Below are positions 1 through 64,000 of a DNA stretch of 64,000 bases, in pieces. Source of the stretch: Arthrobacter gandavensis (lineage in GTDB: Bacteria; Actinomycetota; Actinomycetes; Actinomycetales; Micrococcaceae). A model generated the notes under the pieces. That model was given only the letters and a program-made list of their open reading frames with translations, was not told where the DNA came from and ran no database searches. The translations under genes and the position numbers were made by a program. The stretch is from positions 520,226-584,225 of the forward strand of contig NZ_JADKYW010000005.1 of assembly GCF_015355785.1 (NCBI RefSeq), read 5' to 3'. The first letter of the stretch is position 1, and the number at the start of each line of letters is the position of its first letter.

Positions 1-364
1 TTTCATCAGCCGTATGAGTGGAATCCGGCTGCCCGTCGTCGTCAGGGGTGGCTGAGGAGGGATCCCCAAGCAGCACGCCTGCAGCGGCGGCGGGTGAGCG
101 GCCATCCCCGGCTCCAGTCAGCCCTGATGGCTGGTCGCTGCCCCGGGACCGCAGTTCAGCACGGGCACGGCGCCGGGATGGAAGCGTTTCGGCGCCCTCT
201 CCCGCTGCCTGGCCGGCACTGGCCGAATCCTGGACCCCGCTGCCCTGCGCGGCGCGCTGCCCGGCACCGCTCGCAGTCCCGGGCATGTCAGTGTTCTGCG
301 CTGCCCGCCGGGCGCGCCGGGTCGGCAGGGCCTGCTCGTTGGCGGCAGGGTTGTTCTCTGTCAT
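1..364 (-). CDS. Hypothetical protein, N-terminal part only (runs off the left edge)
   Basis: Reading leftwards from the ATG at 364 gives an open frame to the window edge (about 121 residues). It begins MTENNPAANEQALPTRRARR. Two short basic motifs are visible, TRRARR near residue 15 and SRRRARAEL near residue 68. They are separated by Ala/Gly/Ser/Gln-rich low-complexity sequence, and an acidic stretch (PDDDGQPD) follows. No membrane segment or known fold is seen in this part. The start is supported by a purine-rich stretch (GGAACGAAAG) upstream, though spacing is long. I do not recognise the family. Low-complexity arms with repeated basic motifs are common in Micrococcaceae proteins with a downstream membrane or folded domain, which would lie outside the window. 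Confidence 0.5.
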   Translation of the reverse strand, partial: MTENNPAANEQALPTRRARRAAQNTDMPGTASGAGQRAAQGSGVQDSASAGQAAGEGAETLPSRRRARAELRSRGSDQPSGLTGAGDGRSPAAAAGVLLGDPSSATPDDDGQPDSTHTADE

Positions 365-552
365 GGGGTCTGCATCTTTCGTTCCGTGCTCGGGCGATTG
401 ACTTAGGACGGCGCTCTCCCTGTGATCCTACAAGCCGCCCACGCTCCGCCCCGGCGGGGCACTGCGTGTCACAGCCGGTTTCCGGCCGCCACTTCCGCCG
501 GCTCGGCGAAGACATGTTCCCCGATTCCGGGCACCGCAGTGCCGGGACAGCA

Positions 553-590
553 GAAAACCCCCGGAATCACGCGGATCCCGGGGGTTTTTC
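553..590 (-). terminator. Rho-independent terminator downstream of tRNA-Met
   Basis: Inverted repeat CCCCCGG (558-564) / CCGGGGG (578-584), extended by flanking bases, with a T-run on the tRNA side and AAAA at 554-557 that reads as TTTT on the minus strand. It lies just past the 3' end of the tRNA-Met gene and can also act in the other direction. Confidence 0.8.
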
Positions 591-594
591 CCTG

Positions 595-668
595 TAGCGG
601 TGGGGAGGCTCGATCTCCCGACCTCACGATTATGAGTCGTGCGCTCTAACCAACTGAGCTACACCGCC
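595..668 (-). tRNA. tRNA-Met (CAT), elongator type
   Basis: The minus strand folds as a 74-nt cloverleaf. The acceptor stem is GGCGGTG/CACCGCT with discriminator A and no encoded CCA. The anticodon arm is CGACT-CATAATC with CAT as anticodon, and the T arm is GGGAG/CTCCC. The first acceptor pair is G-U with an ordinary D arm, unlike the initiator tRNA with its unpaired position 1 and three G-C pairs at the anticodon stem, so this is read as the elongator. T-loop position 54 is A instead of the usual T. Confidence 0.93.
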
Positions 669-741
669 ATAAATGAGTCAAGCCCGCGTGTTTCGCCTGC
701 TGTTGGACAACAGGCTTACAAACGCGGACCCTCCCATTGAG

Positions 742-813
742 AGCCCCGACCGGGAATCGATCCCGGGACCTCCATCTTACCAAGATGGCGCTCTACCACT
801 GAGCTATCGGGGC
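742..813 (-). tRNA. tRNA-Thr (GGT)
   Basis: The minus strand gives a 72-nt cloverleaf: acceptor GCCCCGA/TCGGGGC with discriminator T, D arm GCTCAGTGGTAGAGC, anticodon stem CCATC/GATGG around TTGGTAA (anticodon GGT), and T stem CCGGG/CCCGG. CCA is not encoded. As in the neighbouring tRNA-Met the T loop starts with A at position 54. It lies 73 nt upstream of tRNA-Met on the same strand, so the two may be cotranscribed. Confidence 0.93.
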
Positions 814-1049
814 ATCGCCCCTTACCGGGGCAACGACATAAGACTCTACCAGTACTTTCTCCGCATCACGAAATCGATTCGAACCAAACTCCGCATCTGT
901 GATCGAAGACACTTCCGCCGCAGGTCAGGGGCACGTCATGCAGCAAATGCAAGGCACCTGGGCCGTAGAATAAATGACGGGAAACAACAGGGTTTCCGCA
1001 CCGCCGCAGCCCCACGCCGGCCGGAACAGATTCTTACAGGAGCGTGCGG

Positions 1050-2429
1050 ATGCCAAGGCACATGGGTCCAGGAACGGTAGTCGGCGGAAGGTACCGCCTG
1101 GCGGAAAGAATCGGCTCGGGTTCCATGGGCGCGGTGCACCGGGCGGTCGACGAACTCTTGGGCCGCGACGTCGCCGTGAAGCTCATCGCTTCCCGCGCCC
1201 GCACGGCCGAAGAACGGCAGCGGGATGAAGCCGAGGCGAAGGTCCTTTCCCAGCTGAACCACCACAGCCTCATCACCCTGTTCGACGCCGGCACGGAGGT
1301 ATCGCCGTCGGGCACTTCGATTGTGTGGCTGGCGATGGAACTTGTCCAGGGACCGGACCTCAGCCGCCGCCTGGCCAAAGGCAAGCTGCCGGCCAGGCAG
1401 GTCTCCCACCTCGGTTACGACGTGTCGATCGGCCTGGACTACATGCACCGGGCCGGCATCGTCCACCGGGACGTTAAACCTGCCAACATCCTTCTTTTCG
1501 ACTACCGGGAAGACGAATCCCGGCTGCGCGCCAAACTGACCGACTTCGGTGTGGCCCAGATGGCCGGAGATCCCACGCCCCAGAGTGACGGGTTCACGGG
1601 CACCGCCGGCTTCATGAGTCCGGAACAGGTGCGCTCCGAGCCTGCCGGACCGCACAGCGATGTGTATTCGCTGGGACTGGTGCTGCTGCGCTGCCTGACC
1701 GGCGAGCGGGCTTTTCCCGGGATGGCCGTTGAAAGTGCCCTGGCCCGTCTGTTCCGCGGTCCGGCGATTCCCGACTCGCTGGGTCCGGCATGGACAGCCA
1801 TTTTGAAAGCCATGACCGCGCCGGACACCGATGAGAGGCCCTCGGCCCACGAAGTGTCCGAAGCCATGATGGAACTGGCCACAGCCGGCCGCGGACGGCG
1901 CAGCGTTGTGGCAGACCCTGACCGTGTCCGGGCGGCGGAGGAACTCGCCGCGGAGTCCGAAGACGGGCCGGATCCGGTGCTGGACCGCATCACCGCCATC
2001 ACCGCCCGGGTGCTGGATGTTCCCGTCGCAGCCATCTCCATCGTGGGAGCCGAACGGGTATGGACCATGTCCGGCAGCGGGACCAGCCGCGGATCGGCTG
2101 ATGCAAGCCGTTCCCTCTGCCCCGTCACTGTGAGCCAGGACGCCCCCTTCATTGTCGACGACGTCCAGGGAGACCCCCGTACCTCCGACGTCCCGCTGGT
2201 CGCTGCTTCCCCCGGCTTCGGCTTCTATGCCGGCATACCGCTGCGCAACGAGGAGGGCCTGGCGCTGGGCACCCTCTGTGTGATGGACCGGGAAGCCCGC
2301 AGCCTCACGGGGGAACAGGAAAGCACTCTGCGGGACCTGGCGGCCCTCGCCTCGGACGTGCTGCAGCTCCGGCAGGAGGCCCGGGAAGCGCAGGACGCAC
2401 TGAGCAGGGATCCTGCTGTGGCAGACTGA
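1050..2429 (+). CDS. Serine/threonine protein kinase with C-terminal GAF domain
   Basis: A 459-residue soluble protein that couples a Hanks-type kinase to a small-molecule sensor domain. The kinase domain (about residues 12-270) has the glycine loop GSGSMGAV (22-29), the ATP lysine in VAVK (44), the catalytic loop HRDVKPAN (about 139-146), DFG (about 165) and the activation-segment SPEQ, so it should be active. Residues about 310-440 form a GAF domain ending in GTLCVMDREAR, the type seen in light/redox or ligand sensors. There is no transmembrane helix and no PASTA repeat, unlike PknB. ATG at 1050 is chosen over GTG at 1044 because AGGAG (1038-1042) sits 7 nt before it. A possible -10 TAGAAT lies at 966. 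The substrate is unknown. Confidence 0.9.
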   Translation: MPRHMGPGTVVGGRYRLAERIGSGSMGAVHRAVDELLGRDVAVKLIASRARTAEERQRDEAEAKVLSQLNHHSLITLFDAGTEVSPSGTSIVWLAMELVQGPDLSRRLAKGKLPARQVSHLGYDVSIGLDYMHRAGIVHRDVKPANILLFDYREDESRLRAKLTDFGVAQMAGDPTPQSDGFTGTAGFMSPEQVRSEPAGPHSDVYSLGLVLLRCLTGERAFPGMAVESALARLFRGPAIPDSLGPAWTAILKAMTAPDTDERPSAHEVSEAMMELATAGRGRRSVVADPDRVRAAEELAAESEDGPDPVLDRITAITARVLDVPVAAISIVGAERVWTMSGSGTSRGSADASRSLCPVTVSQDAPFIVDDVQGDPRTSDVPLVAASPGFGFYAGIPLRNEEGLALGTLCVMDREARSLTGEQESTLRDLAALASDVLQLRQEAREAQDALSRDPAVAD

Positions 2430-2474
2430 CAGGCGAAATCCCGGAAGGGACCCGGCTGCCATAGGAGGCACCCC

Positions 2475-2759
2475 ATCGACCAAGGCCCCAACCCCGTTGT
2501 CCCGGCGTATTGGGAATTCATGGTTCCAGCCGTGGGCGTCCTGATGCTGGCGCTGGCCGTCACCGCCGTGGTCTCCCTTGCCCGGCAGAAGGACCTGTCC
2601 GGTGGCTTGAAGCTCCTGTGCCTGCTGGGCATCCTGGGCTTCCCCGTCCTGGGGCCCGCCGTCTGGTTCTTTCATCTGTTCCGTGTCCGGCGCCGGCGCC
2701 CACTGGATCCGCACGAATCGCCCGCCATCGCGACAGGCCACGCAGCCAACCGCCGTTAA
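2475..2759 (+). CDS. Small two-helix membrane protein (PLDc_N-like), probable ATC start
   Basis: The protein has two hydrophobic helices, VGVLMLALAVTAVVSLAR and LLCLLGILGFPVLGPAVWFF, then a basic tail (RVRRRRP). This fits the PLDc_N family of short actinobacterial membrane proteins of unknown function. The first ATG in frame is at 2520 (79 aa) but has no ribosome-binding site. A strong AGGAGG (2463-2468) lies exactly 6 nt before an in-frame ATC at 2475. Reading from there adds 15 residues (DQGPNPVVPAYWEF after the start), a typical short N-terminus. Between the kinase stop (2427-2429) and 2475 this frame has no ATG, GTG or TTG. The ATC start is therefore inferred; the alternative is 2520. Confidence 0.65.
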   Translation: MDQGPNPVVPAYWEFMVPAVGVLMLALAVTAVVSLARQKDLSGGLKLLCLLGILGFPVLGPAVWFFHLFRVRRRRPLDPHESPAIATGHAANRR

Positions 2760-2765
2760 ACACAG

Positions 2766-2790
2766 GAAGGGCGCCCCGAAGGACGCCCTG
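2766..2790. terminator. Weak hairpin between convergent genes
   Basis: AGGGCG (2768-2773) pairs with CGCCCT (2784-2789) around a 10-nt loop between the stops of the PLDc_N-like gene and the helicase gene. There is no U-run, so termination is only suggested. Confidence 0.35.
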
Positions 2791-2805
2791 CCTGCCTAGT
2801 AACTC

Positions 2806-4707
2806 CTAGTCGCGGAAACGCGGCTTGCGGGCACCGGCGCCGGCCGGCTTGCCGAAGCTGCGGTCGCCGTCGAACTTCTTCTTGTACGGACGGTCGGAGC
2901 CGCGGTCACCGAAGGACCGCTCGCCGTCGCGCTTCTTGAAATCCTTCTTGAAGCCGCGGTCAGCGCGGTCGTACGAGCCGCCTTCGCGGGCCGGACGGCG
3001 TCCCTTGTCCAGTTCCAGGTGGATCAGTTCTCCGCCGATCCGGGTGCGGGACAGGGCACGCAGCTGGTCCTTGGACAGATCCGCGGGCAGTTCCACGAGG
3101 GTGTGGTCCGAGCGGATGTCGATCCCGCCAATCTGCGCCGAGGACAGGCCGCCCTCGTTGGCGATGGCGCCGACGATCGAACCCGGCATCACGCGCTGGC
3201 GGCGTCCGACGGCGATGCGGTAGGTCGCGTTGCCTTCGGTCAGCGGGCGCGTCGGGCCGCGGGAGCCGAAGCCGTCGTTGCGGCCTTCGGAACGCTCGCG
3301 CTGGCGGGCCGGAGCCTGCGGGATTTCTTCCATCAGCAACGGGCGTCCGCCCTGGGCCATGACGGCCAGTGCGGCGGCGATTTCCTCGGCGGGAACGTCG
3401 TTCTCGGCGATGTATTTGGTGACCAGGTCACGGAAGACGGAGAGGTCCTCGGTGTTCCGGGTCTCGGTGATGCGCTCGGAGAACTTGGCCAGGCGCTTGG
3501 CGTTGACAACGTCAACACCGGGCAGCTGCATGTGCTCAACGGGCTGGCGGGTGGCCTTCTCGATGGCGCGCAGCAGGTACTTCTCGCGCGGCGTCATAAA
3601 CAGGATCGCGTCGCCCGTGCGGCCTGCGCGGCCGGTACGGCCGATGCGGTGCACGTAGGACTCGGTGTCATGCGGGATGTCGTAGTTGAAGACGTGGCTG
3701 ATGCGCTCAACGTCCAGGCCGCGTGCGGCGACGTCGGTGGCAACCAGGATGTCGATCTTGCCTTCGCGCAGTGCCTCGACGGTGCGCTCACGCTGCTGCT
3801 GCGGAATGTCGCCGTTGATCGCTGCTGCCTTGTAGCCGCGGGACTTCAGCTTGTCCGCCAGGTCCTCCGTGGCCATCTTGGTGCGCACGAAGGCGATGAC
3901 GCCGTCGAAGTCCTCGGTCTCGAGGATGCGGGACATTGCGTCGAGCTTGTGCGGGCCCATGACCTGCACGTAGCGCTGGCGGGTGTTGGCGCCGGTGGTG
4001 GTCTTGGACTTGACCGTGATTTCTGCCGGATCGTTCAGGTACTTCTTGGCGATCTTGCGGATGGCACCGGGCATGGTGGCGGAGAAGAGGGCAACCTGCT
4101 TCTCATCCGGGGTGCTGGAGAGGATCTGCTCAACGTCTTCCGCGAAGCCCATCCGCAGCATTTCGTCGGCCTCGTCCAGGACGAGGTACTGCAGGTTGGA
4201 CAGGTCCAGGGAACCCTTGGAAATGTGGTCGATCACGCGGCCCGGAGTGCCAACAACAACCTGCGCACCGCGGCGCAGGCCGGCGAGCTGGGGGCCGTAG
4301 GGGGAACCGCCGTAAACTGGCAGTACGGTGAAGTCGTCCATGTGGACGGCGTAGGAGGTGAAGGCTTCGGCCACCTGCAGGGCCAGTTCACGGGTCGGGG
4401 CCAGCACCAGGATCTGGGTGTCCTTGGTGGGTCCGTTGACCTCGGCCAGCTCGGCCATGCGGGACAGGGCGGGAACGGCGAAGGCGGCGGTCTTGCCGGT
4501 GCCGGTCTGGGCCAGGCCCACGACGTCGCGGCCTTCGAGCAGCACGGGGATGGTGGCTGCCTGGATGGGCGAGGGGGCCTTGTAGCCGACGTCGGTCAGC
4601 GCGGCGAGGATGCGGGCATCCAGATTGAAATCGGAGAACAGCACCTCAGCTTCAACAGCTTCGGCGGCAGTGTTTTCTTCGACAGTTTCTTGGGTGTTCT
4701 CAGGCAA
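2806..4707 (-). CDS. deaD: DEAD-box ATP-dependent RNA helicase (DeaD/CsdA type)
   Basis: A 633-residue RNA helicase that unwinds RNA duplexes in ribosome assembly and cold adaptation. It has the Q motif (FSDFNL then SPIQAATIP, about 24-54), Walker A AQTGTGKT (66-73), PTRELA, TPGR, LDEADEM (about 176), SAT, and HRIGRTGRAGR in the second RecA domain. A DbpA-type RNA-binding domain follows (RIAVGRRQRVMPGSIVGAI, about residue 500). The basic Asp/Arg/Lys-rich tail ends KPRFRD. The start is taken as TTG at 4707, with GAGGA 8 nt upstream, giving the usual acidic N-terminus PENTQETVEEN. The ATG at 4773 has no such site. The 331-bp upstream gap and its hairpin suggest a long leader, as in other deaD genes. 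Confidence 0.93.
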   Translation of the reverse strand: MPENTQETVEENTAAEAVEAEVLFSDFNLDARILAALTDVGYKAPSPIQAATIPVLLEGRDVVGLAQTGTGKTAAFAVPALSRMAELAEVNGPTKDTQILVLAPTRELALQVAEAFTSYAVHMDDFTVLPVYGGSPYGPQLAGLRRGAQVVVGTPGRVIDHISKGSLDLSNLQYLVLDEADEMLRMGFAEDVEQILSSTPDEKQVALFSATMPGAIRKIAKKYLNDPAEITVKSKTTTGANTRQRYVQVMGPHKLDAMSRILETEDFDGVIAFVRTKMATEDLADKLKSRGYKAAAINGDIPQQQRERTVEALREGKIDILVATDVAARGLDVERISHVFNYDIPHDTESYVHRIGRTGRAGRTGDAILFMTPREKYLLRAIEKATRQPVEHMQLPGVDVVNAKRLAKFSERITETRNTEDLSVFRDLVTKYIAENDVPAEEIAAALAVMAQGGRPLLMEEIPQAPARQRERSEGRNDGFGSRGPTRPLTEGNATYRIAVGRRQRVMPGSIVGAIANEGGLSSAQIGGIDIRSDHTLVELPADLSKDQLRALSRTRIGGELIHLELDKGRRPAREGGSYDRADRGFKKDFKKRDGERSFGDRGSDRPYKKKFDGDRSFGKPAGAGARKPRFRD

Positions 4708-5038
4708 GGGGTATTCCTCATCAATGGGGCCGGGCAGCCGGCTAAGCGGCTGCAAGTACATAAGTCCGGGCACTGTTGCAATCCCAGGCAGGACTCTCCG
4801 TCACAGCTGTGGGCCAGTATCACTGGGTTGCGACCGCGGCTCGGTGTGACGATTTCTTTGCCGGCGCTCCCAGGAGATGAATCTGCCCGCATGTTTCATG
4901 CGGGCCCCAACACAACGTACCTGCAATGGACTCTGAGTCCGCAGGAAAATCAGGGAATACCGGAGTGGGGGATTACTCAAGTGTACGGCATGACAGGCGC
5001 ACGCCAGCCGTTTACGGCCGTGAGGTCCGGCACACGGG
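4708..5038. other. Gene-free 331-bp stretch with a perfect hairpin
   Basis: No convincing gene is seen. At 4885-4905 GCCCGCATG and CATGCGGGC form a 9-bp perfect stem with a 3-nt loop, about 180 nt before the deaD start and probably within its 5' leader. The rest is the 3' flank of the MOSC gene and the deaD upstream region; I see no clear promoter hexamers. Confidence 0.5.
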
Positions 5039-5704
5039 CTAAACGGCGTCCTGCACGCCCGGGACCGCCGCCGGCTGGCGGCGCAGCACCTTGCGGATCT
5101 CCGGGGACAGGTACATTCCCGCTAGACCGGCCTCTGACAGGCGGGAATGCTGCCCAGCCGAGAGGCCCTCAAACACGTCCGCCACGGTGACGCCGTGTTC
5201 CGGCCGGGAGATGGTTTCCACCGTGTCACCGGCCTCGATCGAACCTCGGGAAACAACCCGCAGGTAGGTTCCCGGCCGTCCGGCCGCGGCGAACCGTGCC
5301 ACCCACCGGGGCTGTCCCATGTACTGGGCGAAATTGCGGCAGGGGGTGCGCGGGCAGGTCACTTCCAGCACCACGTCCGTGCCGATGCGCCACTGTTCCC
5401 CCACCACGGCAGAGGACGCGTCAATCCCCGCCACCCGGAGGTTCTCGCCGAATCGGCCCGGCGGCACGGGCTCACCAAGTTCCGCAGCCCACCAGTCCGC
5501 GTCCTCCTGCGAGTAAGCGTAGACGGCCTTGGATTCACCGCCGTGGTGCCGGCGGTCCGCCTGCACGTCACCGGTGAGCCCCAGGGCGTAGACCTTGACC
5601 GGACCCTCAACGGCGCGCTTGTCGATGGCGCTGACACCTACGGCGTCGGAGGTGGGCCGCAGGGCATGCACGCGGCAGATAGCCAGGAGGGATCCGGAAG
5701 TCAT
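5039..5704 (-). CDS. MOSC domain protein, YiiM-like
   Basis: A 221-residue protein of the molybdenum-cofactor sulfurase C-terminal (MOSC) superfamily. The conserved run KAVYAYSQEDADWWA and GRFGENLRVAGID is followed by VTCPRTPCRNFAQYM with the conserved Cys, and a C-terminal 3-alpha segment is present as in YiiM. YiiM-type proteins reduce N-hydroxylated bases and related compounds with molybdenum cofactor. The ATG at 5704 begins MTSGSLLAICRVHALRP, which fits the family start; an upstream extension to 5905 would overlap the neighbouring gene and is rejected. It ends 331 bp before deaD, and the GT87 gene lies 10 bp upstream on the same strand, so the two are probably cotranscribed. Confidence 0.85.
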   Translation of the reverse strand: MTSGSLLAICRVHALRPTSDAVGVSAIDKRAVEGPVKVYALGLTGDVQADRRHHGGESKAVYAYSQEDADWWAAELGEPVPPGRFGENLRVAGIDASSAVVGEQWRIGTDVVLEVTCPRTPCRNFAQYMGQPRWVARFAAAGRPGTYLRVVSRGSIEAGDTVETISRPEHGVTVADVFEGLSAGQHSRLSEAGLAGMYLSPEIRKVLRRQPAAVPGVQDAV

Positions 5705-5714
5705 GGGCAACAGT

Positions 5715-7001
5715 CTAGGTGCGCGGCACGTGGATATCGCCGGAGACCGGTGCGGCGCGCCACCAGCGCGGCGGCCGGTCCGGCCAAAGCAGGGCAAGGA
5801 ACCAGGCGAGCATGGCTGCGCCGCAGAAGACTCCCGCGCTCGAGGCCATGAGCCACAGGTCCGGGACCTGGGAATCCAGATCCGCAGCGCCCAGCAGGCC
5901 GCCAATTCCCTTGGGCGTGAGGTAGAAGGCCGCGGCCGTCGCCGCGAGCAGCATCCAGCCGGCGACGCGCATCATCCGCCGCTGCCGGGGCAGTTCCAGA
6001 ACTGCCTTCACCATCAGCGGCAGGAAGAGTGCCACCCACACCCAGTGGTGGGACCAGGAGACCGGCGACGCCAGCAGCATGAGCAGCGCCGCGGCGGCCA
6101 GCGCCAGCAGGTCCGCTCCGGAACGGGTTGCCAGCCGGATGACGACGGCGGCGGCCGCCGCCGCGGCCAGGCACAGCGCCAGCCAGGGAACGGTGACGTC
6201 CGCGTCGGGGCCGGTGAAGTGCAGCAGCGCCCCGCGGAAGGACAGGTTGTCCACGTACGCTCCCCCGCCAACCCGCGATGTGTCCGGGAGCAGTTCGCCC
6301 CAGTAGGTCTTCGATTCCCGGGGCAGGATCAGGAATCCCAGCGCGAAGGTGGCAAGGAAACCGAAGGCCATGTTCCGCAGCCCGCGCCAGTCTCCGCGGA
6401 TGAAGTAGTAGAACGCGAAGGCCAGCGGAGTCAGTTTGAGCCCGGCGGCCACTCCGGTGAGCAGCCCCCGCGGCCACTGCTCGCTGCGGTTCAGGAGATC
6501 GATCATCACCATCGCGAACAGGATGATGTTGACCTGCCCGAGGGCAAGGGTGTCCCGCCACGGTCCGAGGGCGGCTACGAGGCCGAACGCCACGATGGCC
6601 GCTGGCCGGAGCCAGAACCCCTTCAGGACGGCCCTGACGCTTCCGGAACCGCTGAAGTGCGCTACGAGCCACAGGGCCGTCAGCGCGGTCAGCGCCAGGG
6701 AGAGGCAAAGGAAGATGTTGAAGCCCACGGCGTCACCGAAGGGCGCGAGGACGGCGAACAGCAGGGCAGCGGCAGGCGGGTAGGTGAACATCAGTGAAGG
6801 ATTGGGCGGGTTGGGGATTCCCACGGAATACAGCTCACCGCTTGCCTTCAGGACCGTCTGGCCGCCGGCCACGTAAACCCGGAAGTCGATGCCGTCCCGC
6901 GGCGCAAGGGCCACGGCGAGGGCCAGCAGGCCGGCGCAGACCGCAGCCGCGGCGAGCACCACCGCCGCAGCCGCGGCCTGAGAACGCAGTCCCTGCGCCA
7001 T
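5715..7001 (-). CDS. GT87-family (DUF2029) polyprenol-phosphate-mannose-dependent mannosyltransferase-like membrane protein
   Basis: A 428-residue polytopic membrane protein with about ten hydrophobic helices. Its N-terminal motif DFRVYVAGGQTVL has the acidic residue after the first helix typical of GT-C transferases. FTYPP (about residue 71) and GQVNIILF are hallmarks of the GT87/DUF2029 family, whose members transfer mannose from polyprenyl-phosphate-mannose to lipomannan or glycoprotein acceptors on the outer membrane face. The C-terminal SPVSWSHHWVW is also family-typical. ATG at 7001 has GGAGGG 6 nt upstream; the longer reading to 7412 has no support. The acceptor is unknown. Confidence 0.85.
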   Translation of the reverse strand: MAQGLRSQAAAAAVVLAAAAVCAGLLALAVALAPRDGIDFRVYVAGGQTVLKASGELYSVGIPNPPNPSLMFTYPPAAALLFAVLAPFGDAVGFNIFLCLSLALTALTALWLVAHFSGSGSVRAVLKGFWLRPAAIVAFGLVAALGPWRDTLALGQVNIILFAMVMIDLLNRSEQWPRGLLTGVAAGLKLTPLAFAFYYFIRGDWRGLRNMAFGFLATFALGFLILPRESKTYWGELLPDTSRVGGGAYVDNLSFRGALLHFTGPDADVTVPWLALCLAAAAAAAVVIRLATRSGADLLALAAAALLMLLASPVSWSHHWVWVALFLPLMVKAVLELPRQRRMMRVAGWMLLAATAAAFYLTPKGIGGLLGAADLDSQVPDLWLMASSAGVFCGAAMLAWFLALLWPDRPPRWWRAAPVSGDIHVPRT

Positions 7002-7248
7002 CTGCTTCCCTCCTGTGCTGCCGCCGTCTGGCGAGCAGGCGAGCGAGGCACACTCTACCCGCCTGCCCCGGCGCAGACTGGTCAAGACGGAAGTTTTGAC
7101 ACTGATCACCCGCAAACAGCCGCATGCGGATCCTCCACGCTCCCGGTAATGTTCAGGCGCCTCGGCCCCGGCTGCCGCTACCGTAGTCAGTGAACGGGAT
7201 ACCCGCGAAGCCTGCAGCGTCGGACGGATCCCATAAAGGAGACCCAGC

Positions 7249-7659
7249 GTGAGCAAGACACATCCCCCGATGCCCGCAGCCATGCGGCTGGCCACGGCAG
7301 CGTGGCTGGTAGCCGCCGTCGTCCTGATCCTGGCCGGCGGCTCCTTCCTGTTCACCGCCCAGACACAGCGGCAGGACTCCCAGGGCCTGCTGACACTGGG
7401 AATCCTGGGCATCGCCCTCGGTGCCCTTACCGCTTTCTATGCCCTTCGGCTACGCCGGGGAAAGCGCAGCAGCCGGGAAACACTGACCACACTGGGTCTC
7501 ATAGCCGGTGTTCCCCTGCTGTTCCGCGGCCCGTCACTCATGGCGCTGGGCGCGCTGCTGCTGGCCTGCGCGGTGCTGCTGTGGCTGCCGCAAAGCAGCC
7601 GCTTCTACGCCGCGACGGATCCCAGGGTCCGGCGGGGCCGTCTGATGGGGCGCCGCTAA
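7249..7659 (+). CDS. Hypothetical membrane protein with four helices
   Basis: A 136-residue protein with four predicted membrane helices: LATAAWLVAAVVLILAG, LLTLGILGIALGALTAFYAL, LTTLGLIAGVPLLF and LMALGALLLACAVLLWL. Basic patches between helices 2 and 3 and at the C-terminus (RRGRLMGRR) suggest both are cytoplasmic. GTG at 7249 has AAGGAG 8 nt upstream. No family is recognised. It is convergent with the cystathionine gene, with 17 bp between stops, and diverges from the GT87 gene. Confidence 0.75.
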   Translation: MSKTHPPMPAAMRLATAAWLVAAVVLILAGGSFLFTAQTQRQDSQGLLTLGILGIALGALTAFYALRLRRGKRSSRETLTTLGLIAGVPLLFRGPSLMALGALLLACAVLLWLPQSSRFYAATDPRVRRGRLMGRR

Positions 7660-7676
7660 GCACCCAAACGGCCAGA

Positions 7677-8825
7677 TCAGAGCTGCTTCAGCGCCTGGTC
7701 CAGGTCCGCGATGAGGTCCTCGATGTCCTCAATGCCCACGGAAAGCCGCAGCAGGTTCTCCGGAACGGCCAGCTCAGTGCCCTTGACGGACGCATGGGTC
7801 ATTTCCGAGGGATAGTTCATCAAGGACTCAACCCCGCCCAGTGACTCGGCCAGGGTGAAGACCCTGGTGGACTCCGCAACCCTGCGCGCTGCGGCTTCCC
7901 CGCCCTTGAAGCTGACCGAGACCATGCCGCCGAAGTCCTTCATCTGGGTCTTGGCGAGGTCATGGCCGGGATGGTCCTCCAGGCCCGGGTACAGCACGGA
8001 CTCGACGGCGGGCTGTTCCTTCAGCCACCGGGCCACCGCCATGGCGTTGGAGGAATGCCGGTCAATGCGCACTCCCAGGGTCTTCAGGCCCCGGGTGGTG
8101 AGCCACGCTTCCATCGGAGCCGAAACGGCACCGACCGCGTACTGGATGAAACCGATCTTCTCCGCGGCGGCGTCGTCGTTCAGGATCACAGCCCCGCCAA
8201 CCGCGTCCGAGTGGCCGCCAATGTACTTGGTGGTCGAATGAACCACGATGTCCGCTCCGAATGCGAGCGGCTGCTGCAGGTACGGGGAGGCGAAGGTGTT
8301 GTCCACCACCAGGAGGGCACCGGCATTGTGCGCTGCCTGCGCAACTGCGGCGATGTCGGAGATCTTCATCATGGGGTTCGACGGCGTTTCCAGCCAGACA
8401 ATCCTGGTGTTCCCGGCTGCGATGGCCGTTTCGAGGGCTGCGGCGTCTGACATATCCACGGCAGTGTTCGTGACGCCCCAGGCCGAGAGCACCCGGTTAA
8501 TCAGCCGGTAGGTTCCGCCGTACGCGTCGTTGCCCAGGACAATGTGGTCCCCGGGTTCCAGCAGGGCGCGGATCAGGGCATCCTCGGCCGCCAGGCCGGA
8601 GCTGAAGGAAAATGCGTGGCGTCCGCCTTCCAGGGCGGCCAGCTGGGCCTGCAGCGAATCACGCGTGGGGTTGGTGCCTCGGCCGTACTCGTAGCCGTTG
8701 CGCAGTCCGCCAATACCGTCCTGCGCGTAGGTGGTGCTTTGGTAGAGCGGGGGAATGACGGCCCCGGTGGTGGGGTCCGGTGCCTGCCCGGCGTGGATAG
8801 CGCGGGTGTTGAAGCCTTCAGTCAT
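7677..8825 (-). CDS. metB: Cystathionine gamma-synthase / gamma-lyase (PLP enzyme)
   Basis: A 382-residue Cys/Met-metabolism PLP enzyme. It makes cystathionine from an activated homoserine and cysteine, or cleaves cystathionine to cysteine, 2-oxobutyrate and ammonia. The N-terminus TRAIHAGQAPD, the SSGLAAEDAL phosphate-binding loop, DNTFASPYLQQP, the PLP lysine in STTKYIGGHSD (about residue 198) and the C-terminal LRLSVGIEDIEDLI are all present. ATG at 8825 follows AGGAGG with good spacing. Cystathionine beta-synthase lies 58 nt upstream on the same strand, so reverse trans-sulfuration (gamma-lyase activity) is at least as likely as synthase. Sequence alone does not separate the two, and the symbol follows the usual actinobacterial annotation. 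Confidence 0.9.
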   Translation of the reverse strand: MTEGFNTRAIHAGQAPDPTTGAVIPPLYQSTTYAQDGIGGLRNGYEYGRGTNPTRDSLQAQLAALEGGRHAFSFSSGLAAEDALIRALLEPGDHIVLGNDAYGGTYRLINRVLSAWGVTNTAVDMSDAAALETAIAAGNTRIVWLETPSNPMMKISDIAAVAQAAHNAGALLVVDNTFASPYLQQPLAFGADIVVHSTTKYIGGHSDAVGGAVILNDDAAAEKIGFIQYAVGAVSAPMEAWLTTRGLKTLGVRIDRHSSNAMAVARWLKEQPAVESVLYPGLEDHPGHDLAKTQMKDFGGMVSVSFKGGEAAARRVAESTRVFTLAESLGGVESLMNYPSEMTHASVKGTELAVPENLLRLSVGIEDIEDLIADLDQALKQL

Positions 8826-8883
8826 GGTTTGTTCCTCCTGTGCCGGCTGAGCGGCGGTCGGGGTTTGTGCCTGTGTGCCGGGC

Positions 8884-10254
8884 CTAGGCGCTGAGGTAGG
8901 AGAGCAGGTCACGGCGGGTCAGGACGCCGTGCCAGCCGCCGCCGGATGCGACCAGCAGCGTGTCAGCATCCGCCAGGCGCTCCATGGCGGCGGACACGGA
9001 TTCAGCCGCACCGATCTGCGGCAGCTTGGCCGAGAGATGGTCGCTGACGGGATCTCCCGGCTTGGCTTCGCCCCGAAAGAGCTTTTCGGTCAGCGAGCGC
9101 TCGTCCACCGAACCGTGGACTTCGCCGAGCACCGCGGGGGGTTCGTGGGCAAGCACCGGAAGTGCGCTGCCGTGCCGGGCCAGCAGTTCGACTGCCTCCA
9201 GCACGGTGGCGGACTTGGGCACGTACGGGGCTTCTTCGCCGCCACGGGAGGCAAGCACGTCCGCAACGGTGGCGCCCTGATCCGTCTCAGCCAGGAACCC
9301 GTGGGACTTCATCCAGCCGTCGTTGAAGATCTTGCCGATGTAGCCGCGGCCGCTGTCCGGCAGCAGGACCACCATGACGTCCTCCGGCCCCAGATCCTTG
9401 GCTGCGCGCAGCGCGGCGACTACGGCCATGCCGGAGGAGCCGCCCACCAGCAGGCCTTCTTCGCGGGCCAGGCGGCGGGTCATGGCAAAGGACTCGGCGT
9501 CGTTGACGGCAATGACCTCGTCAGGAACCGAGGGATCGTAGTTGCCCGGCCACATGTCCTCGCCCACGCCCTCAACGAAGTACGGGCGCCCGGTCCCGCC
9601 GGAGTACACTGACCCTTCCGGATCCGCGGCGATGATTTTCACCGGTCCGGAGGTCCGGTCCGCAGAGACTTCCTTCAGGTAGCGACCGGTGCCGGTGATG
9701 GTTCCGCCGGTGCCTGCACCCGCGACGAAGTGGGTGAGCCTGCCCTCTGTGTCGTTCCAGATTTCGGGCCCGGTGGACTCGTAGTGGCTGGCGGGGGCCG
9801 CCGGGTTGGAGAACTGGTCCGGCTTGTAGGCGCCGTCGATTTCGCGAACCAGGCGGTCGGAGACACCGTAGTAGGACTCGGGGCTTTCCGGAGCGACGGC
9901 GGTGGGCGTCACCACTACCTCGGCACCGTAGGCGCGCAGGACGTCCCGTTTCTCCACACCAACCTTGTCCGGTGTGACGAAGATGCAGCTGTAGCCCTTC
10001 TGCTGGGCCACCAGGGCCAGCCCGACGCCGGTATTGCCGCTGGTCGGTTCAACAACTGTCCCGCCCGGGCGGAGTTTGCCCTCGGACTCGGCCGCTTCGA
10101 TCATCTTCACGGCGATGCGGTCCTTGATGGATCCGCCGGGATTGAGGTACTCCAGCTTCACCAGCACCGTGGCTTCGATGCCTTCGGTGACGTGGTGGAG
10201 TTTCACCAGCGGGGTGTTGCCGATCAGGTCCAGGACAGTGTTGGCATACTTCAT
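8884..10254 (-). CDS. cbs: Cystathionine beta-synthase
   Basis: A 456-residue enzyme condensing serine (or O-acetylserine) with homocysteine to cystathionine. Fold type II PLP domain: NTPLVKL, the PLP lysine in GGSIKDR (about residue 44), TSGNTGVGLA, and the glycine-rich GAGTGGTITGTGRYLKE. The C-terminal ~120 residues hold a CBS-domain pair (VADVLASR then VSDHLSAKLPQIGAAES, ending LTRRDLLSYL). There is no N-terminal heme domain, as in Mycobacterium. ATG at 10254 (MKYANTVLDLIGNTP) matches the family start; the ribosome-binding site is weak. It lies upstream of the metB-like gene with a 58-nt gap and forms a trans-sulfuration operon. Confidence 0.93.
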   Translation of the reverse strand: MKYANTVLDLIGNTPLVKLHHVTEGIEATVLVKLEYLNPGGSIKDRIAVKMIEAAESEGKLRPGGTVVEPTSGNTGVGLALVAQQKGYSCIFVTPDKVGVEKRDVLRAYGAEVVVTPTAVAPESPESYYGVSDRLVREIDGAYKPDQFSNPAAPASHYESTGPEIWNDTEGRLTHFVAGAGTGGTITGTGRYLKEVSADRTSGPVKIIAADPEGSVYSGGTGRPYFVEGVGEDMWPGNYDPSVPDEVIAVNDAESFAMTRRLAREEGLLVGGSSGMAVVAALRAAKDLGPEDVMVVLLPDSGRGYIGKIFNDGWMKSHGFLAETDQGATVADVLASRGGEEAPYVPKSATVLEAVELLARHGSALPVLAHEPPAVLGEVHGSVDERSLTEKLFRGEAKPGDPVSDHLSAKLPQIGAAESVSAAMERLADADTLLVASGGGWHGVLTRRDLLSYLSA

Positions 10255-10377
10255 GGGCACCACGTTACTGGCTGGGCCGGGAAGGAAGAGGCTGTGCTGA
10301 ACACGGCGTAGCAAACTTGCGTAGTGACGGCCTTGTTTTGGGACGGAAGTTCACTCCGAACGTGCGAGCATGGTGGC

Positions 10378-11334
10378 ATGTCTTCCGGATCGGCCTGCCT
10401 GCGCGGCGAGTTTGAGTCTTCCCGCCCGCTGGAACTCGCCGGAACACTGAGGACCGTGGCGCTCGGCGGTTCCGACCCCACCGTGCAGGTCTCTCCAACC
10501 GGAGCGTGGCTGGCTTTCCGCACTGCCGCCGGACCGGCCACTCTCTGCCTTCGGCAGCACGCCGGCGCGCTGCACTCCCCCGCCAGGGTTTCGGTCCGGG
10601 CCTGGGGGCCGGGCGCAGAGCAGGCGCTCGCTTCCGTTCCTTCGCTGCTCGGTGAGCAGGACGACTGGTCCTCCTTCGACGATCCCGGTTTCCTCGCGAC
10701 CCTGCCTGCCGGCATCCGGGAGGTCCGGCGGCACCATCCCGGCCTGCGGCTGCCCAGCACCGGGAGGATCCTGCAGACCCTGATACCGGTTGTGCTGGGC
10801 CAAAAGGTGACGCAGATGGAGGCAGTCCATGCCTGGCGCTATCTGGTGCGGGGCTTCGGCGAACCTGCACCCGGGCCGGTTCCGCCCGGTTTGATGCTCC
10901 CTCCCGATGCCGCCGGATGGCGGCGAATCCCCAGCTGGGAGTGGCACCGCGCCGGAGTCGATTCGCACCGTTCCCGCACCATCCTGCGTGCCAGCGCCTC
11001 GGCGTCGGGCCTTGAACGCCTGGCAGCCGAACCATTGGGAGACGCAGTAAGCGCCAAGCTCCAGTCCCTGCCCGGCATCGGCCCCTGGTCTGCGGCGGAG
11101 ATCCTCCAGCGCACCCATGGTTCACCGGACCACGTTTCCGTGGGCGACTTCCACCTCGCGGCCTACGTGGGCGCCGCCCTCACCGGCAAGCGAACTGACG
11201 ACGCCGGCATGCTGGCGCTGCTGGAACCGTGGCGCGGACACCGCCAGCGGGTGGTGCGCCTGATTGTCCTGACCGGTTTCCGCAAACAGGCCTACGGGCC
11301 CCGGCTTACTCCGCAGGACCACCGAAGGCACTAG
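10378..11334 (+). CDS. DNA-3-methyladenine glycosylase 2 (AlkA-like)
   Basis: A 318-residue base-excision repair glycosylase that removes alkylated purines. The C-terminal half carries the helix-hairpin-helix LQSLPGIGPWSAAEIL (about residues 227-242) followed by the catalytic Asp in SVGDFHL (about 255). The first ~150 residues are the mixed N-terminal domain seen in actinobacterial members. ATG at 10378 has GGTGG 5 nt upstream; a GTG 18 codons earlier (10324) is possible but has no ribosome-binding site. It diverges from cbs. An ABM monooxygenase follows 37 nt downstream on the same strand. Confidence 0.87.
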   Translation: MSSGSACLRGEFESSRPLELAGTLRTVALGGSDPTVQVSPTGAWLAFRTAAGPATLCLRQHAGALHSPARVSVRAWGPGAEQALASVPSLLGEQDDWSSFDDPGFLATLPAGIREVRRHHPGLRLPSTGRILQTLIPVVLGQKVTQMEAVHAWRYLVRGFGEPAPGPVPPGLMLPPDAAGWRRIPSWEWHRAGVDSHRSRTILRASASASGLERLAAEPLGDAVSAKLQSLPGIGPWSAAEILQRTHGSPDHVSVGDFHLAAYVGAALTGKRTDDAGMLALLEPWRGHRQRVVRLIVLTGFRKQAYGPRLTPQDHRRH

Positions 11335-11371
11335 AGGCCTTCCGGCCGCAGGTTCGCCTAAAGTGGGATGA

Positions 11372-11650
11372 ATGAGCGCACCCGTAGACCTGACCGCCGT
11401 ATTCATTCCCAACCCCGGAGAATTCTTCCGGGTGAAACTGGCCCTGGAGATCGCGATCGAGCAGGTCCAGGCCGAACCCGGCTGCCTCCGGTATGAGATC
11501 ACCGAGGAGTCCGGGGAACGGCTGGTCCTGACCGAGCAGTGGGCATCCGAAGACGACCTCGCCCGGCACTCCCGCGGGTCCGCCAAACAGGACCTGGACG
11601 AATCCCTGAGCGCCCTGCTGGCAGAACCCGTCGCACTGCACCGCGGCTAA
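11372..11650 (+). CDS. Antibiotic biosynthesis monooxygenase (ABM) domain protein, putative quinol monooxygenase
   Basis: A 92-residue single ABM domain (dimeric ferredoxin-like fold). It shows the family pattern of a 'PG..RYEI' strand (EPGCLRYEITEE), 'LTEQWASEDDLARHSRGSA' and a C-terminal 'L..EPVALHRG'. Relatives such as YgiN oxidise quinols without metal or flavin cofactor; many members have unknown substrates. ATG at 11372 begins MSAPVDLTAVFIP. It follows the AlkA-like gene by 37 nt and could be cotranscribed with it. Confidence 0.75.
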   Translation: MSAPVDLTAVFIPNPGEFFRVKLALEIAIEQVQAEPGCLRYEITEESGERLVLTEQWASEDDLARHSRGSAKQDLDESLSALLAEPVALHRG

Positions 11651-11718
11651 GTCCCGCACGGCAGGTCCCGAGGCGCCAGCGCGGCCCGGGACCTGTTCTG
11701 TGGGCGGAATCGCGGCGG

Positions 11719-13305
11719 TTACGGACTGATTTCCAGCCGGTGGATGGACTCCGGTTCAGCGCCGAAGCGCCGAAGGACGGCAGTTACTGCCTCTTCATGC
11801 TCGTCGTCCACCGCCGCACTCACCCGCGTCCTGTCCTCGAAGTCCAGCTTCCGCACGTCGGACCGAAAAACCTCGGTGCGGACCTGGCCGGTGTAGACCG
11901 TGGTCTCCGCGAGTTCAAGGGACCGGGCCCCGGCCAGCAGCAGGGCATCGCGCAGGCCGTCGATCCTTTCCGTGTTGACGGCCGCGCTGATCAGATGCCG
12001 CGGCGCGCCCGGCCGGGCCGCATTCGGCCGCGGAGCTTCAGCAGCGCGTCCGCTGGTTGTCGGGCGGGCGGTGACCCCGCTGAGCGAATAGGCGGACTGG
12101 CCCTGCTGCACCATGTCCAGGGAATCCTGTTCCGGACCCGGCTCGCGCAGGCCGAGGGTCCTGCTGATCAAGGCGGCGGCCAGCCAGCTGAGCACGAACG
12201 AGAACGCCACGACGCAGACGACCGCCACTACCTGGTGCCACAGCAGGATCCCGCCGCCGCCGGCGAACAGGCCGTCCGCGCTAACCGGATTCACCGCACT
12301 GTCCGCGAAAAAGCCCAGCAGCAAGGACCCGCTGAGGCCTCCAACGAAGTGGACAGCGATCACGTCCAGGGCGTCGTCGTAACGCAGAAGGTGCTTGAGC
12401 CGGACCGCAAAACAGCACGCGCAGCCGGCGATCAGCCCGATCAGCAGAGCCGATCCAGTACTGACGTATCCGGCACAGGGGGTGATTGTGGCCAGGCCGG
12501 CGACGGCTCCGGACACCGCTCCGACAAGGGTGGAGTGCCCGCTGGTCAGGCGTTCGACGATCAGCCAGGTGACCATGGCGGAGCTGCCGGCCACATGGGT
12601 GTTAATCAGCGCCTGGGCGGCGATGTCGTTGGCCTGCAGCCCGTCTCCTGCGTTGAACCCGAACCAGCCGAACCACAGGATGCCCCCGCCAACCAGCATC
12701 AGGGGGAGGTTGTTGGGGGACGTCCTGAGCCTGGGCCATCCCCGGCGGCGTCCCACAACCAGGAGGACAGCCAGTGCGGCCGCGCCGGCGGAAGCATGAA
12801 CTACCAGCCCGCCGGCCCAGTCCTGCGCGCCCAGCTGCGACAGCCATCCCCTGGGGTGCCAGAGCCAGCGGGCAACCTGCGGGTACACCGCTATCGAGAA
12901 GACCACCAGGAAAACGGTCCAGCCGGCGAACTTCAGCCGCCCGGCAGTCGCACCGGTAAGCAGCGCCGGCGTGATGACGGCGAACATCATCTGGTAGGCG
13001 ACAAAGGCCAGGGCCGGAATTGTCACCCCGGCCGCAACAGTGTGGAACTGCGGCGTATCCACGTTGACCAGCGCGAAGGCATCAAACTCTCCCAGGACAG
13101 AATTGCCCTTGTTGCTGAAGGCCAGGGTGTACCCCACCAGCACCCAGGTGAGGGTGATGATGCCCAGCGGAATAATGTTCTGCATCATCATGGTCAGCAC
13201 ATTCCGCACCGGGACCATGCCGCCGTAGAACAGGGCCAGGCCGGGCGTCATGAACAGCACCAGCCCCGCACAGACCAGGACCCAGGCGGTATCTGCGCCG
13301 TTCAT
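11719..13305 (-). CDS. amt: Ammonium transporter fused to a P-II-like C-terminal domain
   Basis: A 528-residue protein. Residues 1 to about 405 are an Amt/Mep channel: FMTPGLALFYGGMV, the ammonium-site Asp in DWAGG followed by the first pore His in GGLVVHASAG, GWFGFNAG, and the second pore His in VIAVHFVGG. After a Pro/Arg/Ala-rich linker, residues about 437-528 resemble GlnB/GlnK: LISAAVNTERIDGLRDALLLAG, then TEVFRS, and DFEDRTRVSAAV. By eye the T-loop Tyr-51 position is Arg and the C-terminal nucleotide loop (GDGKIF) is absent, so this P-II-like part is not modified like GlnB and may not bind ATP normally. ATG at 13305 overlaps the stop of a short upstream frame (ATGA). It probably mediates regulated ammonium uptake. 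Confidence 0.88.
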   Translation of the reverse strand: MNGADTAWVLVCAGLVLFMTPGLALFYGGMVPVRNVLTMMMQNIIPLGIITLTWVLVGYTLAFSNKGNSVLGEFDAFALVNVDTPQFHTVAAGVTIPALAFVAYQMMFAVITPALLTGATAGRLKFAGWTVFLVVFSIAVYPQVARWLWHPRGWLSQLGAQDWAGGLVVHASAGAAALAVLLVVGRRRGWPRLRTSPNNLPLMLVGGGILWFGWFGFNAGDGLQANDIAAQALINTHVAGSSAMVTWLIVERLTSGHSTLVGAVSGAVAGLATITPCAGYVSTGSALLIGLIAGCACCFAVRLKHLLRYDDALDVIAVHFVGGLSGSLLLGFFADSAVNPVSADGLFAGGGGILLWHQVVAVVCVVAFSFVLSWLAAALISRTLGLREPGPEQDSLDMVQQGQSAYSLSGVTARPTTSGRAAEAPRPNAARPGAPRHLISAAVNTERIDGLRDALLLAGARSLELAETTVYTGQVRTEVFRSDVRKLDFEDRTRVSAAVDDEHEEAVTAVLRRFGAEPESIHRLEISP

Positions 13306-13415
13306 GGCGTGCCTTCGCCGTACAGGGTCCTCGCGGCTCTCCCCGTCCGGCCCGGTACGGTCGCGTCCCGGCGGGCGGTTTTAGGCGCACCCCGGCGGAT
13401 GAGAAGTTCGAGCAT
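13302..13415 (-). CDS. Possible 37-residue leader peptide translationally coupled to amt
   Basis: ATG at 13415 with GGGGAT just upstream opens a 37-residue basic frame (starts MLELLIRRGAPKTARRDA, ends LYGEGTP). Its TGA overlaps the amt start as ATGA. Ten or so Arg/Lys residues and no hydrophobic helix. The frame may be a coupling leader or a chance frame in GC-rich DNA. The amt start has no strong ribosome-binding site of its own, which favours coupling. Confidence 0.35.
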   Translation of the reverse strand: MLELLIRRGAPKTARRDATVPGRTGRAARTLYGEGTP

Positions 13416-13542
13416 GTTGATCCCCGCTTCCAACTCGTGTCCCGCATGAGTGGTGACTCCGGAGGTCCATGAGTCTGGAGGGGTGTCTCCGGCGGATCGA
13501 GTCTAGCGAGGCGGCTCCGGAAGGCGGAAGATCCGGGCGCGC

Positions 13543-13593
13543 AAAGGGCCGCCGGGGACGCAGATTACGCTTTTGCCGTCCCGGCGGCCCTTT
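13543..13593. terminator. Strong hairpin downstream of the formaldehyde dehydrogenase gene
   Basis: The arm starting AAAGGGCCGCCGGG (13543) pairs with the arm ending CCCGGCGGCCCTTT (13593) over about 17 bp with a single bulge, 11 nt past the stop of the minus-strand dehydrogenase. The U-run is short (3). Confidence 0.7.
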
Positions 13594-13603
13594 GGGACGA
13601 AGC

Positions 13604-14830
13604 CTAGTTGGCGCTGGCTCCGGTAACACCGTGCGGGTCGATGACGTACTTCCTGGCCGCACCGGAGTCGAACTCCCGATAAGCCTGGGGGGCATCGTCG
13701 AGGCGGATCGCGGTGGCGTTCACCGCCTTGGCAATCTGCACCCTGTCATTGAGGATGGCCATCATCAGGTCCCGGTTGTACTTCATCACCGGACACTGGC
13801 CGGTGGTAAATGACAGCGACTTCGCCCAGCCGGTGCCCAGGCTCAGCGAGAGCGAACCGACCTTCGCTGCCTCGTCGATTCCGCCCGGGTCGCCGGTAAC
13901 GTAGAGGCCCGGGATGCCCAGGGCCCCGCCGGCGGCGGTGATGCTCATCAGGGAGTTCAGAACCGTGGCCGGCGCTTCGTGCCCTGCGTCGTGTCCGTGG
14001 CCGCGGGCCTCGAATCCCACCGCATCAACACCGCAGTCAACCTCCGGCACGCCCAGGATCTGTTCAATCTGGTCCCTGGGATCACCCTTGGACACGTCCA
14101 CTGTCTCGCAGCCGAAACTGCGTGCCTGCGCCAGCCGGTCCTCGTTCAGGTCACCCACTATGACGACGGCGGCGCCCAGGAGCTGTGCGCTTGCGGCCGC
14201 TGCCAGCCCCACCGGGCCTGCGCCGGCCACGTACACCGTGGAGCCGGTCCGCACGCCGGCAGTAAAGGCTCCGTGGTAGCCGGTAGGGAAGATGTCGGAG
14301 AGCATGGTCAGGTCCATGATCTTTTCCATCGCCTGGTCAGAGTCCGGGAACTTCAGCAGGTTCCAGTCCGCATAGGGCACCAGGGCGTATTCCGCCTGGC
14401 CGCCCACCCAGCCGCCCATGTCCACGTAGCCGTAGGCACTTCCGGGACGGTCCGGGTTCACGTTCAGGCAAATGCCGGTTTTGCGTTCCTTGCAGTTCCG
14501 GCAGCGGCCGCAGGAGATGTTGAAGGGGACGGAGACCACGTCACCAACCTTGATGAATTCAACATCTGGCCCGGTTTCCACCACCTCGCCGGTGATCTCG
14601 TGGCCGAGGATGAGGTTCGCGGGCGCGGTGGTGCGCCCCCTGACCATGTGCTGGTCAGAACCGCAAATGTTGGTCGTCAGAACTTTCAGGACAGCCGCGT
14701 GGGGCAGTTTCCGGCCCACGTTGGCCGGGTTGACACCCGGGCCGTCCTTCAGCTCGAAGGTGGGGTAGTCGATGTCCTGGACTTCCACGACACCAGGCTC
14801 AATATAAGCAACTGCTCGGTTACCGCTCAT
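13604..14830 (-). CDS. fdhA: Formaldehyde dehydrogenase, glutathione-independent
   Basis: A 408-residue zinc medium-chain dehydrogenase that oxidises formaldehyde with NAD+ without added thiol, a detoxification role in the cytosol. It has the catalytic-zinc region NICGSDQHMVRGR and GHEITGEVVE, the structural-zinc cysteines in CGRCRNCKERKTGIC, and the nucleotide-binding AGAGPVGLAAAASAQLLGA. The family-typical insert DAVGFEARGHGHDAGHEAPA separates it from ordinary alcohol dehydrogenases. ATG at 14830 has GAGGAA 5-6 nt upstream. It has its own terminator and no obvious operon partner. Confidence 0.93.
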   Translation of the reverse strand: MSGNRAVAYIEPGVVEVQDIDYPTFELKDGPGVNPANVGRKLPHAAVLKVLTTNICGSDQHMVRGRTTAPANLILGHEITGEVVETGPDVEFIKVGDVVSVPFNISCGRCRNCKERKTGICLNVNPDRPGSAYGYVDMGGWVGGQAEYALVPYADWNLLKFPDSDQAMEKIMDLTMLSDIFPTGYHGAFTAGVRTGSTVYVAGAGPVGLAAAASAQLLGAAVVIVGDLNEDRLAQARSFGCETVDVSKGDPRDQIEQILGVPEVDCGVDAVGFEARGHGHDAGHEAPATVLNSLMSITAAGGALGIPGLYVTGDPGGIDEAAKVGSLSLSLGTGWAKSLSFTTGQCPVMKYNRDLMMAILNDRVQIAKAVNATAIRLDDAPQAYREFDSGAARKYVIDPHGVTGASAN

Positions 14831-15017
14831 TGGTATTCCTCGCCTTCTAACCTTGGTCAACGTTGACTGGGTATCCCGGCGGACGGCAGCCCGCGGGCCG
14901 CTCAGGTCCCCCGGAGCCTCCGAGCCTACAACTCGGCGGCGTGTGCGGCTAGAGCGGTTCGGCACTGAAAATCTCCTCCGGCGCGCCGGGCCTAACGCCG
15001 GACAGCGCACAGCGCAG

Positions 15018-15051
15018 AAGGGAGCTCCTCCGCTGCCGGAGAAGCTCCCTT
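15018..15051. terminator. Terminator hairpin downstream of thioredoxin
   Basis: AAGGGAGCTCCTCCG (15018-15032) pairs with CGGAGAAGCTCCCTT (15037-15051), 14 of 15 bp, tetraloop CTGC. It follows the stop of the minus-strand thioredoxin gene. Confidence 0.75.
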
Positions 15052-15084
15052 CCGGGATTTGGAAGCCGCGGCGGCGCCGGGGTG

Positions 15085-15483
15085 CTAGCTGACCTGGCCG
15101 TCCTGGCCTGCGGCAGGCTGGCCCTGCTCCTGGGCCGCAATCTGCTCGTGGACTGCCTTCATGTCCAGTCCCTTGACGGCCTCAACCAGTTCGCTGAACT
15201 GGTTGGCGTTGAGCGCGCCGGGCTGGGAGAACACCAGCACCTTTTCGCGGAACGCCATGAGCGTAGGGATGGAGGTGATGCCGGCCGCGGCAGCCAGGCC
15301 CTGCTCTGCCTCGGTATCCACCTTCGCGAAGGTGATGTCCTCGTGCTGCTGCGAGACGGCGTCGTAAACCGGTGCGAACTGCTTGCACGGGCCGCACCAG
15401 TCCGCCCAGAAGTCAACGAACACAATGTCGTTTTCCTCAATGGTTTCGGGGAACGTTGCCTCGGTGATGTCGATAGTTGCCAT
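15085..15483 (-). CDS. trxA: Thioredoxin
   Basis: A 132-residue cytosolic dithiol reductant. It has the active site FWADWCGPCKQFAPV (Cys about residues 32 and 35) and the cis-Pro motif SIPTLMAF. The thioredoxin fold ends near residue 108; a further ~25 residues (KAVHEQIAAQEQGQPAAGQ...) form a Gln/Ala-rich tail beyond the usual 105-110 length, also seen in other actinobacterial copies. ATG at 15483 fits the family start. It is a single gene; MarR lies 66 bp upstream on the same strand. Confidence 0.92.
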   Translation of the reverse strand: MATIDITEATFPETIEENDIVFVDFWADWCGPCKQFAPVYDAVSQQHEDITFAKVDTEAEQGLAAAAGITSIPTLMAFREKVLVFSQPGALNANQFSELVEAVKGLDMKAVHEQIAAQEQGQPAAGQDGQVS

Positions 15484-15549
15484 ACAGCCCACGCTATAGG
15501 CCGAGCCGCGCGATGTCTGCAATTGTTCGCTCTGCGGTGAAGACCCCGT

Positions 15550-15996
15550 CTAGGTCAAGGCCGAGAATCCCATCTGGGTCACCTTGGCGATCACGGGGAA
15601 CGCTTCGCGCAGTTTTTCGCGTTCGCCTTCGCCCAGCCGTGCCAGCAGATCGGAGAGCAGCGATTCCCGTCTCTGGGTCTCTACGGTGAGCTTCCGGTGC
15701 CCGTCAGGAGTTAGGCTGACCCGGACCCCGCGTGAATCCTCCGGATCCGGGCTGCGGCGCACCAGCCCGGCATGCTCCAGGCGGATGATCTGTTCAGTGG
15801 CGCTGGGCACCTTGACTCCCAGGTTTCTGGCTATGTCGGAAACCCGCATGCCGTCACCGGCAACCATCCGCAGCGTACCCAGCTGGTTGGACGTGATTCC
15901 GAACTCCGTGTCCATATGGCGCACGAGGTAGACGGCCTCGCGCAGCGCTTCCCGGAAATCTTCGGCAAGCCGGTCCAGAGCCAGGTCCTCTTTCAT
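15550..15996 (-). CDS. MarR family transcriptional regulator
   Basis: A 148-residue winged-helix repressor. The MarR core is seen in ITSNQLGTLRMVAGDGMRVSDIARNLGVKVPSATEQIIRLEHAGLVRR (helices 2-4, written here in parts: TSNQLGTLRMVA, VSDIARNLGVKVPSATEQI, LEHAGLVRR), followed by the wing SPDPEDSRGVRVSLT. Start: ATG at 15996 or a GTG four codons earlier at 16008; neither has a clear ribosome-binding site. A palindrome CTAGACGGCCTAG covers the predicted transcription start, so autoregulation is likely. The ligand and other targets are not evident; thioredoxin is the downstream neighbour. Confidence 0.85.
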   Translation of the reverse strand: MKEDLALDRLAEDFREALREAVYLVRHMDTEFGITSNQLGTLRMVAGDGMRVSDIARNLGVKVPSATEQIIRLEHAGLVRRSPDPEDSRGVRVSLTPDGHRKLTVETQRRESLLSDLLARLGEGEREKLREAFPVIAKVTQMGFSALT

Positions 15997-16007
15997 GCTT
16001 AGAAACA

Positions 16008-16028
16008 CTAGACGGCCTAGCCACTATA
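16008..16028 (-). promoter_or_regulatory. Promoter -10 and overlapping palindrome upstream of marR
   Basis: Minus-strand TATAGT (16028-16023) is a good -10. Immediately downstream CTAG-n5-CTAG (16020-16008) forms an inverted repeat over the expected transcription start, a placement typical of an autorepressor operator. No good -35 is seen. Confidence 0.5.
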
Positions 16029-16114
16029 GTTCTTGGGGGCCTGCCCATAACGGGTGCTTTATTTCCGAGATTTTGCCTGCGGGCAGCTTTCCCTGCCCCG
16101 GGACGTGCGAACAC

Positions 16115-16150
16115 AAAAGAGCATCCCCGGTCCTCAGACCGGGGATGCTC
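16115..16150 (-). terminator. Terminator of tRNA-Tyr
   Basis: Perfect 14-bp stem GAGCATCCCCGGTC (16119-16132) / GACCGGGGATGCTC (16137-16150), tetraloop, followed on the minus strand by TTTT (16118-16115). Confidence 0.9.
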
Positions 16151-16159
16151 TCTCTTCGG

Positions 16160-16241
16160 TGGCAGATGAGGGATTCGAACCCCCGTAGGCATTGCCAGCT
16201 GATTTACAGTCAGCCCCCTTTGGCCGCTCGGGTAATCTGCC
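16160..16241 (-). tRNA. tRNA-Tyr (GTA)
   Basis: An 82-nt class II tRNA on the minus strand: acceptor GGCAGAT/ATCTGCC with discriminator A, anticodon stem CTGACTGTAAATCAG with anticodon GTA, a long variable arm (CTGGCAATGCCTAC region), and T arm GGGGGTTCGAATCCCTC. CCA is not encoded. T54 is normal here, unlike the two tRNAs at the left end. Confidence 0.93.
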
Positions 16242-16332
16242 GAAGGCCTTCTTGCGAAGACTTTGTCCGCGGTAACCGCGGGCAAGACAACTTTACAGAA
16301 GATTCTGCCAAGAATCGAATCGGGCCCCCGGG

Positions 16333-16779
16333 CTAGAGTCCGCGGTCAATCCGGGCGCTGATCTGGGCGTAGAAATGTGCCGCCTGCTCAGCAGTCACGC
16401 TCCCCCAGGCCACGGCATTGGCAAGATCCTCCCTGACACCGGCCAGGCGTTCGGCGCCCCGCCTGGCGTCGGCGTCCCGGGCAGCGGCAGCACTGGCCGC
16501 GGCGTCGTCTCCGGCGGGAAGGAACACTGCCGCTTCCCGGGGTTCGCTGGCCTGGGCTGCTGCCGCGCCCACTCCAGTCACTGAAACAGCCGCCAGCACC
16601 GAGGAGGCCGCTGCCTGGCGCAACCGGATCCCTGCAGAGCGCCGCGGCGACGCGGCGGACACCTGGGCCGCTGCACCGGGCGGAAGCGGCGTTCCGGGCG
16701 GCACCGGGGCGTGTGCCTGGCCGGCAGCCGGCAGGGCTGTCCGCGGAGGTTCCTTCGGGGCAGTGGGGTGCGCGCTCAT
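16333..16779 (-). CDS. Hypothetical Ala/Pro-rich protein
   Basis: A 148-residue protein of unknown family. The first ~50 residues are Pro/Ala-rich. A moderately hydrophobic stretch (QAAASSVLAAVSVTGVGAAAAQA, about residues 59-81) could be a membrane helix or late signal sequence. The C-terminal third is helical and charged (GAERLAGVREDLANAVAWG, then AAHFYAQISARIDRGL). ATG at 16779 is chosen; the upstream reading to 16896 lacks a site. Codon use is like the neighbours. Confidence 0.55.
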   Translation of the reverse strand: MSAHPTAPKEPPRTALPAAGQAHAPVPPGTPLPPGAAAQVSAASPRRSAGIRLRQAAASSVLAAVSVTGVGAAAAQASEPREAAVFLPAGDDAAASAAAARDADARRGAERLAGVREDLANAVAWGSVTAEQAAHFYAQISARIDRGL

Positions 16780-16919
16780 GAACTCAACCCTTACCCAGCC
16801 AAATGGGAGGACCGTGCATTGCGGCTGGATGATTCCTGTGAGCTGCGACGCTGCCCGCTCGCCCTGCCCACCTATTAGGCTGGTGGGCAGGAACAACCGA
16901 ACTACCCAAGGAGCGCACT

Positions 16920-17411
16920 ATGGCCAGCGAGTCATCATTCGACGTCGTCAGCAAGATCGACAAGCAGGAAGTTGCCAATGCCCTGAACCAGGCGCAGAAG
17001 GAAATTGCCCAGCGCTATGACTTCAAGGGCGTCGGCGCCGAGGTCGATTTCAGCGGCGAGAAGATCCTGATGAAGGCTAATTCGGAAGAGCGAGTCAAGG
17101 CTGTCCTGGACGTCTTCCAGTCCAAGCTGGTCAAGCGCGGCATCTCCCTGAAGTCCCTCGATGACGGCGAGCCGTACGCCTCCGGCAAGGAGTACCGGAT
17201 TGAAGCCTCCATGAAGGAAGGCATCGCCCAGGACCAGGCCAAGAAGATCAACAAGATGATCCGCGACGAAGGCCCCAAGGGCGTCAAGTCCCAGATTCAG
17301 GGCGACGAGCTGCGCGTCAGTTCCAAGTCCCGCGACGACCTGCAGGCCACCATGGCCATGCTCAAGGGCGCGGACCTGGATGTTGACCTGCAGTTCATCA
17401 ACTTCCGCTAG
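16920..17411 (+). CDS. YajQ family nucleotide-binding protein
   Basis: A 163-residue UPF0234/YajQ protein. It begins [18 protein letters not shown] and has the family motifs [14 protein letters not shown] and [19 protein letters not shown], and ends [11 protein letters not shown]. YajQ proteins are two RRM-like domains that bind nucleotides and in Xanthomonas cyclic di-GMP. ATG at 16920 has AAGGAG 8 nt upstream. A strong terminator follows. Single gene. Confidence 0.93.
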
Positions 17412-17433
17412 GCGTTCCGTCCGGCCGGACACC

Positions 17434-17484
17434 ACGACGGCGGCGCAACCCCGGTCCCGGGGAGCGCCGCCGTCGTTCTCTTTT
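17434..17484 (+). terminator. Terminator of the yajQ-like gene
   Basis: Perfect 13-bp stem ACGACGGCGGCGC (17434-17446) / GCGCCGCCGTCGT (17464-17476), then TCTCTTTTCC. It also sits right at the end of the convergent phosphatase gene. Confidence 0.9.
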
Positions 17485-17485
17485 C

Positions 17486-18169
17486 CTAGGAGACGGGCTC
17501 GATATCTTCGGCAACGGGACCGTCTGTCTCCGGGTCTTCCAGCGCCGAGCCGCCAACGGCTTCTCCCTGCCAGGTAAGCAGCTCCCAGGCGGAGCCGCGC
17601 GCCTCTGGACGGGGCCTTGCTTCAAGCACCACGATTCCGGTGTTGCTCAGGGCGTTGTGGATGATGAAATCCGGCCCCACGTTGCGGGCACGCGCGGTGG
17701 CCCAGGCCCGGATGATTGCGCCGTGGCTGAAGAGCACCGGCGTTTGCTCCCCGGCGCTCTGGAGCTCAGCCACCACCTCGTCAAAGCGGCCCAGGGTCTC
17801 GGCGCCGTCCGGCCCGCCGGGCATCTGCACGGACAGGTCACCCTGCACCCAGGCGTAGACGGTGCGCAGGTAAGCCTGGATGGACTCGCTGTCACCGCGC
17901 ATTTCCAGGCTGCCGGCGGAGATTTCCCGCAGCCCGTCCCGTACCTCGATCGGCTGGGCCAGGGCGTCGGCAAGCGGTGTTGCCGTGAACTGCGTGCGCA
18001 CGAGGTTGGATGCATAGACCCCGCTGATCTGTTCGTGCCCCAGCGCCTGCGGCAGGGCCGCCGCCTGAGCCATCCCGAGGTCGGTCAGGCCGGGACCGGG
18101 TGCGCCGGTGTCCAGCAGCCGTTCAATGTTCGACGGCGTCTGGCCGTGGCGGACGAGGATCAGCCGCAT
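17486..18169 (-). CDS. Histidine phosphatase (phosphoglycerate mutase-like)
   Basis: A 227-residue member of histidine phosphatase branch 1. The phosphoacceptor motif LVRHGQTPSN is at residues 5-14, GLREISAGSLEMRGD holds the conserved acid, and the second catalytic His is in LFSHGAIIRAWATA (about 148). The substrate of such small family members cannot be read from sequence; a phosphoglycerate mutase role is not claimed. ATG at 18169 gives the canonical MRLILVRHG start. It ends about 30 residues after the core in an acidic tail (DPETDGPVAEDIEPVS). HtpX lies 47 bp upstream on the same strand. Confidence 0.88.
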   Translation of the reverse strand: MRLILVRHGQTPSNIERLLDTGAPGPGLTDLGMAQAAALPQALGHEQISGVYASNLVRTQFTATPLADALAQPIEVRDGLREISAGSLEMRGDSESIQAYLRTVYAWVQGDLSVQMPGGPDGAETLGRFDEVVAELQSAGEQTPVLFSHGAIIRAWATARARNVGPDFIIHNALSNTGIVVLEARPRPEARGSAWELLTWQGEAVGGSALEDPETDGPVAEDIEPVS

Positions 18170-18216
18170 CTGTGCTCGCTCTCTGTGTCGTTGCCGGTTC
18201 CGCTTGGGCAGTTCGG

Positions 18217-19089
18217 TTAGGAACCGAGGGGACGGCCCGCCATGTTTTCGAGGCGGCGGATCCGGTCCGCCATCGGCGGGTGGGTGGCCAGCAGGCCGCG
18301 CACGCCGTTGCGGAACGGGTTGGCAATCATCAGGTGGGAGGTGTTGACCAGCTTCTGGTCCGTGTTGGGCAGCGGTGCCTGCTGGGTGCCGGTTTCCAGC
18401 TTCCGCAGCGCAGATGCCAGAGCCAGCGGGTCGTCAGTCAGCGTCGCACCGTCTTCATCGGCGTCGTACTCCCGGGTCCGCCCGATGGCCATCTGGATCA
18501 GGGAAGCGGCCAGCGGCGCGAGGATTGCCATGGCGATCATGGCCAGCGGGTTCTGGTTGCGGCGGTCGCCGCCGCCGAAGAACAGCAGGAACTGGCCGAG
18601 CGAGGTGATGACTCCGGCGATCGCGGCCGCAACCGATGAGGTGAGGATGTCCCGGTTGTAGACGTGCATCAGCTCATGGCCCAGCACACCGCGCAGCTCG
18701 CGTTCGTTGAGCAGCTGCAGGATTCCCTGGGTGCAGCACACGGCCGCATTCTGCGGGTTGCGGCCGGTGGCGAAGGCGTTGGGCGCCATGGTCGGCGAAA
18801 TGTACAGCCGCGGCATCGGCTGGTTGGCCTTGGCAGAGAGCTCACGGACAATCCGGTACATTTCCGGTGCCTGGGCCTCCGTGACGGGTACCGCGTGCAT
18901 GGCACGGATGGCGAGCTTGTCACTGTTCCAGTAGCTGTACGCGGTGGTGGCAAGCCCGATGATCAGGAAAATCCAGATGAACGAGGAACTGCCGGTGCCG
19001 CTGGCCAACAGGCCGCCGATACCCAGCAGCACAGCGAAGAGCACCCCGAAGAGGGCTGCCGTCTTCAAACCGTTGAAATGTCGGTGCAC
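18217..19089 (-). CDS. htpX: Membrane zinc metalloprotease HtpX
   Basis: A 290-residue M48B protease of membrane protein quality control. Two N-terminal helices ([19 protein letters not shown] and [18 protein letters not shown]) precede [10 protein letters not shown]. The zinc site HELMH is at about 139-143 with the third ligand in [10 protein letters not shown]. Two further helices are at [19 protein letters not shown] and [20 protein letters not shown]. The start is GTG at 19089 ([10 protein letters not shown]) with AAGGAT upstream, giving the usual ~290 residues; an upstream ATG at 19131 adds 14 atypical residues. Confidence 0.93.
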
Positions 19090-19228
19090 GTGTCCACGAT
19101 CCTTCCTGGGCGGAAGGCCCCGCGCCCCCACAGGAGCGCAGGTCCAAAACCTTCCGCGGTACTTTCCTCAGCGTTAACGTATCTGCCCGCTGTGCTGTTC
19201 CATGCCCGTCCCGGGCCGGTACAGGGCA

Positions 19229-20500
19229 TCACGGTGCCGGATGGCGGGCATCGTAGCGGGCGAATGCCGGCTGCAGCCGGGACAGGGCCAGGACGGCGAG
19301 AACGCAGGCCAGGCCCCCGGCCACGGCGGCCCAGCCTTCGCCCAGGAAGGATGCGTCGACGCCGGCCACCAGGTCGCCGAGCCGCGGACCGCCGGCGACC
19401 ACCACTACGAACACACCCTGGAGCCGGCCGCGCATCGCATCCGGCGTGGCGGCCTGCAGGATCGTGGAGCGGAAGACGCCGCTGATTGAGTCCGCGATGC
19501 CGGCTGCTCCCATGGCCAGCGCGGCTGGCAGGAGCCACGGTGACACGCCGCCGCCGTCGTGCTCCCCTGCCAGGACCACCACTACGCCGAAAGCAGAGAC
19601 TGACAATCCCCAGGCAACCACCGACCACATCACGGCCAGCCCCTGCCTGCGCACCAGGCCCAGCGGGCCGGAGAACAGTCCGGCGAGGAAGGAACCGGCG
19701 GCGGTGGCCGCCAGCAGGATGCCCACGGTCTCGGCTCCGCCGCCGAGCATCAACGCCCCGACGGCGGGCAGCAGTGCCCGCGGCTGCGCCAGCACCATCG
19801 CGGCCAGGTCCACGATGAACGTCATGCGGATGTTTGGCCGCGTGCCCAGGAAAGTGAACCCCTCCAGGACTGATTTCAGGCCCGCTTTGTGTACCTGCCC
19901 TATGGGTGGCATCGGGTCCAGCCGGTACAGCGCCCACATGGCTGCGGTGAAGGTGACGACGTCGATCGTGTACGTCCAGCCGTAGCCCACCTGGCCCACC
20001 AGCACGCCGGCCAGCAGCGGACCGGCCGCCATGGCGATGCCGAAGGTGATCATGCTCAGCGCATTGGCCGCCGGGAGCTTTTCGGGGCGCACCAGGCGCG
20101 GAATAATGGCGCTGCGGGCCGGGTGGTTCAGTCCGCCGGCGCCGGCGTTGACAGCCACCAGGGCAAAAAGCAGCCACACGCTTTCAAGGCCCAGCCAGGC
20201 CTGGACTGCAATGCCGATAGTGGTCAGCCAAAGGACGGCAGCGGAGAACAGTGCGACTTTCCGGCGGTCATATGCGTCCACCACTGAACCGCCGTAGAGT
20301 CCGGCCAGCACCAGCGGCACCAGCCCCACCACGCCTAGCATGCCGACGTAGAGGCTGGACTGCGTCAGCTCGTACACCTCCAGGCTCACGGCAACAAGTG
20401 TCAGCTGCGTGCCTACGGCAGAGAGCGCAGTTCCGGTCCAGAGCCGGCGGAAATCCCGGCTTTCACGCAGCGGGGAAAGATCGGCTAGCAGTCTGGGCAC
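19229..20500 (-). CDS. MFS transporter, EntS/MdtG-like exporter
   Basis: A 423-residue permease with 12 predicted helices. It begins MPRLLADLSPLRESRDFRRLW and the loop 2-3 motif is GGSVVDAYDRRKV, both typical of the enterobactin-exporter-like MFS branch. A second cytoplasmic motif (GLFSGPLGLVRRQGL) precedes helix 8. The substrate is unknown; the branch includes siderophore and drug exporters. GTG at 20500 is the start. No regulator or biosynthesis gene lies next to it. Confidence 0.85.
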   Translation of the reverse strand: MPRLLADLSPLRESRDFRRLWTGTALSAVGTQLTLVAVSLEVYELTQSSLYVGMLGVVGLVPLVLAGLYGGSVVDAYDRRKVALFSAAVLWLTTIGIAVQAWLGLESVWLLFALVAVNAGAGGLNHPARSAIIPRLVRPEKLPAANALSMITFGIAMAAGPLLAGVLVGQVGYGWTYTIDVVTFTAAMWALYRLDPMPPIGQVHKAGLKSVLEGFTFLGTRPNIRMTFIVDLAAMVLAQPRALLPAVGALMLGGGAETVGILLAATAAGSFLAGLFSGPLGLVRRQGLAVMWSVVAWGLSVSAFGVVVVLAGEHDGGGVSPWLLPAALAMGAAGIADSISGVFRSTILQAATPDAMRGRLQGVFVVVVAGGPRLGDLVAGVDASFLGEGWAAVAGGLACVLAVLALSRLQPAFARYDARHPAP

Positions 20501-20648
20501 CAGAGCAGTCTAGGCGAGCGCCGCGGATGTTCCGTGATCCCGTGCACTGTGCATCCGGCCAAAACACCCCCTCCCGAAGCAAAGCATGCTTACGATATTG
20601 CTCCGGGCCGTTCGCCCGGGACGTCCCCGTTGTCCACCAGGAGGATCC

Positions 20649-21392
20649 ATGCTGACCCGCAATGTTGCCGAGGGCATCCACTTGATTGAGCACGCCTACA
20701 CCAACGCGTACCTGGTGGAGGGCGACGGCGAGGTGCTGATCGTGGACACCGGCCTTCCCGCCGCCCAGCACGCAATTTCCTCCGCTGTCCGCTCCCTGGG
20801 CTACGGACCGGAGTCGGTCAGCGCCATCGTGCTGACGCACGGGCACTTTGACCATGTGGGCACGGCCGCGAAACTGCGCACTGAGTTCCGTGCACCGGTG
20901 CTGGCCCATCCCGCGGACCACTACATTGCCGCCCACCCCTACCGCTACGGCCATGAACGGCCCCGGTTCCAGTACCCGCTGCGGTTCCCGGCGTCCCTGC
21001 GCCAGCTCGGTGCCATGACGATGGCCGGCGCGCTGCTGGTCCGCGGCGTGGCCGACGTACTGGATCTGGATGCGGCAGCTGCTGCGGCGCTGCCGGGCGC
21101 ACCGCTCCTGATCCCCACCCCGGGACACACCGCCGGACACACGGCGCTGTATTTCCAGGACCGCGGGGCGCTGATTGCCGGAGACGCCCTGGTGACCCTG
21201 AACCCCTACACCGGGGGCCGCGGACCGCAGATCGTCTCCGGGGCTGCGACGGCAGACAGCGCCGCGGCGCTCGCCTCACTGCACGCACTGGCGGAGACCG
21301 GTGCCCCCACGGTGCTCACCGGGCATGGGGAGCCGTGGACTTCCGGGGTCCAGTCAGCGGTCGAGCGGGCGCTCGCGCAGGGAGCAAGCTAG
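20649..21392 (+). CDS. MBL-fold metallohydrolase
   Basis: A 247-residue metallo-beta-lactamase-fold hydrolase. The metal-binding motif THGHFDHVG is at about residues 60-68, with further ligands in PTPGHTAGHTALYF and GDALV, and C-terminal LTGHGEP. This glyoxalase II-like pattern suggests thioester or lactone hydrolysis; the substrate is unknown. ATG at 20649 has AGGAGG 5 nt upstream. A 14-nt direct repeat (GGCGCTCGCGCAGG, at 21368 and 21395) spans the stop, suggesting a recent small duplication at the 3' end. Confidence 0.85.
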   Translation: MLTRNVAEGIHLIEHAYTNAYLVEGDGEVLIVDTGLPAAQHAISSAVRSLGYGPESVSAIVLTHGHFDHVGTAAKLRTEFRAPVLAHPADHYIAAHPYRYGHERPRFQYPLRFPASLRQLGAMTMAGALLVRGVADVLDLDAAAAAALPGAPLLIPTPGHTAGHTALYFQDRGALIAGDALVTLNPYTGGRGPQIVSGAATADSAAALASLHALAETGAPTVLTGHGEPWTSGVQSAVERALAQGAS

Positions 21393-21432
21393 GGCAGGCG
21401 CTCGCGCAGGTGCCCCCTCCCCTCCGGCCGGG

Positions 21433-22164
21433 TCAGGCGTCCCCTGCCTCCACCTCGTGCACCACCAGCTGATGCAGCTCCGCATCCCCCAGCGGCCGGA
21501 AGTGTCCCATTGATTCCAGCTGCAGATTGCGGGCGCCGTCGAGCCGGCTGCCGCCGGGAATATGCGGATCGAAAGCCGCATAGATCGACGTGATCCGCGC
21601 ATTTGCCTCCCGGCTGGCCTGCAGTCCCCGCAGCAGTTCGTTGCGCGGGGAGAATGCGCGGATGGACGGGACAAGGAAGTAGCGGGCATAGGGGGATCCG
21701 GAGAAGGGTGCGTTCACGGCCACCATGCGCCGGATGCGGTGGCCTTCCGCTCCCAGGAGGACGTGCTTGCCGATCAGCCCTCCCTTGCTGTGCGCAACAA
21801 TCACTGCGCCGTCAAGGTCTTCCGCAGCCAGGTAGTGTTCCACCCGCCGCGCCATTTCGTCGATCCTGCCTCGGTTGTAGCCCAGCGTCTTCACGGCATG
21901 GACCGGATGTCCGCGCGCAGCGAGCGCCTCGGCGAGCGGACGCAGCAGCTGCCAGTCCTCATAGACCCCCGGAATCAGCACGATCGCCCCCCGCCGTCCG
22001 GCACCGGGATCGGGATGCACGTAGCCGGATGGATCTTGGCGGCGCAGGAAACCCTGGACCTGCCAGCGGGCCACATAGGCATAGTCGGCCGCCCACGCGG
22101 CGGCTAGCCGCAGCCGGTGCTTCACGGTACGCACGGCGTCCGGCCGGAACCCCGTGCCGCTCAC
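21433..22164 (-). CDS. Alpha/beta hydrolase, lipase-like
   Basis: A 243-residue hydrolase. IVLIPGVYEDWQLLRPLAEAL is the oxyanion-hole region, and the nucleophile elbow is AHSKGGLIG (Ser near residue 127; AxSxG rather than GxSxG). MGHFRPLGD near the C-terminus supplies the His. The pattern resembles triacylglycerol-lipase-like proteins acting on esters. The start is GTG at 22164, overlapping the stop of the upstream hydrolase as GTGA, so the two are translationally coupled and probably functionally linked. Confidence 0.8.
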   Translation of the reverse strand: MSGTGFRPDAVRTVKHRLRLAAAWAADYAYVARWQVQGFLRRQDPSGYVHPDPGAGRRGAIVLIPGVYEDWQLLRPLAEALAARGHPVHAVKTLGYNRGRIDEMARRVEHYLAAEDLDGAVIVAHSKGGLIGKHVLLGAEGHRIRRMVAVNAPFSGSPYARYFLVPSIRAFSPRNELLRGLQASREANARITSIYAAFDPHIPGGSRLDGARNLQLESMGHFRPLGDAELHQLVVHEVEAGDA

Positions 22165-22919
22165 TGCACGGCCTTTCGCAGTCTGCGCACCCACTCGGCG
22201 GTGGGTTCGGGGCTGTTCCACATCAGCACGTGGGGTGCAGCGGGCACCTCACCGAGCACGACGCCGTCGCGGGCCTCTTCGAGCCGCAGCAGCCAGGAGC
22301 GCGGGACGATCGGATCCCTGCTGCCGCTGATCACCGCCGCGGGACAGTCTGTGAGTGCCAGCCGCTTTTCCATCCGGTGGTCCATCATCCGGCGCAGGGT
22401 GCCGAGGTACCAGCGCGGGCCGGTGCGCAGATAGTCGCTGAACACGATGCGGTTAACGGCGAAAGTCTCATGCAGGGTGTCCTGCGCCAGCCGGAATGCC
22501 TGGGCTGCAATCTTGCGTTCAGCCCGGTTCACGGTGGGAGCCAGAAGCAGCAGGGACGCCACAAGTTGAGGATCCGCGAGCGCGGCTTCCACCACCACCT
22601 GGCAGCCCATGGAGTGGCCGGCCAGCAGCGCGTCATCGATGCCCGCCTGGCGCAGGGCCCCGGCTACGGAGGCGCCGTAGCCTGCCATGGTCAGCGCCTC
22701 CCGCGGCCGTTCCATCCCGGCATGGCCGGGCAGCTCGACCAGGTGGACGTTGTGGTCATGTGAAAGCTCACGTGCGAGCGGCTCGAAGTAGCGGGAGGAC
22801 GCGCCGATTCCGTGAACCAGGACTACGTCCGGCCCGGGTGTTCCGGACGAACGGATTCCCACCTCCGTGTCGCCCGCGCGCAGGCGGCGCACCTCGGGCC
22901 GGGCAGCTGTAGCGGACAC
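22161..22919 (-). CDS. Alpha/beta hydrolase
   Basis: A 252-residue alpha/beta hydrolase: VVLVHGIGASSRYFEPLA (oxyanion hole), VHLVELPGHAGMERP, nucleophile GHSMGCQVV (Ser about residue 98), Asp in SGSRDPIVP and His in APHVLMWN. A typical small soluble esterase or C-C hydrolase of unknown substrate. GTG at 22919 follows AGGAGG with a rather short 4-nt spacing. It heads a two-gene operon with the lipase-like gene, and diverges from furA. Confidence 0.83.
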   Translation of the reverse strand: MSATAARPEVRRLRAGDTEVGIRSSGTPGPDVVLVHGIGASSRYFEPLARELSHDHNVHLVELPGHAGMERPREALTMAGYGASVAGALRQAGIDDALLAGHSMGCQVVVEAALADPQLVASLLLLAPTVNRAERKIAAQAFRLAQDTLHETFAVNRIVFSDYLRTGPRWYLGTLRRMMDHRMEKRLALTDCPAAVISGSRDPIVPRSWLLRLEEARDGVVLGEVPAAPHVLMWNSPEPTAEWVRRLRKAVQ

Positions 22920-22985
22920 ATCGCCTCCTGGTTCGCGGCAGCGCTCACCGCCGCGTTACCAGCCTAATCCGGAGTGTTAGGCGAA

Positions 22986-23020
22986 CCTTATTATGAATAC
23001 TTCAGAATAAGGGCTACTGT
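22986..23020 (+). promoter_or_regulatory. FurA/CatR-type operator and leaderless furA promoter
   Basis: Arms CCTTATTATGAA (22986-22997) and TTCAGAATAAGG (23001-23012) form a 27-bp palindrome with one mismatch. The -10-like TACTGT (23015-23020) ends exactly 6 nt before the furA ATG, which implies a leaderless mRNA. The palindrome covers the -35 to -10 interval, so repressor binding would block transcription of furA and katA. Confidence 0.8.
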
Positions 23021-23026
23021 TGTTGC

Positions 23027-23494
23027 ATGACTTCCACAGCAGCCTCCGCGGCAGCCACTGACAAGTGGTCAGCGCAGCTGCGTGCACACGGACGCCGGGT
23101 CACCAAGCAGCGCCTGGCCGTGCTGGACGCCGTCGACCATTCGCCACACGCAGGTGCGGACGAAGTCGCAGCCATTGTGCGGGCCACCCTTCCGGACATC
23201 AGCCTCCAGTCTGTCTACGTAGTCCTCACCGACCTCACGGAAACGGGGATGCTCCGGCGCATTGAACCGCCGCACTCCGCTGCCCTCTACGAGACGCGCG
23301 TTGACGACAACCACCACCACGCGATGTGCACCGGCTGCGGGCGCATCGAGGACGTTGACTGCGCCGTCGGGCACGCACCGTGCCTGACCCCCAGCAACAC
23401 TCACGGCATGACCATCCAGATTGCCGATGTGCTCTATCAGGGCCTCTGCGCCGACTGCGCAGCGAAGCCGGACACTGCCGGCAAGACTCCCTGA
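23027..23494 (+). CDS. furA: Fur family regulator, catalase-linked (FurA/CatR/PerR type)
   Basis: A 155-residue metal-dependent repressor. The winged helix (GRRVTKQRLAVLDAV ... LQSVYVVLTDLTETG) is followed by DDNHHHAMCTGCGRIEDVDC, which holds the His metal site and the first CxxC zinc pair, and by LCADCA as the second CxxC. Fur proteins next to catalase usually sense peroxide or iron and repress the catalase. The catalase gene begins 42 nt downstream on the same strand, and a large palindrome covers the promoter, so autoregulation of a furA-katA operon is expected. Confidence 0.92.
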   Translation: MTSTAASAAATDKWSAQLRAHGRRVTKQRLAVLDAVDHSPHAGADEVAAIVRATLPDISLQSVYVVLTDLTETGMLRRIEPPHSAALYETRVDDNHHHAMCTGCGRIEDVDCAVGHAPCLTPSNTHGMTIQIADVLYQGLCADCAAKPDTAGKTP

Positions 23495-23536
23495 CCCTTG
23501 GCTTTACCACTCGACCCAAAAGAAGAAAGAGAGAGA

Positions 23537-25027
23537 ATGTCGAACTTCACCACCACCCAGACCGGCACTCCGGTTGCCAGCGACGCACACTCGCTGTCCC
23601 ACGGAGCTGACGGCGCGGTTGTCCTCCACGACCGTTACCTGGTTGAGAAGCTTGCCCAGTTCAACCGGGAGCGCATCCCGGAGCGGATCGTGCACGCCAA
23701 GGGCGGCGGCGCGTTCGGCGAATTCACCGTCACCGAAGACGTGTCCAAGTACACCCGTGCCGCTGTTTTCCAGCCCGGCGCCACCACCGAAACCATCCAG
23801 CGGTTCTCTTCCGTTGCCGGTGAAATGGGCTCGCCCGACACCTGGCGCGATGTCCGCGGTTTCGCACTGCGCTTCTACACCTCCGAGGGCAACTACGACA
23901 TCGTGGGCAACAACACCCCGGTGTTCTTCATCCGCGACGGCATCAAGTTCCCGGACTTCATCCACTCGCAGAAGCGCCTCCCGGGTTCCGGCCTGCGTGA
24001 CGCAGACATGCAGTGGGACTTCTGGACCCAGTCTCCCGAGTCCGCACACCAGGTCACCTACCTGATGGGCGACCGCGGCATCCCGCGCTCCTGGCGCGAA
24101 ATGCCCGGCTTCGGCTCGCACACCTACCAGTGGATCAACGCTGCCGGTGAGCGCTTCTGGGTGAAGTACCACTTCACCTCGAACCAGGGCAACCACGAGA
24201 TCACCGGTGCGGAAGCAGAGCGCATTGCCGGGGCCGACGCCGATTACTACCGCCGCGACCTCTACGAGAACATCGCTGCCGGCAACTTCCCGTCCTGGGA
24301 CCTGCACGTCCAGGTCATGCCGTACGAAGATGCCAAGAACTACCGGTTCAACCCGTTCGACCTGACCAAGGTCTGGCCGCACGCTGACTACCCCCTCATC
24401 AAGGTGGGTACCCACACCCTGAACCGCAACCCGGAGAACTTCTTCGCCCAGATCGAACAGGTGGCACTCTCCCCCGCCAACCTGGTTCCGGGCATCGCAG
24501 CCTCCCCGGACAAGATGCTGATGGCCCGCATCTTCTCCTACCCGGATGCCCAGCGCTACCGCGTTGGCACCAACTACAACCAGCTGCCGGTCAACGCGCC
24601 GAAGGCCCCGATTAACAACTACTCCCAGGACGGCTACGGCCGCTTCTCCTTCAACTCCCCGGAGACCCCGGTCTACGCCCCGAACACCCTGGGCGGCCCC
24701 GTGGCCGACCCGGCGCTCGCCGGCGAAGGCACGTGGGAGAATGACGGCGCCCTGGTGCGTTCCGCTGCGACACTGCACTCCGAGGACAGCGATTTCGGCC
24801 AGGCCGGCACGCTGTACCGCGAGGTGTTCGACGACGCCGCCAAGGAGCGTTTCCTGGAGACCATCACCGGTGCAGTCTCCGGTGTGCAGCGCCCGCACAT
24901 CCGCGAAGCTGCGATCCAGTACTGGACCAACGTTGACGCCGAGCTCGGCGCCAAGCTGCGGGCCAACCTCGCCTCGGGCGAGACCACGGCCAACGAAAAG
25001 GCCGAGTTCGTCGGCGTCGCAGAGTAA
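23537..25027 (+). CDS. katA: Catalase, monofunctional heme type
   Basis: A 496-residue small-subunit clade catalase that degrades hydrogen peroxide in the cytosol. The catalytic His is in [12 protein letters not shown] (about residue 54), the distal Asn in [10 protein letters not shown], and the heme-ligand Tyr in [12 protein letters not shown] (about 335). ATG at 23537 ([10 protein letters not shown]) is preceded by the purine-rich AGAAAGAGAGAG; a longer reading from 23498 is unlikely. Codon usage is strongly biased to C-ending codons, as expected for high expression. It sits in one unit with furA and ends in a strong terminator. Confidence 0.96.
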
Positions 25028-25050
25028 CCTGCGGCCCTTCAGCTACCTGA

Positions 25051-25085
25051 AAAGCGGCCGGTCCCTTCGGGGCCGGCCGCTTTTT
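25051..25085 (+). terminator. Terminator of katA
   Basis: AAGCGGCCGG / CCGGCCGCTT stem capped by CCC-TTCG-GGG, followed by TTTTTC. A textbook intrinsic terminator 24 nt after the stop. Confidence 0.93.
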
Positions 25086-25097
25086 CATGTCCTCCCC

Positions 25098-25157
25098 ATC
25101 GAGATGACAGAAACGGCTCGTCTCAGCGCTGTAACGTGCAGTTTCTGTTATCTCGAT
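25098..25157. repeat. 60-bp imperfect palindrome
   Basis: The outer arms ATCGAGATGACAGAAAC and GTTTCTGTTATCTCGAT match at 16 of 17 positions, and the symmetry continues inward to the centre AGC|GCT; overall 25 of 30 base pairs are complementary. It lies between the katA terminator and the stop of crtEb, 8 nt from the latter. No T-run follows, so it is not a standard terminator. It could be a cruciform or RNA hairpin, a repeat-family member, or a protein site. No second copy is seen in this window. Confidence 0.75.
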
Positions 25158-25165
25158 TGCTGGGG

Positions 25166-26053
25166 TTAGCGGGAGGGCCAATACCAGATCAGCAGCATGG
25201 TGACCAGGAAACCTGTCAGGAAGTTCAGCTTCAGGAACCGCTTCCAGCCGGTGTTCGCTTCCTCGGACCGTTCGTCGGTGATGCCCAGGAACGGCACGAG
25301 GTTGAGCAGGTACGGCACCGCCAGCAAGGATCCCAGCAGCGCCGGCCAGGGGGTGAGCAGCATCAGGGCTCCGGCCGCAGCGTAGGCCGCGAAGGCCAGC
25401 CGCACTACGGTCTTGCCGCCGAGTACGGTGGCGATGGAGGACAGCCCGCCCTCGCGGTCGGGAATGATGTCCTGCACGGCGCCGAAGGCCTGGCTCGCCA
25501 TGCCCCACAGGAAGAACGCGCCCAGCACCGCCCAGAGTCCCGGGGTGAACTGCGCGCCGGCCAGCACCAGCGCGTACACGGCCGGGGAGACGAAGTGCGT
25601 ACTCGAAGTAATGGAGTCGAGGAACGGCCGTTCCTTGAACCGCAGGCCGGGAGCACTGTAGGCGATCACCGCGAACACGCTGACCGCCAGCACCAGCCAG
25701 GACAGCGGGGAGCCCAGCAGCGCCAGCACCGCCAGGAACGGCACATTGGCAGCCACCGCAGCCCACAGTGTGATGCGGTGGAACCGGCGGTCCAGCAGGG
25801 CGCCTTCCACGCCGCCCTTGCGCGGATTGCGCAGGTCCGATTCGTAGTCGAAGACATCATTGATGCCGTACATGGCCAGGTTGTAGGGGATCAGGAAGTA
25901 CAGCGTGCCGATTACCCAGGCGGCGTCGATGCCGCCTGTCGTCAGCAGGTACGCGGCGGCGAACGGATAGGCAGTGTTCACCCAGGAGAGCGGCCGGGAG
26001 GAGAGCAGCAGCATCCGCAGGGTGCCGGACGTGCGGGTGGCGGGGGCGCTCAT
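25166..26053 (-). CDS. crtEb: Lycopene elongase (C50 carotenoid, UbiA superfamily)
   Basis: A 295-residue membrane prenyltransferase that adds two C5 units from DMAPP to lycopene, giving flavuxanthin in the decaprenoxanthin pathway. The first Asp motif is NDVFDYESD, with the second in QDIIPDREGG; about eight helices are visible. ATG at 26053 overlaps the crtYf stop by 4 nt (ATGA) and has AGGAGA upstream. It is the last gene of the crt operon. Confidence 0.93.
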   Translation of the reverse strand: MSAPATRTSGTLRMLLLSSRPLSWVNTAYPFAAAYLLTTGGIDAAWVIGTLYFLIPYNLAMYGINDVFDYESDLRNPRKGGVEGALLDRRFHRITLWAAVAANVPFLAVLALLGSPLSWLVLAVSVFAVIAYSAPGLRFKERPFLDSITSSTHFVSPAVYALVLAGAQFTPGLWAVLGAFFLWGMASQAFGAVQDIIPDREGGLSSIATVLGGKTVVRLAFAAYAAAGALMLLTPWPALLGSLLAVPYLLNLVPFLGITDERSEEANTGWKRFLKLNFLTGFLVTMLLIWYWPSR

Positions 26054-26388
26054 TGGTTCTCCTTGGAGGGGGCGGCGGTGCGCGGCGAGAGCAGTTCCCA
26101 CAGTGCGGGAAGGAGCAGGACGGCCGCCAGCGGATAAGCGAAGTCCTCCAGCGGTGCCAGACCCAGGAACGCACCGGAGATACGGCTCGGGTTGTAACCG
26201 AACAGGTCGACGGCGATCATCAGGTTGTCGAAGACGGCGGTAAGACCCAGCAGCACGCCGGCGGTTCCGGCCAGCCGCAGGGTAAAGGCGCGGTTTCGCA
26301 GGCCCGTGCGACGGCGGCGCAGCAGTGCCGCGGAGAGCAGCGCCGCGGCAGGAACCAGGAAGCAGAGGTTAAGCACCCAGTACGTCAC
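26050..26388 (-). CDS. crtYf: C50 carotenoid epsilon-cyclase subunit CrtYf
   Basis: A 112-residue membrane protein with three helices, one of the two subunits of the heterodimeric C50 epsilon cyclase that closes the rings of flavuxanthin to decaprenoxanthin. TAVFDNLMIAVDLFGYNPSRISG and LGLAPLEDFAYPLAAVLL are the family motifs (with the conserved PLEDF). Its start overlaps the crtYe stop and its stop overlaps the crtEb start, each by 4 nt. Confidence 0.93.
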   Translation of the reverse strand: MTYWVLNLCFLVPAAALLSAALLRRRRTGLRNRAFTLRLAGTAGVLLGLTAVFDNLMIAVDLFGYNPSRISGAFLGLAPLEDFAYPLAAVLLLPALWELLSPRTAAPSKENQ

Positions 26389-26735
26389 CGCTGCGCCTCC
26401 GCCTCAGTGCGGTGCCTGCCGAAGCGGGCCGCAGCTATTTTCAGCAAACCGAACAGCACCATGGTCAGGTAGCAGAGGAAGGCCAGGAAGAAGGCTTCTT
26501 CCAGGGGCAGGTGGGGTGCCAGCTCGACGCCGAGCATGAATTGGGTTTCTCCGCGGTAGAAGATGTCCAGGCCAATGCCGAACAGGTCCCAGACCAGGAA
26601 GAACACCAGGCCTGCGGCTAGGACGACGGCGGCACGCCGGGGTGCCCCGGAAAAGAAGAACAGCTGAAAACGGTGGTCCAGCAGCACCATGCAGCCAATC
26701 GACGCCACCAGGAACAGCAGGTACAAGGCCCCCAT
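26385..26735 (-). CDS. crtYe: C50 carotenoid epsilon-cyclase subunit CrtYe
   Basis: A 116-residue membrane protein and partner of CrtYf. It has LYLLFLVASIGCMVLLDHRF, WDLFGIGLDIFYRGETQF and the LPLEEAFFLAFLCYLTM motif of lycopene cyclase domains. The ATG at 26735 shares one base with the crtI stop (TGATG), so the pair is translationally coupled. Confidence 0.93.
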   Translation of the reverse strand: MGALYLLFLVASIGCMVLLDHRFQLFFFSGAPRRAAVVLAAGLVFFLVWDLFGIGLDIFYRGETQFMLGVELAPHLPLEEAFFLAFLCYLTMVLFGLLKIAAARFGRHRTEAEAQR

Positions 26736-28345
26736 CAGCGGGTTTTTCCGGCTGTCCGGGGCGGTTCGGGCAGCGCCCCGGTGCTGGTGTCCCCGCGCAG
26801 CCGCTTGAGCACGAGTTCAGCGCTGATCAGGCACATCGGCAGCCCAATTCCGGGCAGTGTTGACCCGCCGGCGTACAGCAGGCCGTCAACCTTGCGGCTG
26901 GCGTTGGTCCCGCGCAGGAAAGCACTCTGCTTCAGCACGTGTGCCGGGCCCAGCAGCGTTCCCTTCCAGGAGTTGAAGTCCGCGCTGAAGTCTCCAGGTC
27001 CCACCGTGCGGCGCACGGTGATCCGCTCGGCGAGGTCCGGAATGCCGGCCCAGCCGGCAATCTGGTCAATGACGGTGTCCGCCATCGTTTCAAGCCGCGA
27101 ATCACCGGCCCCGTTCACGCCTCCGACGCCCAGCGCCGGGTCCGACGGGACGGGAACCAGCACGAACAGGTTCTCGTGTCCCTCCGGGGCTGCGTCCTCG
27201 TCCGTGGCCGACGGCCTGCAGATGTACAGGGATGCCGGGTCCGGCACGGAAGTGTGCCTGCCAAAGATCTTCTCGAAGTTCGCTTCCCAGTCCCTGGTGA
27301 AGAGCAGGGTGTGGTGCGCCAGCTCCGGCAGTTCGCCGCGGACGCCCAGATGCAGGAGGATGCCTCCGGGTCCGGGGATCCGGGATTCCCAGTACTTCGG
27401 CGGGTAGGTCTGCAGCTGCGCGGGCAGCAGCCGGGTTTCAGTGTGGTGCAGGTCCGCGGCGGAAACCACCAGGTCCGCGTCGAGCACTGCAGGCATGCCG
27501 GCGGCGTCGCGGTATTCGACTCCGGTAGCCCGGGCCTTGCCCTTGCGCTGCGGCTCGGTACGGATGGCGGTGACGTTGGCGTCCAGCTGGATTTTCACGC
27601 CTTCGGACTCGGCCAGGGACGCGATCACCGTGATCAGCCGGTGGAACCCGCCGCGCGGATAGAGCACGCCGTCGGACAGGTCCAGCCGGCTCATCAGGTG
27701 GTACATGCTCGGCGTCGTGAACGGGGATGAGCCCAGGAACACCGCCGGGTACCCCAGGATCTGCCGGATCCGAGGGTCGGTGAACCGTTTCGCCACGAAG
27801 GAGCTCAGCGGCTGCAGCAGCAGCTTTGCCAGCCGCGGCCCGCGGGAGAGTACATCCGGGCGCAGCAGCGGCAGGAAGGAGGCGAAGGTGCTGTACAGGA
27901 AACGCTTCTTGGCCATGTCGTAGACCTCGGCCGCGGAATCCAGGTAACTCTCCAGCCGGGCACCGGCTCCGGGCTCCAGCGACTCGAATAACGCAACGTT
28001 CTTCGCACGGGTGGCCTGCACATCCACCGGGTCAGCGTCATCCTCGAAGTACACCCGGTATCCGGGGTCAAGCTGCACCAGTTCCAGCTGTTCGTCCGCG
28101 CTGGTGCCCAGCATGCGGAAGAAATGGTCGAATACCTCCGGCATCAGGTACCAGGACGGGCCGGTGTCGAAGCGGAAGCCGTCCGTTTCCCAGCTGCCGG
28201 TGCGCCCGCCGGGAGTGCTGTTCTTTTCCAGCACCGTCACTTCCAGGCCCTCCCGGGCCAGCAGGGCTGCAGTGGCGAGGCCGGTGATTCCTCCGCCGAT
28301 AACGACGGCGGTACGCGGGCTGGGGCTGGAGATTCCGGAGGTCAT
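26735..28345 (-). CDS. crtI: Phytoene desaturase
   Basis: A 536-residue FAD enzyme converting phytoene to lycopene. The dinucleotide fold VVIGGGITGLATAALLAREG is at about residues 14-33, followed by GGRTGSWETDGFRFDTGPSWY, and the C-terminal family motif is DGLLYAGGSTLPGIGLPMCL. The start overlaps the crtB stop as ATGA. Product length fits bacterial CrtI (500-540). Confidence 0.95.
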   Translation of the reverse strand: MTSGISSPSPRTAVVIGGGITGLATAALLAREGLEVTVLEKNSTPGGRTGSWETDGFRFDTGPSWYLMPEVFDHFFRMLGTSADEQLELVQLDPGYRVYFEDDADPVDVQATRAKNVALFESLEPGAGARLESYLDSAAEVYDMAKKRFLYSTFASFLPLLRPDVLSRGPRLAKLLLQPLSSFVAKRFTDPRIRQILGYPAVFLGSSPFTTPSMYHLMSRLDLSDGVLYPRGGFHRLITVIASLAESEGVKIQLDANVTAIRTEPQRKGKARATGVEYRDAAGMPAVLDADLVVSAADLHHTETRLLPAQLQTYPPKYWESRIPGPGGILLHLGVRGELPELAHHTLLFTRDWEANFEKIFGRHTSVPDPASLYICRPSATDEDAAPEGHENLFVLVPVPSDPALGVGGVNGAGDSRLETMADTVIDQIAGWAGIPDLAERITVRRTVGPGDFSADFNSWKGTLLGPAHVLKQSAFLRGTNASRKVDGLLYAGGSTLPGIGLPMCLISAELVLKRLRGDTSTGALPEPPRTAGKTR

Positions 28346-29262
28346 GGCGCCCTTTCGGCGTCGGGGGTGGAGAGAGCCGGTATGGAGCTGCGGCGCAGCC
28401 GGTGCCGGTAGACCACGTCCGCGGCGATCCGCAGCTTGACGGGGTTCGGCACGCGAATCCGGGTGGTGCGCAGCCGGGATGCGGGGGTCCGGCGGAGCCT
28501 TCGGGCAAGCTCCGCGAACAGTTCCTGGGCCAGTGCGACGGCGGGCCGGCAGTCCCGGGGCAGCTCGGCGATGGCCGCGCCCGAGACGACGAGGTCCGCT
28601 TCGATGTCATCCAGCAGCCGGTGCTTGTCTTCCTCGGTGAAGGCGTCCACAGTGACGCCCGGGAAGTAGCTGCGGCCCAGGGCCTCAAAGTCCTCCGCCA
28701 GGTCCCGGAGGAAGTTCACTTTCTGGAAGGCGGAGCCAAGCCGCTGGGCACCTTCGCGCAGCCGCACTTCCTGGTCAGCGGGAACCGGGCGGCCGTCAAG
28801 GAAACACTGGAGGCACATCAGGCCGATCACTTCGGCGGATCCGTAGACGTAGTCCTCGAAGCTCGCCTGGGTGTGTTCGGCCCGGGTCAGGTCTGCCCGC
28901 ATGGAGCGGAAGAACGGAGCGGTAAGGTCCGTGCCGATCCCTGTCCGGCGCGCGGTCAGCGCAAAGGCGTGCACCACCAGGTTCACGCTGTAGCCGGTGC
29001 GCAGGGCGCTGGCTGTCTCTGCCTCCAATCCATCAAGCATCCGCCGAATCTCTGCGGGAGGAACCTCCGCTGCCGCAGCCACACCGTCCACGATCTCGTC
29101 CGCCAAGCGGACCAGGGCGTAAATGGTTTCGATCTGGCGCCGGGTGCGGGGAGCCAGCAGCCGTGAAGCCAGCCCGAAGGACGTCGAGTAGGCGCGGATC
29201 ATGACGGCTGCCGTGTCAACGGCAGCCCGGTTGTAGAGCGGAAGCCCCGTGACCTGTCCCAC
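28342..29262 (-). CDS. crtB: Phytoene synthase
   Basis: A 306-residue enzyme joining two GGPP to phytoene. Substrate Asp motifs are VRLADEIVD (about residue 55) and LRDLAEDF (about 190), with AYSTSF near the N-terminus and FQKVNFLRD. The start is taken as GTG at 29262, 2 nt after the crtE stop (VGQVTGLPLYNRAA); the longer frame to 29340 runs into crtE. The ribosome-binding site is weak, so coupling to crtE translation is likely. Confidence 0.92.
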   Translation of the reverse strand: MGQVTGLPLYNRAAVDTAAVMIRAYSTSFGLASRLLAPRTRRQIETIYALVRLADEIVDGVAAAAEVPPAEIRRMLDGLEAETASALRTGYSVNLVVHAFALTARRTGIGTDLTAPFFRSMRADLTRAEHTQASFEDYVYGSAEVIGLMCLQCFLDGRPVPADQEVRLREGAQRLGSAFQKVNFLRDLAEDFEALGRSYFPGVTVDAFTEEDKHRLLDDIEADLVVSGAAIAELPRDCRPAVALAQELFAELARRLRRTPASRLRTTRIRVPNPVKLRIAADVVYRHRLRRSSIPALSTPDAERAP

Positions 29263-29264
29263 GG

Positions 29265-30332
29265 CTACCGGCCCCGGTTCACGGAGGAAGACACGACGTC
29301 GTCCAGCACCGCTGCCAGCCCCGCCGGCACCTCGGCGCATTCGAGGTGGCTGCGGGCACTGGCTGCATAGTCTGCGGCAAGGTCCTGGGCGTACTGCCGG
29401 GCACCGCAGTCCACCAGGATGCTGCGGGCACGGTCCGCGTCCTCAGGGCCCATGTCGGGGCGGCCGATGATGCCGGAAAGTTCCGCCCAGCCGCGGGTCT
29501 GCGCGGCGTAGGCGATCAACACCGTGCGCTTGCCTTCGCGGAGGTCGCCCATGCTGGACTTGCCCGTGGCGCTCTCGTTGCCGAAAACACCCAGCAGGTC
29601 ATCCACCAGCTGGTAGGCGATGCCGATGTCGCGGCCGAACCGGCCAAGGGCGGAGGCCACCTCGGTGCCGGCTCCGGCAAGGACGGCCCCGGCGCGAAGC
29701 GGGGCCTCGAAGGAGTAGACAGCAGTCTTCAGGCGTTCCATGTCCAGGATCTCGGCCAGCGGCGGCGAGCCGGCCGCGAAGGAGAAATCGACGTCGATCA
29801 GTTCTCCGCCGGCAGAGGCGAACACGGCTTCGTCGAGGATCCCCGCAAGGATCTCCCGGGTCAGCGGATCAGTGGAGACTGAGTCCAGCATCCGGAAGGC
29901 GCCGGTCAGGGCGAGGTCGCCGGCGATAATGCCGACTGACAGGCCGCGGTGCAGGGCCACCTCGGCAGGTTCACCGGCGGTCTCCGCCATCCTGCGGTAG
30001 ACCCCGGAGACGTTGTCCTGCCCGCGGCGGACGAAGTCGAGGTCAATCACGTCATCGTGGACGATCAGGGCGGTGTGCAGCAGTTCGAATGCCGCGCCCA
30101 CCCGGGCTGCGGCTTCCAGATCGGTTCCGCCCAAGTGTGCGTAGGCCGTCATCACGATCTGCGGGCGCAGCCGCTTGCCGCCGATCGTGGATTTTTCGAG
30201 CGTCTCCCAGAGGCTAAGGTAGCTGGGACTGATCCGCTCGGCGCGTTCCTTGGCCGCGGTGAAGAACCCGTCCAGGACACGGTCCACCTGCTGATGGCCA
30301 ATTCTCTCGTCAGGCAAGTGTTCTGTCTCCAT
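29265..30332 (-). CDS. crtE: Geranylgeranyl diphosphate synthase
   Basis: A 355-residue trans-prenyl synthase, first gene of the crt operon. GGKRLRPQIVM is the IPP site, the first Asp-rich motif is HDDVIDLDFVRRG (about residue 88), and the second is QLVDDLLGVFG. ATG at 30332 (METEHLPDERIG) is preferred over one 7 codons upstream at 30353, because the latter would leave only 14 bp to the divergent idi start. The paralogue at 58047-59105 serves menaquinone, so this copy is assigned to carotenoids by context. Confidence 0.93.
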   Translation of the reverse strand: METEHLPDERIGHQQVDRVLDGFFTAAKERAERISPSYLSLWETLEKSTIGGKRLRPQIVMTAYAHLGGTDLEAAARVGAAFELLHTALIVHDDVIDLDFVRRGQDNVSGVYRRMAETAGEPAEVALHRGLSVGIIAGDLALTGAFRMLDSVSTDPLTREILAGILDEAVFASAGGELIDVDFSFAAGSPPLAEILDMERLKTAVYSFEAPLRAGAVLAGAGTEVASALGRFGRDIGIAYQLVDDLLGVFGNESATGKSSMGDLREGKRTVLIAYAAQTRGWAELSGIIGRPDMGPEDADRARSILVDCGARQYAQDLAADYAASARSHLECAEVPAGLAAVLDDVVSSSVNRGR

Positions 30333-30367
30333 GCATAAAGTAAACACGTTCATCGTAAGGGGAAGAA

Positions 30368-30898
30368 ATGCCGCAACGCCGGGAAGAAGTCATTCTGGTC
30401 GATCAAGTGGGCCAAATGATAGGTACCGCGGACAAAATGACCGTGCATACCCGCGAGACTCCGCTGCATTTGGCCTTTTCAACGCACGTTTACCATCCGG
30501 ACGGACGCATCCTGGTGACGCGCCGGGCATTGTCCAAGCTGACCTGGCCGGGAGTCTGGACCAATTCGTTTTGCGGCCACCCCGGACCCGGTGAGGCCAC
30601 CGAGGACGCCGTGGTGCGCCGCGCCAAGCGCGAGCTGGGCCTGAAGCTGCACAGCATTGCCGTCGCGCTTCCCGAGTTCCGCTACCGTGCCGTTGATGCC
30701 TCGGGCATTGTGGAAAACGAGATCTGCCCCGTTTACACCGCCGTGGCAGAGGCTGACCCGGCGCCGGCTGCGGATGAAGTCATGGACTGGACCTGGGCCG
30801 ACCCGGCAAGACTGGTTGAATCCGTGCGCTTGACACCTTGGGCGTTCAGTCCCTGGCTGGTGCTGCAGCTTCCCCTGCTCTACCCCGCAAACGCCTGA
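30368..30898 (+). CDS. idi: Isopentenyl-diphosphate delta-isomerase, type 1
   Basis: A 176-residue Nudix-fold isomerase that interconverts IPP and DMAPP. It has the active-site Cys in TNSFCGHPGPGE (about residue 67), the Nudix-like EDAVVRRAKRELGL, and the Glu motif in ENEICPVYTA. ATG at 30368 follows AAGGGGA. It diverges from crtE with 35 bp between starts and supplies DMAPP for both GGPP and the C5 elongation steps. Confidence 0.95.
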   Translation: MPQRREEVILVDQVGQMIGTADKMTVHTRETPLHLAFSTHVYHPDGRILVTRRALSKLTWPGVWTNSFCGHPGPGEATEDAVVRRAKRELGLKLHSIAVALPEFRYRAVDASGIVENEICPVYTAVAEADPAPAADEVMDWTWADPARLVESVRLTPWAFSPWLVLQLPLLYPANA

Positions 30899-31619
30899 TC
30901 CATCGTTCCCACGGCGGCGCCGCCTGCCAGTGCACCGCCAGGGTGTGGAAGGCCCTGCGGAACCGGCGCACCAGGTTGGGCAACCCGATAACCGCCCGGG
31001 GCGCCATGCCGACCACCAGGCTCCGGTCCCAGGCGCAGCGGTAGTCCTGGCCCAGGTGTGCACTCAGGCAGACGTCGTCGTGCTGTTCCGGATCCTCCCG
31101 GTGGACGGCCGGACCCACCCGGCGCCAGGTGTCCGCGCGCAGCGCCATGTTGGACCCGAACAGGGGCCGGTGGGCCAGCGCAAGCGTCATCGCCCGGTAG
31201 TAGGAACCCAGGTAGAGCCCGGAGAGGAACCGTCCGGTCCACGGGGCGAACCCGTAGAACCGGCCCGGTCCGCTGACCGCGGCCAGCTGCTGGTCAGCCG
31301 CGAAATGTTCAGCTAACTGCTTAACCCATCCAGAGGGCAGGATGCAGTCGGCGTCACACCTGGCGATGATTTCCGAGGTGGCGGCGTCATACCCGGCAGC
31401 AGCGGCTGCAGGGATGCCCGGCCGGGGTTCGAAGACCAAACGGGCACCGAACCGGCGGGCTACCTCGGCGCTCTCATCCGTGCTGTTGTTGTCCACCACC
31501 ACGATTTCGGCCGGCCGCACGCTCTGGGACGCGAGCGAGGCCAGGCAGGAGCGGAGCGCTTCGGCGTCGTTGAGGCATGGAACGACTACGCTGACGGTAG
31601 GCAAAACGGGGGCAGGCAT
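30846..31619 (-). CDS. Glycosyltransferase family 2
   Basis: A 257-residue GT-A enzyme. PTVSVVVPCLNDAEALRSCL starts the nucleotide-sugar domain, VVDNNSTDES follows, the metal-binding triad is CDADC (about residue 91), and EHDD-like EQHDDVCLS sits near residue 175. One amphipathic or membrane stretch (LSGLYLGSYYRAMTLALA) suggests membrane association. Its last 53 nt overlap the 3' end of idi in the convergent direction. Next to the crt genes, it could glucosylate the terminal hydroxyls of decaprenoxanthin (CrtX role) or act on another lipid; this is inference. Confidence 0.83.
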   Translation of the reverse strand: MPAPVLPTVSVVVPCLNDAEALRSCLASLASQSVRPAEIVVVDNNSTDESAEVARRFGARLVFEPRPGIPAAAAAGYDAATSEIIARCDADCILPSGWVKQLAEHFAADQQLAAVSGPGRFYGFAPWTGRFLSGLYLGSYYRAMTLALAHRPLFGSNMALRADTWRRVGPAVHREDPEQHDDVCLSAHLGQDYRCAWDRSLVVGMAPRAVIGLPNLVRRFRRAFHTLAVHWQAAPPWERWIRRLRGRAGEAAAPARD

Positions 31620-31702
31620 GCAGCGATCCTACGTGCAATGCGGCGGTGCCCGCCCGCCGCGGAGTCTGGGCGGCCCGACTCCTGCTCCGCTACCGTTGGA
31701 GC

Positions 31703-32335
31703 ATGATCGATGCCCTCCTGCGCCGTCCGGCCTCTGCTGCCGAGGCGGCTTCGGACGGTGTCCGCATACTTGGTGCAGCAAGCCTGCTGCTGGCGCTGCT
31801 CTGGTACGGCCCGGTGGAGGCCGCGCTGTTTGCCCTGGTACTGCTGGGGCTTCTGGTGTCCCGGTGCCTGCCTGCAGCGCCGGTGTTCTCCTCGCTGTAC
31901 GGGCTGACCCTGCTGCTGGCTGCCTGGAGCAGCGTGATGGATCTGTACGCACAGATCTCCTGGTGGGACCTTGCAGTCCACTTCGCTGCCACCGGCACCA
32001 TCGCTGTCATGGCCTGGTATCTGCTCGTCGCCTATGGTGCGGTGACCGCCTGGCAGGCCTCCGGCCAGCCGGTGCCGGGTGTGGCGGTTCCCGCCGTCGT
32101 GACGTCGCTGGGACTTGCCCTGAGTGTGCTGTGGGAATTCGGCGAGTGGTGGGGACACAACTACGTGGATGCCACCATTAACGTCGGCTACCGGGACACG
32201 ATCGGGGACCTGGCTGCCGGCGGACTCGGCTCGCTGCTCTCCGGCATTCTGCTGGCCCGCCTGCTGCGGCGGAACCCGCCCCCGGCACCGCACGGTGCAG
32301 CCGGTGCCGTGTTCCAGCGGCGGGTCCAGGGCTGA
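31703..32335 (+). CDS. Integral membrane protein, DUF2238/YjdF-like
   Basis: A 210-residue protein with about six helices. DLYAQISWWDLAVHF and VLWEFGEWWGHN, then YRDTIGDLAAGGLGSLLSG, match the HxxxHF / WExxEW / DTxGDL pattern of DUF2238-type membrane proteins of unknown function. ATG at 31703 has GGAG 7 nt upstream. It diverges from the GT2 gene (83 bp between starts) and ends in a strong terminator shared with terC. Confidence 0.72.
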   Translation: MIDALLRRPASAAEAASDGVRILGAASLLLALLWYGPVEAALFALVLLGLLVSRCLPAAPVFSSLYGLTLLLAAWSSVMDLYAQISWWDLAVHFAATGTIAVMAWYLLVAYGAVTAWQASGQPVPGVAVPAVVTSLGLALSVLWEFGEWWGHNYVDATINVGYRDTIGDLAAGGLGSLLSGILLARLLRRNPPPAPHGAAGAVFQRRVQG

Positions 32336-32359
32336 CGCACGGAGGAACCCCACCCAACG

Positions 32360-32407
32360 AAAGGAAGGGCCCCCGCAGCAGCGGTGCTGCGCGGGGGCCC
32401 TTCCTTT
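32360..32407. terminator. Bidirectional terminator between convergent genes
   Basis: AAAGGAAGGGCCCCCGC / GGGGGCCCTTCCTTT with inner GCAGCA-TGCTGC pairing and a 2-nt bulge; A and T tracts flank both sides. Confidence 0.88.
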
Positions 32408-32412
32408 ATCCG

Positions 32413-33600
32413 CTACCTGCTGGAGTAGCGCGAGTGTTCCTCGTGGGCACGGGCCACTTCGGCCCGGATGTCCTCGATGTCCTTGACCTTGTCCCGGTAC
32501 TTCTTGTCCATCTGCAGGATCTGCTTCTCTTCGGCACAAAGTGCCCGGTAGATACGCTCCCGCTCGGACTCGTCCGAGGTGTATGAGAGATCCAGGTAAT
32601 CGTTGGCGTGGCGGCGGGCATTGTTTACGGCGGTCTGGGCCTTGCCTGCCGGGCTGACCAGCGATGCGATAACGGTGACGAGCAGGACGCCGATGATCAC
32701 GCTCAGGGACAGGCCGGTGCTGACCTCGACGACTTCCACATGCTCACCGTTGTTGATGAACGGCAGGGTGTTCTCATGCAGGGCATGCAGCACAAGCTTT
32801 ACGCCAATGAAGGCGAGGATGGCAGCCAGCCCGTAGGAGAGGTAGATCAGTCGGTCCAGCAGGCCGTCAATCAGGAAGTAGAGCTGGCGCAGGCCCATCA
32901 GGGAGAACGCCGTGGCGGTGAAGACGATAAAGGTGTTCTGCGTCAGGCCGAAGATGGCGGGAATCGAATCCAGCGCAAACAGGATGTCGGTTCCGCCGAT
33001 TGCCACCATGACCAGCAGCATCGGGGTAAGGACCTTCTTGCCGTTCTCCACGGTCATCAGCTTGTCGCCGTCGTAGTGGTCCGTGGTGGGCAGCACGCGC
33101 TTGGCGATCCGGATGATGAAGTTGTTCGCTTCGTCCTTCTCGCTGTCCTCGGGCTTGAGCAGGTTGCCGGCGGTGACCAGCAGGATCAGGCCGAAGAGGT
33201 AGAAGATCCAGGAGAAGGAGTTGATCAGCGCCGCGCCCAGGAAGATAAAGCCGGTGCGCGCAATCAGCGCGAAGACAATGCCGAAGAGCAGCACCTTCTG
33301 CTGGTCCTCACGGGGCACCCGGAAGGAGGCCATGATGATCAGGAAGACAAACAGGTTGTCCACCGAGAGCGCCTTCTCCGTGATGTATCCGGCGAAGTAC
33401 TCGCCGCCCATGGTCACGCCGCCGAAGCCGAGGACCAGGATGCCGAAGATAATGGCCAGGCCCACGTAGATGGAGGACCAGACGGCCGCTTCCTTCAGGG
33501 TGGGAATGTGGGCCTTGCGGATGTGGAAGAAGTAGTCGAAGGCCAGCAGGCCGAGGATGACGACGATCGTCACGCCCCAGATCAGGGGGGAAACAGTCAT
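32413..33600 (-). CDS. TerC family membrane protein (Alx/MeeF-like, manganese export candidate)
   Basis: A 395-residue membrane protein with about nine helices. The two acidic TerC motifs are ALSVDNLFVFL (about residue 75) and GTDILFALDSIPAIFG (about 200), which hold the metal-site aspartates. The long C-terminal cytoplasmic tail is highly charged (KKYRDKVKDIEDIRAEVARA). TerC/Alx proteins move Mn2+ out of the cytoplasm or load secreted enzymes. A yybP-ykoY Mn riboswitch precedes the gene and strongly supports a manganese role. The ATG at 33600 is 13 nt past the riboswitch P1 stem. Confidence 0.92.
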   Translation of the reverse strand: MTVSPLIWGVTIVVILGLLAFDYFFHIRKAHIPTLKEAAVWSSIYVGLAIIFGILVLGFGGVTMGGEYFAGYITEKALSVDNLFVFLIIMASFRVPREDQQKVLLFGIVFALIARTGFIFLGAALINSFSWIFYLFGLILLVTAGNLLKPEDSEKDEANNFIIRIAKRVLPTTDHYDGDKLMTVENGKKVLTPMLLVMVAIGGTDILFALDSIPAIFGLTQNTFIVFTATAFSLMGLRQLYFLIDGLLDRLIYLSYGLAAILAFIGVKLVLHALHENTLPFINNGEHVEVVEVSTGLSLSVIIGVLLVTVIASLVSPAGKAQTAVNNARRHANDYLDLSYTSDESERERIYRALCAEEKQILQMDKKYRDKVKDIEDIRAEVARAHEEHSRYSSR

Positions 33601-33613
33601 TGAGTCTCTGCTT

Positions 33614-33735
33614 TCGTAGGGTACGCCGAAGGACCGCAAGTCTCTCCGGCAGCCTGAGGCTGCCCGCTGGCCCCGGCCGGGCGTCGGTGCCCTACGTGTT
33701 GACGAGGTTCAGCGTGGGTGGATACTCCCCTACGA
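33614..33735 (-). promoter_or_regulatory. yybP-ykoY (manganese) riboswitch upstream of terC
   Basis: On the minus strand the 122-nt segment starts TCGTAGGGGAGTA (33735) and ends TACCCTACGA (33614); UCGUAGGG and CCCUACGA form an 8-bp P1. Family hallmarks are in order: GGGGAGUA after P1 strand 1, CGUCAACACG, a GGCAGCC/GGCUGCC hairpin (33648-33664 region), then GGAGAGACUUGC and the closing GUACCC. These match the conserved loops of yybP-ykoY. The terC start lies 13 nt downstream and no terminator hairpin with U-run intervenes, so control is probably translational. Confidence 0.88.
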
Positions 33736-33902
33736 ACCGTCAACTCTACATGATCCGCACTTCTGCCTGGCGCTGCGGGGGGCGACGGACACGGCCTGGC
33801 CATGCAAGGTACACAAGCACACCGGCGGCCTGAACCACAACCGCCGCACCCGAATCCGGATGCGGCGGCTGTGCCCGGTCCTGAACCGGCCTTGGAGGAC
33901 GT

Positions 33903-34202
33903 TTATCCTTCGCAGTCCCTGCAGTACTTGGTGCCGTCTCTCTCCACGGCGAACTGTGAGCGGTGGCGGACCAGGAAGCACGAACCGCAGGTGAATTCGT
34001 CCTCCTGGGCCGGCACCACGCGGACCAGCAGCTCCTCGCTTGACAGGTCCGCACCCGGCAGTTCGAATGCTTCCGCAGCCTCCGACTCGTCCACATCCAC
34101 TACGGCTGACTGCTTGTCGCTCCGCCGGGCCTGAAGCTCTTCGATGGAAGCGGTTCCGGCATCCTCTTCGGCCTTGCGCGGTGCGTCGTAATCAGTAGCC
34201 AT
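33903..34202 (-). CDS. DUF4193 family zinc-ribbon protein
   Basis: A 99-residue acidic actinobacterial protein. It starts MATDYDAPRK as the family does, then SIEELQARR. The C-terminus carries FTCGSCFLVRHRSQFA and KYCRDCEG, two CxxC knuckles that should bind zinc. DUF4193 members are near-universal in Actinobacteria and have no assigned function. ATG at 34202 is chosen over GTG at 34214 because of family length. Confidence 0.92.
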   Translation of the reverse strand: MATDYDAPRKAEEDAGTASIEELQARRSDKQSAVVDVDESEAAEAFELPGADLSSEELLVRVVPAQEDEFTCGSCFLVRHRSQFAVERDGTKYCRDCEG

Positions 34203-34319
34203 GTTCAGGCTCACTCTCCAATGCTGTGGGGGGCTGTGGGACGGGGCAGTGCACCCCGATGGTAACCGGTACTGTCTGCCGGGCAGGTCAGAAGCGCAAC
34301 AAGTGTGACATATTTCGGC

Positions 34320-36941
34320 TCAGCGTCCGGCCGGAGCCAGTTCCTGCTCCGCTCCGGCGCCGCCCGGGGCCTGCGTTACCGTCAGAAGACGGGCACCTTC
34401 CACGTCAACATCCGGAAGGATCCGGTCCAGCCACTTCGGGATCCACCAGGCGGATTTGCCCAGCAGATGCAGCACCGCCGGAACCAGGGTCATACGGATC
34501 ACGAAGGCGTCCAGCAGGACGCCGACGGCCAGCGCAAAACCAATCGGACGGACCATCGTCAGGTGGGCGAAGATGAATCCGGCAAACACGGAGACCATGA
34601 TGATCGCCGCCGCGGTCACCACCCGGGAGGCATGGTCGAAGCCGGTCCGGACAGCCCGGCGCGGATCTTCGCCGTGGACGTACGCTTCGCGCATGCCCGA
34701 GACCAGGAACATCTGGTAGTCCATGGCGAGGCCGAAGAGCACACCGATCAGGATGATGGGCAGAAAACTCAGCACGGCGCCGGGGTTGTGTACGTCAAAG
34801 ATGCTGCCCAGCCAGCCCCACTGGTAGATCGCTACGACGGCGCCGAAGCTGGCGGCCAGGGAGAGCAGGAAACCTCCGGTGGCGATCAGCGGCACCAGGA
34901 CGGAGCGGAAGACCAGCAGGAGCAGGACCAGGGACAGTCCGACGACGATCAGCAGGTAGACGGGCATGGCGTCCATCAGCTTGTCGGAAACATCGATGTT
35001 GATGCCGGTCTGTCCGGTAATGGCAATTTCGACGCCGGTCTCGTCCCGAATCTGGCCGGCATCATCGCGGATGGTGTGCACCAGGTCCTCGGTACCTTCC
35101 GCTGCGGGACCGCCCTCGGGGATGACCTGGAAGACCACCATGGTTCCGTCGTCGCTGGTGGAAGTGGGGACCACAGTGGTGACGTGCTCCAGCGCGCGCA
35201 GCTTGCCGGCAACCTCATAGGTGAGGTCGGATGCTTCGCCGTCCGGAAGTCCGTCGGGCAGGTAACCCACCACGATCACCGGTCCGTTGATCCCCTCACC
35301 GAAGCTGTCCCCCAGCCGCTGGTAGGCCTGGTAGGCGGTGGAATCCACCGGCTCCGAACCGCCGTCGGGCAGTCCCACGCGCAGCGAGCCGGCCGGAATG
35401 GCCATGGTGCCCAGCAGCAGGACGCTGAGGATCACGGTGATTACCGGGTGCCTGGTGACCAGCCGGCCCCAGCGGCGCGGGCTGCCGTTTTCCTTGTGTT
35501 CGACGGCTGCGGCCTGGTCATCCGGGGCCAGGGCTGCGTGCGGGGCAGGCGGCGTGATGCCGGCCCGGCTCCAGGCTTTCCTGGAGAGGATGCGGTTGCC
35601 GATGAAGCCCAGGAAGGCAGGTGTCAGGGTCAGTGCCACCAGGATGGCCATGGCCACGGTGCCGGCTGCAGCCAGGCCCATCACGCTGAGGAACGGCAGT
35701 CCGGGAACGGCGAGCGCAGCCAGAGCAATCACCACGGTCAGGCCGGCGAACAGCACGGCGTTGCCGCTGGTGCCGGTGGCCACGCCGGCTGATTCCTCCA
35801 GCTCCATGCCGTGCAGCAGCTGCGTGCGGTGCCGGTTGATGATGAACAGTGAGTAGTCGATGCCCACGGCGAGGCCCAGCATCAACGCCAGCATGGGAGA
35901 AATGGAGGTCATTTCCACGACGCCGGTGAGGGCCATGGTGGTGCCGACTCCGGCAATGACGCCCACCAGCGCCATCAGCAGCGGCAGTCCGGCAGCCACC
36001 AGGGTGCCCAGCATCAGGATGAGCACGACGGCGGCGACGGCCACGCCGATCCCTTCAGAGGGTCCGAAGAGGGATGAAACGTCCTCCACGATTTCCTTGC
36101 TGAAGAACACCTGGACGCCGGAATCCGTGATCCGGCTGGCCGTGTCCTGCACTTGCTCGCGCTGCTCGGGAGTAACGGCGAAGGACTGCTCCTGGAACTG
36201 GACCTCCGAGAAGGCGGTGACCCCGTCCTCGGAGACAAAGCGCAGTCCGTCCGTGGCTTCGGCTATGCGCTGCGCGTCCAGCAGCTCCTGTTCTCCGCCC
36301 GCCAGCCGGGCCACGCCGTCGTCGTAAGCCTCCTGCTGCTCGGCCAGCTGGGCTTCGCCGGCGGCAAGCTGTTCTTCCTGCGCCCGGAGCTGCGCGCGGA
36401 CGGCTTCTGCCTGTTGCACCTGCCCGGCAGCTTCGAGCTGGTCGGCCTGCATTCGTGCCATGGAGAGCTGGTCCCGGCCGGCGGCGAGCTGCGCCGCGGC
36501 GGCGTCGAGCTGTGGCTTGCCGGCCTCCAGCTGGGCCCGCGCGGTGTCCAGCTCTGCCTGCCCGGCGGAGAGCTGCTCAGAGCTGCCGTCGAGCTGGGCC
36601 TGCATCTCGAAGGGATCGCTGACAGCCTTGAGGAAGTCCAGGCTGTTCAGCTCTTCCACAGCGTCCGCGACGGCCCGGCGCTCCGCCTCGGTGAAGGCCT
36701 CGCCGGATTCGGTTTCAAAGACGATCCGGCCTGATCCGCCGGAGACATCCGGCACCCGTTCGCGCAGCTCATCGAGGACCCGCTGGCTCTCGGACCCGGG
36801 GATGGTGAAGTTGTTGGTCGTAGGCGCGCTGAAGGCGGCGAACGCCCCGCCGATTCCGAGGAGCAGCACGAGCCAGGAGCTGAGGAACCACCAGCGGTGC
36901 CGGAAACTGAATTTACCGAGCCGGTAAAGCAGGGATGCCAT
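34320..36941 (-). CDS. MMPL family RND transporter
   Basis: An 873-residue membrane transporter with 12 predicted helices in two halves. The N-terminal FRHRWWFLSSWLVLLLGIGGAF helix is followed by a large extracytoplasmic loop. Within it, residues about 115-235 are a long Gln/Ala/Leu heptad region (LDTARAQLEAGKPQLDAAAAQ and similar repeats), predicted to form a coiled-coil hairpin. GLAVGIDYSLFIINRHR and LAMDYQMFLVSGMRE are the MMPL motifs with the proton-relay Asp. Substrates of such proteins are lipids, drugs or polyketides. A TetR gene lies 35 bp upstream on the same strand and probably controls it. Confidence 0.92.
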   Translation of the reverse strand: MASLLYRLGKFSFRHRWWFLSSWLVLLLGIGGAFAAFSAPTTNNFTIPGSESQRVLDELRERVPDVSGGSGRIVFETESGEAFTEAERRAVADAVEELNSLDFLKAVSDPFEMQAQLDGSSEQLSAGQAELDTARAQLEAGKPQLDAAAAQLAAGRDQLSMARMQADQLEAAGQVQQAEAVRAQLRAQEEQLAAGEAQLAEQQEAYDDGVARLAGGEQELLDAQRIAEATDGLRFVSEDGVTAFSEVQFQEQSFAVTPEQREQVQDTASRITDSGVQVFFSKEIVEDVSSLFGPSEGIGVAVAAVVLILMLGTLVAAGLPLLMALVGVIAGVGTTMALTGVVEMTSISPMLALMLGLAVGIDYSLFIINRHRTQLLHGMELEESAGVATGTSGNAVLFAGLTVVIALAALAVPGLPFLSVMGLAAAGTVAMAILVALTLTPAFLGFIGNRILSRKAWSRAGITPPAPHAALAPDDQAAAVEHKENGSPRRWGRLVTRHPVITVILSVLLLGTMAIPAGSLRVGLPDGGSEPVDSTAYQAYQRLGDSFGEGINGPVIVVGYLPDGLPDGEASDLTYEVAGKLRALEHVTTVVPTSTSDDGTMVVFQVIPEGGPAAEGTEDLVHTIRDDAGQIRDETGVEIAITGQTGINIDVSDKLMDAMPVYLLIVVGLSLVLLLLVFRSVLVPLIATGGFLLSLAASFGAVVAIYQWGWLGSIFDVHNPGAVLSFLPIILIGVLFGLAMDYQMFLVSGMREAYVHGEDPRRAVRTGFDHASRVVTAAAIIMVSVFAGFIFAHLTMVRPIGFALAVGVLLDAFVIRMTLVPAVLHLLGKSAWWIPKWLDRILPDVDVEGARLLTVTQAPGGAGAEQELAPAGR

Positions 36942-36976
36942 TGACTTCTTTCTGTGGGCGGGCCGGGTTGAGAGAT

Positions 36977-37588
36977 CTAGCGGCTGAAGCCGTCGCGGAG
37001 GAACCCGATGGCTTCAGAGAAGAGTTCTTCGAGCAGCGTGAGGGTCTGCGGAGTGATCTCGCCCTGCGTGCGTTGCTGCCACTGGGTAAAAGCGCTGCGC
37101 CCGCAGGCCAGCACTGCTGCAACCAGGGTGCTGGTGTAAAACGGGTCCGTCTCCTGTCCGAGGCGGGTCCGCAGGGAGTCCACGATCCGGTGCTCGGCGT
37201 GGTCCCAGGCTTCCAGGCGGACCCGCACCATGTCCGGGTGCTGTTCTGCCAGGCCGTGCAGCTCGGCCATCACGGCAAGGTTCGCCGGATCGGCAGGCTG
37301 GGAGAGTGCATGGAGCATTGAGTCAACAATGTCCTCGTCCTGCGGGCGTGCCTGGAAGTGGCCCAGCACTCCGTCCAGGAAGTCCTCCATGGCGACGTTG
37401 AGCGCTGCCGTGGCACTGGGGAAATAGTTGAAGAAGGTCCGGCGGGAGATGCCGGCGGCATCGGCAATGTCGTCAATGGTGAACTGACCGGCGCCTTTGC
37501 TGCGGACAAGTCCCAGAGTGGCATCGGCGATAGCCCGGCGGGTCGCCGTCTTGTTCCGCTCCCGGCGGGAAATCTGCTGCTCAGTCAC
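36977..37588 (-). CDS. TetR family regulator of the adjacent MMPL transporter
   Basis: A 203-residue repressor. The N-terminal HTH reads RRAIADATLGLVRSKGAGQF ... TIDDIADAAGISRRTFFNYFPS, the TetR signature; the rest is the helical ligand domain. GTG at 37588 is the start. A palindrome at 37602-37615 lies just upstream, so the TetR-MMPL operon is probably autoregulated by a substrate of the pump. Confidence 0.92.
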   Translation of the reverse strand: MTEQQISRRERNKTATRRAIADATLGLVRSKGAGQFTIDDIADAAGISRRTFFNYFPSATAALNVAMEDFLDGVLGHFQARPQDEDIVDSMLHALSQPADPANLAVMAELHGLAEQHPDMVRVRLEAWDHAEHRIVDSLRTRLGQETDPFYTSTLVAAVLACGRSAFTQWQQRTQGEITPQTLTLLEELFSEAIGFLRDGFSR

Positions 37589-37601
37589 ATCGCTACACTA
37601 G

Positions 37602-37615
37602 GTGCAACTTTGCAC
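37602..37615. promoter_or_regulatory. Palindromic operator candidate upstream of tetR-mmpL
   Basis: GTGCAA-CT-TTGCAC, a perfect 6+2+6 inverted repeat 13 nt before the tetR start, where it would block RNA polymerase. Confidence 0.6.
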
Positions 37616-37655
37616 GCGAGGCAAACTCTTTCCGGGAGGGTGCGGCGAGGCGCAG

Positions 37656-37688
37656 AAAATGCCCGCCCCGGTTTCCCGGGACGGGCAT
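37656..37688 (-). terminator. Terminator of the YtxH-like gene
   Basis: On the minus strand ATGCCCGTCCCGG and CCGGGGCGGGCAT pair around GAAA (one G-U), followed by TTTTC. Confidence 0.85.
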
Positions 37689-37724
37689 CGTACTGCAGCT
37701 TCGGGGCCGCAGCCCCCGCCTTGG

Positions 37725-38081
37725 CTAGCGGGTTTCGGGCTGCGGGCGCGCCGGGTCCATGGTTGATCCCCCGCCGGAGGTGTGGGACTTGTCCGCCGGA
37801 TTGGCGGTTCCCGCCACTGAGGACGAATCCTTGGAGCTGCCGGAGACACTGTCCTTGGCGTGCGCCGCCGCATCCTTGGCGGAGGAAGCAGCGTCCTTGG
37901 CCGCACCGGCCACCTTGTCCTGGACTCCCGGTGCCTTCTGCTTGGCCCACTCCGTGCCCTGGCTGACCGTGTCCTGAACCTTCGGGTCATTCCACAGGGA
38001 CATGATTTTCTCCCGGCCGGCCTTGGAACCGATCAGGTAGCCGACGCCGATCCCGGCCAGAAAAGTCATCTTCTTAACCAT
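37725..38081 (-). CDS. YtxH-like general stress protein
   Basis: A 118-residue protein. An N-terminal helix FLAGIGVGYLIGSKAGREKI is the YtxH signature: a glycine-zipper membrane segment followed by basic residues. Residues about 50-90 are an Ala/Lys/Asp-rich LEA-like region (KVAGAAKDAASSAKDAAAH), and the tail is low-complexity. Such proteins accumulate under osmotic or general stress. The ATG at 38081 has GAGGAA 5 nt upstream; another ATG at 38093 is possible. Confidence 0.75.
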   Translation of the reverse strand: MVKKMTFLAGIGVGYLIGSKAGREKIMSLWNDPKVQDTVSQGTEWAKQKAPGVQDKVAGAAKDAASSAKDAAAHAKDSVSGSSKDSSSVAGTANPADKSHTSGGGSTMDPARPQPETR

Positions 38082-38185
38082 GGTGTTCCTCATTCCCGCC
38101 CCGCTCGAGGCATCATGATGTACGGTCCAATCCTCCGCAGCCGGCGGCCACGGAGGAATTAAACAGCAACCTTACTACCTGACAC

Positions 38186-38590
38186 CTAGCGGGGCACATC
38201 CAGCAGCCGTGAGCGGATCAGGAACCGCTTGCCTTCCGGAGCCTCAAGCGAGAATCCACTCCCCCGGCCCGTGACGACGTCGACCGTCAGGTGTGTGTGC
38301 CTCCAGTACTCGAACTGCTCGGCGGACATCCAGAACCCGATGTCCCCGCCGTCCAGGTCAAAGACGCCGAGCAGCACGTCCGCCTCGGAGGTAATGAAGT
38401 CCCCTTCCGGATAGCACATGGGAGAGGAACCGTCACAGCAGCCGCCCGACTGGTGGAACATCAGCGGCCCGTGCTGCTGCTTCAGGCTCCGGAGCAGCTC
38501 CTGTGCTGCGGGCGTCAGGCCCACCCGGGAAAAAGTTTCCCCGGGCACGGAGGGCGCAGCATCCAGGATGTCATCGGCTCTCTGGTGCAT
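38186..38590 (-). CDS. DUF779 protein of the aldehyde dehydrogenase operon
   Basis: A 134-residue protein. It has the DUF779 core GPLMFHQSGGCCDGSSPMCYP (Cys-Cys and a third Cys, a possible metal site) and WRHTHLTVDVVTGRGSGFSLEAPEGKRFL (quoted in parts: WRHTHLTVDVV, GSGFSLE). DUF779 genes regularly accompany acetaldehyde dehydrogenases; the molecular role is unknown. The ATG at 38590 shares one base with the stop of the alcohol dehydrogenase (TGATG). Confidence 0.88.
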   Translation of the reverse strand: MHQRADDILDAAPSVPGETFSRVGLTPAAQELLRSLKQQHGPLMFHQSGGCCDGSSPMCYPEGDFITSEADVLLGVFDLDGGDIGFWMSAEQFEYWRHTHLTVDVVTGRGSGFSLEAPEGKRFLIRSRLLDVPR

Positions 38591-39609
38591 CAGTACTTGA
38601 CCACCACCCGGCCGTCCACCCTCCCGGCGGACAGTTCATCAAAGATGTCATTGATGTCTTCCAGCGGGCGGGTGGCGATCTTCGGGTGGATCAGGCCCCG
38701 GTCGTAGAAGTCGAGCGCCTCCACCATGTCCTGGCGGGTGCCCACGATGGAGCCCCGGATGGTCAGGCCCTTGAGCACGATGTCGAAGATGGGCGCAGGG
38801 AAGTCCCCGGGCGGCAGGCCGTTGAAGACGATCGTTCCGCCGCGGCGTGCCATCCCGATGGCCTGGCCGAAGGCCGAGGGGTGCACTGCGGTGACCAGTA
38901 CGCCGTGCGCCCCTCCGGTCTGGGTCTGGATGGCTTCGGCCGGGTCCTCATTCAGTGCGTTGACGGTTACCTCGGCGCCGAATTCACGCGCCAGGGCCAG
39001 CTTGTCCTCAGCGATGTCCACGGCTGCGACCCGCAGGCCCATCGCTTTGGCATACTGCACGGCAACGTGCCCCAGTCCTCCAATTCCCGAGATCACGGCC
39101 CACTGGCCAGGCCGCGCCTCGGTCATCTTCAGTCCCTTGTAGACGGTGACGCCGGCGCACAGCACCGGCGCCACTTCCACCGGGTCCGCACCCTCGGGGA
39201 TGTGCGCCGCGAACTTCTCATCCACCAGCATGTATTCCCCGAAGGACCCGTCGACGGTGTAACCGCCGTTCTTCTGCTGCAGGCACAGCGTCTCCCAGCC
39301 GGTGCGGCAGTATTCACAGACGCCGCAGGCGGACCACAGCCAGGCGTTGCCCACCATGTCCCCCTCCTTCAGCTCAGTGACGCCTTCACCGAGCGATACC
39401 ACGCGCCCCACCCCTTCATGCCCGGGAATGAAGGGCGGAGCGGGCTTCACGGGCCAGTCCCCCTGGGCCGCGTGCAGGTCCGTGTGGCAGACCCCGGTTG
39501 ATATCAGTTTCACCAGGACCTGGCCCGGTCCCGGGCTCGGAACATCTGTCTCGCCTACCGTGAGCGGTTCGGCAAGGGTGTTTACGACTGCGGCCTGCAT
39601 GCGTTCCAT
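38590..39609 (-). CDS. adhP: Zinc-dependent alcohol dehydrogenase AdhP-like
   Basis: A 339-residue NAD-linked medium-chain alcohol dehydrogenase oxidising ethanol and similar alcohols. STGVCHTDLHAAQGDW carries the catalytic Cys, PGHEGVGRVV the His-Glu, and SACGVCEYCRTGWETLC four structural cysteines. The nucleotide site is GIGGLGHVAVQYAKAMG. ATG at 39609 follows AGGAGA. It lies between aldehyde dehydrogenase (70 bp upstream) and DUF779 (1-nt overlap), so the operon oxidises alcohol to acid in two steps. Confidence 0.92.
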   Translation of the reverse strand: MERMQAAVVNTLAEPLTVGETDVPSPGPGQVLVKLISTGVCHTDLHAAQGDWPVKPAPPFIPGHEGVGRVVSLGEGVTELKEGDMVGNAWLWSACGVCEYCRTGWETLCLQQKNGGYTVDGSFGEYMLVDEKFAAHIPEGADPVEVAPVLCAGVTVYKGLKMTEARPGQWAVISGIGGLGHVAVQYAKAMGLRVAAVDIAEDKLALAREFGAEVTVNALNEDPAEAIQTQTGGAHGVLVTAVHPSAFGQAIGMARRGGTIVFNGLPPGDFPAPIFDIVLKGLTIRGSIVGTRQDMVEALDFYDRGLIHPKIATRPLEDINDIFDELSAGRVDGRVVVKY

Positions 39610-39679
39610 GTCGATCTCCTGAGTAAGGGGGTGCACTGCTTGGGGACTGCTTGGGGACTGGCAGGGCGGAACCGGCGTC

Positions 39680-41203
39680 CTAGAAGAAGCCCTGCTTGGA
39701 CTCGGCGTAGCTGACCAGCAGGTTCTTGGTCTGCTGGTAGTGGTCCAGCATCATGGCGTGGTTTTCGCGTCCAATGCCGGAGGACTTGTACCCGCCGAAC
39801 GCCGCGTGCGCGGGGTAGGCGTGGTAGTTGTTCACCCAGACGCGGCCGGCCTGGATGTCGCGGCCCGCACGGTATGCCGTGTTGCCGTCCCGGGACCAGA
39901 CGCCTGCACCCAGGCCATAGAGGGTGTCATTGGCAATCGCCATGGCCTCACCGTAGTCAGAGAACCGCGTCACAGAAACCACCGGCCCGAAAATCTCCTC
40001 CTGGAAGATGCGCATGTTGTTCGTGCCCTCAAAAACGGTGGGCTCGACGTAGAAGCCGCCGGCCAGATCGCCGCCGAGCACGTTGCGCTTGCCTCCGGCA
40101 AGGACCCTGGCGCCTTCCTGCCCGGCAATGTCCATGTAGGAGAGGACCTTCTCCAGCTGGTCATTGGAAGCCTGCGCTCCCACCATGGTGTTGGTGTCCA
40201 GCGGATTTCCCTGCACCATGGCGGCCGTGCGCGCCAGGGCATCGGACATGAAGGAATCGTAGATGGAGGTCTGGATCAGTGCACGTGAAGGACAGGTGCA
40301 GACTTCGCCCTGGTTCAGGGCGAACATGTTGAAGCCCTCAAGGGCCTTGTCATAGAACGCATCATCCCTTGCAGCAACATCGTCGAAGAAGATGTTCGGG
40401 CTCTTGCCGCCCAGCTCCAGCGTGACCGGGATCAGGTTCTGGCTGGCGTACTGCATGATCAGCCGGCCGGTGGTGGTTTCACCGGTGAAGGCAATCTTGC
40501 GGATCCGCTTGGAGGAAGCCAGCGGCTTGCCTGCCTCCACCCCAAAGCCGTTGACGATGTTCAGCACGCCTGCCGGGAGCAGGTCCGCGATCAGTTCTGC
40601 CAGTACCAGGATTGAGGCCGGGGTCTGCTCAGCAGGCTTGAGCACGACGGCGTTGCCGGCGGCGAGCGCGGGGGCCAGCTTCCAGGTGGCCATCAGGATG
40701 GGGAAGTTCCAGGGGATGATCTGGCCCACCACGCCCAATGGCTCGTGGAAGTGGTAAGCCGTGGTGTTGTCATCGATCTGCGAGAGGGTGCCTTCCTGCG
40801 CTCGGATGGCCCCCGCGAAGTACCGGAAGTGGTCCACGGCCAGCGGCAGATCCGCGGCAAGGGTCTCCCGGACCGGCTTGCCGTTGTCCCACGTCTCTGC
40901 GACGGCCAGCATCTCAAGGTTGTCCTCGATCCGGTCCGCGATGCGGTTCAGGATGTTGGCCCGCTCCGCCACGGACGTCTTTCCCCAGGAAGGCGCTGCC
41001 TTGTGTGCTGCGTCCAGGGCCAGGTCGATGTCCTCGGAGGTGCCCCGGGCCACTTCGCAGAAGACCTTGCCCGTTACCGGTGAAACGTTCTCAAAGTAGC
41101 CGCCCTTCACGGGGGCGACCCATTCTCCGCCGATCCAGTTTTCATAGCGGGGCTTGAATGAAACAAGTGCCTCGCCCTGTCCGGGCTGCGCGTAAACGGT
41201 CAT
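39680..41203 (-). CDS. NAD-dependent aldehyde dehydrogenase (acetaldehyde dehydrogenase, ExaC/AcoD type)
   Basis: A 507-residue enzyme oxidising acetaldehyde and related aldehydes to acids. It has [19 protein letters not shown], the catalytic Glu in [11 protein letters not shown] and the Cys in [13 protein letters not shown] (about residue 302), and ends GFF. ATG at 41203 ([12 protein letters not shown]) has GAGGAG about 10 nt upstream. It is the first gene of the ald-adh-DUF779 operon. An imperfect palindrome (GGCACACGAC ... GTCGTGCC, 41233-41256) lies upstream and may be an operator. Confidence 0.93.
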
Positions 41204-41396
41204 GACTTGTCTGCTCCTCATTATCGAGCGTCGGCACACGACCTCAGTGTCGTGCCCTTCGGTGTGGTGAACGGTACGCAGCCGGACGTAGCATCCGGGT
41301 AGCAGGACACTCCGCGCACCTTCTGGCGGCCCGCAGCAGGCGGGGTTTATGGTTACCTAGGGCAATTTCTTAGCGATCGAGATATAAGGAACCCTA

Positions 41397-43061
41397 ATGA
41401 CTTCCGACCTTCCGGGCGCCGGCGCCGAACCGCGGCCCAGCCGGTACATCCGCTACCGCTGGTGGGGCCTTCTGGCCATCAGCCTTGGCGTGGCAATGAT
41501 CATCATGGACGCGACCATCGTGTCCGTGTCCGTTCCCTCGATCGTCGGGGACCTGGGAATCTCCAGCACCGAGATCCAGTGGGTGCAGGAAATCTATACG
41601 CTGCTCTTCGCCGCCCTGCTCCTGACGTGGGGCCGCATTGCGGACCGGGTTGGCCGGCGGCGGATCATGCTGATCGGCGTCGCGCTCTTCATGGCGGCCT
41701 CGGTGCTGTGCGCCGTGGCCGAATCAGGCGGCGTCCTGATCCTGGGCCGCGCTGTCCAGGGCCTGGGCGGTTCAATGATCCTGCCCACCACCCTCGCGCT
41801 GTTGAACGCCAACTTCCAGGGACGGGACCGCGGCATTGCGTTCGCTGTCTGGGGTTCCACGATCGGCGGCATGGCCGCCATCGGTCCTCTGCTCGGTGGC
41901 TGGCTGACCGAGAATGCCAGCTGGCGCTGGGCCTTCGGCATCAACATCCCGGTAGGAGTGCTGGTCATTGCAGGGCTGCTGCTGTTCGTGGCCGAATCAT
42001 CAGAAGCGGTCACCAGTGCCGTCCAGCGTCTTGACCTGGGCGGCGCCGGGCTGTCCATCCTGGGCTTTGGCGCGCTCGTCTTCGGCCTGATCGAAGGACG
42101 GAGCTACGGCTGGTGGGATGCCACCGAGAACGCACCGTTCCAGGTGGGAACCCTTTCCCCCGTTCCACTGGCCTTCGGACTGGCAGCCGTGGCGCTCTTC
42201 GGCTTCGTACTGCTGGAGCGCTCGCGGACCGCAGCGGGCAAGGGCGTCATCCTTGACCTCTCCCTTTTCCGCATCCCGTCCTTCGCCAACGGCAACGTGA
42301 CGGCCCTGATTGTGAGCTTCGGCGAGTTCGGCCTGATCCTCTCCCTGCCGCTGTGGTTCCAGAATGTGCTGGGCTACACAGCTTTCGAAGCCGGACTCGC
42401 CCTGCTGCCCCTGGCCGTCGGCTCCTTCCTCGCCTCCGGCGGTGTTGCCTCACTGGCGCGGAAGTACAGCCCCGTGGTGGTGGTGCGAATGGGCCTGGTG
42501 CTTGAAATCCTCAGCATCTCCGCGCTTGCCCTGCTGATCCGCCCGGACAGCACCGCGTTGCTCACTTCTCCCATCCTGCTCTTCTACGGCATCGGGGTGG
42601 GGCTGGCCACGGCCCAGCTGACCTCCGTGATCCTGGCCGAAGTTCCCCTCGAGAAAAGCGGCCAGGGTTCGGCAACGCAGAGCACCGCCCGGCAGACCGG
42701 CTCCGCCCTGGGCATCGCCGTCCTGGGAACGGCCTTCTTCACCACCCTGCGCACCGGAACGGAGAACGCGGTTGCTGACGCGGTTGCTGCGGCACCCCAG
42801 CTTTCAGGTGCCGTGGACTCGGTCAATGCCACCTCCGGCGGCAGCATCACCGCACTGGCCGCGAATCCCCAGACCGCGTTCATAGCCGACGCCGCCAAGG
42901 ACGCCATGACCAGCGGCGCCTCCCTTGCAGGCTGGATCGCCGCGGGAGCGCTGCTCATTGGCTTTCTGACCAGCCTGCGGATCAAACCGGTGATCGGTCC
43001 GCAGGCCGGCGAGCCGGCCGGAGTGCGGGCGCCTGAGCGGGACGGGAAGAACCGTCCCTAG
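41397..43061 (+). CDS. MFS multidrug transporter, DHA2 (EmrB/QacA) family
   Basis: A 554-residue drug:H+ antiporter with 14 predicted helices. Motif A is WGRIADRVGRRRIM, motif C-like AVQGLGGSMILPTTLALLN, and MDATIVSVSVPSIVGDLG is the DHA2 helix-1 motif. ATG at 41397 has AAGGAA 6 nt upstream. It diverges from the aldehyde dehydrogenase and its 3' end overlaps the convergent GAF regulator by 4 nt. No dedicated regulator is obvious. Confidence 0.92.
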   Translation: MTSDLPGAGAEPRPSRYIRYRWWGLLAISLGVAMIIMDATIVSVSVPSIVGDLGISSTEIQWVQEIYTLLFAALLLTWGRIADRVGRRRIMLIGVALFMAASVLCAVAESGGVLILGRAVQGLGGSMILPTTLALLNANFQGRDRGIAFAVWGSTIGGMAAIGPLLGGWLTENASWRWAFGINIPVGVLVIAGLLLFVAESSEAVTSAVQRLDLGGAGLSILGFGALVFGLIEGRSYGWWDATENAPFQVGTLSPVPLAFGLAAVALFGFVLLERSRTAAGKGVILDLSLFRIPSFANGNVTALIVSFGEFGLILSLPLWFQNVLGYTAFEAGLALLPLAVGSFLASGGVASLARKYSPVVVVRMGLVLEILSISALALLIRPDSTALLTSPILLFYGIGVGLATAQLTSVILAEVPLEKSGQGSATQSTARQTGSALGIAVLGTAFFTTLRTGTENAVADAVAAAPQLSGAVDSVNATSGGSITALAANPQTAFIADAAKDAMTSGASLAGWIAAGALLIGFLTSLRIKPVIGPQAGEPAGVRAPERDGKNRP

Positions 43062-44374
43062 GCCAGATCCCGTTCAATCCGCTGCAGTCCTGCCACTATC
43101 CCCGCCCGGCGCGGGGACCGAGGGGGCAGCAGCTGAAGCGCAAGGTGCCACGCCTCGGCGTCGTTCGCTGCCTCCTGAAGCTTGAGGTACTGCAGCACCG
43201 TCTCGATTCCGGCCTCAGCCAGAACAGCTTCGCGCAGCTCGGCACTCAGGCCCCGGCGCAGCTCCACGATCCCCGGGGCCTGGGAGTGCGGCAGCACAGG
43301 ACCCTTGTAGATGTTCAGTGCCAGCCGGTGCGCCCCGCGGGAGAGGCAGGCACGGACCTGGCCCGCATCCAGTCCCAGCTCCGCCGGCAGGCGGTAGGGC
43401 CGGGAGCCGGGAACAATGCGCGCCGAGACTGAGCGGGAGAGAAGCTTGCGCAGCCTGAGCATCTCCGCGCGGACGCTGCCAACCGAGGCTGCCTCAGGGT
43501 AGGCCAGCACGGCCAGTTCCTCGGCGCTCAGCCCGCGCGGGTGCACGGCCAGGAGCGTCATTAGTTCCGAATGGCGCTGGCTGAGCTGCACCCGCTTCCC
43601 GTCCACGCAGAGGCCTGCTGTATCTGTTCCCAGGACCTGGAGACTGTCCTGGTACAGCGTGGACCGGGCAGTCCCGCCGTTACCGCGGCGGGTTCCGCCG
43701 GACTGCAGGCGTTCAACCCGCAGCTGGGCGGTGGCTGCGGCAACGGCAGCCTGGACCAGCGCCAGGGTGTGGACCGCAACGGCTTCTTCCTTGCCCGTGA
43801 TGTCCACGACGCCCAGCACGCTGCCGGACTCGGGATCCTGCACCGGCACGGCCGTGCAGGACCAGGGATGGACCTGTGGACTGAAGTGCTCCGCGCCGGC
43901 TATCTGCACGCTGCGGCCGGTGGCCAGTGCCGTGCCGGGCGCACTGGTTCCCACCGTGTGCTCAGACCAGTCCGCCCCGGGCATGAACATCATGTCCTCC
44001 GCCCGGCGAAGGAGCTCCGGGTCGCCGTCCACCCACAGCAGCCTCCCCAGCTGGTCCCCTACTGCCACCAGCAGCCCGGTGTCCCTGCCCGGTTCAACGA
44101 GCAGGCGCTGGATAACCGGCATGATCGAGGCCAGCGGATGGGACCGGCGGTACGCTTCCAGTTCCGCGCCTTCAAGGACCAGCGCGGACCTCGCGGCGTC
44201 GGGATCGGGGTGGTGCCGCAGGGAACGCTGCCAGGATTCGCGCACCCCGGGGCGCAGTACGTCAAGGACTTCGCCCCGGGAGCGCAGGTTCTCGTGTGCG
44301 CGCCAGGCGTCACGCTGGAGTGTGTCCTGGGTACGGACAACCCTGCCCCGCAGAGCACTGGAAGACTGCTGCAC
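43058..44374 (-). CDS. GAF domain regulator with winged-helix DNA-binding domain (AcoR-like N-terminus)
   Basis: A 438-residue regulator. The N-terminal half resembles the sensor part of AcoR-type activators: LRPGVRESWQRSLR, then GRLLWVDGDPELLRRA, FMPGADWSEHTVGTSAPGTAL and VHPWSCTAVPVQDPESGSVLGVVDITG. There is no sigma-54 AAA+ domain. Instead residues about 250-320 look like an OmpR/SARP-type winged helix (VDGKRVQLSQRHSELMTLL, then AEMLRLRKLLS). Genes of this kind commonly sit beside acetaldehyde dehydrogenase genes and activate them. Here an MFS gene separates it from ald. GTG at 44374 is the start. Confidence 0.8.
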   Translation of the reverse strand: MQQSSSALRGRVVRTQDTLQRDAWRAHENLRSRGEVLDVLRPGVRESWQRSLRHHPDPDAARSALVLEGAELEAYRRSHPLASIMPVIQRLLVEPGRDTGLLVAVGDQLGRLLWVDGDPELLRRAEDMMFMPGADWSEHTVGTSAPGTALATGRSVQIAGAEHFSPQVHPWSCTAVPVQDPESGSVLGVVDITGKEEAVAVHTLALVQAAVAAATAQLRVERLQSGGTRRGNGGTARSTLYQDSLQVLGTDTAGLCVDGKRVQLSQRHSELMTLLAVHPRGLSAEELAVLAYPEAASVGSVRAEMLRLRKLLSRSVSARIVPGSRPYRLPAELGLDAGQVRACLSRGAHRLALNIYKGPVLPHSQAPGIVELRRGLSAELREAVLAEAGIETVLQYLKLQEAANDAEAWHLALQLLPPRSPRRAGIVAGLQRIERDLA

Positions 44375-44557
44375 CGTCCAACCTATCCTCGTTGATAAGG
44401 AGACCGTTCTGGCCGGAGCAGGTGCGGATCCGCATCACCGTTCCGGGCAGCCAGCGGCTGCCCGTCCATAGTGACACGGCACACCCCGCAGTTCCAGAGC
44501 ACTGCCCTGACTGCCCGGAAACTCTTGGGCGGGCGCCCGTGACATGCGTAGAACTCC

Positions 44558-44603
44558 AAAAAAGCACCGAAGCCAGGCACACTGTCCGGTGCCTGGCTTC
44601 GGT
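44558..44603 (-). terminator. Terminator of fprA
   Basis: Perfect 15-bp stem ACCGAAGCCAGGCAC (44566-44580) / GTGCCTGGCTTCGGT (44589-44603), followed on the minus strand by a run of six T (44563-44558). Confidence 0.93.
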
Positions 44604-44620
44604 TGGGTACTGCTTTGGCC

Positions 44621-46048
44621 CTAGCTGTCCCCGCCTCGGGAAATGCGGGTCATCTCATCGCGGTCCACAACCTTGACCCGCTCGCGGACCAGGTCGCCGA
44701 TTCCGGGATCACCGTGGACATAACCTGCACCCATGGACTTCTCGTGGGCATCAAGCTGCTTCCAGCCTTCCCAGGTGGTGTATTCCACGCCGCGCTCCTC
44801 CAGCAGCCGGATAATTGCCTCGGGCTCGGGCTCTTCTGCGGCAGGCAGGCTGCGGCGGTCCTCAAGCAGGTAGCCGATGGTCTCCAGCGCGTCACCCTTG
44901 GTGTGGCCGATCAGGCCAACCGGCCCGCGCTTAATCCAGCCGGTGGTGTAAATGCCGGTGACCGGCTCGCCGCTGGTGTCCACCACCCGGCCGCCCTCGT
45001 TCGGAATGACACCGCGGCGGGAGTCGTAGCCAACCTCCGGCAGCTCGGACCCAAAGTAGCCCACGGCACGGTAGACAGCCTGGACCGGATAGTCGATGAT
45101 TTCCCCGGTGCCCCGGGCGTTTCCGGTGCCGTCGAGTTCCGTGCGCTCCATCTTGATCCCGGCAACCTTGCCGGGGGCGGCGGGATCATCGTGGATCTCC
45201 ACCGGGGAGTGCAGGAAGTGCAGGTGGAGACGGCGTGAGGCGCCGGAATCCTGTTCCTCAACCAGCCAGTTGGTCAGGGTATTAACCATGGTCTTGGTCT
45301 GGTTGTTGGTGCGGATCTGCTCGTCCGAGGCTTCGTCGAATTCGAAGTCCTCCGGGTACAGGACTATGTCTACGTCGCGGGAATGCGAGAGCTCCCGCAG
45401 TTCCAGCGGAGTGAACTTCACCTGGGCCGGACCGCGGCGCCCGAAGACGTGGACGTCCGTGACCGGAGACTTCTTGAGGCCCTCGTAGACGTTCGAAGGG
45501 ATCTCCGTGGTCAGCAGGTCATCGGCGTGCTTGGAAAGGATGCGCGCGACGTCGAGGGCCACGTTTCCGTTGCCAATGACAGCGATTTCCTTGGCATCCA
45601 GGGGCCAGTCACGCGGAACGTCGGGGTTGCCGTCGTACCAGGAGACGAAGTCGGCGCCGCCGAAGGAGCCTTCGAGGCCGATTCCGGGGATGTCCAGCGG
45701 AGCGTCCTTCAGGGCACCGGTAGCGAAGATAATCGCGTCGTAGAAGTGCCGGAAATCCTTCAGGGTCAGGTCGCGGCCGTAGTTCACGTTGCCAAGGAAG
45801 CGGATGTCGCCGCGGTCCAGCACCTTTTCAAGTGCGTTGACGATGCCCTTGATGCGGGGGTGGTCCGGGGCCACTCCGTAGCGGATCAGGCCGTAGGGTG
45901 CCGGGTACTGGTCGAAGAGATCGATGCTGACTTCGAAGTCGCGGTCCGCTTTGGTCAGGATGTCTGCGGCGTAAACGCCGGCCGGACCAGCACCGATAAT
46001 TGCGACTCGCATGGGACGCTGCGAGCTGTCCGGAGCTGAGTTAGACAC
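44621..46048 (-). CDS. fprA: NADPH-ferredoxin reductase FprA
   Basis: A 475-residue adrenodoxin reductase-like flavoenzyme that passes electrons from NADPH to ferredoxin. FAD site RVAIIGAGPAGVYAADIL, then YPAPYGLIRYGVAPDH, the NADP site VIGNGNVALDVARIL and GRRGPAQVKFT, and the C-terminal YTTGWIKRGPVGLIGHTKGDA. The C-terminus ends in a charged ~40-residue extension. GTG at 46048 has AAGGA 7 nt upstream. It has its own promoter and terminator, so it is monocistronic. Confidence 0.93.
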   Translation of the reverse strand: MSNSAPDSSQRPMRVAIIGAGPAGVYAADILTKADRDFEVSIDLFDQYPAPYGLIRYGVAPDHPRIKGIVNALEKVLDRGDIRFLGNVNYGRDLTLKDFRHFYDAIIFATGALKDAPLDIPGIGLEGSFGGADFVSWYDGNPDVPRDWPLDAKEIAVIGNGNVALDVARILSKHADDLLTTEIPSNVYEGLKKSPVTDVHVFGRRGPAQVKFTPLELRELSHSRDVDIVLYPEDFEFDEASDEQIRTNNQTKTMVNTLTNWLVEEQDSGASRRLHLHFLHSPVEIHDDPAAPGKVAGIKMERTELDGTGNARGTGEIIDYPVQAVYRAVGYFGSELPEVGYDSRRGVIPNEGGRVVDTSGEPVTGIYTTGWIKRGPVGLIGHTKGDALETIGYLLEDRRSLPAAEEPEPEAIIRLLEERGVEYTTWEGWKQLDAHEKSMGAGYVHGDPGIGDLVRERVKVVDRDEMTRISRGGDS

Positions 46049-46100
46049 TTAGAGTCCTTCTACTTGGGAGTCGTGGCACGCAAATGGCGCACGTTTTTAT

Positions 46101-46130
46101 ATTCTAATTGCCTGCTTCCGCAGCGTCTAA
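46101..46130 (-). promoter_or_regulatory. Promoter of fprA
   Basis: Minus-strand TTAGAC (46130-46125), 18-nt spacer, TAGAAT (46106-46101), in a locally AT-rich patch. It predicts a leader of about 45 nt. Confidence 0.65.
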
Positions 46131-46186
46131 ACGGATGCGCCTGTTCATCCGGGAATACGCCCACGGCGTAGCCGGTTGCAACGCAC

Positions 46187-47209
46187 ATGGCCAATGAGAA
46201 TTCTTCCGGCGCGCAGCTGTCCGGCGCGGCGCCGCGGACCGCTGCCCCGGTTTCGACCGGCACCGTGTCCGGAGTCCCTTCCCCTGCTGCCGGGCCCGAG
46301 GAGAAGCCGAGTACGTCGGGACTGCTCTTCGGCATCGGCGCCTACGGCATTTGGGGCGTCCTGCCCTTGTATTTCCTGCTGCTGGAGCCTGCCGGACCGG
46401 TTGAGATCGTCGCTGCCCGCGTGGTCTTCTCCCTGGTCTTCTGCGCGGCCCTGCTGACGGTCATGCGCTCATGGCGGAGGGCGCTGACCGCCATGAAGGA
46501 CGGACGGACACTGGCAACCCTGACGGCAGCGGCGCTGCTCATTGCGGTGAACTGGCTGGTGTTCGCCTGGGCCGTCCTGAACGGACACGCCGTGGAGGCG
46601 GCACTGGGCTACTTCATCAACCCGCTCATCTCCGTCCTGCTGGGCGTCCTGGTCCTGAAGGAGCGCCTGCGGCCCCTGCAATGGACAGCCATGGCGGTGG
46701 GATTTATCGCCGTGCTTGTGCTTGCCTTCGGCTACGGCACGGTGCCCTGGGTCGCCCTGGCCCTTGCGTTCAGCTTCGGCCTTTACGGGCTGGTGAAGAA
46801 GAATGTGGGCGGGAAGGTTGACGCCGTCTCCAGCCTCACCATCGAGACCGCGGTGCTGACGCCCGTTGCCGCCGTCGTACTGGTGGTCCTGGCAGCCTCC
46901 GGCTCCGGAACCCTGCTGACCGAGGGAACCGCGCACTTCTGGCTGCTGGCAGCCTCCGGCATCGCGACCGCCGTTCCGCTGGTGTTCTTCGGCGCTGCAG
47001 CACGGCGCCTGCCGCTGAGCACCGTTGGCCTGCTGCAGTACCTGGCCCCGATCCTCCAGTTCACGCTCGCCCTGCTGGTCTTCAACGAAGCCATGCCTGC
47101 CGAGCGCTGGGCCGGCTTCGGGCTGGTCTGGCTGGCTCTGGTGCTGCTGAGCGTGGACATGCTCGGCTCGCCGCGGCGGGCACGGATCCGCCGGGCTGCG
47201 GCCGTCTGA
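46187..47209 (+). CDS. rarD: RarD family EamA transporter
   Basis: A 340-residue DMT-superfamily permease with ten helices. GLLFGIGAYGIWGVLPLYFLLL and the RarD-type ARVVFSLVF, GYFINPLISVLLGVLVLKERL and LQYLAPILQFTLALLVFNE motifs are present. RarD proteins are metabolite exporters of uncertain substrate (chloramphenicol sensitivity in E. coli). The first ~45 residues are Ala/Pro/Ser-rich and unusual; with no ribosome-binding site at the ATG at 46187, the true start could be later. Confidence 0.88.
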   Translation: MANENSSGAQLSGAAPRTAAPVSTGTVSGVPSPAAGPEEKPSTSGLLFGIGAYGIWGVLPLYFLLLEPAGPVEIVAARVVFSLVFCAALLTVMRSWRRALTAMKDGRTLATLTAAALLIAVNWLVFAWAVLNGHAVEAALGYFINPLISVLLGVLVLKERLRPLQWTAMAVGFIAVLVLAFGYGTVPWVALALAFSFGLYGLVKKNVGGKVDAVSSLTIETAVLTPVAAVVLVVLAASGSGTLLTEGTAHFWLLAASGIATAVPLVFFGAAARRLPLSTVGLLQYLAPILQFTLALLVFNEAMPAERWAGFGLVWLALVLLSVDMLGSPRRARIRRAAAV

Positions 47210-47234
47210 GTCCGCAGCCGCCCGCAACGGCCCG

Positions 47235-47284
47235 CTTAAGCACCGGACGGTGAGGGGTTCTCCCCTCACCGTCCGGTGTTTAAG
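47235..47284. terminator. Bidirectional terminator between rarD and the CAP gene
   Basis: A stem of 23 positions with one mismatch, from CTTAAGCACCGG (47235) to CCGGTGTTTAAG (47284), loop TTCT. It serves both convergent genes. Confidence 0.88.
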
Positions 47285-47296
47285 CGCCTGCCGCTA

Positions 47297-48745
47297 TTAT
47301 CCCGCTGCCTCAACGGGTTCGGCCTGCTGACGGCTGCGCGGCCGCAGCGAGTACAGTGCAACCGCCCCGGAAAGCACCATCAGCACTCCGGCCGCGGCGA
47401 TCAGCAGCTGGGGCGGTGTGACGCCGGTGTTGGGCAGCGTTGCTGCTGCGGTCTGGACGCTGGCTGCTGGAGCGCCCATGACCGTCACTGCCGGCTGGAC
47501 GGAGAATGACTGCCAGCCGGCCAGCGAGCCGTCCATGTTGTACAGGGCCACCCGATGGTCCCCGGCTTCAAGCTCCGCCGGAACAGTCACCGCCAGGGTG
47601 CCGCTGCTGTCCGCCGTCAGTGTCCCCACCTTGACCGGGGTGGAGTGCAGGAAAGCCTGGTACTGCTGGCCCGGAACAAGCCCGGAGATTACCAGGAGGC
47701 TGCCCGCGGCCTTGGCCGTGAAGGACCCCCTGGCTTCAGGAGTCAGCAGCGCCGGATCGCTGGAGGAAAGTTCAACCACCTTGGGAGCGGCAACTTCCGC
47801 GTCCCTTGCCGGTACAGCGTCCTCCTGCTGCTCCGTGCCTTCCGGCCCCTGTGACGCCGCTCCGCTGAGGGACGGTGAAGGAGCAGGCTCCGCGGCGGGC
47901 CCGGGTGCAGGTTCCTGGACCAAAGCAGGTTCCGGCTCGGGAGCGGGAGCAGGCTCGAACTCGGGTGCGGGAGCAGGCTCCGATTCCGGAGCGGGCTCGG
48001 GTGCGGGAGCGGGCTCGGGTGCGGGCTCGGGTGCGGGAGCGGGCTCCGGCACAGGCGCGGGCTCGGGTGCGGGAGCGGGTTCGGGAGCAGGCTCGGGCTC
48101 CCGTTCAGGTGCGGGTTCGGGTGCCGGCTCAGGCCTAGGCGCCGGCGCCACCGGAGCGGGCTCGGGCTCCGGGGCAGGTGCCGGTTCCGGTGCCGGCTCA
48201 GGCCTAGGCGCCAGCGCCACCGGAGCGGGCTCCGGAGCCGGTGCTGGAGCAGGAACGTTGTATTCGCCGAAGTTCACTGTGGCGAGATAGACGCCCTTGT
48301 TCGGCCCCTCGGTGAGCTCAACAACGCCAATTCCCAGATCGGTGTCCGCGGCACGGAGCATGTTTGCCCGGTGCGGAGCGGAGTTGACCCACCACTGGAA
48401 GGCCTGCTCCACGCTCATGTTCCAGGCAATGTTTTCCGAGGCATGCTTGGCACCGGCCGGATACTGGGATGCGAAGGCCGGGTTGTGCAGGAAGGTTCCT
48501 GCGCCTGCCACCCGGGCCGTCTCGGCAGAACGCACGGTCCAGTCCTGTGCCACGCCGGCTATGCCGGGATTCCAGGCCAGCGGTTTCAGCGCGTGGACCG
48601 CACGGTAGTCATTGATCAGGGAGTGGAGACGAGACGCAGCCTGTCCGTCCAGTGAGGTGGCCGATGCCGGCGGCAACGCCACCACCGTCGCCCCTAAAGC
48701 GAGCGCGAGCGCAGCGAAAGCGCCCGCGAGTTTCCTCAGTCGCAT
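47297..48745 (-). CDS. CAP-domain surface protein with Pro-Ala-Glu repeats and LPXTG sorting signal
   Basis: A 482-residue secreted protein. Order: signal peptide ([19 protein letters not shown], cleavage after ASA near residue 30); CAP/SCP domain (about 38-160) with [27 protein letters not shown] and [11 protein letters not shown]; Pro-Ala-Glu repeats (about 165-300, units such as PEPAPAPE); an Ig-like segment with [15 protein letters not shown] (about 350-440); then LPNTG, a membrane helix and a basic tail (RPRSRQQ), a sortase signal. It should be covalently bound to peptidoglycan, with the repeat as a rigid stalk holding the CAP domain away from the wall. ATG at 48745 has AAGGAA 6 nt upstream. 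The function of bacterial CAP domains is mostly unknown. Confidence 0.9.
48121..48233 (-). repeat. 69-nt-spaced duplication inside the Pro-Ala-Glu stalk
   Basis: A ~43-nt unit beginning GTGCCGGCTCAGGCCTAGG on the plus strand occurs at 48121 and 48190 with one mismatch. The whole 47920-48250 interval is a degenerate GGAGC/GGGCTC repeat. A 69-nt period is 23 codons, in frame, consistent with slippage or unequal crossing-over that changes stalk length. Confidence 0.75.
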
Positions 48746-48887
48746 TTTAGGTTCCTTTAGTGCCTCGAGACCCATGGGGGTGCCCCCGTTGAGGCCTGCG
48801 TTGAGCGGCCGTCCCCAAACGGCCGCGACACGCCGCAAGCGCGCGGTGCTTGACACTCAATGTAGTCGAAGGCGTCTTTCTTCACAA
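48746..48887 (-). promoter_or_regulatory. Promoter and structured leader of the CAP-protein gene
   Basis: Minus strand: TTGTGA (48887-48882), 17-nt spacer, TACATT (48864-48859) is a good promoter. The predicted ~105-nt leader holds CAAGC/GCTTG, GCGGCCGT-TTGGGG-ACGGCCGC (stem at 48806-48827), and GCCTC/GAGGC enclosing GGGGG-CA-CCCCC directly before the AAGGAA ribosome-binding site. Such a layout may be an RNA switch or attenuator. It lacks the GGGUGAAUC core of the ydaO family, so I do not assign a class. Confidence 0.55.
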
Positions 48888-48936
48888 CGGCACCATTGTT
48901 CACACAAGCCACAGAACCGCGGGATACCCACACCAA

Positions 48937-48969
48937 AGGAAGGCCCGCCCCGCCGAAGCAGGACGGGCC
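48937..48969 (-). terminator. Terminator of the APC permease operon
   Basis: GGCCCGCCC (from 48942) pairs with GGACGGGCC (48961-48969) with one G-U in the minus-strand RNA, followed by TTCCTTTGG. It lies 16 nt past the permease stop. Confidence 0.75.
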
Positions 48970-48984
48970 AAACCCGGATACGAA

Positions 48985-50541
48985 CTAGAGAACCGCGGGG
49001 TTCTCCTCTTCCGCCGCCGAACGCGAGTGTCCGGTGCGGAGCGTCTCACCGCGGAAGAACCCGGGGTTTATCCGGTACATCACGAGCATCAGCACCGCTC
49101 CCAGGACGATTACGCCCATCCCAAGCACAAAGACCAGGCCAACGCCGCCCACCGAGGAACCGGACCCGTAGTCGGGATCCATCGAATCGAAGGCGGTCTT
49201 GATGAACATGACGAACAGGATGACGCCTCCAACCGCGGGCGCCAGGAACTTCAGCAGGAAGGACCGGATGCTTTCGAACGCATCGCGCCGGAAGTACCAG
49301 ACGCAGGCCAGTGCAGTGATGCCGTAGTAGAAGCAAATCATCAGGCCCAGGGCCGTGATGGTGTCCCACAGTGCGTTTTCGGAGAGCAGCCGCGTCACCA
49401 CGTAGAACGCGGATGCCGCAATGGCGGCAGCAACGGTGGCGTAGCCCGGGGATTTGTAAGACGGGCTGATCCGGCCGAACCGCTTCGGCAGGGCACGGTA
49501 GTGGCCCATCGCCAGCAGCGTCCGCGCCGGGGAGACGAACGTGGACTGCAGTGAGGCCGCGGAACTGGACAGGATGGACAAGGACATCAGGATCGCGAAC
49601 GGTCCCATCACCGGGGTAGCCAGGATCGCGAAGATGCTCTCCTGGTTGTCCGGGTTGCCGGCTCCAAGCTCGCCGTCACCCACGCCTGCGAAGGAGATCA
49701 CTGCCAGCGCGATCATCATGTAGATCAGCACAATGACAAAGACCGTGGCGGTGGCCGCACGGCCGGGGGTCTTGTCCGGATCCCGGGTTTCCTCATTCAT
49801 GGTGAGGGTGACGTCCCAGCCCCAGTAGACAAAGATCGAGAGGGATACGCCGGCGGCGAAGGCGGAGAAGGACTCCACTGCGAAGGGGTTGAACCAGTCC
49901 CAGCTGATCTGCGTAGCATCAAATGCCGTACCGCCGGCCACGTGCGCAAAGGCCGCAACCGAGAACCAGGTCAGGACGATCAGCTGGAATGCCACCAGCA
50001 CATACTGGACGGTTTTGGTGGTTTCAACCCCGCGGTAGGAAATCCAGCAGGCGATCGCTACGAACACCAGCGTGGTGGCGATGTTCAGCGGCAGGTTCAG
50101 CGTCAGGTCCGCCAGTGAATCATTGCCGGTAACCTGCGCGAGCATGAGGTAAAAGAAGTCCACCGCCACGGCCGCGAGGTTGGAGAGCACGATGATCGTC
50201 GCGGCGATCAGCCCCCAGCCGCCCATCCAGCCGACCCAGGGCCCGAAGGCACGGGTAGCCCAGGTAAAGGACGTCCCCGAGTCGGGCATCGCGTTGTTCA
50301 GTTCGCGGTAGCCCAGGGCCACCAGGATCATGGGAATGAAGCCGACCAGGAAAATCGCCGGCAGCTGCACCCCTACTTCCGAAACGGTGGGGCCCAGCCC
50401 GGAGGTCAGGGTGTACGCCGGGGCGATGCAGGAAATGCCGATGACGACGGCGCCGATCAGCCCGACCTGCCCGCCCTTCAGCCCCTTGCTGCTCAGCCCG
50501 GTGCCGCCGGCAGCGTTCTTGGTGCTGATGCGATTGCTCAC
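48985..50541 (-). CDS. APC superfamily amino acid/amine permease (putrescine or GABA candidate)
   Basis: A 518-residue transporter with 12 helices. LIGAVVIGISCIAPAYTLT is the APC helix-1 motif, FTWATRAFGPWVGWMGGW helix 3, and FVYWGWDVTLTMNEETRDP the conserved helix 6 and loop. GTG at 50541 overlaps the stop of the universal stress protein gene as GTGA. Because the operon starts with putrescine oxidase, it is read as a putrescine (or GABA) importer; sequence alone supports only the superfamily. Confidence 0.87.
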   Translation of the reverse strand: MSNRISTKNAAGGTGLSSKGLKGGQVGLIGAVVIGISCIAPAYTLTSGLGPTVSEVGVQLPAIFLVGFIPMILVALGYRELNNAMPDSGTSFTWATRAFGPWVGWMGGWGLIAATIIVLSNLAAVAVDFFYLMLAQVTGNDSLADLTLNLPLNIATTLVFVAIACWISYRGVETTKTVQYVLVAFQLIVLTWFSVAAFAHVAGGTAFDATQISWDWFNPFAVESFSAFAAGVSLSIFVYWGWDVTLTMNEETRDPDKTPGRAATATVFVIVLIYMMIALAVISFAGVGDGELGAGNPDNQESIFAILATPVMGPFAILMSLSILSSSAASLQSTFVSPARTLLAMGHYRALPKRFGRISPSYKSPGYATVAAAIAASAFYVVTRLLSENALWDTITALGLMICFYYGITALACVWYFRRDAFESIRSFLLKFLAPAVGGVILFVMFIKTAFDSMDPDYGSGSSVGGVGLVFVLGMGVIVLGAVLMLVMYRINPGFFRGETLRTGHSRSAAEEENPAVL

Positions 50542-51419
50542 TGCGGATCTCCTGACATCTGGCGCTGCGGGGCGGGCGTGTAGTTCCGGGGCACAACGAC
50601 CATGGGAACCGGAAGGCTCCTCAGGACCTTGGAGGCCGTGGTGCCCAGGAAGAGCTGGTTGGCGCGGGCGAGCCGGCTGGAGCCGATGATGAGGATCTCG
50701 CCGTCCTCGAAGTCCAGGTCATCCACGGCGTTTTCGATGGTCCGGCCCTGGGCCACCACGCCCGTGACCTCGCACCGGCCGCCGGTCAGGGACAATGCGC
50801 GCTGCACCCGGTCATTGATGTGAAGCTGGGCTTCCTCCACGGCAGCATCCCCGGGGGCGTCCAGAGCCAGCAGGGAGAGCAGGCGCAGGGGCACGCCGCG
50901 GCGGGCTGCCGAGTCGCAGGCAACTTCCAGGACGTCCTCGGCACCGCGCCGCTCCCCTACTGCGCAGGTGATGCGGGTCAGCGGATCCCTCCGGCTGTAT
51001 CCCCGCGGGGCCAGGGCAACCGGCACGCTCGCAGCGTGCAGCAGGGCATTGGCCACGCTGCCCACCGTGAAACGTTTAAACAGTCCGTTGCTTCCGGCGC
51101 CCACCACGATCAGGCCCGCGTCGAATTCTTCGGCGGCTTCGATCAGGCCGCGCGCGTCCGAGTCGGCGGTCCGGATGTGTCCCCTGGCCTCGACGTCGTC
51201 CGGCACCAGGGACAGGGCTTCATCCAGCCAGTCCCTTAGCTGGCGGGCCAGCAGCGTGGAGTACGTGCGTTCCGGCGGATACACCGCGGTGTAGGGCGAC
51301 TCCTCCGGGTCCACGATCACCAGGTCCAGGGAGGCCCCCTGCGTGCGGGCGATGGTGCAGGCCAGGAACAGTGCGTCCCTGCCGCGTTCAGTGGCCGTGT
51401 AACCGACTACGTAGCGCAT
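50538..51419 (-). CDS. Universal stress protein with two Usp domains
   Basis: A 293-residue tandem UspA protein. Domain 1 runs about 1-140 (YVVGYTATERGRDALFLACTIA ... IVVGAGSNGLFKRFTVGSVANALLHAASVPV, quoted in parts) and domain 2 about 148-280 (ITCAVGERRGAEDVLEVAC ... IIGSSRLARANQLFLG). Domain 1 keeps a G-n-G-n9-G(S) type ATP loop (GAGSNGLFKRFTVGS). It is 6 nt downstream of putrescine oxidase and overlaps the permease start, so it is part of the polyamine operon, an unusual partner. It may modulate the permease or protect against oxidase by-products; this is inference. Confidence 0.9.
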   Translation of the reverse strand: MRYVVGYTATERGRDALFLACTIARTQGASLDLVIVDPEESPYTAVYPPERTYSTLLARQLRDWLDEALSLVPDDVEARGHIRTADSDARGLIEAAEEFDAGLIVVGAGSNGLFKRFTVGSVANALLHAASVPVALAPRGYSRRDPLTRITCAVGERRGAEDVLEVACDSAARRGVPLRLLSLLALDAPGDAAVEEAQLHINDRVQRALSLTGGRCEVTGVVAQGRTIENAVDDLDFEDGEILIIGSSRLARANQLFLGTTASKVLRSLPVPMVVVPRNYTPAPQRQMSGDPQ

Positions 51420-51425
51420 CGGATC

Positions 51426-52790
51426 TTAGCCCTTGTACAGCGCGGTGATGCGCTCGGCGGTCTTGGCACCCATGCGGACTGCGCCGTCGACGTGCTGGTA
51501 GCCCTCTGCGGCAAGATCGGAGCAGGACCAGTGGATGGGCCCCACCGGTGCCAGCTGGTCCGGACCGTAGCGGTGCAGGCCGCCGAGGTCGTAGCTGGCC
51601 GCGTACGCACCCCGTGTCCACTCTTCCGAACCCCAGTCGGATTCGTAGTAGACCTCGGGGGTGAGTGCTTCCTCGCCGAGGTAACCGGCAATGGATTCAA
51701 GAATGGCCTGCCGGCGCTCGTCGGCGCTGAGCTCGAACATCGCATCGGCCTTTTCATCCGACACGAAGCCCACCAAGGTGCCGCGACTGTCTTCATGGTT
51801 GGTGTTGTCGTAGACCTCCTGGACCAGCTCGTAGGCACCGAAACAGGTTCCGGAAAGCTCGGCCCCCCGCCAGAACGGCGTGGAGTAGACGGCGTGGACC
51901 TTGATGACCAGGCCCAGCGAGACGTGCTGGTGCATCTGGTGCTGGCGGCGCGGCAGCGGCGGGTCGAAGGAGACCCGCGAGTAGAGGTTCGGCGGCACGG
52001 CCATGACGGCGTAGCGCGCGTGGACGGTGACGCCGTCGGCCTCTGCCGTGACGGACGGACCCTCCTCGCTCCAGCGGAGCGTACGGACCGGTGCACCCAG
52101 GATGACGTCCTCGCCGAGGTCAGCGGCCATGCGCTCCGAGACCTGCTGCATTCCTCCGGCGACCCGGCGGTCCAGGATGAAGTTCTCGTCCACCAGGTTG
52201 GAGAACGAACCAGCCGAGGATGCCATCAGCAGCGCCTGCAGGGTGGAGAAGGAATGGGCAGGTTTGGTGAGCATTCCTCCTGCCACGAACAGCCCGATGT
52301 TGTTGCAGGCCTCTTCGTCGGAGGACTGTTCGCGCAGCCAGGCGGAGAAGGAGATGGTGTCCAGCGCCCGTGCGTCCGGATGTGTCCACGGTGCCGCCGG
52401 GTCTGTCTTGGCCGTGTGTTCGTCCAGGAGCGCGATCAGGCGCTCCATTTCCTGCGCTGTGGATTCGGCAACCGGGAACATGTCGCCGGAGTAGCGGACC
52501 GCGCGGTGGTCCGAGCCGATGTAGACGGATTCGCCCTCCCGGTAGCGCGGGAAAGTCTCCAGGCCCAGTTCTTCGACGAGCTCGCTGAGGGCTTCCTGGT
52601 CAGGGGAGATCCACTGTCCGCCGATCTCCAGGAAGGCGCCGTCGACCGTATCCGACCAGGTGCGGCCGCCCACGCGGTCCCGGGCTTCGAGCACTGCCAC
52701 GCTTAGGCCTGCAGCCTTCAGTTTCCGCGCCGCGGTGAGGCCGGAGGGGCCTGCACCAATAATGACGACGTTCCGTTCCAGGGTTCGCAC
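51426..52790 (-). CDS. puo: Putrescine oxidase (flavin monoamine oxidase family)
   Basis: A 454-residue FAD amine oxidase that converts putrescine to 4-aminobutanal, ammonia and hydrogen peroxide. It has NVVIIGAGPSGLTAARKLKAAG, GRTWSDTVDGAFLEIGGQW and the C-terminal DGAVRMGAKTAERI region. As far as I can recall, the N-terminal ~50 residues closely follow the Micrococcus/Kocuria rubra putrescine oxidase. GTG at 52790 follows AGGAAA. It is the first gene of the puo-usp-permease operon and diverges from a TetR gene. A hairpin (8-bp stem, 52807-52827) lies directly before its ribosome-binding site. Confidence 0.92.
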   Translation of the reverse strand: MRTLERNVVIIGAGPSGLTAARKLKAAGLSVAVLEARDRVGGRTWSDTVDGAFLEIGGQWISPDQEALSELVEELGLETFPRYREGESVYIGSDHRAVRYSGDMFPVAESTAQEMERLIALLDEHTAKTDPAAPWTHPDARALDTISFSAWLREQSSDEEACNNIGLFVAGGMLTKPAHSFSTLQALLMASSAGSFSNLVDENFILDRRVAGGMQQVSERMAADLGEDVILGAPVRTLRWSEEGPSVTAEADGVTVHARYAVMAVPPNLYSRVSFDPPLPRRQHQMHQHVSLGLVIKVHAVYSTPFWRGAELSGTCFGAYELVQEVYDNTNHEDSRGTLVGFVSDEKADAMFELSADERRQAILESIAGYLGEEALTPEVYYESDWGSEEWTRGAYAASYDLGGLHRYGPDQLAPVGPIHWSCSDLAAEGYQHVDGAVRMGAKTAERITALYKG

Positions 52791-52806
52791 TATGTTTCCT
52801 CTCTCC

Positions 52807-52827
52807 AGCGGCCGACCTCCGGCCGCT
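52807..52827 (-). other. Leader hairpin before the puo ribosome-binding site
   Basis: AGCGGCCG (52807-52814) and CGGCCGCT (52820-52827) form a perfect 8-bp stem with a 5-nt loop ending 7 nt before the AGGAAA site. It may affect translation or mRNA stability. Confidence 0.5.
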
Positions 52828-52864
52828 CAAACCGAACGCTGTTTGATCCATGTTACCGAGTAGT

Positions 52865-52883
52865 AAATGAATAGCGTTCATTT
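52865..52883. promoter_or_regulatory. TetR-type operator candidate between puo and tetR
   Basis: AAATGAA-TAGCG-TTCATTT, a perfect 7+5+7 inverted repeat in the 192-bp divergent region. The shape (TGAA-n5-TTCA) is typical of TetR family sites. Confidence 0.65.
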
Positions 52884-52911
52884 TGTACCGACACTCTAGC
52901 GGACCCCCGGC

Positions 52912-52940
52912 TTTGCAGGGAGAGTCTGTGCGAATATTAA
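52912..52940 (+). promoter_or_regulatory. Promoter of the divergent tetR gene
   Basis: TTTGCA (52912-52917), 17-nt spacer, TATTAA (52935-52940); the start codon is 43 nt further on. Confidence 0.55.
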
Positions 52941-52982
52941 TTTTGGGGGCACCCGGGTGCCGCAGACCTCGGGAGGAGCGCA

Positions 52983-53639
52983 ATGGCAGGAGCACGCACA
53001 CGGCGAAGTGCCGGCCGTCCCTCACAGCGGGTCCTGACGCAAGAGAACATCACCGCAGCGGCCCTGGAGGTGATCACTTCCCGCGGCTACACAGGCTTCA
53101 CCATGTCCTCGCTGGCAGCCAAACTTCAGGTGGCCCCGTCTGCCCTCTACAACCACGCGGCTTCGAAGGCGGAAGTCCTGCGGTGGATCCAGGATGGCCT
53201 GATGGCCGAGGTGGACACTGCCTGCTTCGCGGAACGTGACTGGGCGGACGCGGTACGGACATGGGCCCGCTCCTACCGGGAAGTCTTTGCTCGGCACACC
53301 CCGCTGATCGCCGTAATCGCCGTCCTCCAGGTCTCAGGGGCACCGCGGACACTGGCCATGTACGAAGCCGTCACCGACGGCTTCCTCCGTGCGGGCTGGG
53401 ACCACGGGAGGATTATTCCCGCGATTGTTGCGATGGAGTCCTTCATCTTCGGTTCAGCCTTCGACGCCGTTGCCCCGGCAGACATCTTTGACACCGGTTC
53501 CCTGGCCTCGGAAAGTCCGCTCTTCACTGCCGCCGTCGCAGCCGCTCCCGGCCGGGAAAGCGGCAAGGCAGCTGAACAGGCCTTCGAGAACGGGCTCGAT
53601 GCCCTGATCCACGGCTTCACGGTACTCTCCGGCCGCTAG
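52983..53639 (+). CDS. TetR family regulator, probable repressor of the putrescine oxidase operon
   Basis: A 218-residue regulator. HTH: ITAAALEVITSRGYTGFTMS then SLAAKLQVAPSALYNHAASKAEVL, with the longer Actinobacteria-type C-terminal domain (TetR_C family). ATG at 52983 has GGAGG 6-7 nt upstream. It is divergent from puo with a palindrome between them, so the ligand may be putrescine or an intermediate such as 4-aminobutanal; this is inference. Confidence 0.9.
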   Translation: MAGARTRRSAGRPSQRVLTQENITAAALEVITSRGYTGFTMSSLAAKLQVAPSALYNHAASKAEVLRWIQDGLMAEVDTACFAERDWADAVRTWARSYREVFARHTPLIAVIAVLQVSGAPRTLAMYEAVTDGFLRAGWDHGRIIPAIVAMESFIFGSAFDAVAPADIFDTGSLASESPLFTAAVAAAPGRESGKAAEQAFENGLDALIHGFTVLSGR

Positions 53640-53695
53640 CCTCCGCCGGTTTCCAACCCCTCCCCGGTGCGGGCGCGCACCAGGTGCCGAACAGC

Positions 53696-53731
53696 AAAAC
53701 GGGCGGCATCCGGTTTCCGGATGCCGCCCGT
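53696..53731 (-). terminator. Terminator of gabT
   Basis: Perfect 15-bp stem ACGGGCGGCATCCGG / CCGGATGCCGCCCGT (53699-53731) with loop TTT, followed on the minus strand by TTTT. Confidence 0.93.
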
Positions 53732-53747
53732 CAAGGCTGGTGGCCTG

Positions 53748-55103
53748 TTACGCCTGGGCGCGGATGGCCGCTTCCAGCACGTCCAGGCCGTCGGAGAGCA
53801 GGTCCTCGCCGATGACCAGCGGCGGGAGCAGACGGATGACGTTGCCGTAGGTGCCGCAGGTAAGGATGATGACACCCTCGGCCAGGCAGGCGGCCGCGAT
53901 TTCCTTGGCGGCTGCGGCGTCGGGGGTCTTGGTTCCCGGCTTGACCAGTTCCAGTGCGAGCATGGCTCCGCGGCCGCGGACTTCACCGATCACACCGGTC
54001 TCTTCGGCAACCTTGCGCAGGCGCGGGACGGTGATCTCCTCGATGCGGCGGGCACGGCCGGCAAGGTCCTGGCCTTCCATCGTCTCGATCGCTGCGAGGG
54101 CGGAAGCGCACGCCACCGGGTTGCCGCCGTAGGTGCCGCCCAGGCCGCCGGGGTGCACCGCGTCGAGCAGTTCGGCGCGGCCCGTGACAGCGGAGAGCGG
54201 CATGCCGCCGGCAATGCCCTTGGCCATGGTCATGATGTCCGGGACTACACCCTCATGCTCAACGGCGAACCACTCGCCGGTGCGGCAGAAACCGGACTGG
54301 ACCTCGTCCGCGATGAAGACGATGCCGTTGGCCTTGGCCCACTCTGCCAGCCGCGGCAGGAAGCCTTCGGCCGGGACGATGAATCCGCCTTCGCCCTGGA
54401 TCGGTTCGATCAGCAGGGCAGCCAGCTGGTCGGCCCCGATCTGCTTTTCGATGGCGAGGATGGCGCGGTCGGCGGCTTCGGTGCCGGTGATCTCCGGGTT
54501 CTCTTCCCGGTAGGGGTAGCTCATGGGCATGCGGTAGATCTCGGATGCAAAGGGTCCGAAACCGGTCTTGTACGGCATGGCCTTGGCGGTGAGGCCCATG
54601 GTCAGGTTGGTGCGGCCGTGGTACGCGTGGTCGAAGGCGACTACGGCCTGGCGGCCGGTGGCGGAACGGGCAATCTTGATGGCGTTCTCGACCGCTTCGG
54701 CGCCGGAGTTGAAGAGCACGGTGCGCTTCTCATGGGTTCCGGGGGTCACCTCCGCGAGCTTTTCGGCCACGGCCACATAGCCCTCGTACGGGGTAACCAT
54801 GAAGCAGGTGTGGGTGAAGTGCGCAACCTGCTCCTGGGCAGCTGCTACGACGGCGGGGTCGGACGCACCGACGCTGGTCACGGCGATGCCGGAGCCGAGG
54901 TCGATGAAGGAGTTGCCGTCGACGTCCACGATGATGCCGCCGTCGGCATCCTGGACGTACACGGGGACGCTGGAGGCAACGCCCTTGGCTACCACAGCGG
55001 CGCGGCGCTCGTTCAGGGCGGCGGACTTCGGGCCCGGGAAGGAACCGGTGATGTTCCGCTTCTGTTCCAGCCGGAAGGCCGGGGCGGTAGCTGAGGTGCT
55101 CAT
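53748..55103 (-). CDS. gabT: 4-aminobutyrate aminotransferase
   Basis: A 451-residue class III PLP aminotransferase that converts GABA and 2-oxoglutarate to succinate semialdehyde and glutamate. FIDLGSGIAVTSVGA, FNSGAEAVENAIKIAR (phosphate loop), FDHAYHGRTNLTM, FIADEVQSGFCRTG with the PLP Asp, and the PLP Lys in MAKGIAGGMPLSA (about residue 295). ATG at 55103 (MSTSATAPAFRLEQ) has AGAGG about 10 nt upstream. It completes the route from putrescine after 4-aminobutanal oxidation, and is divergent from a PucR gene. Confidence 0.94.
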   Translation of the reverse strand: MSTSATAPAFRLEQKRNITGSFPGPKSAALNERRAAVVAKGVASSVPVYVQDADGGIIVDVDGNSFIDLGSGIAVTSVGASDPAVVAAAQEQVAHFTHTCFMVTPYEGYVAVAEKLAEVTPGTHEKRTVLFNSGAEAVENAIKIARSATGRQAVVAFDHAYHGRTNLTMGLTAKAMPYKTGFGPFASEIYRMPMSYPYREENPEITGTEAADRAILAIEKQIGADQLAALLIEPIQGEGGFIVPAEGFLPRLAEWAKANGIVFIADEVQSGFCRTGEWFAVEHEGVVPDIMTMAKGIAGGMPLSAVTGRAELLDAVHPGGLGGTYGGNPVACASALAAIETMEGQDLAGRARRIEEITVPRLRKVAEETGVIGEVRGRGAMLALELVKPGTKTPDAAAAKEIAAACLAEGVIILTCGTYGNVIRLLPPLVIGEDLLSDGLDVLEAAIRAQA

Positions 55104-55155
55104 TGTTAATGCCTCTTTCGACGTGGGATCGGATATGCGAAAAGTGATTGGATGC

Positions 55156-55170
55156 ACTGCGCCGCAGTGA
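55156..55170. promoter_or_regulatory. Palindrome 1 in the gabT-pucR intergenic region
   Basis: CACTGCG-C-CGCAGTG, perfect 7+1+7, extended outward by GGAT/ATCC with a one-base offset. It lies 53 nt before the gabT start on its strand, a likely operator in the gabT promoter. Confidence 0.6.
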
Positions 55171-55229
55171 TCCAAATTTACGCGGCATCGCAGCGATAAG
55201 GCACGGACACCCGCACAATGACATCTTAT

Positions 55230-55267
55230 GGTTGCGGTGCAACCGCCCAAAGGAGTGCCCTTATAGT
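55230..55267 (+). promoter_or_regulatory. Palindrome 2 and leaderless promoter of pucR
   Basis: GGTTGC-GGT-GCAACC (55230-55244) is a perfect 6+3+6 inverted repeat at the -35 position. TATAGT (55262-55267) is the -10, ending 6 nt before the GTG, so the mRNA is expected to start at the start codon. Confidence 0.65.
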
Positions 55268-55273
55268 TGTTGC

Positions 55274-56701
55274 GTGCCTATCTCGCTCACAGATCTGCTG
55301 TCCGCCAGGGACCTGGACCTCGCCATCCGCGGCAGCGCTGCGGCAACCCCGGTACCGGTCCAGTGGGTTGCCGTAACTGAACTCGAAGACCCCTCGCCCT
55401 TCCTCAGCGGCGGCGAAGTGGTGCTCACAACGGGAATGCGCCAGCGGACCGGAGCAGTGCAGCGCCGGTTCGTGGAGAGCGTGCACCGGGCTGGCGCGCT
55501 GGCGATCGGCTTTGGGACCGGGCTCAGCCTGGACCGGGTGCCCGGCCCCCTGCTGGAAGAAGCCAACCGGCTGGGGCTGCCCGTTTTCGAAGTGCCCTAC
55601 CGCACCCCGTTCATAGCCGTGGGGAAGCTGGTGGCGGACGCGTTGTCGGCGGACCACGTGGAACAGCTCCAGGAACTTCTCTCCGGGCATCAGGTGCTGG
55701 CCAGGGCCCTGCTCTCGGGCCGCGGGCTGACTGGGCTGTTAAAGGACCTGGCCGAAATCCTGGGCACCCAGGTTGCCCTGCAGCAGTACGGCACCGAGGT
55801 CTTTTCCACCGGCGTCCCGGGGGGCGGCCCGGAAGCGGAGACCGCCTGGCACCGGGTGCCGATCGCCACCGGCATGCGGGACCGCTGCGTCCTCTCCGTC
55901 GCCAAGCCCTTCGGCCACCCGGATCTTCTTGCCTACGCCCAGAGCCTCATCAGCGTGGAATTGAACAACCAGGCCGGGCGCCGGGTGAGCGAACGGGCGG
56001 TCAACGGCCAGCTGCTCGATGACATCGTGGCAGGCAAACTTACCGGCCAGGACGCCGTACACCGGCTGCGGGCCGCCGGCGTCAGTACGGAACGGCGGCA
56101 GCTGACGCTCCTGGTGGAAGCCGGCGCGGCGCAGGCCAAGCTGCTCGCCTCCCTGCCGCTGCCGCCGGCCCTGCAGGACGCTGTGAGTGCCACCTGCGAG
56201 GACCGGCTGGCCGTCTGGGTGCCCGACGGCGATCCGGCGGTCCTCGCCGCAGAGCTTGGCGGCTACCTGCAGGAAGCAGGTATTCCGGCGAAGGTGGGCG
56301 TGGGCGGTGCCTACGCTGAACCGGCCGGGCTGCGCTGGGGGTACTACGAGGCCAAGGAAGGCCTGCTCCGGGGTGCCGCCGTCAACGAACCGGACCGGCT
56401 GAGCCTGGCGTCGCTGCTGATGGCGAGCCGTGACGTTCCGCTGGCTGACCTGGCGGCCGAGGCACTGGACCCGCTGCTGGCCTTCGATGCTGCCCACGAC
56501 GCGGAGCTGGTCCCAACCCTCGAGAAGTACCTGGCCGTGAACGGGTCCGTGGCAAAGGTGGCCCAGGCCCTCGGCCTGCACCGGAACACCGTGCGCTACC
56601 GGCTCACGCAGATCGCTGACCTCTCCGGTTACGATCCCGCCGTGACAGCCGACCGCGTGCATCTGTACCTCGCGCTGAACGTGCGGCGGCTCACCGCCTA
56701 G
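55274..56701 (+). CDS. PucR family transcriptional regulator (GABA/polyamine context)
   Basis: A 475-residue activator. The N-terminal PucR domain starts PISLTDLLSARDLDLAIRG with VPVQWVAVTELEDPSPFLSGGEVVLTTGM (quoted in part: WVAVTELEDPSPFLSGGE). The C-terminal HTH is YLAVNGSVAKVAQALGLHRNTVRYRLTQIADLSG (quoted in part: LGLHRNTVRYRL), the PucR/CdaR HTH_30 form. GTG at 55274 is chosen because TATAGT ends 6 nt before it (leaderless). It diverges from gabT with two palindromes between, so it probably activates gabT in response to GABA or a relative. Confidence 0.9.
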   Translation: MPISLTDLLSARDLDLAIRGSAAATPVPVQWVAVTELEDPSPFLSGGEVVLTTGMRQRTGAVQRRFVESVHRAGALAIGFGTGLSLDRVPGPLLEEANRLGLPVFEVPYRTPFIAVGKLVADALSADHVEQLQELLSGHQVLARALLSGRGLTGLLKDLAEILGTQVALQQYGTEVFSTGVPGGGPEAETAWHRVPIATGMRDRCVLSVAKPFGHPDLLAYAQSLISVELNNQAGRRVSERAVNGQLLDDIVAGKLTGQDAVHRLRAAGVSTERRQLTLLVEAGAAQAKLLASLPLPPALQDAVSATCEDRLAVWVPDGDPAVLAAELGGYLQEAGIPAKVGVGGAYAEPAGLRWGYYEAKEGLLRGAAVNEPDRLSLASLLMASRDVPLADLAAEALDPLLAFDAAHDAELVPTLEKYLAVNGSVAKVAQALGLHRNTVRYRLTQIADLSGYDPAVTADRVHLYLALNVRRLTA

Positions 56702-56779
56702 GCGGCCGGCGGGCGTCCCGGTCAGCGTCCCGGCCGGCGCAGCCCGGGCCGGAGCACAGGCCCGCCGGGCGCTGCCGTT

Positions 56780-56808
56780 TTGTGCCGGTTTAGGGCGGAC
56801 TTTACGCT
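56780..56808 (+). promoter_or_regulatory. Leaderless promoter of the DUF1089 gene
   Basis: TTGTGC (56780-56785), 17-nt spacer, TACGCT (56803-56808), then 6 nt to the ATG at 56815. Confidence 0.6.
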
Positions 56809-56814
56809 GTAGGG

Positions 56815-57447
56815 ATGGACACGCCAGCTAAGCCCGCCAGGACCCTTCACTGGGCGGGCATCGACGACCCCGGACGCCGGGATTCCGCGGTCGTCTCCTT
56901 TCGCGACGGCGAGCTGGCAGCCAGCGGCACGTCAACCTGCGGCGACTATGGCGCCACCTGGTCACTGTCCACCTCCCCCGGCTGGGTTACCCGCAGGCTG
57001 GAGGTGAAGGTGACCGGGAACGGCTGGTCGCGTTCACTCGAGCTCGTCCGGTCCATCGAGGGACGCTGGAATTCCCACGTCAGCACCAGCGGCACCGTGG
57101 ACCTGCCCGCTCCCGGGATAGAAGACCCCCGGTCGCTGGACAATGCCCAGGACTGCGACCTTGGGCTGTGCCCCCTTACGAACACAATGCCGATCCTTCG
57201 GCTGGACCTGCTCAACAGCTCAGCCCCGCCGGATGAAACCAGGCTGACGATGGCCTGGGTGGAAATGCCCAGTCTCCGGGTCCTTGCCAGCGAGCAGGTT
57301 TACTCCCAGGTTTCCCCCTACCGGGACGAACGCGGCAACGCCGTAGTCCTCTACTCCTCCGACTCAGGCGGGTTCACCGCCGAGATCACCGTGGATTCCG
57401 ACGGCGTGGTGCTGGATTACCCTGGCCTGGCCCGCCGCACTGACTGA
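56815..57447 (+). CDS. Putative glycolipid-binding protein (DUF1089)
   Basis: A 210-residue protein of the glycolipid-binding family. The signature NAQDCDLGLCPLTNTMPILR is at about residues 103-122, with LHWAGIDDPGR at the start and the C-terminal FTAEITVDSDGVVLDYPGL. Family members are single beta-rich domains linked to lipid binding; the ligand here is unknown. No signal peptide. It has a leaderless start and stands alone. Confidence 0.87.
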   Translation: MDTPAKPARTLHWAGIDDPGRRDSAVVSFRDGELAASGTSTCGDYGATWSLSTSPGWVTRRLEVKVTGNGWSRSLELVRSIEGRWNSHVSTSGTVDLPAPGIEDPRSLDNAQDCDLGLCPLTNTMPILRLDLLNSSAPPDETRLTMAWVEMPSLRVLASEQVYSQVSPYRDERGNAVVLYSSDSGGFTAEITVDSDGVVLDYPGLARRTD

Positions 57448-57537
57448 GCAGACCCGCCGCCCGCGGCCCGTCAGGCACCGCGGCCGGCCGCGGCTAGGAT
57501 AGAAGTACGTCCGCCTGCAACGTTGGAGCCCCCCGCA

Positions 57538-57960
57538 ATGAGTGAAATGTTCCTCGATAAGTTCCGTGCCCTCGTCCCGAAGTACCTCGAGGACAATTGG
57601 CGTCCCGAGGACGGGATGAGCGCCGATGAACTCGACGAAATGCTCGATGAGCATGACTTCTCCATTCCGCTGGTCCTGCGTGAGTTCTACCTCGCGCTGG
57701 GCGGCTGCGAGGACCTCATGGAGGCATACCACTTCTTCTGGGATCCCGATGAGCTTGAACTCGAAGACGGGTTCCTGCTGTTCCTGGAGGATGAGGATGA
57801 GAAGTTCGCCTGGGGCTTCCGTGCCGACCAGCTGGACGTACCGGATCCCATCGTGTGGCGGCGGAACAATGCCCGTGGCGAATGGCAGAGCGAAGAGGGA
57901 ACCTTCAGCGAATACGTCTTTGACATGTTCGAGTGGGTCTTCGAAGACGATGAAGACTAG
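57538..57960 (+). CDS. Acidic protein, possible SMI1/KNR4 (SUKH)-like
   Basis: A 140-residue, very acidic protein (ends EWVFEDDED). DFSIPLVLREFYLALGGCEDLMEAYHFF, then LLFLEDEDEKFAWGFRADQ (quoted in parts), resembles the SMI1/KNR4/SUKH pattern of P-x-x-L-R-x-F-Y-x-x-x-G-G followed by an aromatic-rich core. SUKH proteins are often immunity proteins, but no toxin gene is near, so an independent cellular role is possible. ATG at 57538 has GGAG 9 nt upstream; a TTG at 57523 is unlikely. A -10-like TAGGAT lies at 57496. It ends in a very strong terminator. Confidence 0.65.
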   Translation: MSEMFLDKFRALVPKYLEDNWRPEDGMSADELDEMLDEHDFSIPLVLREFYLALGGCEDLMEAYHFFWDPDELELEDGFLLFLEDEDEKFAWGFRADQLDVPDPIVWRRNNARGEWQSEEGTFSEYVFDMFEWVFEDDED

Positions 57961-57964
57961 CGCT

Positions 57965-58014
57965 TAAACGCAGAACGGCTGCCCGGTGTCCATCGGGCAG
58001 CCGTTCTGCGTTTA
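57965..58014. terminator. Bidirectional terminator, 21-bp perfect stem
   Basis: The arms 57965-57985 and 57994-58014 are exact reverse complements (TAAACGCAGAACGG ... CCGTTCTGCGTTTA) around an 8-nt loop, between the acidic protein gene and the convergent prenyl synthase gene. Confidence 0.9.
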
Positions 58015-58046
58015 CGGGATGAAGCGGGGAATCGGGGTACAGGATC

Positions 58047-59105
58047 CTAGGCTTCGCGCTCCACGACGGCTTCGGCAAAGGCCGTGAGTGAGGACTTGAT
58101 GACGGAGTCCGGCATCGGTGCCAGCGCAGCAACGGCGTCCGCGGCCCACTGGCGGGCAACCTCCCACGCTTCGGCGGTGGCGCGGTTGCCGCGGACAGCC
58201 GCGACGGCGGCGGCCAGGGCCTCGTCAGAGGTCAGGTCCGAGTCCACCAGTTCCAGCACCGCGGCGGCCTCGGCATCCCCGGCGGCAGCATTGCGGCGCA
58301 GCAGCAGCACCGGCAGGGTGGGGACGCCCTCCCGCAGGTCCGTTCCCGGGGTCTTACCGGACTTGTCCTGCAGGCCTGCCACGTCAATCACGTCATCGGC
58401 GAGCTGGAAGGCAACGCCCACCTTTTCACCGTAATCGACCATGATCTCGACGGTCTGCGGGTCGGCTCCGCCGAACAGTGCACCCAGCTGGCCTGAGGCC
58501 GCGATCAGGGAGCCGGTCTTCCCGGCAATGACTGAGAGGTAGTGGGCCAGGGGATCTTCGCCGTCGGCCGGGCCCATGGTCTCCTGCAGCTGGCCCATGA
58601 CCAGACGCTCAAAGGTGCGGGCCTGGATTCCCAGGGCTTCAGCTCCCAGCAGCGAGACCAGGGAAGACGCCCGGGCGAAGATCAGGTCGCCGGTGAGGAC
58701 GGCTACTGAGTTACCCCAGACCTCGTGTGCCGTTGGGGCACCGCGGCGCACCGGCGCTGAGTCCATCACGTCATCGTGGTAGAGGGTGGCAAGGTGCGTC
58801 AGCTCAACGACGACGGCGGCCATCCGCACCTCGTCGCTGCCGGGGTTCGGGCCCAGATGGGAAGCAAGCAGGACCAGCAGGGGCCGCACGCGCTTGCCGC
58901 CTGCTTCCATCAGGTGCCGGGAGGTTGCGTCCGCGAAGGGATCGGAGTTGGCGATCGCCTCGCGCAGTTCCTCTTCGACCTTTTCCAGTCCAGCCACAAT
59001 GGCAGGACCCAGGACTGGGTCTTCCGCGAGGGGGGTGAACCCGGGAGGCAGCGCCATCTCGGCGTCCCCGAGGGCATCCGGGCTGGCATTGGTGGATTCA
59101 GTCAC
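58047..59105 (-). CDS. Long-chain polyprenyl diphosphate synthase (menaquinone side chain)
   Basis: A 352-residue trans-prenyl synthase, GrcC-like. IPP site GGKRVRPLLVLL, first Asp-rich YHDDVMDSAPVRRG (about residue 116) with the small residue before it that allows long chains, and second Asp-rich ADDVIDVAG. It makes the octa- to nonaprenyl chain for menaquinone. GTG at 59105 is the start. It is followed upstream by menJ and menG in the same direction (39 bp gap), the order seen around the menaquinone genes of other Actinobacteria. Confidence 0.92.
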   Translation of the reverse strand: MTESTNASPDALGDAEMALPPGFTPLAEDPVLGPAIVAGLEKVEEELREAIANSDPFADATSRHLMEAGGKRVRPLLVLLASHLGPNPGSDEVRMAAVVVELTHLATLYHDDVMDSAPVRRGAPTAHEVWGNSVAVLTGDLIFARASSLVSLLGAEALGIQARTFERLVMGQLQETMGPADGEDPLAHYLSVIAGKTGSLIAASGQLGALFGGADPQTVEIMVDYGEKVGVAFQLADDVIDVAGLQDKSGKTPGTDLREGVPTLPVLLLRRNAAAGDAEAAAVLELVDSDLTSDEALAAAVAAVRGNRATAEAWEVARQWAADAVAALAPMPDSVIKSSLTAFAEAVVEREA

Positions 59106-59144
59106 TGTTCAAGGCTAACTTCTCGTGGGGACGGGTTGGCAGGG

Positions 59145-60482
59145 TCATACTCTGGCATCGCGGCCCGCGCCGCGTACGGGCTGCGGCACGCCGTCCTGGT
59201 TGGAAGCGGCAGGAACCAGCATTTCCAGCAACGCAATCACTCTATCCTCGATCCGGCGCGGCGAGGTGTCCGTGAGGTTGGCCAGCATACGCACCACGAA
59301 ACGCATCAGGACGGGGATCGGCATTCCGGTTCGAAGCGCCAGCTTCATCACGGCTGGTTTGCCGATGAGGCCCGCGAACACACGCCCCAGGGTGAAATGG
59401 CCGCCCCACTCGGACCGGACACGCCCGGCGTAACCTTCAAGCGCGGCGTCGTAGGCTGCGTGCGGAGCCAGGATTCCGGGGGTCCTTCGGGCCTGCTCGG
59501 CGGAAACTATGTAATCCGCCGCGAAGCGCGCTGACTCCATGGCGTAGGAAATACCTTCGCCGTTGAACGGGCTGACCATGCCGCCTGCGTCGCCAAGCAG
59601 GAGCAGGCCGGGAGAATAGTGCGGGGTGCGGTTGAACCCCATGGGAAGTGCCGCGCCGCGGATCTCACCAACTTGGTTCTCCGGCGTGAAGCCCCATTCC
59701 CCGGGCATTCCGGCGGTCCAGTCTCGCAGGACCTGACGGTAATCAAGCCGGCCGAACTCCTTCGAGGAATTCAGGATGCCCAGGCCCACATTGGAGGTTC
59801 CGTCACCGACGCCGAAGACCCAGCCGTAGCCCGGCAGCGGGTTGCCCGCGGCGTCGGGCAGTTCCAGCCAGCCTTCCATCCAGTCATCGTTGGTCCGAGG
59901 TGAGGTGAAGTAAGTGCGCACCGCAACACCCAGCGGACGGTCATCCCGCTTTTCAAGCCCCAGGCTCAGCGCGGTCCGAGTGGAGTTGCCGTCGGCGGCC
60001 AGCACGACGTCGGCGGCGAACTTCCGCACCTCGCCCGTCTTCCGGCCGTTTTCGTCAAGGACATTCGCGACGACGCCGCACACCCGTCCGTCGTCGTCCC
60101 GGAGCGCCTCGGTGACGCTGTGGCGTTCAAGGATACGGGCACCGGCGGTGCGGGCGTGCCGCGCTAGTTCCTCGTCAAAGCCAAGGCGCGTGCGGACCAG
60201 GCCGTAGGAAGGGAAGTCGTCCAGGTCCGGCCAGGGCAGTTCGATGGTGCGACCGGCAGCAATCAGGCGCAGGCCCTTGTTGCGGCGCCAGCCCTCGGCT
60301 TCCTGATGCGGCAGGCCCAGGAGCTGGATTTCCCGGACGGCGCGCGGGGTGAGGCCGTCGCCGCAGACCTTTTCGCGCGGAAACGCTGTCTTTTCCAGCA
60401 CCGTCACGTCAATCCCGGCAGAGGCCAGGTAGTAGGCGGCTGTGGAACCGGCCGGGCCGGCGCCGACAATGAGGACGCTCAC
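59145..60482 (-). CDS. menJ: Geranylgeranyl reductase family flavoprotein (menaquinone reductase MenJ)
   Basis: A 445-residue flavoprotein that saturates one double bond of the menaquinone side chain. FAD fold [21 protein letters not shown] at residues 3-23, the family motif [14 protein letters not shown], and [10 protein letters not shown] and [21 protein letters not shown] near the C-terminus. GTG at 60482 overlaps the menG stop as GTGA; the longer frame to 60728 lies inside menG and is rejected. Its place between menG and the prenyl synthase supports a menaquinone substrate rather than an archaeal-type lipid. Confidence 0.91.
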
Positions 60483-61198
60483 GCTCCGGCGGCCTCCGCA
60501 GGCTTTGCGGGCTTTACGGCGCGGTGGATGGCAACGATGCCGCCTGAAAGGTTGCGGTAGGCGACGCTTTTCCAGCCCTCTGCGGCAATCCAGCCGGCCA
60601 GTTCGTCCTGGTTCGGCCAGGCGCGGATCGACTCGGCGAGGTAGACGTAGGCATCCGGGTTCGAAGCCACCTTGCGTGCAATCGGCGGCAGGGCGCGCAT
60701 CAGGTATTCGGTATACATCGTCCGCCACAGCGGAACAACCGGCGAGGAGAACTCGGCGATGACCAGCTTGCCGCCGGGCCTGGTCACGCGGAGCATCTCT
60801 GCCAGGGCCTTCTTCGGCTCGTTGACGTTGCGCAGGCCAAAGGAAATGGTCGTGGCGTCGAAGGAGTCGTCTTCGAAGGGCAGGTTAGTGGCGTCTCCGG
60901 CGACGAAGTCGATGTCCGGGCGGCGGCGCTTGCCCACCTTGAGCATTCCCAGGGAGAAGTCGCAGGCAACAACCGAAACGCCGGCGTCTGCATAGGGCTC
61001 GCTGGAGGTGCCGGTGCCGGCTGCGAGGTCCAGCACGCGGGACCCCGGACGGGCGCCGACGGCGTCGACCACCAGGCGCCGCCAGCGGCGGGTCTGGCCC
61101 ATGGACAGCACATCGTTGACGATGTCGTACTTGGGGGCCACCTCATCAAACATGGCAGCGACTTCATCGGGGCGTTTTTCCAAAGTTGCGCGCTTCAC
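60479..61198 (-). CDS. menG: Demethylmenaquinone methyltransferase
   Basis: A 239-residue UbiE/MenG methyltransferase, last step of menaquinone synthesis. [26 protein letters not shown] starts the family pattern (quoted part: [12 protein letters not shown]), SAM site [33 protein letters not shown] and KPGG-like [18 protein letters not shown] at 61198 is the start. It heads the menG-menJ-prenyl synthase operon and diverges from menF with about 140 bp between. Confidence 0.94.
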
Positions 61199-61341
61199 CC
61201 GCTCATTGTCTCAAACAAAGCGCAGGCCGCCGAACCGGCGTGCGGCGGTTTGTCTTTGGCCACATACCCGTGTGTTGCCTGACGCTGCCCGCGCTCCGGG
61301 ATGTGGGGCTGCCGGGGAGGCGGAGTAGGGTTGGAGGCATT

Positions 61342-62661
61342 ATGACCACCCTGCGTTCCCTCACGATTCCCCTGGGCGTGCCGTCGGCCGCCGTCGGGCT
61401 GCTGGAGTACCTGGTCCGCAACGACCAGCTTTGCTGGATCCGCCACGGCGAAGGCCTGGTGGGATTCGGAGAAGTCCTGCGCCACACCTCCACCGGCCCG
61501 GACCGTTTCGACTCCGCCCGTAACTGGTGGAACGCCGTCCTCACCGGCGCTCAGGTTGAGGACCAGGTACAGGTTCCCGGAACCGGACTGGCCGCCTTCG
61601 GCTCCTTCGCTTTCTCCAAGCGCTCCCCCTTCCTCTCCCGCGTAGTGGTGCCGGAAATCATTGTCGGCTCCCGCAACGGCACTGCCTGGGTCACGCAGAC
61701 CACTCTCGACCCGAATGCCGTCCTGGACCGTGACTCCGTGGCCACTGCCCTCGCCGGTTACCTTGAAGAGATTTCCGCTGACTCGATGTCCCTTGGCAGC
61801 GACACCATCCTTCCGGGGATGCTTTCCGAATCCGAGTGGAAGAACGCGGTCGCCCGGTCCGTGGCCCACATTGCGGCCGGAGAACTGAGCAAGATCGTGC
61901 TGGCGCGGGACATCGTTGCCAGCCTCCCCGCTCCCATCGCGACGGCGCAGGTCCTGCGGGAACTCGCGCTGCGCTACGAGAGCTGCTGGACCTACTCCGT
62001 GGACGGGCTCATCGGCTCCACACCGGAAATGCTGATAAAGGTGGAGGACGGCAAGGCCCGTGCCCGTGTCCTGGCCGGCACCCTGGACCGTGCCACTGCC
62101 CCGCTGGATGATCCGGACTATGCCAAGCGGGTCCTGGCCGGCTCGGAGAAGCAGCAGCACGAACATGCGATCGCCATCGACTCGGTGACCACCCGGCTGG
62201 AACCGTTCACCTCCTCCATGACCTCGCACAGTGAGCCGTTTGTCCTGGAGCTGCCCAACGTCTGGCATCTTGCCTCGGATGTCACCGCCGAGCTGCGGAC
62301 AGCAGGCGGCGGTGTTCCAAGCTCGCTGGACCTGGTCGAAGCACTGCATCCGACGGCCGCTGTCTGCGGGTATCCCACCAGCGTTGCCGGAGAGCTGATC
62401 AGTGAACTTGAACACATGGACCGCGGCCCGTATGCCGGTCCCGTTGGCTGGTTCGACGGCGCCGGCAACGGGGAATGGGGTATTGCACTGCGCGGTGCCG
62501 TGATCGAAGACCCCCAGGCTGTCCGCCTCTTCGCGGGCTGCGGGATCGTATCGGGTTCCAACCCGGCCGCGGAGCTGGAGGAAACCTGGTCAAAGTTCCG
62601 TCCCATGCTCGAGGCCCTGGGACTGGACCGTGCCCGGGTCCTCTCCGGCCAGGCTTCCTGA
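61342..62661 (+). CDS. menF: Isochorismate synthase
   Basis: A 439-residue chorismate-binding enzyme that makes isochorismate for menaquinone. Signature sequences: ELSKIVLARDIVASLP, SCWTYSVDGLIGSTPEMLIKVEDG, ALHPTAAVCGYPTSVA with the catalytic His, DRGPYAGPVGWFDGAG, and FAGCGIVSGSNPAAELEETWSKF (the last quoted in part: CGIVSGSNPAAELEETW). Siderophore use is possible but no siderophore genes are present. ATG at 61342 follows GGAGG with a short spacing; it diverges from menG. Confidence 0.92.
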   Translation: MTTLRSLTIPLGVPSAAVGLLEYLVRNDQLCWIRHGEGLVGFGEVLRHTSTGPDRFDSARNWWNAVLTGAQVEDQVQVPGTGLAAFGSFAFSKRSPFLSRVVVPEIIVGSRNGTAWVTQTTLDPNAVLDRDSVATALAGYLEEISADSMSLGSDTILPGMLSESEWKNAVARSVAHIAAGELSKIVLARDIVASLPAPIATAQVLRELALRYESCWTYSVDGLIGSTPEMLIKVEDGKARARVLAGTLDRATAPLDDPDYAKRVLAGSEKQQHEHAIAIDSVTTRLEPFTSSMTSHSEPFVLELPNVWHLASDVTAELRTAGGGVPSSLDLVEALHPTAAVCGYPTSVAGELISELEHMDRGPYAGPVGWFDGAGNGEWGIALRGAVIEDPQAVRLFAGCGIVSGSNPAAELEETWSKFRPMLEALGLDRARVLSGQAS

Positions 62662-62669
62662 GCGGCGCG

Positions 62670-62675
62670 TACAAT
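62670..62675 (+). promoter_or_regulatory. -10 element of the first solute-binding protein gene
   Basis: GCGTACAAT contains TACAAT (62670-62675), just after the menF stop. The same nonamer precedes the second solute-binding gene. No convincing -35 is seen. Confidence 0.45.
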
Positions 62676-62760
62676 TTATTCCCGTAAGCACGGCTTTCTG
62701 CCGTCTTCTCCTGCCCCCACCGGAGCCGAAAGCTCCGTTTCGACCTGAGGTTCTAACCCA

Positions 62761-63546
62761 ATGCACCACAAAGCACGCAAAGCCGCCGCCGCTGTCCTGG
62801 CCGTCGGTGCCCTCAGCCTCGCAGCCTGCGGCTCGGGGTCCGGTTCAGCTGACGAGTCCGGCCTGGGACTGGTCAATGACGGCACGCTGACTGTTTGCTC
62901 CAACCTGCCGTTCCAGCCCTTCGAATACGTAGATGACAACGGGGACTACGCCGGGTTCGACATGGATCTCTCGCGCGAAATCGCTGCCGGCATGGACTTG
63001 GACTGGGAGCTGCAGAACGTCGGCTTTGACGGGCTCCAGAGCGGCACCGTCCTGGCCGCCGGCCAGTGTGACCTGATTGCCGCCGCAGTGACCATCACGG
63101 ACGAGCGGGCAGACAAGCTTGCTTTCTCCGACCCGTACTACGATTCGCTCCAGTCGCTGCTGGTTCCCGAGGGCTCCTCCGTGCAGTCCCTCGAGGACCT
63201 GGCCGGCAAGAAGATTGGCGTGCAGCAGGGCACCACCGGTGAGTCCTACGCCCGGGAGAACGCCGGCGATGCCGAAATCGTCTCCTACCAGTCCGACGCC
63301 GAACTGTTCCCCGCCCTGCAGGCAGGCAATATCGATGCCGTCCTCCAGGACCTGCCCGTCAACCTTGACCACACCGACGGCGGTGCCTTCACCATCTCCG
63401 CGACGTATGAAACCGATGAAGTGTACGGCTTCGCCATGAAGAAGACCGGAAGCGAAGACCTCGTGGCTGCCGTCAACGCAGAGCTGGCAGAGCTGCGCAG
63501 CAACGGCAAGTACCAGGAAATCTACGACAGGTACTTCACCGAATAG
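62761..63546 (+). CDS. ABC transporter substrate-binding lipoprotein, amino acid type (family 3)
   Basis: A 261-residue lipoprotein. Signal peptide with lipobox LAAC (about residues 19-22, Cys lipidated), then LTVCSNLPFQPFEYVDD, GFDMDLSREIAAGM, and the C-terminal NGKYQEIYDRYF of solute-binding family 3, which binds polar amino acids. ATG at 62761 has a GAGG about 10 nt upstream. A close paralogue follows 187 bp downstream on the same strand. The permease and ATPase are not in the window. Confidence 0.92.
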   Translation: MHHKARKAAAAVLAVGALSLAACGSGSGSADESGLGLVNDGTLTVCSNLPFQPFEYVDDNGDYAGFDMDLSREIAAGMDLDWELQNVGFDGLQSGTVLAAGQCDLIAAAVTITDERADKLAFSDPYYDSLQSLLVPEGSSVQSLEDLAGKKIGVQQGTTGESYARENAGDAEIVSYQSDAELFPALQAGNIDAVLQDLPVNLDHTDGGAFTISATYETDEVYGFAMKKTGSEDLVAAVNAELAELRSNGKYQEIYDRYFTE

Positions 63547-63563
63547 CCCATCTGCTGCTGCAC

Positions 63564-63598
63564 GACGGCGCCGGCCTGGCACACAGGCCAGCGCCGTC
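63564..63598 (+). terminator. Hairpin downstream of the first solute-binding gene
   Basis: GACGGCGC / GCGCCGTC with inner GGCCTG/CAGGCC pairing. No U-run, so it may be a partial terminator or processing site. Confidence 0.55.
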
Positions 63599-63656
63599 TG
63601 CTGTAAAGGGCACGCCCCGCGTTGTGAGCTGCGGCACCCGAAACGTAATGGATGCG

Positions 63657-63662
63657 TACAAT
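63657..63662 (+). promoter_or_regulatory. -10 element of the second solute-binding protein gene
   Basis: TACAAT inside GCGTACAAT, identical to the nonamer at 62667-62675 before the first copy. Confidence 0.45.
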
Positions 63663-63732
63663 CGAGACTGCTTACCAACAACGTTCGGGACCGCAGACGG
63701 TCCTGCCCGGCACCAAGAGAAGGTACCAATCC

Positions 63733-64000
63733 ATGCCGTACAAAGCACGATCCTCCGTCCTGGCCGCTGCGGCACTGTCCGCCCTTGCCCTCTCGGCCTG
63801 CGGCGGCGGCAGCGACAACGCATCCGATTCGGGAATGAACCTGGTTTCCGAAGGCAAACTCACCGTCTGTTCAGACATTCCCTACCCGCCCTTCGAATAC
63901 GAGGAAAACGGCGAGTACGTGGGCTTCGACATGGACCTCATCAAGGAAATCGCCTCCGGCATGGGCCTGGAAGCCTCCATTCAGGACGTCGGCTTTGACG
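63733..64000 (+). CDS. Second amino acid type substrate-binding lipoprotein (3' end beyond the window)
   Basis: The first 89 residues of a paralogue of the preceding gene: MPYKARSSVLAAAAL signal, lipobox LSAC followed by GGGS, then LTVCSDIPYPPFEYEENGEY and GFDMDLIKEIASGMGLEAS. The alignment with the first copy is ungapped over the mature N-terminus apart from one or two residues, with about half the positions identical by eye, so the pair arose by an old tandem duplication. ATG at 63733 has GAGAAGG about 9 nt upstream. Confidence 0.9.
   Translation, partial: MPYKARSSVLAAAALSALALSACGGGSDNASDSGMNLVSEGKLTVCSDIPYPPFEYEENGEYVGFDMDLIKEIASGMGLEASIQDVGFD

Follow-up and report, generated by a model that had tools for sequence, protein, structure and literature searches.

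An ammonium transporter fused to a degenerate PII-like domain in one group of Arthrobacter: a possible tethered brake on its own channel

The gene described here lies in a 64,000-nucleotide stretch of the Arthrobacter gandavensis genome (the window) and encodes an Amt ammonium channel that carries, behind a flexible linker, a PII-derived C-terminal domain. The parts and the Amt-GlnK partnership are textbook knowledge; what is new is a variant of the Amt-GlnK system in which the regulator is covalently attached and has lost the residues through which PII proteins sense metabolites. Based on the pattern of conserved and lost residues, we propose, with a probability of about 0.4, that the tethered, effector-blind domain would act as an intramolecular brake or cap, keeping free GlnK off the channel, whose openness would depend on the channel itself and not on nitrogen signals in the cell. 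The gene and its parts, in window coordinates, are as follows.

11719..13305, minus strand: whole fused gene (Amt channel, linker and PII-like domain), 528 amino acids, from the reading of the ORF and family matches.
12088..13305, minus strand: Amt core and C-terminal region, residues 1-406, from PF00909, TIGR00836, the AmtB alignment and 23 orthologues.
12643..12645, minus strand: D221, at the AmtB Ser219 position in the periplasmic ammonium site.
11998..12087, minus strand: flexible linker, residues 407-436.
11722..11997, minus strand: PII-like domain, residues 437-528 (b1 a1 b2 T-loop b3 a2 b4, without canonical B-loop and without C-loop), from profile, fold and selection.
11863..11865, minus strand: R481, equivalent to PII Arg47 in the T-loop.
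11851..11853, minus strand: R485, at the PII Tyr51 position, the modification site in other PII proteins.

The channel itself is a conventional member of its family in most respects. Residues 7-406 match PF00909 with 337.7 bits (curated cutoff 23.2), and the Amt part scores 386 against TIGR00836 (cutoff 343). In the alignment to E. coli AmtB, residues F108, W149, D162, H170, F217 and H319 of the fused channel correspond to F107, W148, D160, H168, F215 and H318, and when 23 distinct fused copies were compared with 54 unfused Amt rows and AmtB, the equivalents of F107, D160, H168, F215, D313 and H318 were invariant in the fused set. The twin pore His, D160 and the Phe gate are thus conserved throughout, as expected from a preliminary description of this gene, which had reported an ammonium-site Asp and a pore His pair. 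The first pore His (H168) is replaced by Glu in five unfused Amts (L105, L107, L108, L113 and L114), three of which are second copies in tandem amt-glnK arrays.

Two features set all fused copies apart from the unfused channels. The first is at the S1 site, where the Phe and Trp (F107 and W148) are retained and the complete site is lost through the replacement of Ser219 by Asp in 23/23 fused copies, as against Ser in 53 of the 54 unfused Amts. As the S1 site is not universal among Amt/Mep/Rh proteins (NeRh50 retains the Phe alone), this does not bar the fused channel from the family. The Asp places an unusual charge, common to every fused channel, at the site of periplasmic ammonium recruitment. 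The second is in the C-terminal 'H.E..Y' motif, whose His has become Gln in all 23 fused copies and whose Glu has become Gln, Ala or Ser. The Amt C-terminal region with the 'H.E' motif becomes ordered when GlnK binds.

Annotation at the Pfam level overlooks the C-terminal domain: residues 436-528 alone matched no Pfam family, and the best orthologue reached 19.1 bits against PF00543, below the gathering cutoff of 25. More sensitive comparisons agree on its identity. The single domain sequence, searched against the PDB with phmmer, found PII chains (best E 2.2e-4), in an alignment that is gap-free across the T-loop bar one residue; a profile of 17 orthologues found PII in the PDB with E 5.9e-6; and hhalign matched the domain to free Micrococcaceae GlnKs at 96.3 % and E 1.7e-9. 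AlphaFold2, given the fused orthologues as sole input, predicted a b-a-b-b-a-b fold with a mean pLDDT of 90.5, and all 50 Foldseek matches listed against the PDB were PII proteins, with GlnZ, GlnK and the M. tuberculosis PII among the first (a full-length AlphaFold2 model from 22 close sequences had a pLDDT of 48 and was discarded). Homology and predicted fold together confirm that the domain is PII-derived. The earlier view of a GlnB-like domain of about 92 residues is therefore upheld, both in its T-loop alignment, apart from the one-residue gap, and in the PII topology predicted for the isolated domain; the HMM comparison it had called for succeeded with the profile and hhalign and fell short of the Pfam P-II cutoff. 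That the PII match is due to chance, or that the domain is ferredoxin-like and unrelated to PII, as the silence of Pfam and a best NCBIfam P-II match of E 0.058 might suggest, is very improbable, given that the top profile and fold matches are almost exclusively PII and that the amt-then-glnK order in unfused relatives predicts precisely such an arrangement. AlphaFold2 models the T-loop as an extended beta hairpin, as has been described for it when bound to AmtB (PMC10433425). Because Amt is a trimer, it is plausible that the fused domain is homotrimeric as well.

A tally in PII numbering over the 23 distinct fused copies shows which functions of a PII protein could have survived. Arg47, Asp54 and an aromatic residue at position 46 are present in every copy, Thr43 in 21 and Glu44 in 19. 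Gln39, Thr29, Gly35, Gly37, Gly41, Gly87-Asp88-Gly89 and Arg103 are replaced or missing in all 23, Thr83-Gly84 is also replaced or missing, and the letters opposite Lys90 and Arg101 vary with gap placement. The domain is 19 residues shorter, and as the predicted chain ends after b4, the C-loop is absent; the preliminary description had recognized the loss of this nucleotide-binding loop, to which that of Gln39 and of the B-loop G87-D88-G89 can now be added. The ATP/ADP/2-oxoglutarate site (Q39, T29, G87-K90, R101, R103) is thus not preserved, and with the Gln39, B-loop and C-loop sites gone, the fused domain is not expected to bind ATP, ADP or 2-oxoglutarate as known PII proteins do.

Position 51, as had been noted, is Arg (23/23 copies), and a modifiable Tyr is therefore lacking, although not all PII proteins are modified. 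In the E. coli complex the T-loop of GlnK enters the pore, where Arg47 blocks AmtB conduction; Tyr51Ala GlnK still binds to and is released from AmtB under the control of effectors, and Arg47Ala GlnK still binds AmtB (PMC4274968). It follows from the first of these mutants that the loss of the effector site outweighs that of Tyr51, and from the second that conservation of Arg47 alone is no proof of plugging. The proposed covalent silence of the domain stands in so far as Tyr51 is replaced, but the emphasis on this residue was misplaced, since effector control survives Tyr51Ala (PMC4274968) and no GlnD was seen in the genus; the decisive loss is that of the ATP/ADP/2-oxoglutarate site. Set against the lost ligand sites, the conservation of Arg47, Asp54 and Thr43-Glu44 suggests that residues needed to plug the channel have been kept and those needed for release have gone.

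The domain is nevertheless maintained. Compared across 22 orthologues, the channel has the lowest pN/pS (0.148), the PII-like domain an intermediate one (0.30) and the linker the highest (0.63). In one strain, L038, the protein is longer by about 55 residues, every one of them in the linker. From these values and this insertion, we conclude that the PII-like domain is under purifying selection and that the tether is free to vary. The domain evolves at about twice the rate of the channel, and its T-loop, fixed residues aside, is its least constrained stretch.

Each of the 17 genomes sampled from the genus (soil bacteria, Arthrobacter of the citreus/luteolus/gandavensis group) carries the fusion, which is therefore not a sequencing error. 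A genome collection held 15 fused loci, all in named Arthrobacter records that overlap partly with these 17 genomes; the named carriers include A. koreensis, A. citreus, A. luteolus, A. gandavensis, A. pullicola and A. gallicola. No fusion was found outside the genus in a family sample of 32 genera or in an order-level search of 396 genomes, nor, apart from the genome of the window itself, in a phylum sample of 331 genomes (E 1e-11), and no fused domain was found on viral contigs or plasmids. The PII matches outside the genus were ordinary GlnKs (standalone at the loci read) or unfused Amts; long open frames around some GlnK matches were considered as further fusions and rejected, since at the loci read glnK was in a different frame from amt, or alone. 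Within the Actinomycetota samples searched, the fusion is thus restricted to one Arthrobacter group. In the same searches, an actinobacterial family (f34; G615, G630, G645, G657, G679 and others) gave only weak PF00543 matches of about E 1e-7 to 1e-11, which suggests that PII proteins are divergent in that family.

In the tree, the fused channels group together in a single clade (100/100 support), which does not fall within the amts of other Micrococcaceae. glnK lies directly downstream in 40 of the 54 unfused Amt rows, most Micrococcales amt-glnK pairs share a 4-nt ATGA overlap, and the fused domain starts where glnK would start. Most likely, then, the fusion arose from an amt-glnK gene pair by loss of the amt stop, for which a small indel before the ATGA overlap would presumably suffice. 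L109, the unfused Amt closest to the fused clade in the tree, lacks an adjoining glnK; immediately downstream of it come a urea transporter and an apparent urease cluster (L141 3448-9157, G302). As L109 and the fused clade are both long branches, its placement is unsure.

Conventional partners are encoded in the same genome, which has three Amts: the fused gene, a third amt (G000:C8:869178) and, as the preliminary description had proposed to check, a separate amt-glnK pair (G000:C9). This pair sits between ftsY and ffh (L136 4575-9601), and ffh, not glnD, comes directly after its glnK; the usual actinobacterial order is amt-glnK-glnD. In the genus, GlnD gave sub-threshold matches alone in 13/13 genomes and no full match; the best candidate in the genome of the window was set aside as an internal segment of a 493-aa ORF resembling a CCA/poly(A) polymerase-type enzyme. 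GlnD is likely absent from the genus, which falls short of proof because the control, C. glutamicum, was likewise below the GlnD cutoff in the same search.

Gene order is conserved around the fused gene, whose neighbours are fdhA, thioredoxin and cystathionine beta-synthase genes, and three conserved elements lie on its upstream side.

13302..13415, minus strand: short ORF ahead of amt, of 37 aa in this genome, with a TGA stop that overlaps the start codon of amt (ATGA) and a frame preserved in 15/16 loci.
13421..13434, minus strand: conserved GTTGGAAGCGGGGA, GTTGGAA(A/G)CGGGGA across loci, just before the start of the leader ORF, from locus comparison.
13604-14830, minus strand: glutathione-independent formaldehyde dehydrogenase (TIGR02819), the upstream neighbour in 15/15 relatives (fdhA).

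The leader ORF ranges from 17 to 59 aa and ends in an ATGA or GTGA overlap with amt in 15 of 16 loci (L032-L046; not seen in L038); since its length changes by multiples of three, this leader is probably translated and its translation coupled to that of amt. A tie of the formaldehyde dehydrogenase neighbour to methylamine-type substrates is conceivable. A search for promoter or terminator consensus sequences found none, and an Rfam search gave no match. Using what we take to be the GlnR box consensus (gTnAc-n6-GnAAc), a GlnR-like box with 0-1 mismatch was present at the amt-glnK promoter in 8/9 genomes of the genus, mostly at about -145. The fused amt promoters had no such box beyond chance (one of 16 with one mismatch, equalled by 11 % of shuffles). 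Judging by this difference between the two promoters, the gene for the fused channel probably does not belong to the nitrogen-starvation genes.

How would such a protein work? In the mechanism we favour, the degenerate GlnK-type domain would dock onto its own Amt trimer from the cytoplasmic side, its T-loop, with the Arg47 equivalent, would insert into the pore exit in the manner of GlnK, and the tethered domain would lower or gate flux and exclude free GlnK. Occupancy would then depend on substrate or on the C-terminal region of the channel, not on the nitrogen status of the cell. We prefer this brake or cap because the pore-entry features are fixed, the metabolite-release features are lost and the channel is under strong selection; the acceptor Asp (AmtB D313) and the pore are intact in 23/23 copies, and the tether is long, flexible and tolerant of the insertion of about 55 residues. 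As the channel is not shut down by transcription, having no GlnR-like box, a brake of its own could be useful to it. Counted against a brake are the loss of the 'H.E' motif, in the very region that is ordered upon GlnK binding, the loose constraint on the T-loop outside its fixed residues and the absence of glnK next to L109. A release step must also exist, since a permanently plugged channel would be useless. One specific form of this idea, which we hold to be somewhat doubtful, is a self-regulating channel whose attached PII domain, blind to energy and 2-oxoglutarate, gates through its fixed T-loop finger; the signal would most likely be substrate occupancy at the ammonium site changed to Asp.

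It is also possible, if unlikely, that the tethered domain fills the docking site without blocking flux and so makes an always-open Amt that is immune to GlnK. Such a shield would make sense of a domain devoid of effector-sensing residues in genomes that also encode an ordinary GlnK, on a gene apparently outside the GlnR regulon; but it would need neither the invariant Arg at the position that blocks the pore nor the extended shape predicted for the T-loop, and loss of 'H.E' might by itself prevent GlnK binding. We consider it still less likely that the PII part has no signalling role and is kept for the stability of the Amt trimer or for protection of the C-terminus. The loss of ligand sites and C-terminus and the twofold faster evolution would fit a remnant of this kind, from which one would expect a shortened or dropped T-loop; instead, T-loop residues away from the core fold (position 46, Arg47 and position 51) are invariant in all 23 copies. 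Finally, a transceptor, in which ammonium binding by the channel is relayed through the PII-like domain to another protein, seems improbable: the invariant Asp for Ser219 and the changed C-terminal region do distinguish this channel, and Amts can turn into sensors, as Ks-Amt5 with its histidine kinase demonstrates (PMC12918730), but both pore histidines are retained and the locus, with its fdhA, thioredoxin and cystathionine beta-synthase genes, offers no candidate partner.

Compared with the tethered brake proposed here, the closest known system is GlnK-AmtB itself (E. coli 2NUU/2NS1; actinobacterial amt-glnK(-glnD)), with the same two families in the same order and 1:1 ratio, the T-loop Arg47 and the pore residues D160, twin His and D313. 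The differences are that the fused protein is one polypeptide, so that the tether is permanent, as had been supposed; that its PII part is without Q39, the B-loop and C-loop effector residues and Tyr51; and that it has Asp at S219 and neither a GlnR-like box nor the C-terminal H.E motif. Ks-Amt5 and the 644-661-aa Amts 8qj3/8qpf likewise have an Amt core followed at the C-terminus by a regulatory or signalling domain in the cytoplasm; the domain here differs in being PII-derived and in having no catalytic output. We take 8qj3/8qpf to be Amt-diguanylate cyclases; by alignment, the core of the fused channel is nearer to ordinary Amts (AfAmt1, AmtB) than to these fused ones. PII-like proteins of the wider superfamily share the PII fold with altered loops or ligand sites, but are free, whereas this domain is fused to its presumed target. 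A normally separate regulator is also tethered to a transporter in LacS, with its EIIA-Glc-like domain, and in CBS-domain channels (PMC10710835); unlike the fused domain of LacS, which stays phosphorylatable, the one described here has lost its known inputs. An open-access literature search found no report of an Amt-PII fusion, and other phyla may have cases that are unpublished or go by another name. Amt plus P-II architectures are probably listed for other phyla in domain databases, and we make no claim that an Amt-PII fusion as such is unprecedented.

Plugging of AmtB by GlnK has been proposed as the ancestral role of PII, and effectors and modification complicate its study. A fusion of the two partners at a natural 1:1 ratio, with the T-loop finger kept and the effector sites lost, would separate the 'plug' from the 'sensor' in one small protein, and is suited to transport assays and cryo-EM. 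As the domain lies below Pfam detection, similar fusions may lie unseen in databases. If the self-regulating reading is true, a PII-regulated channel would have been turned into one that regulates itself by means of a covalent regulator.
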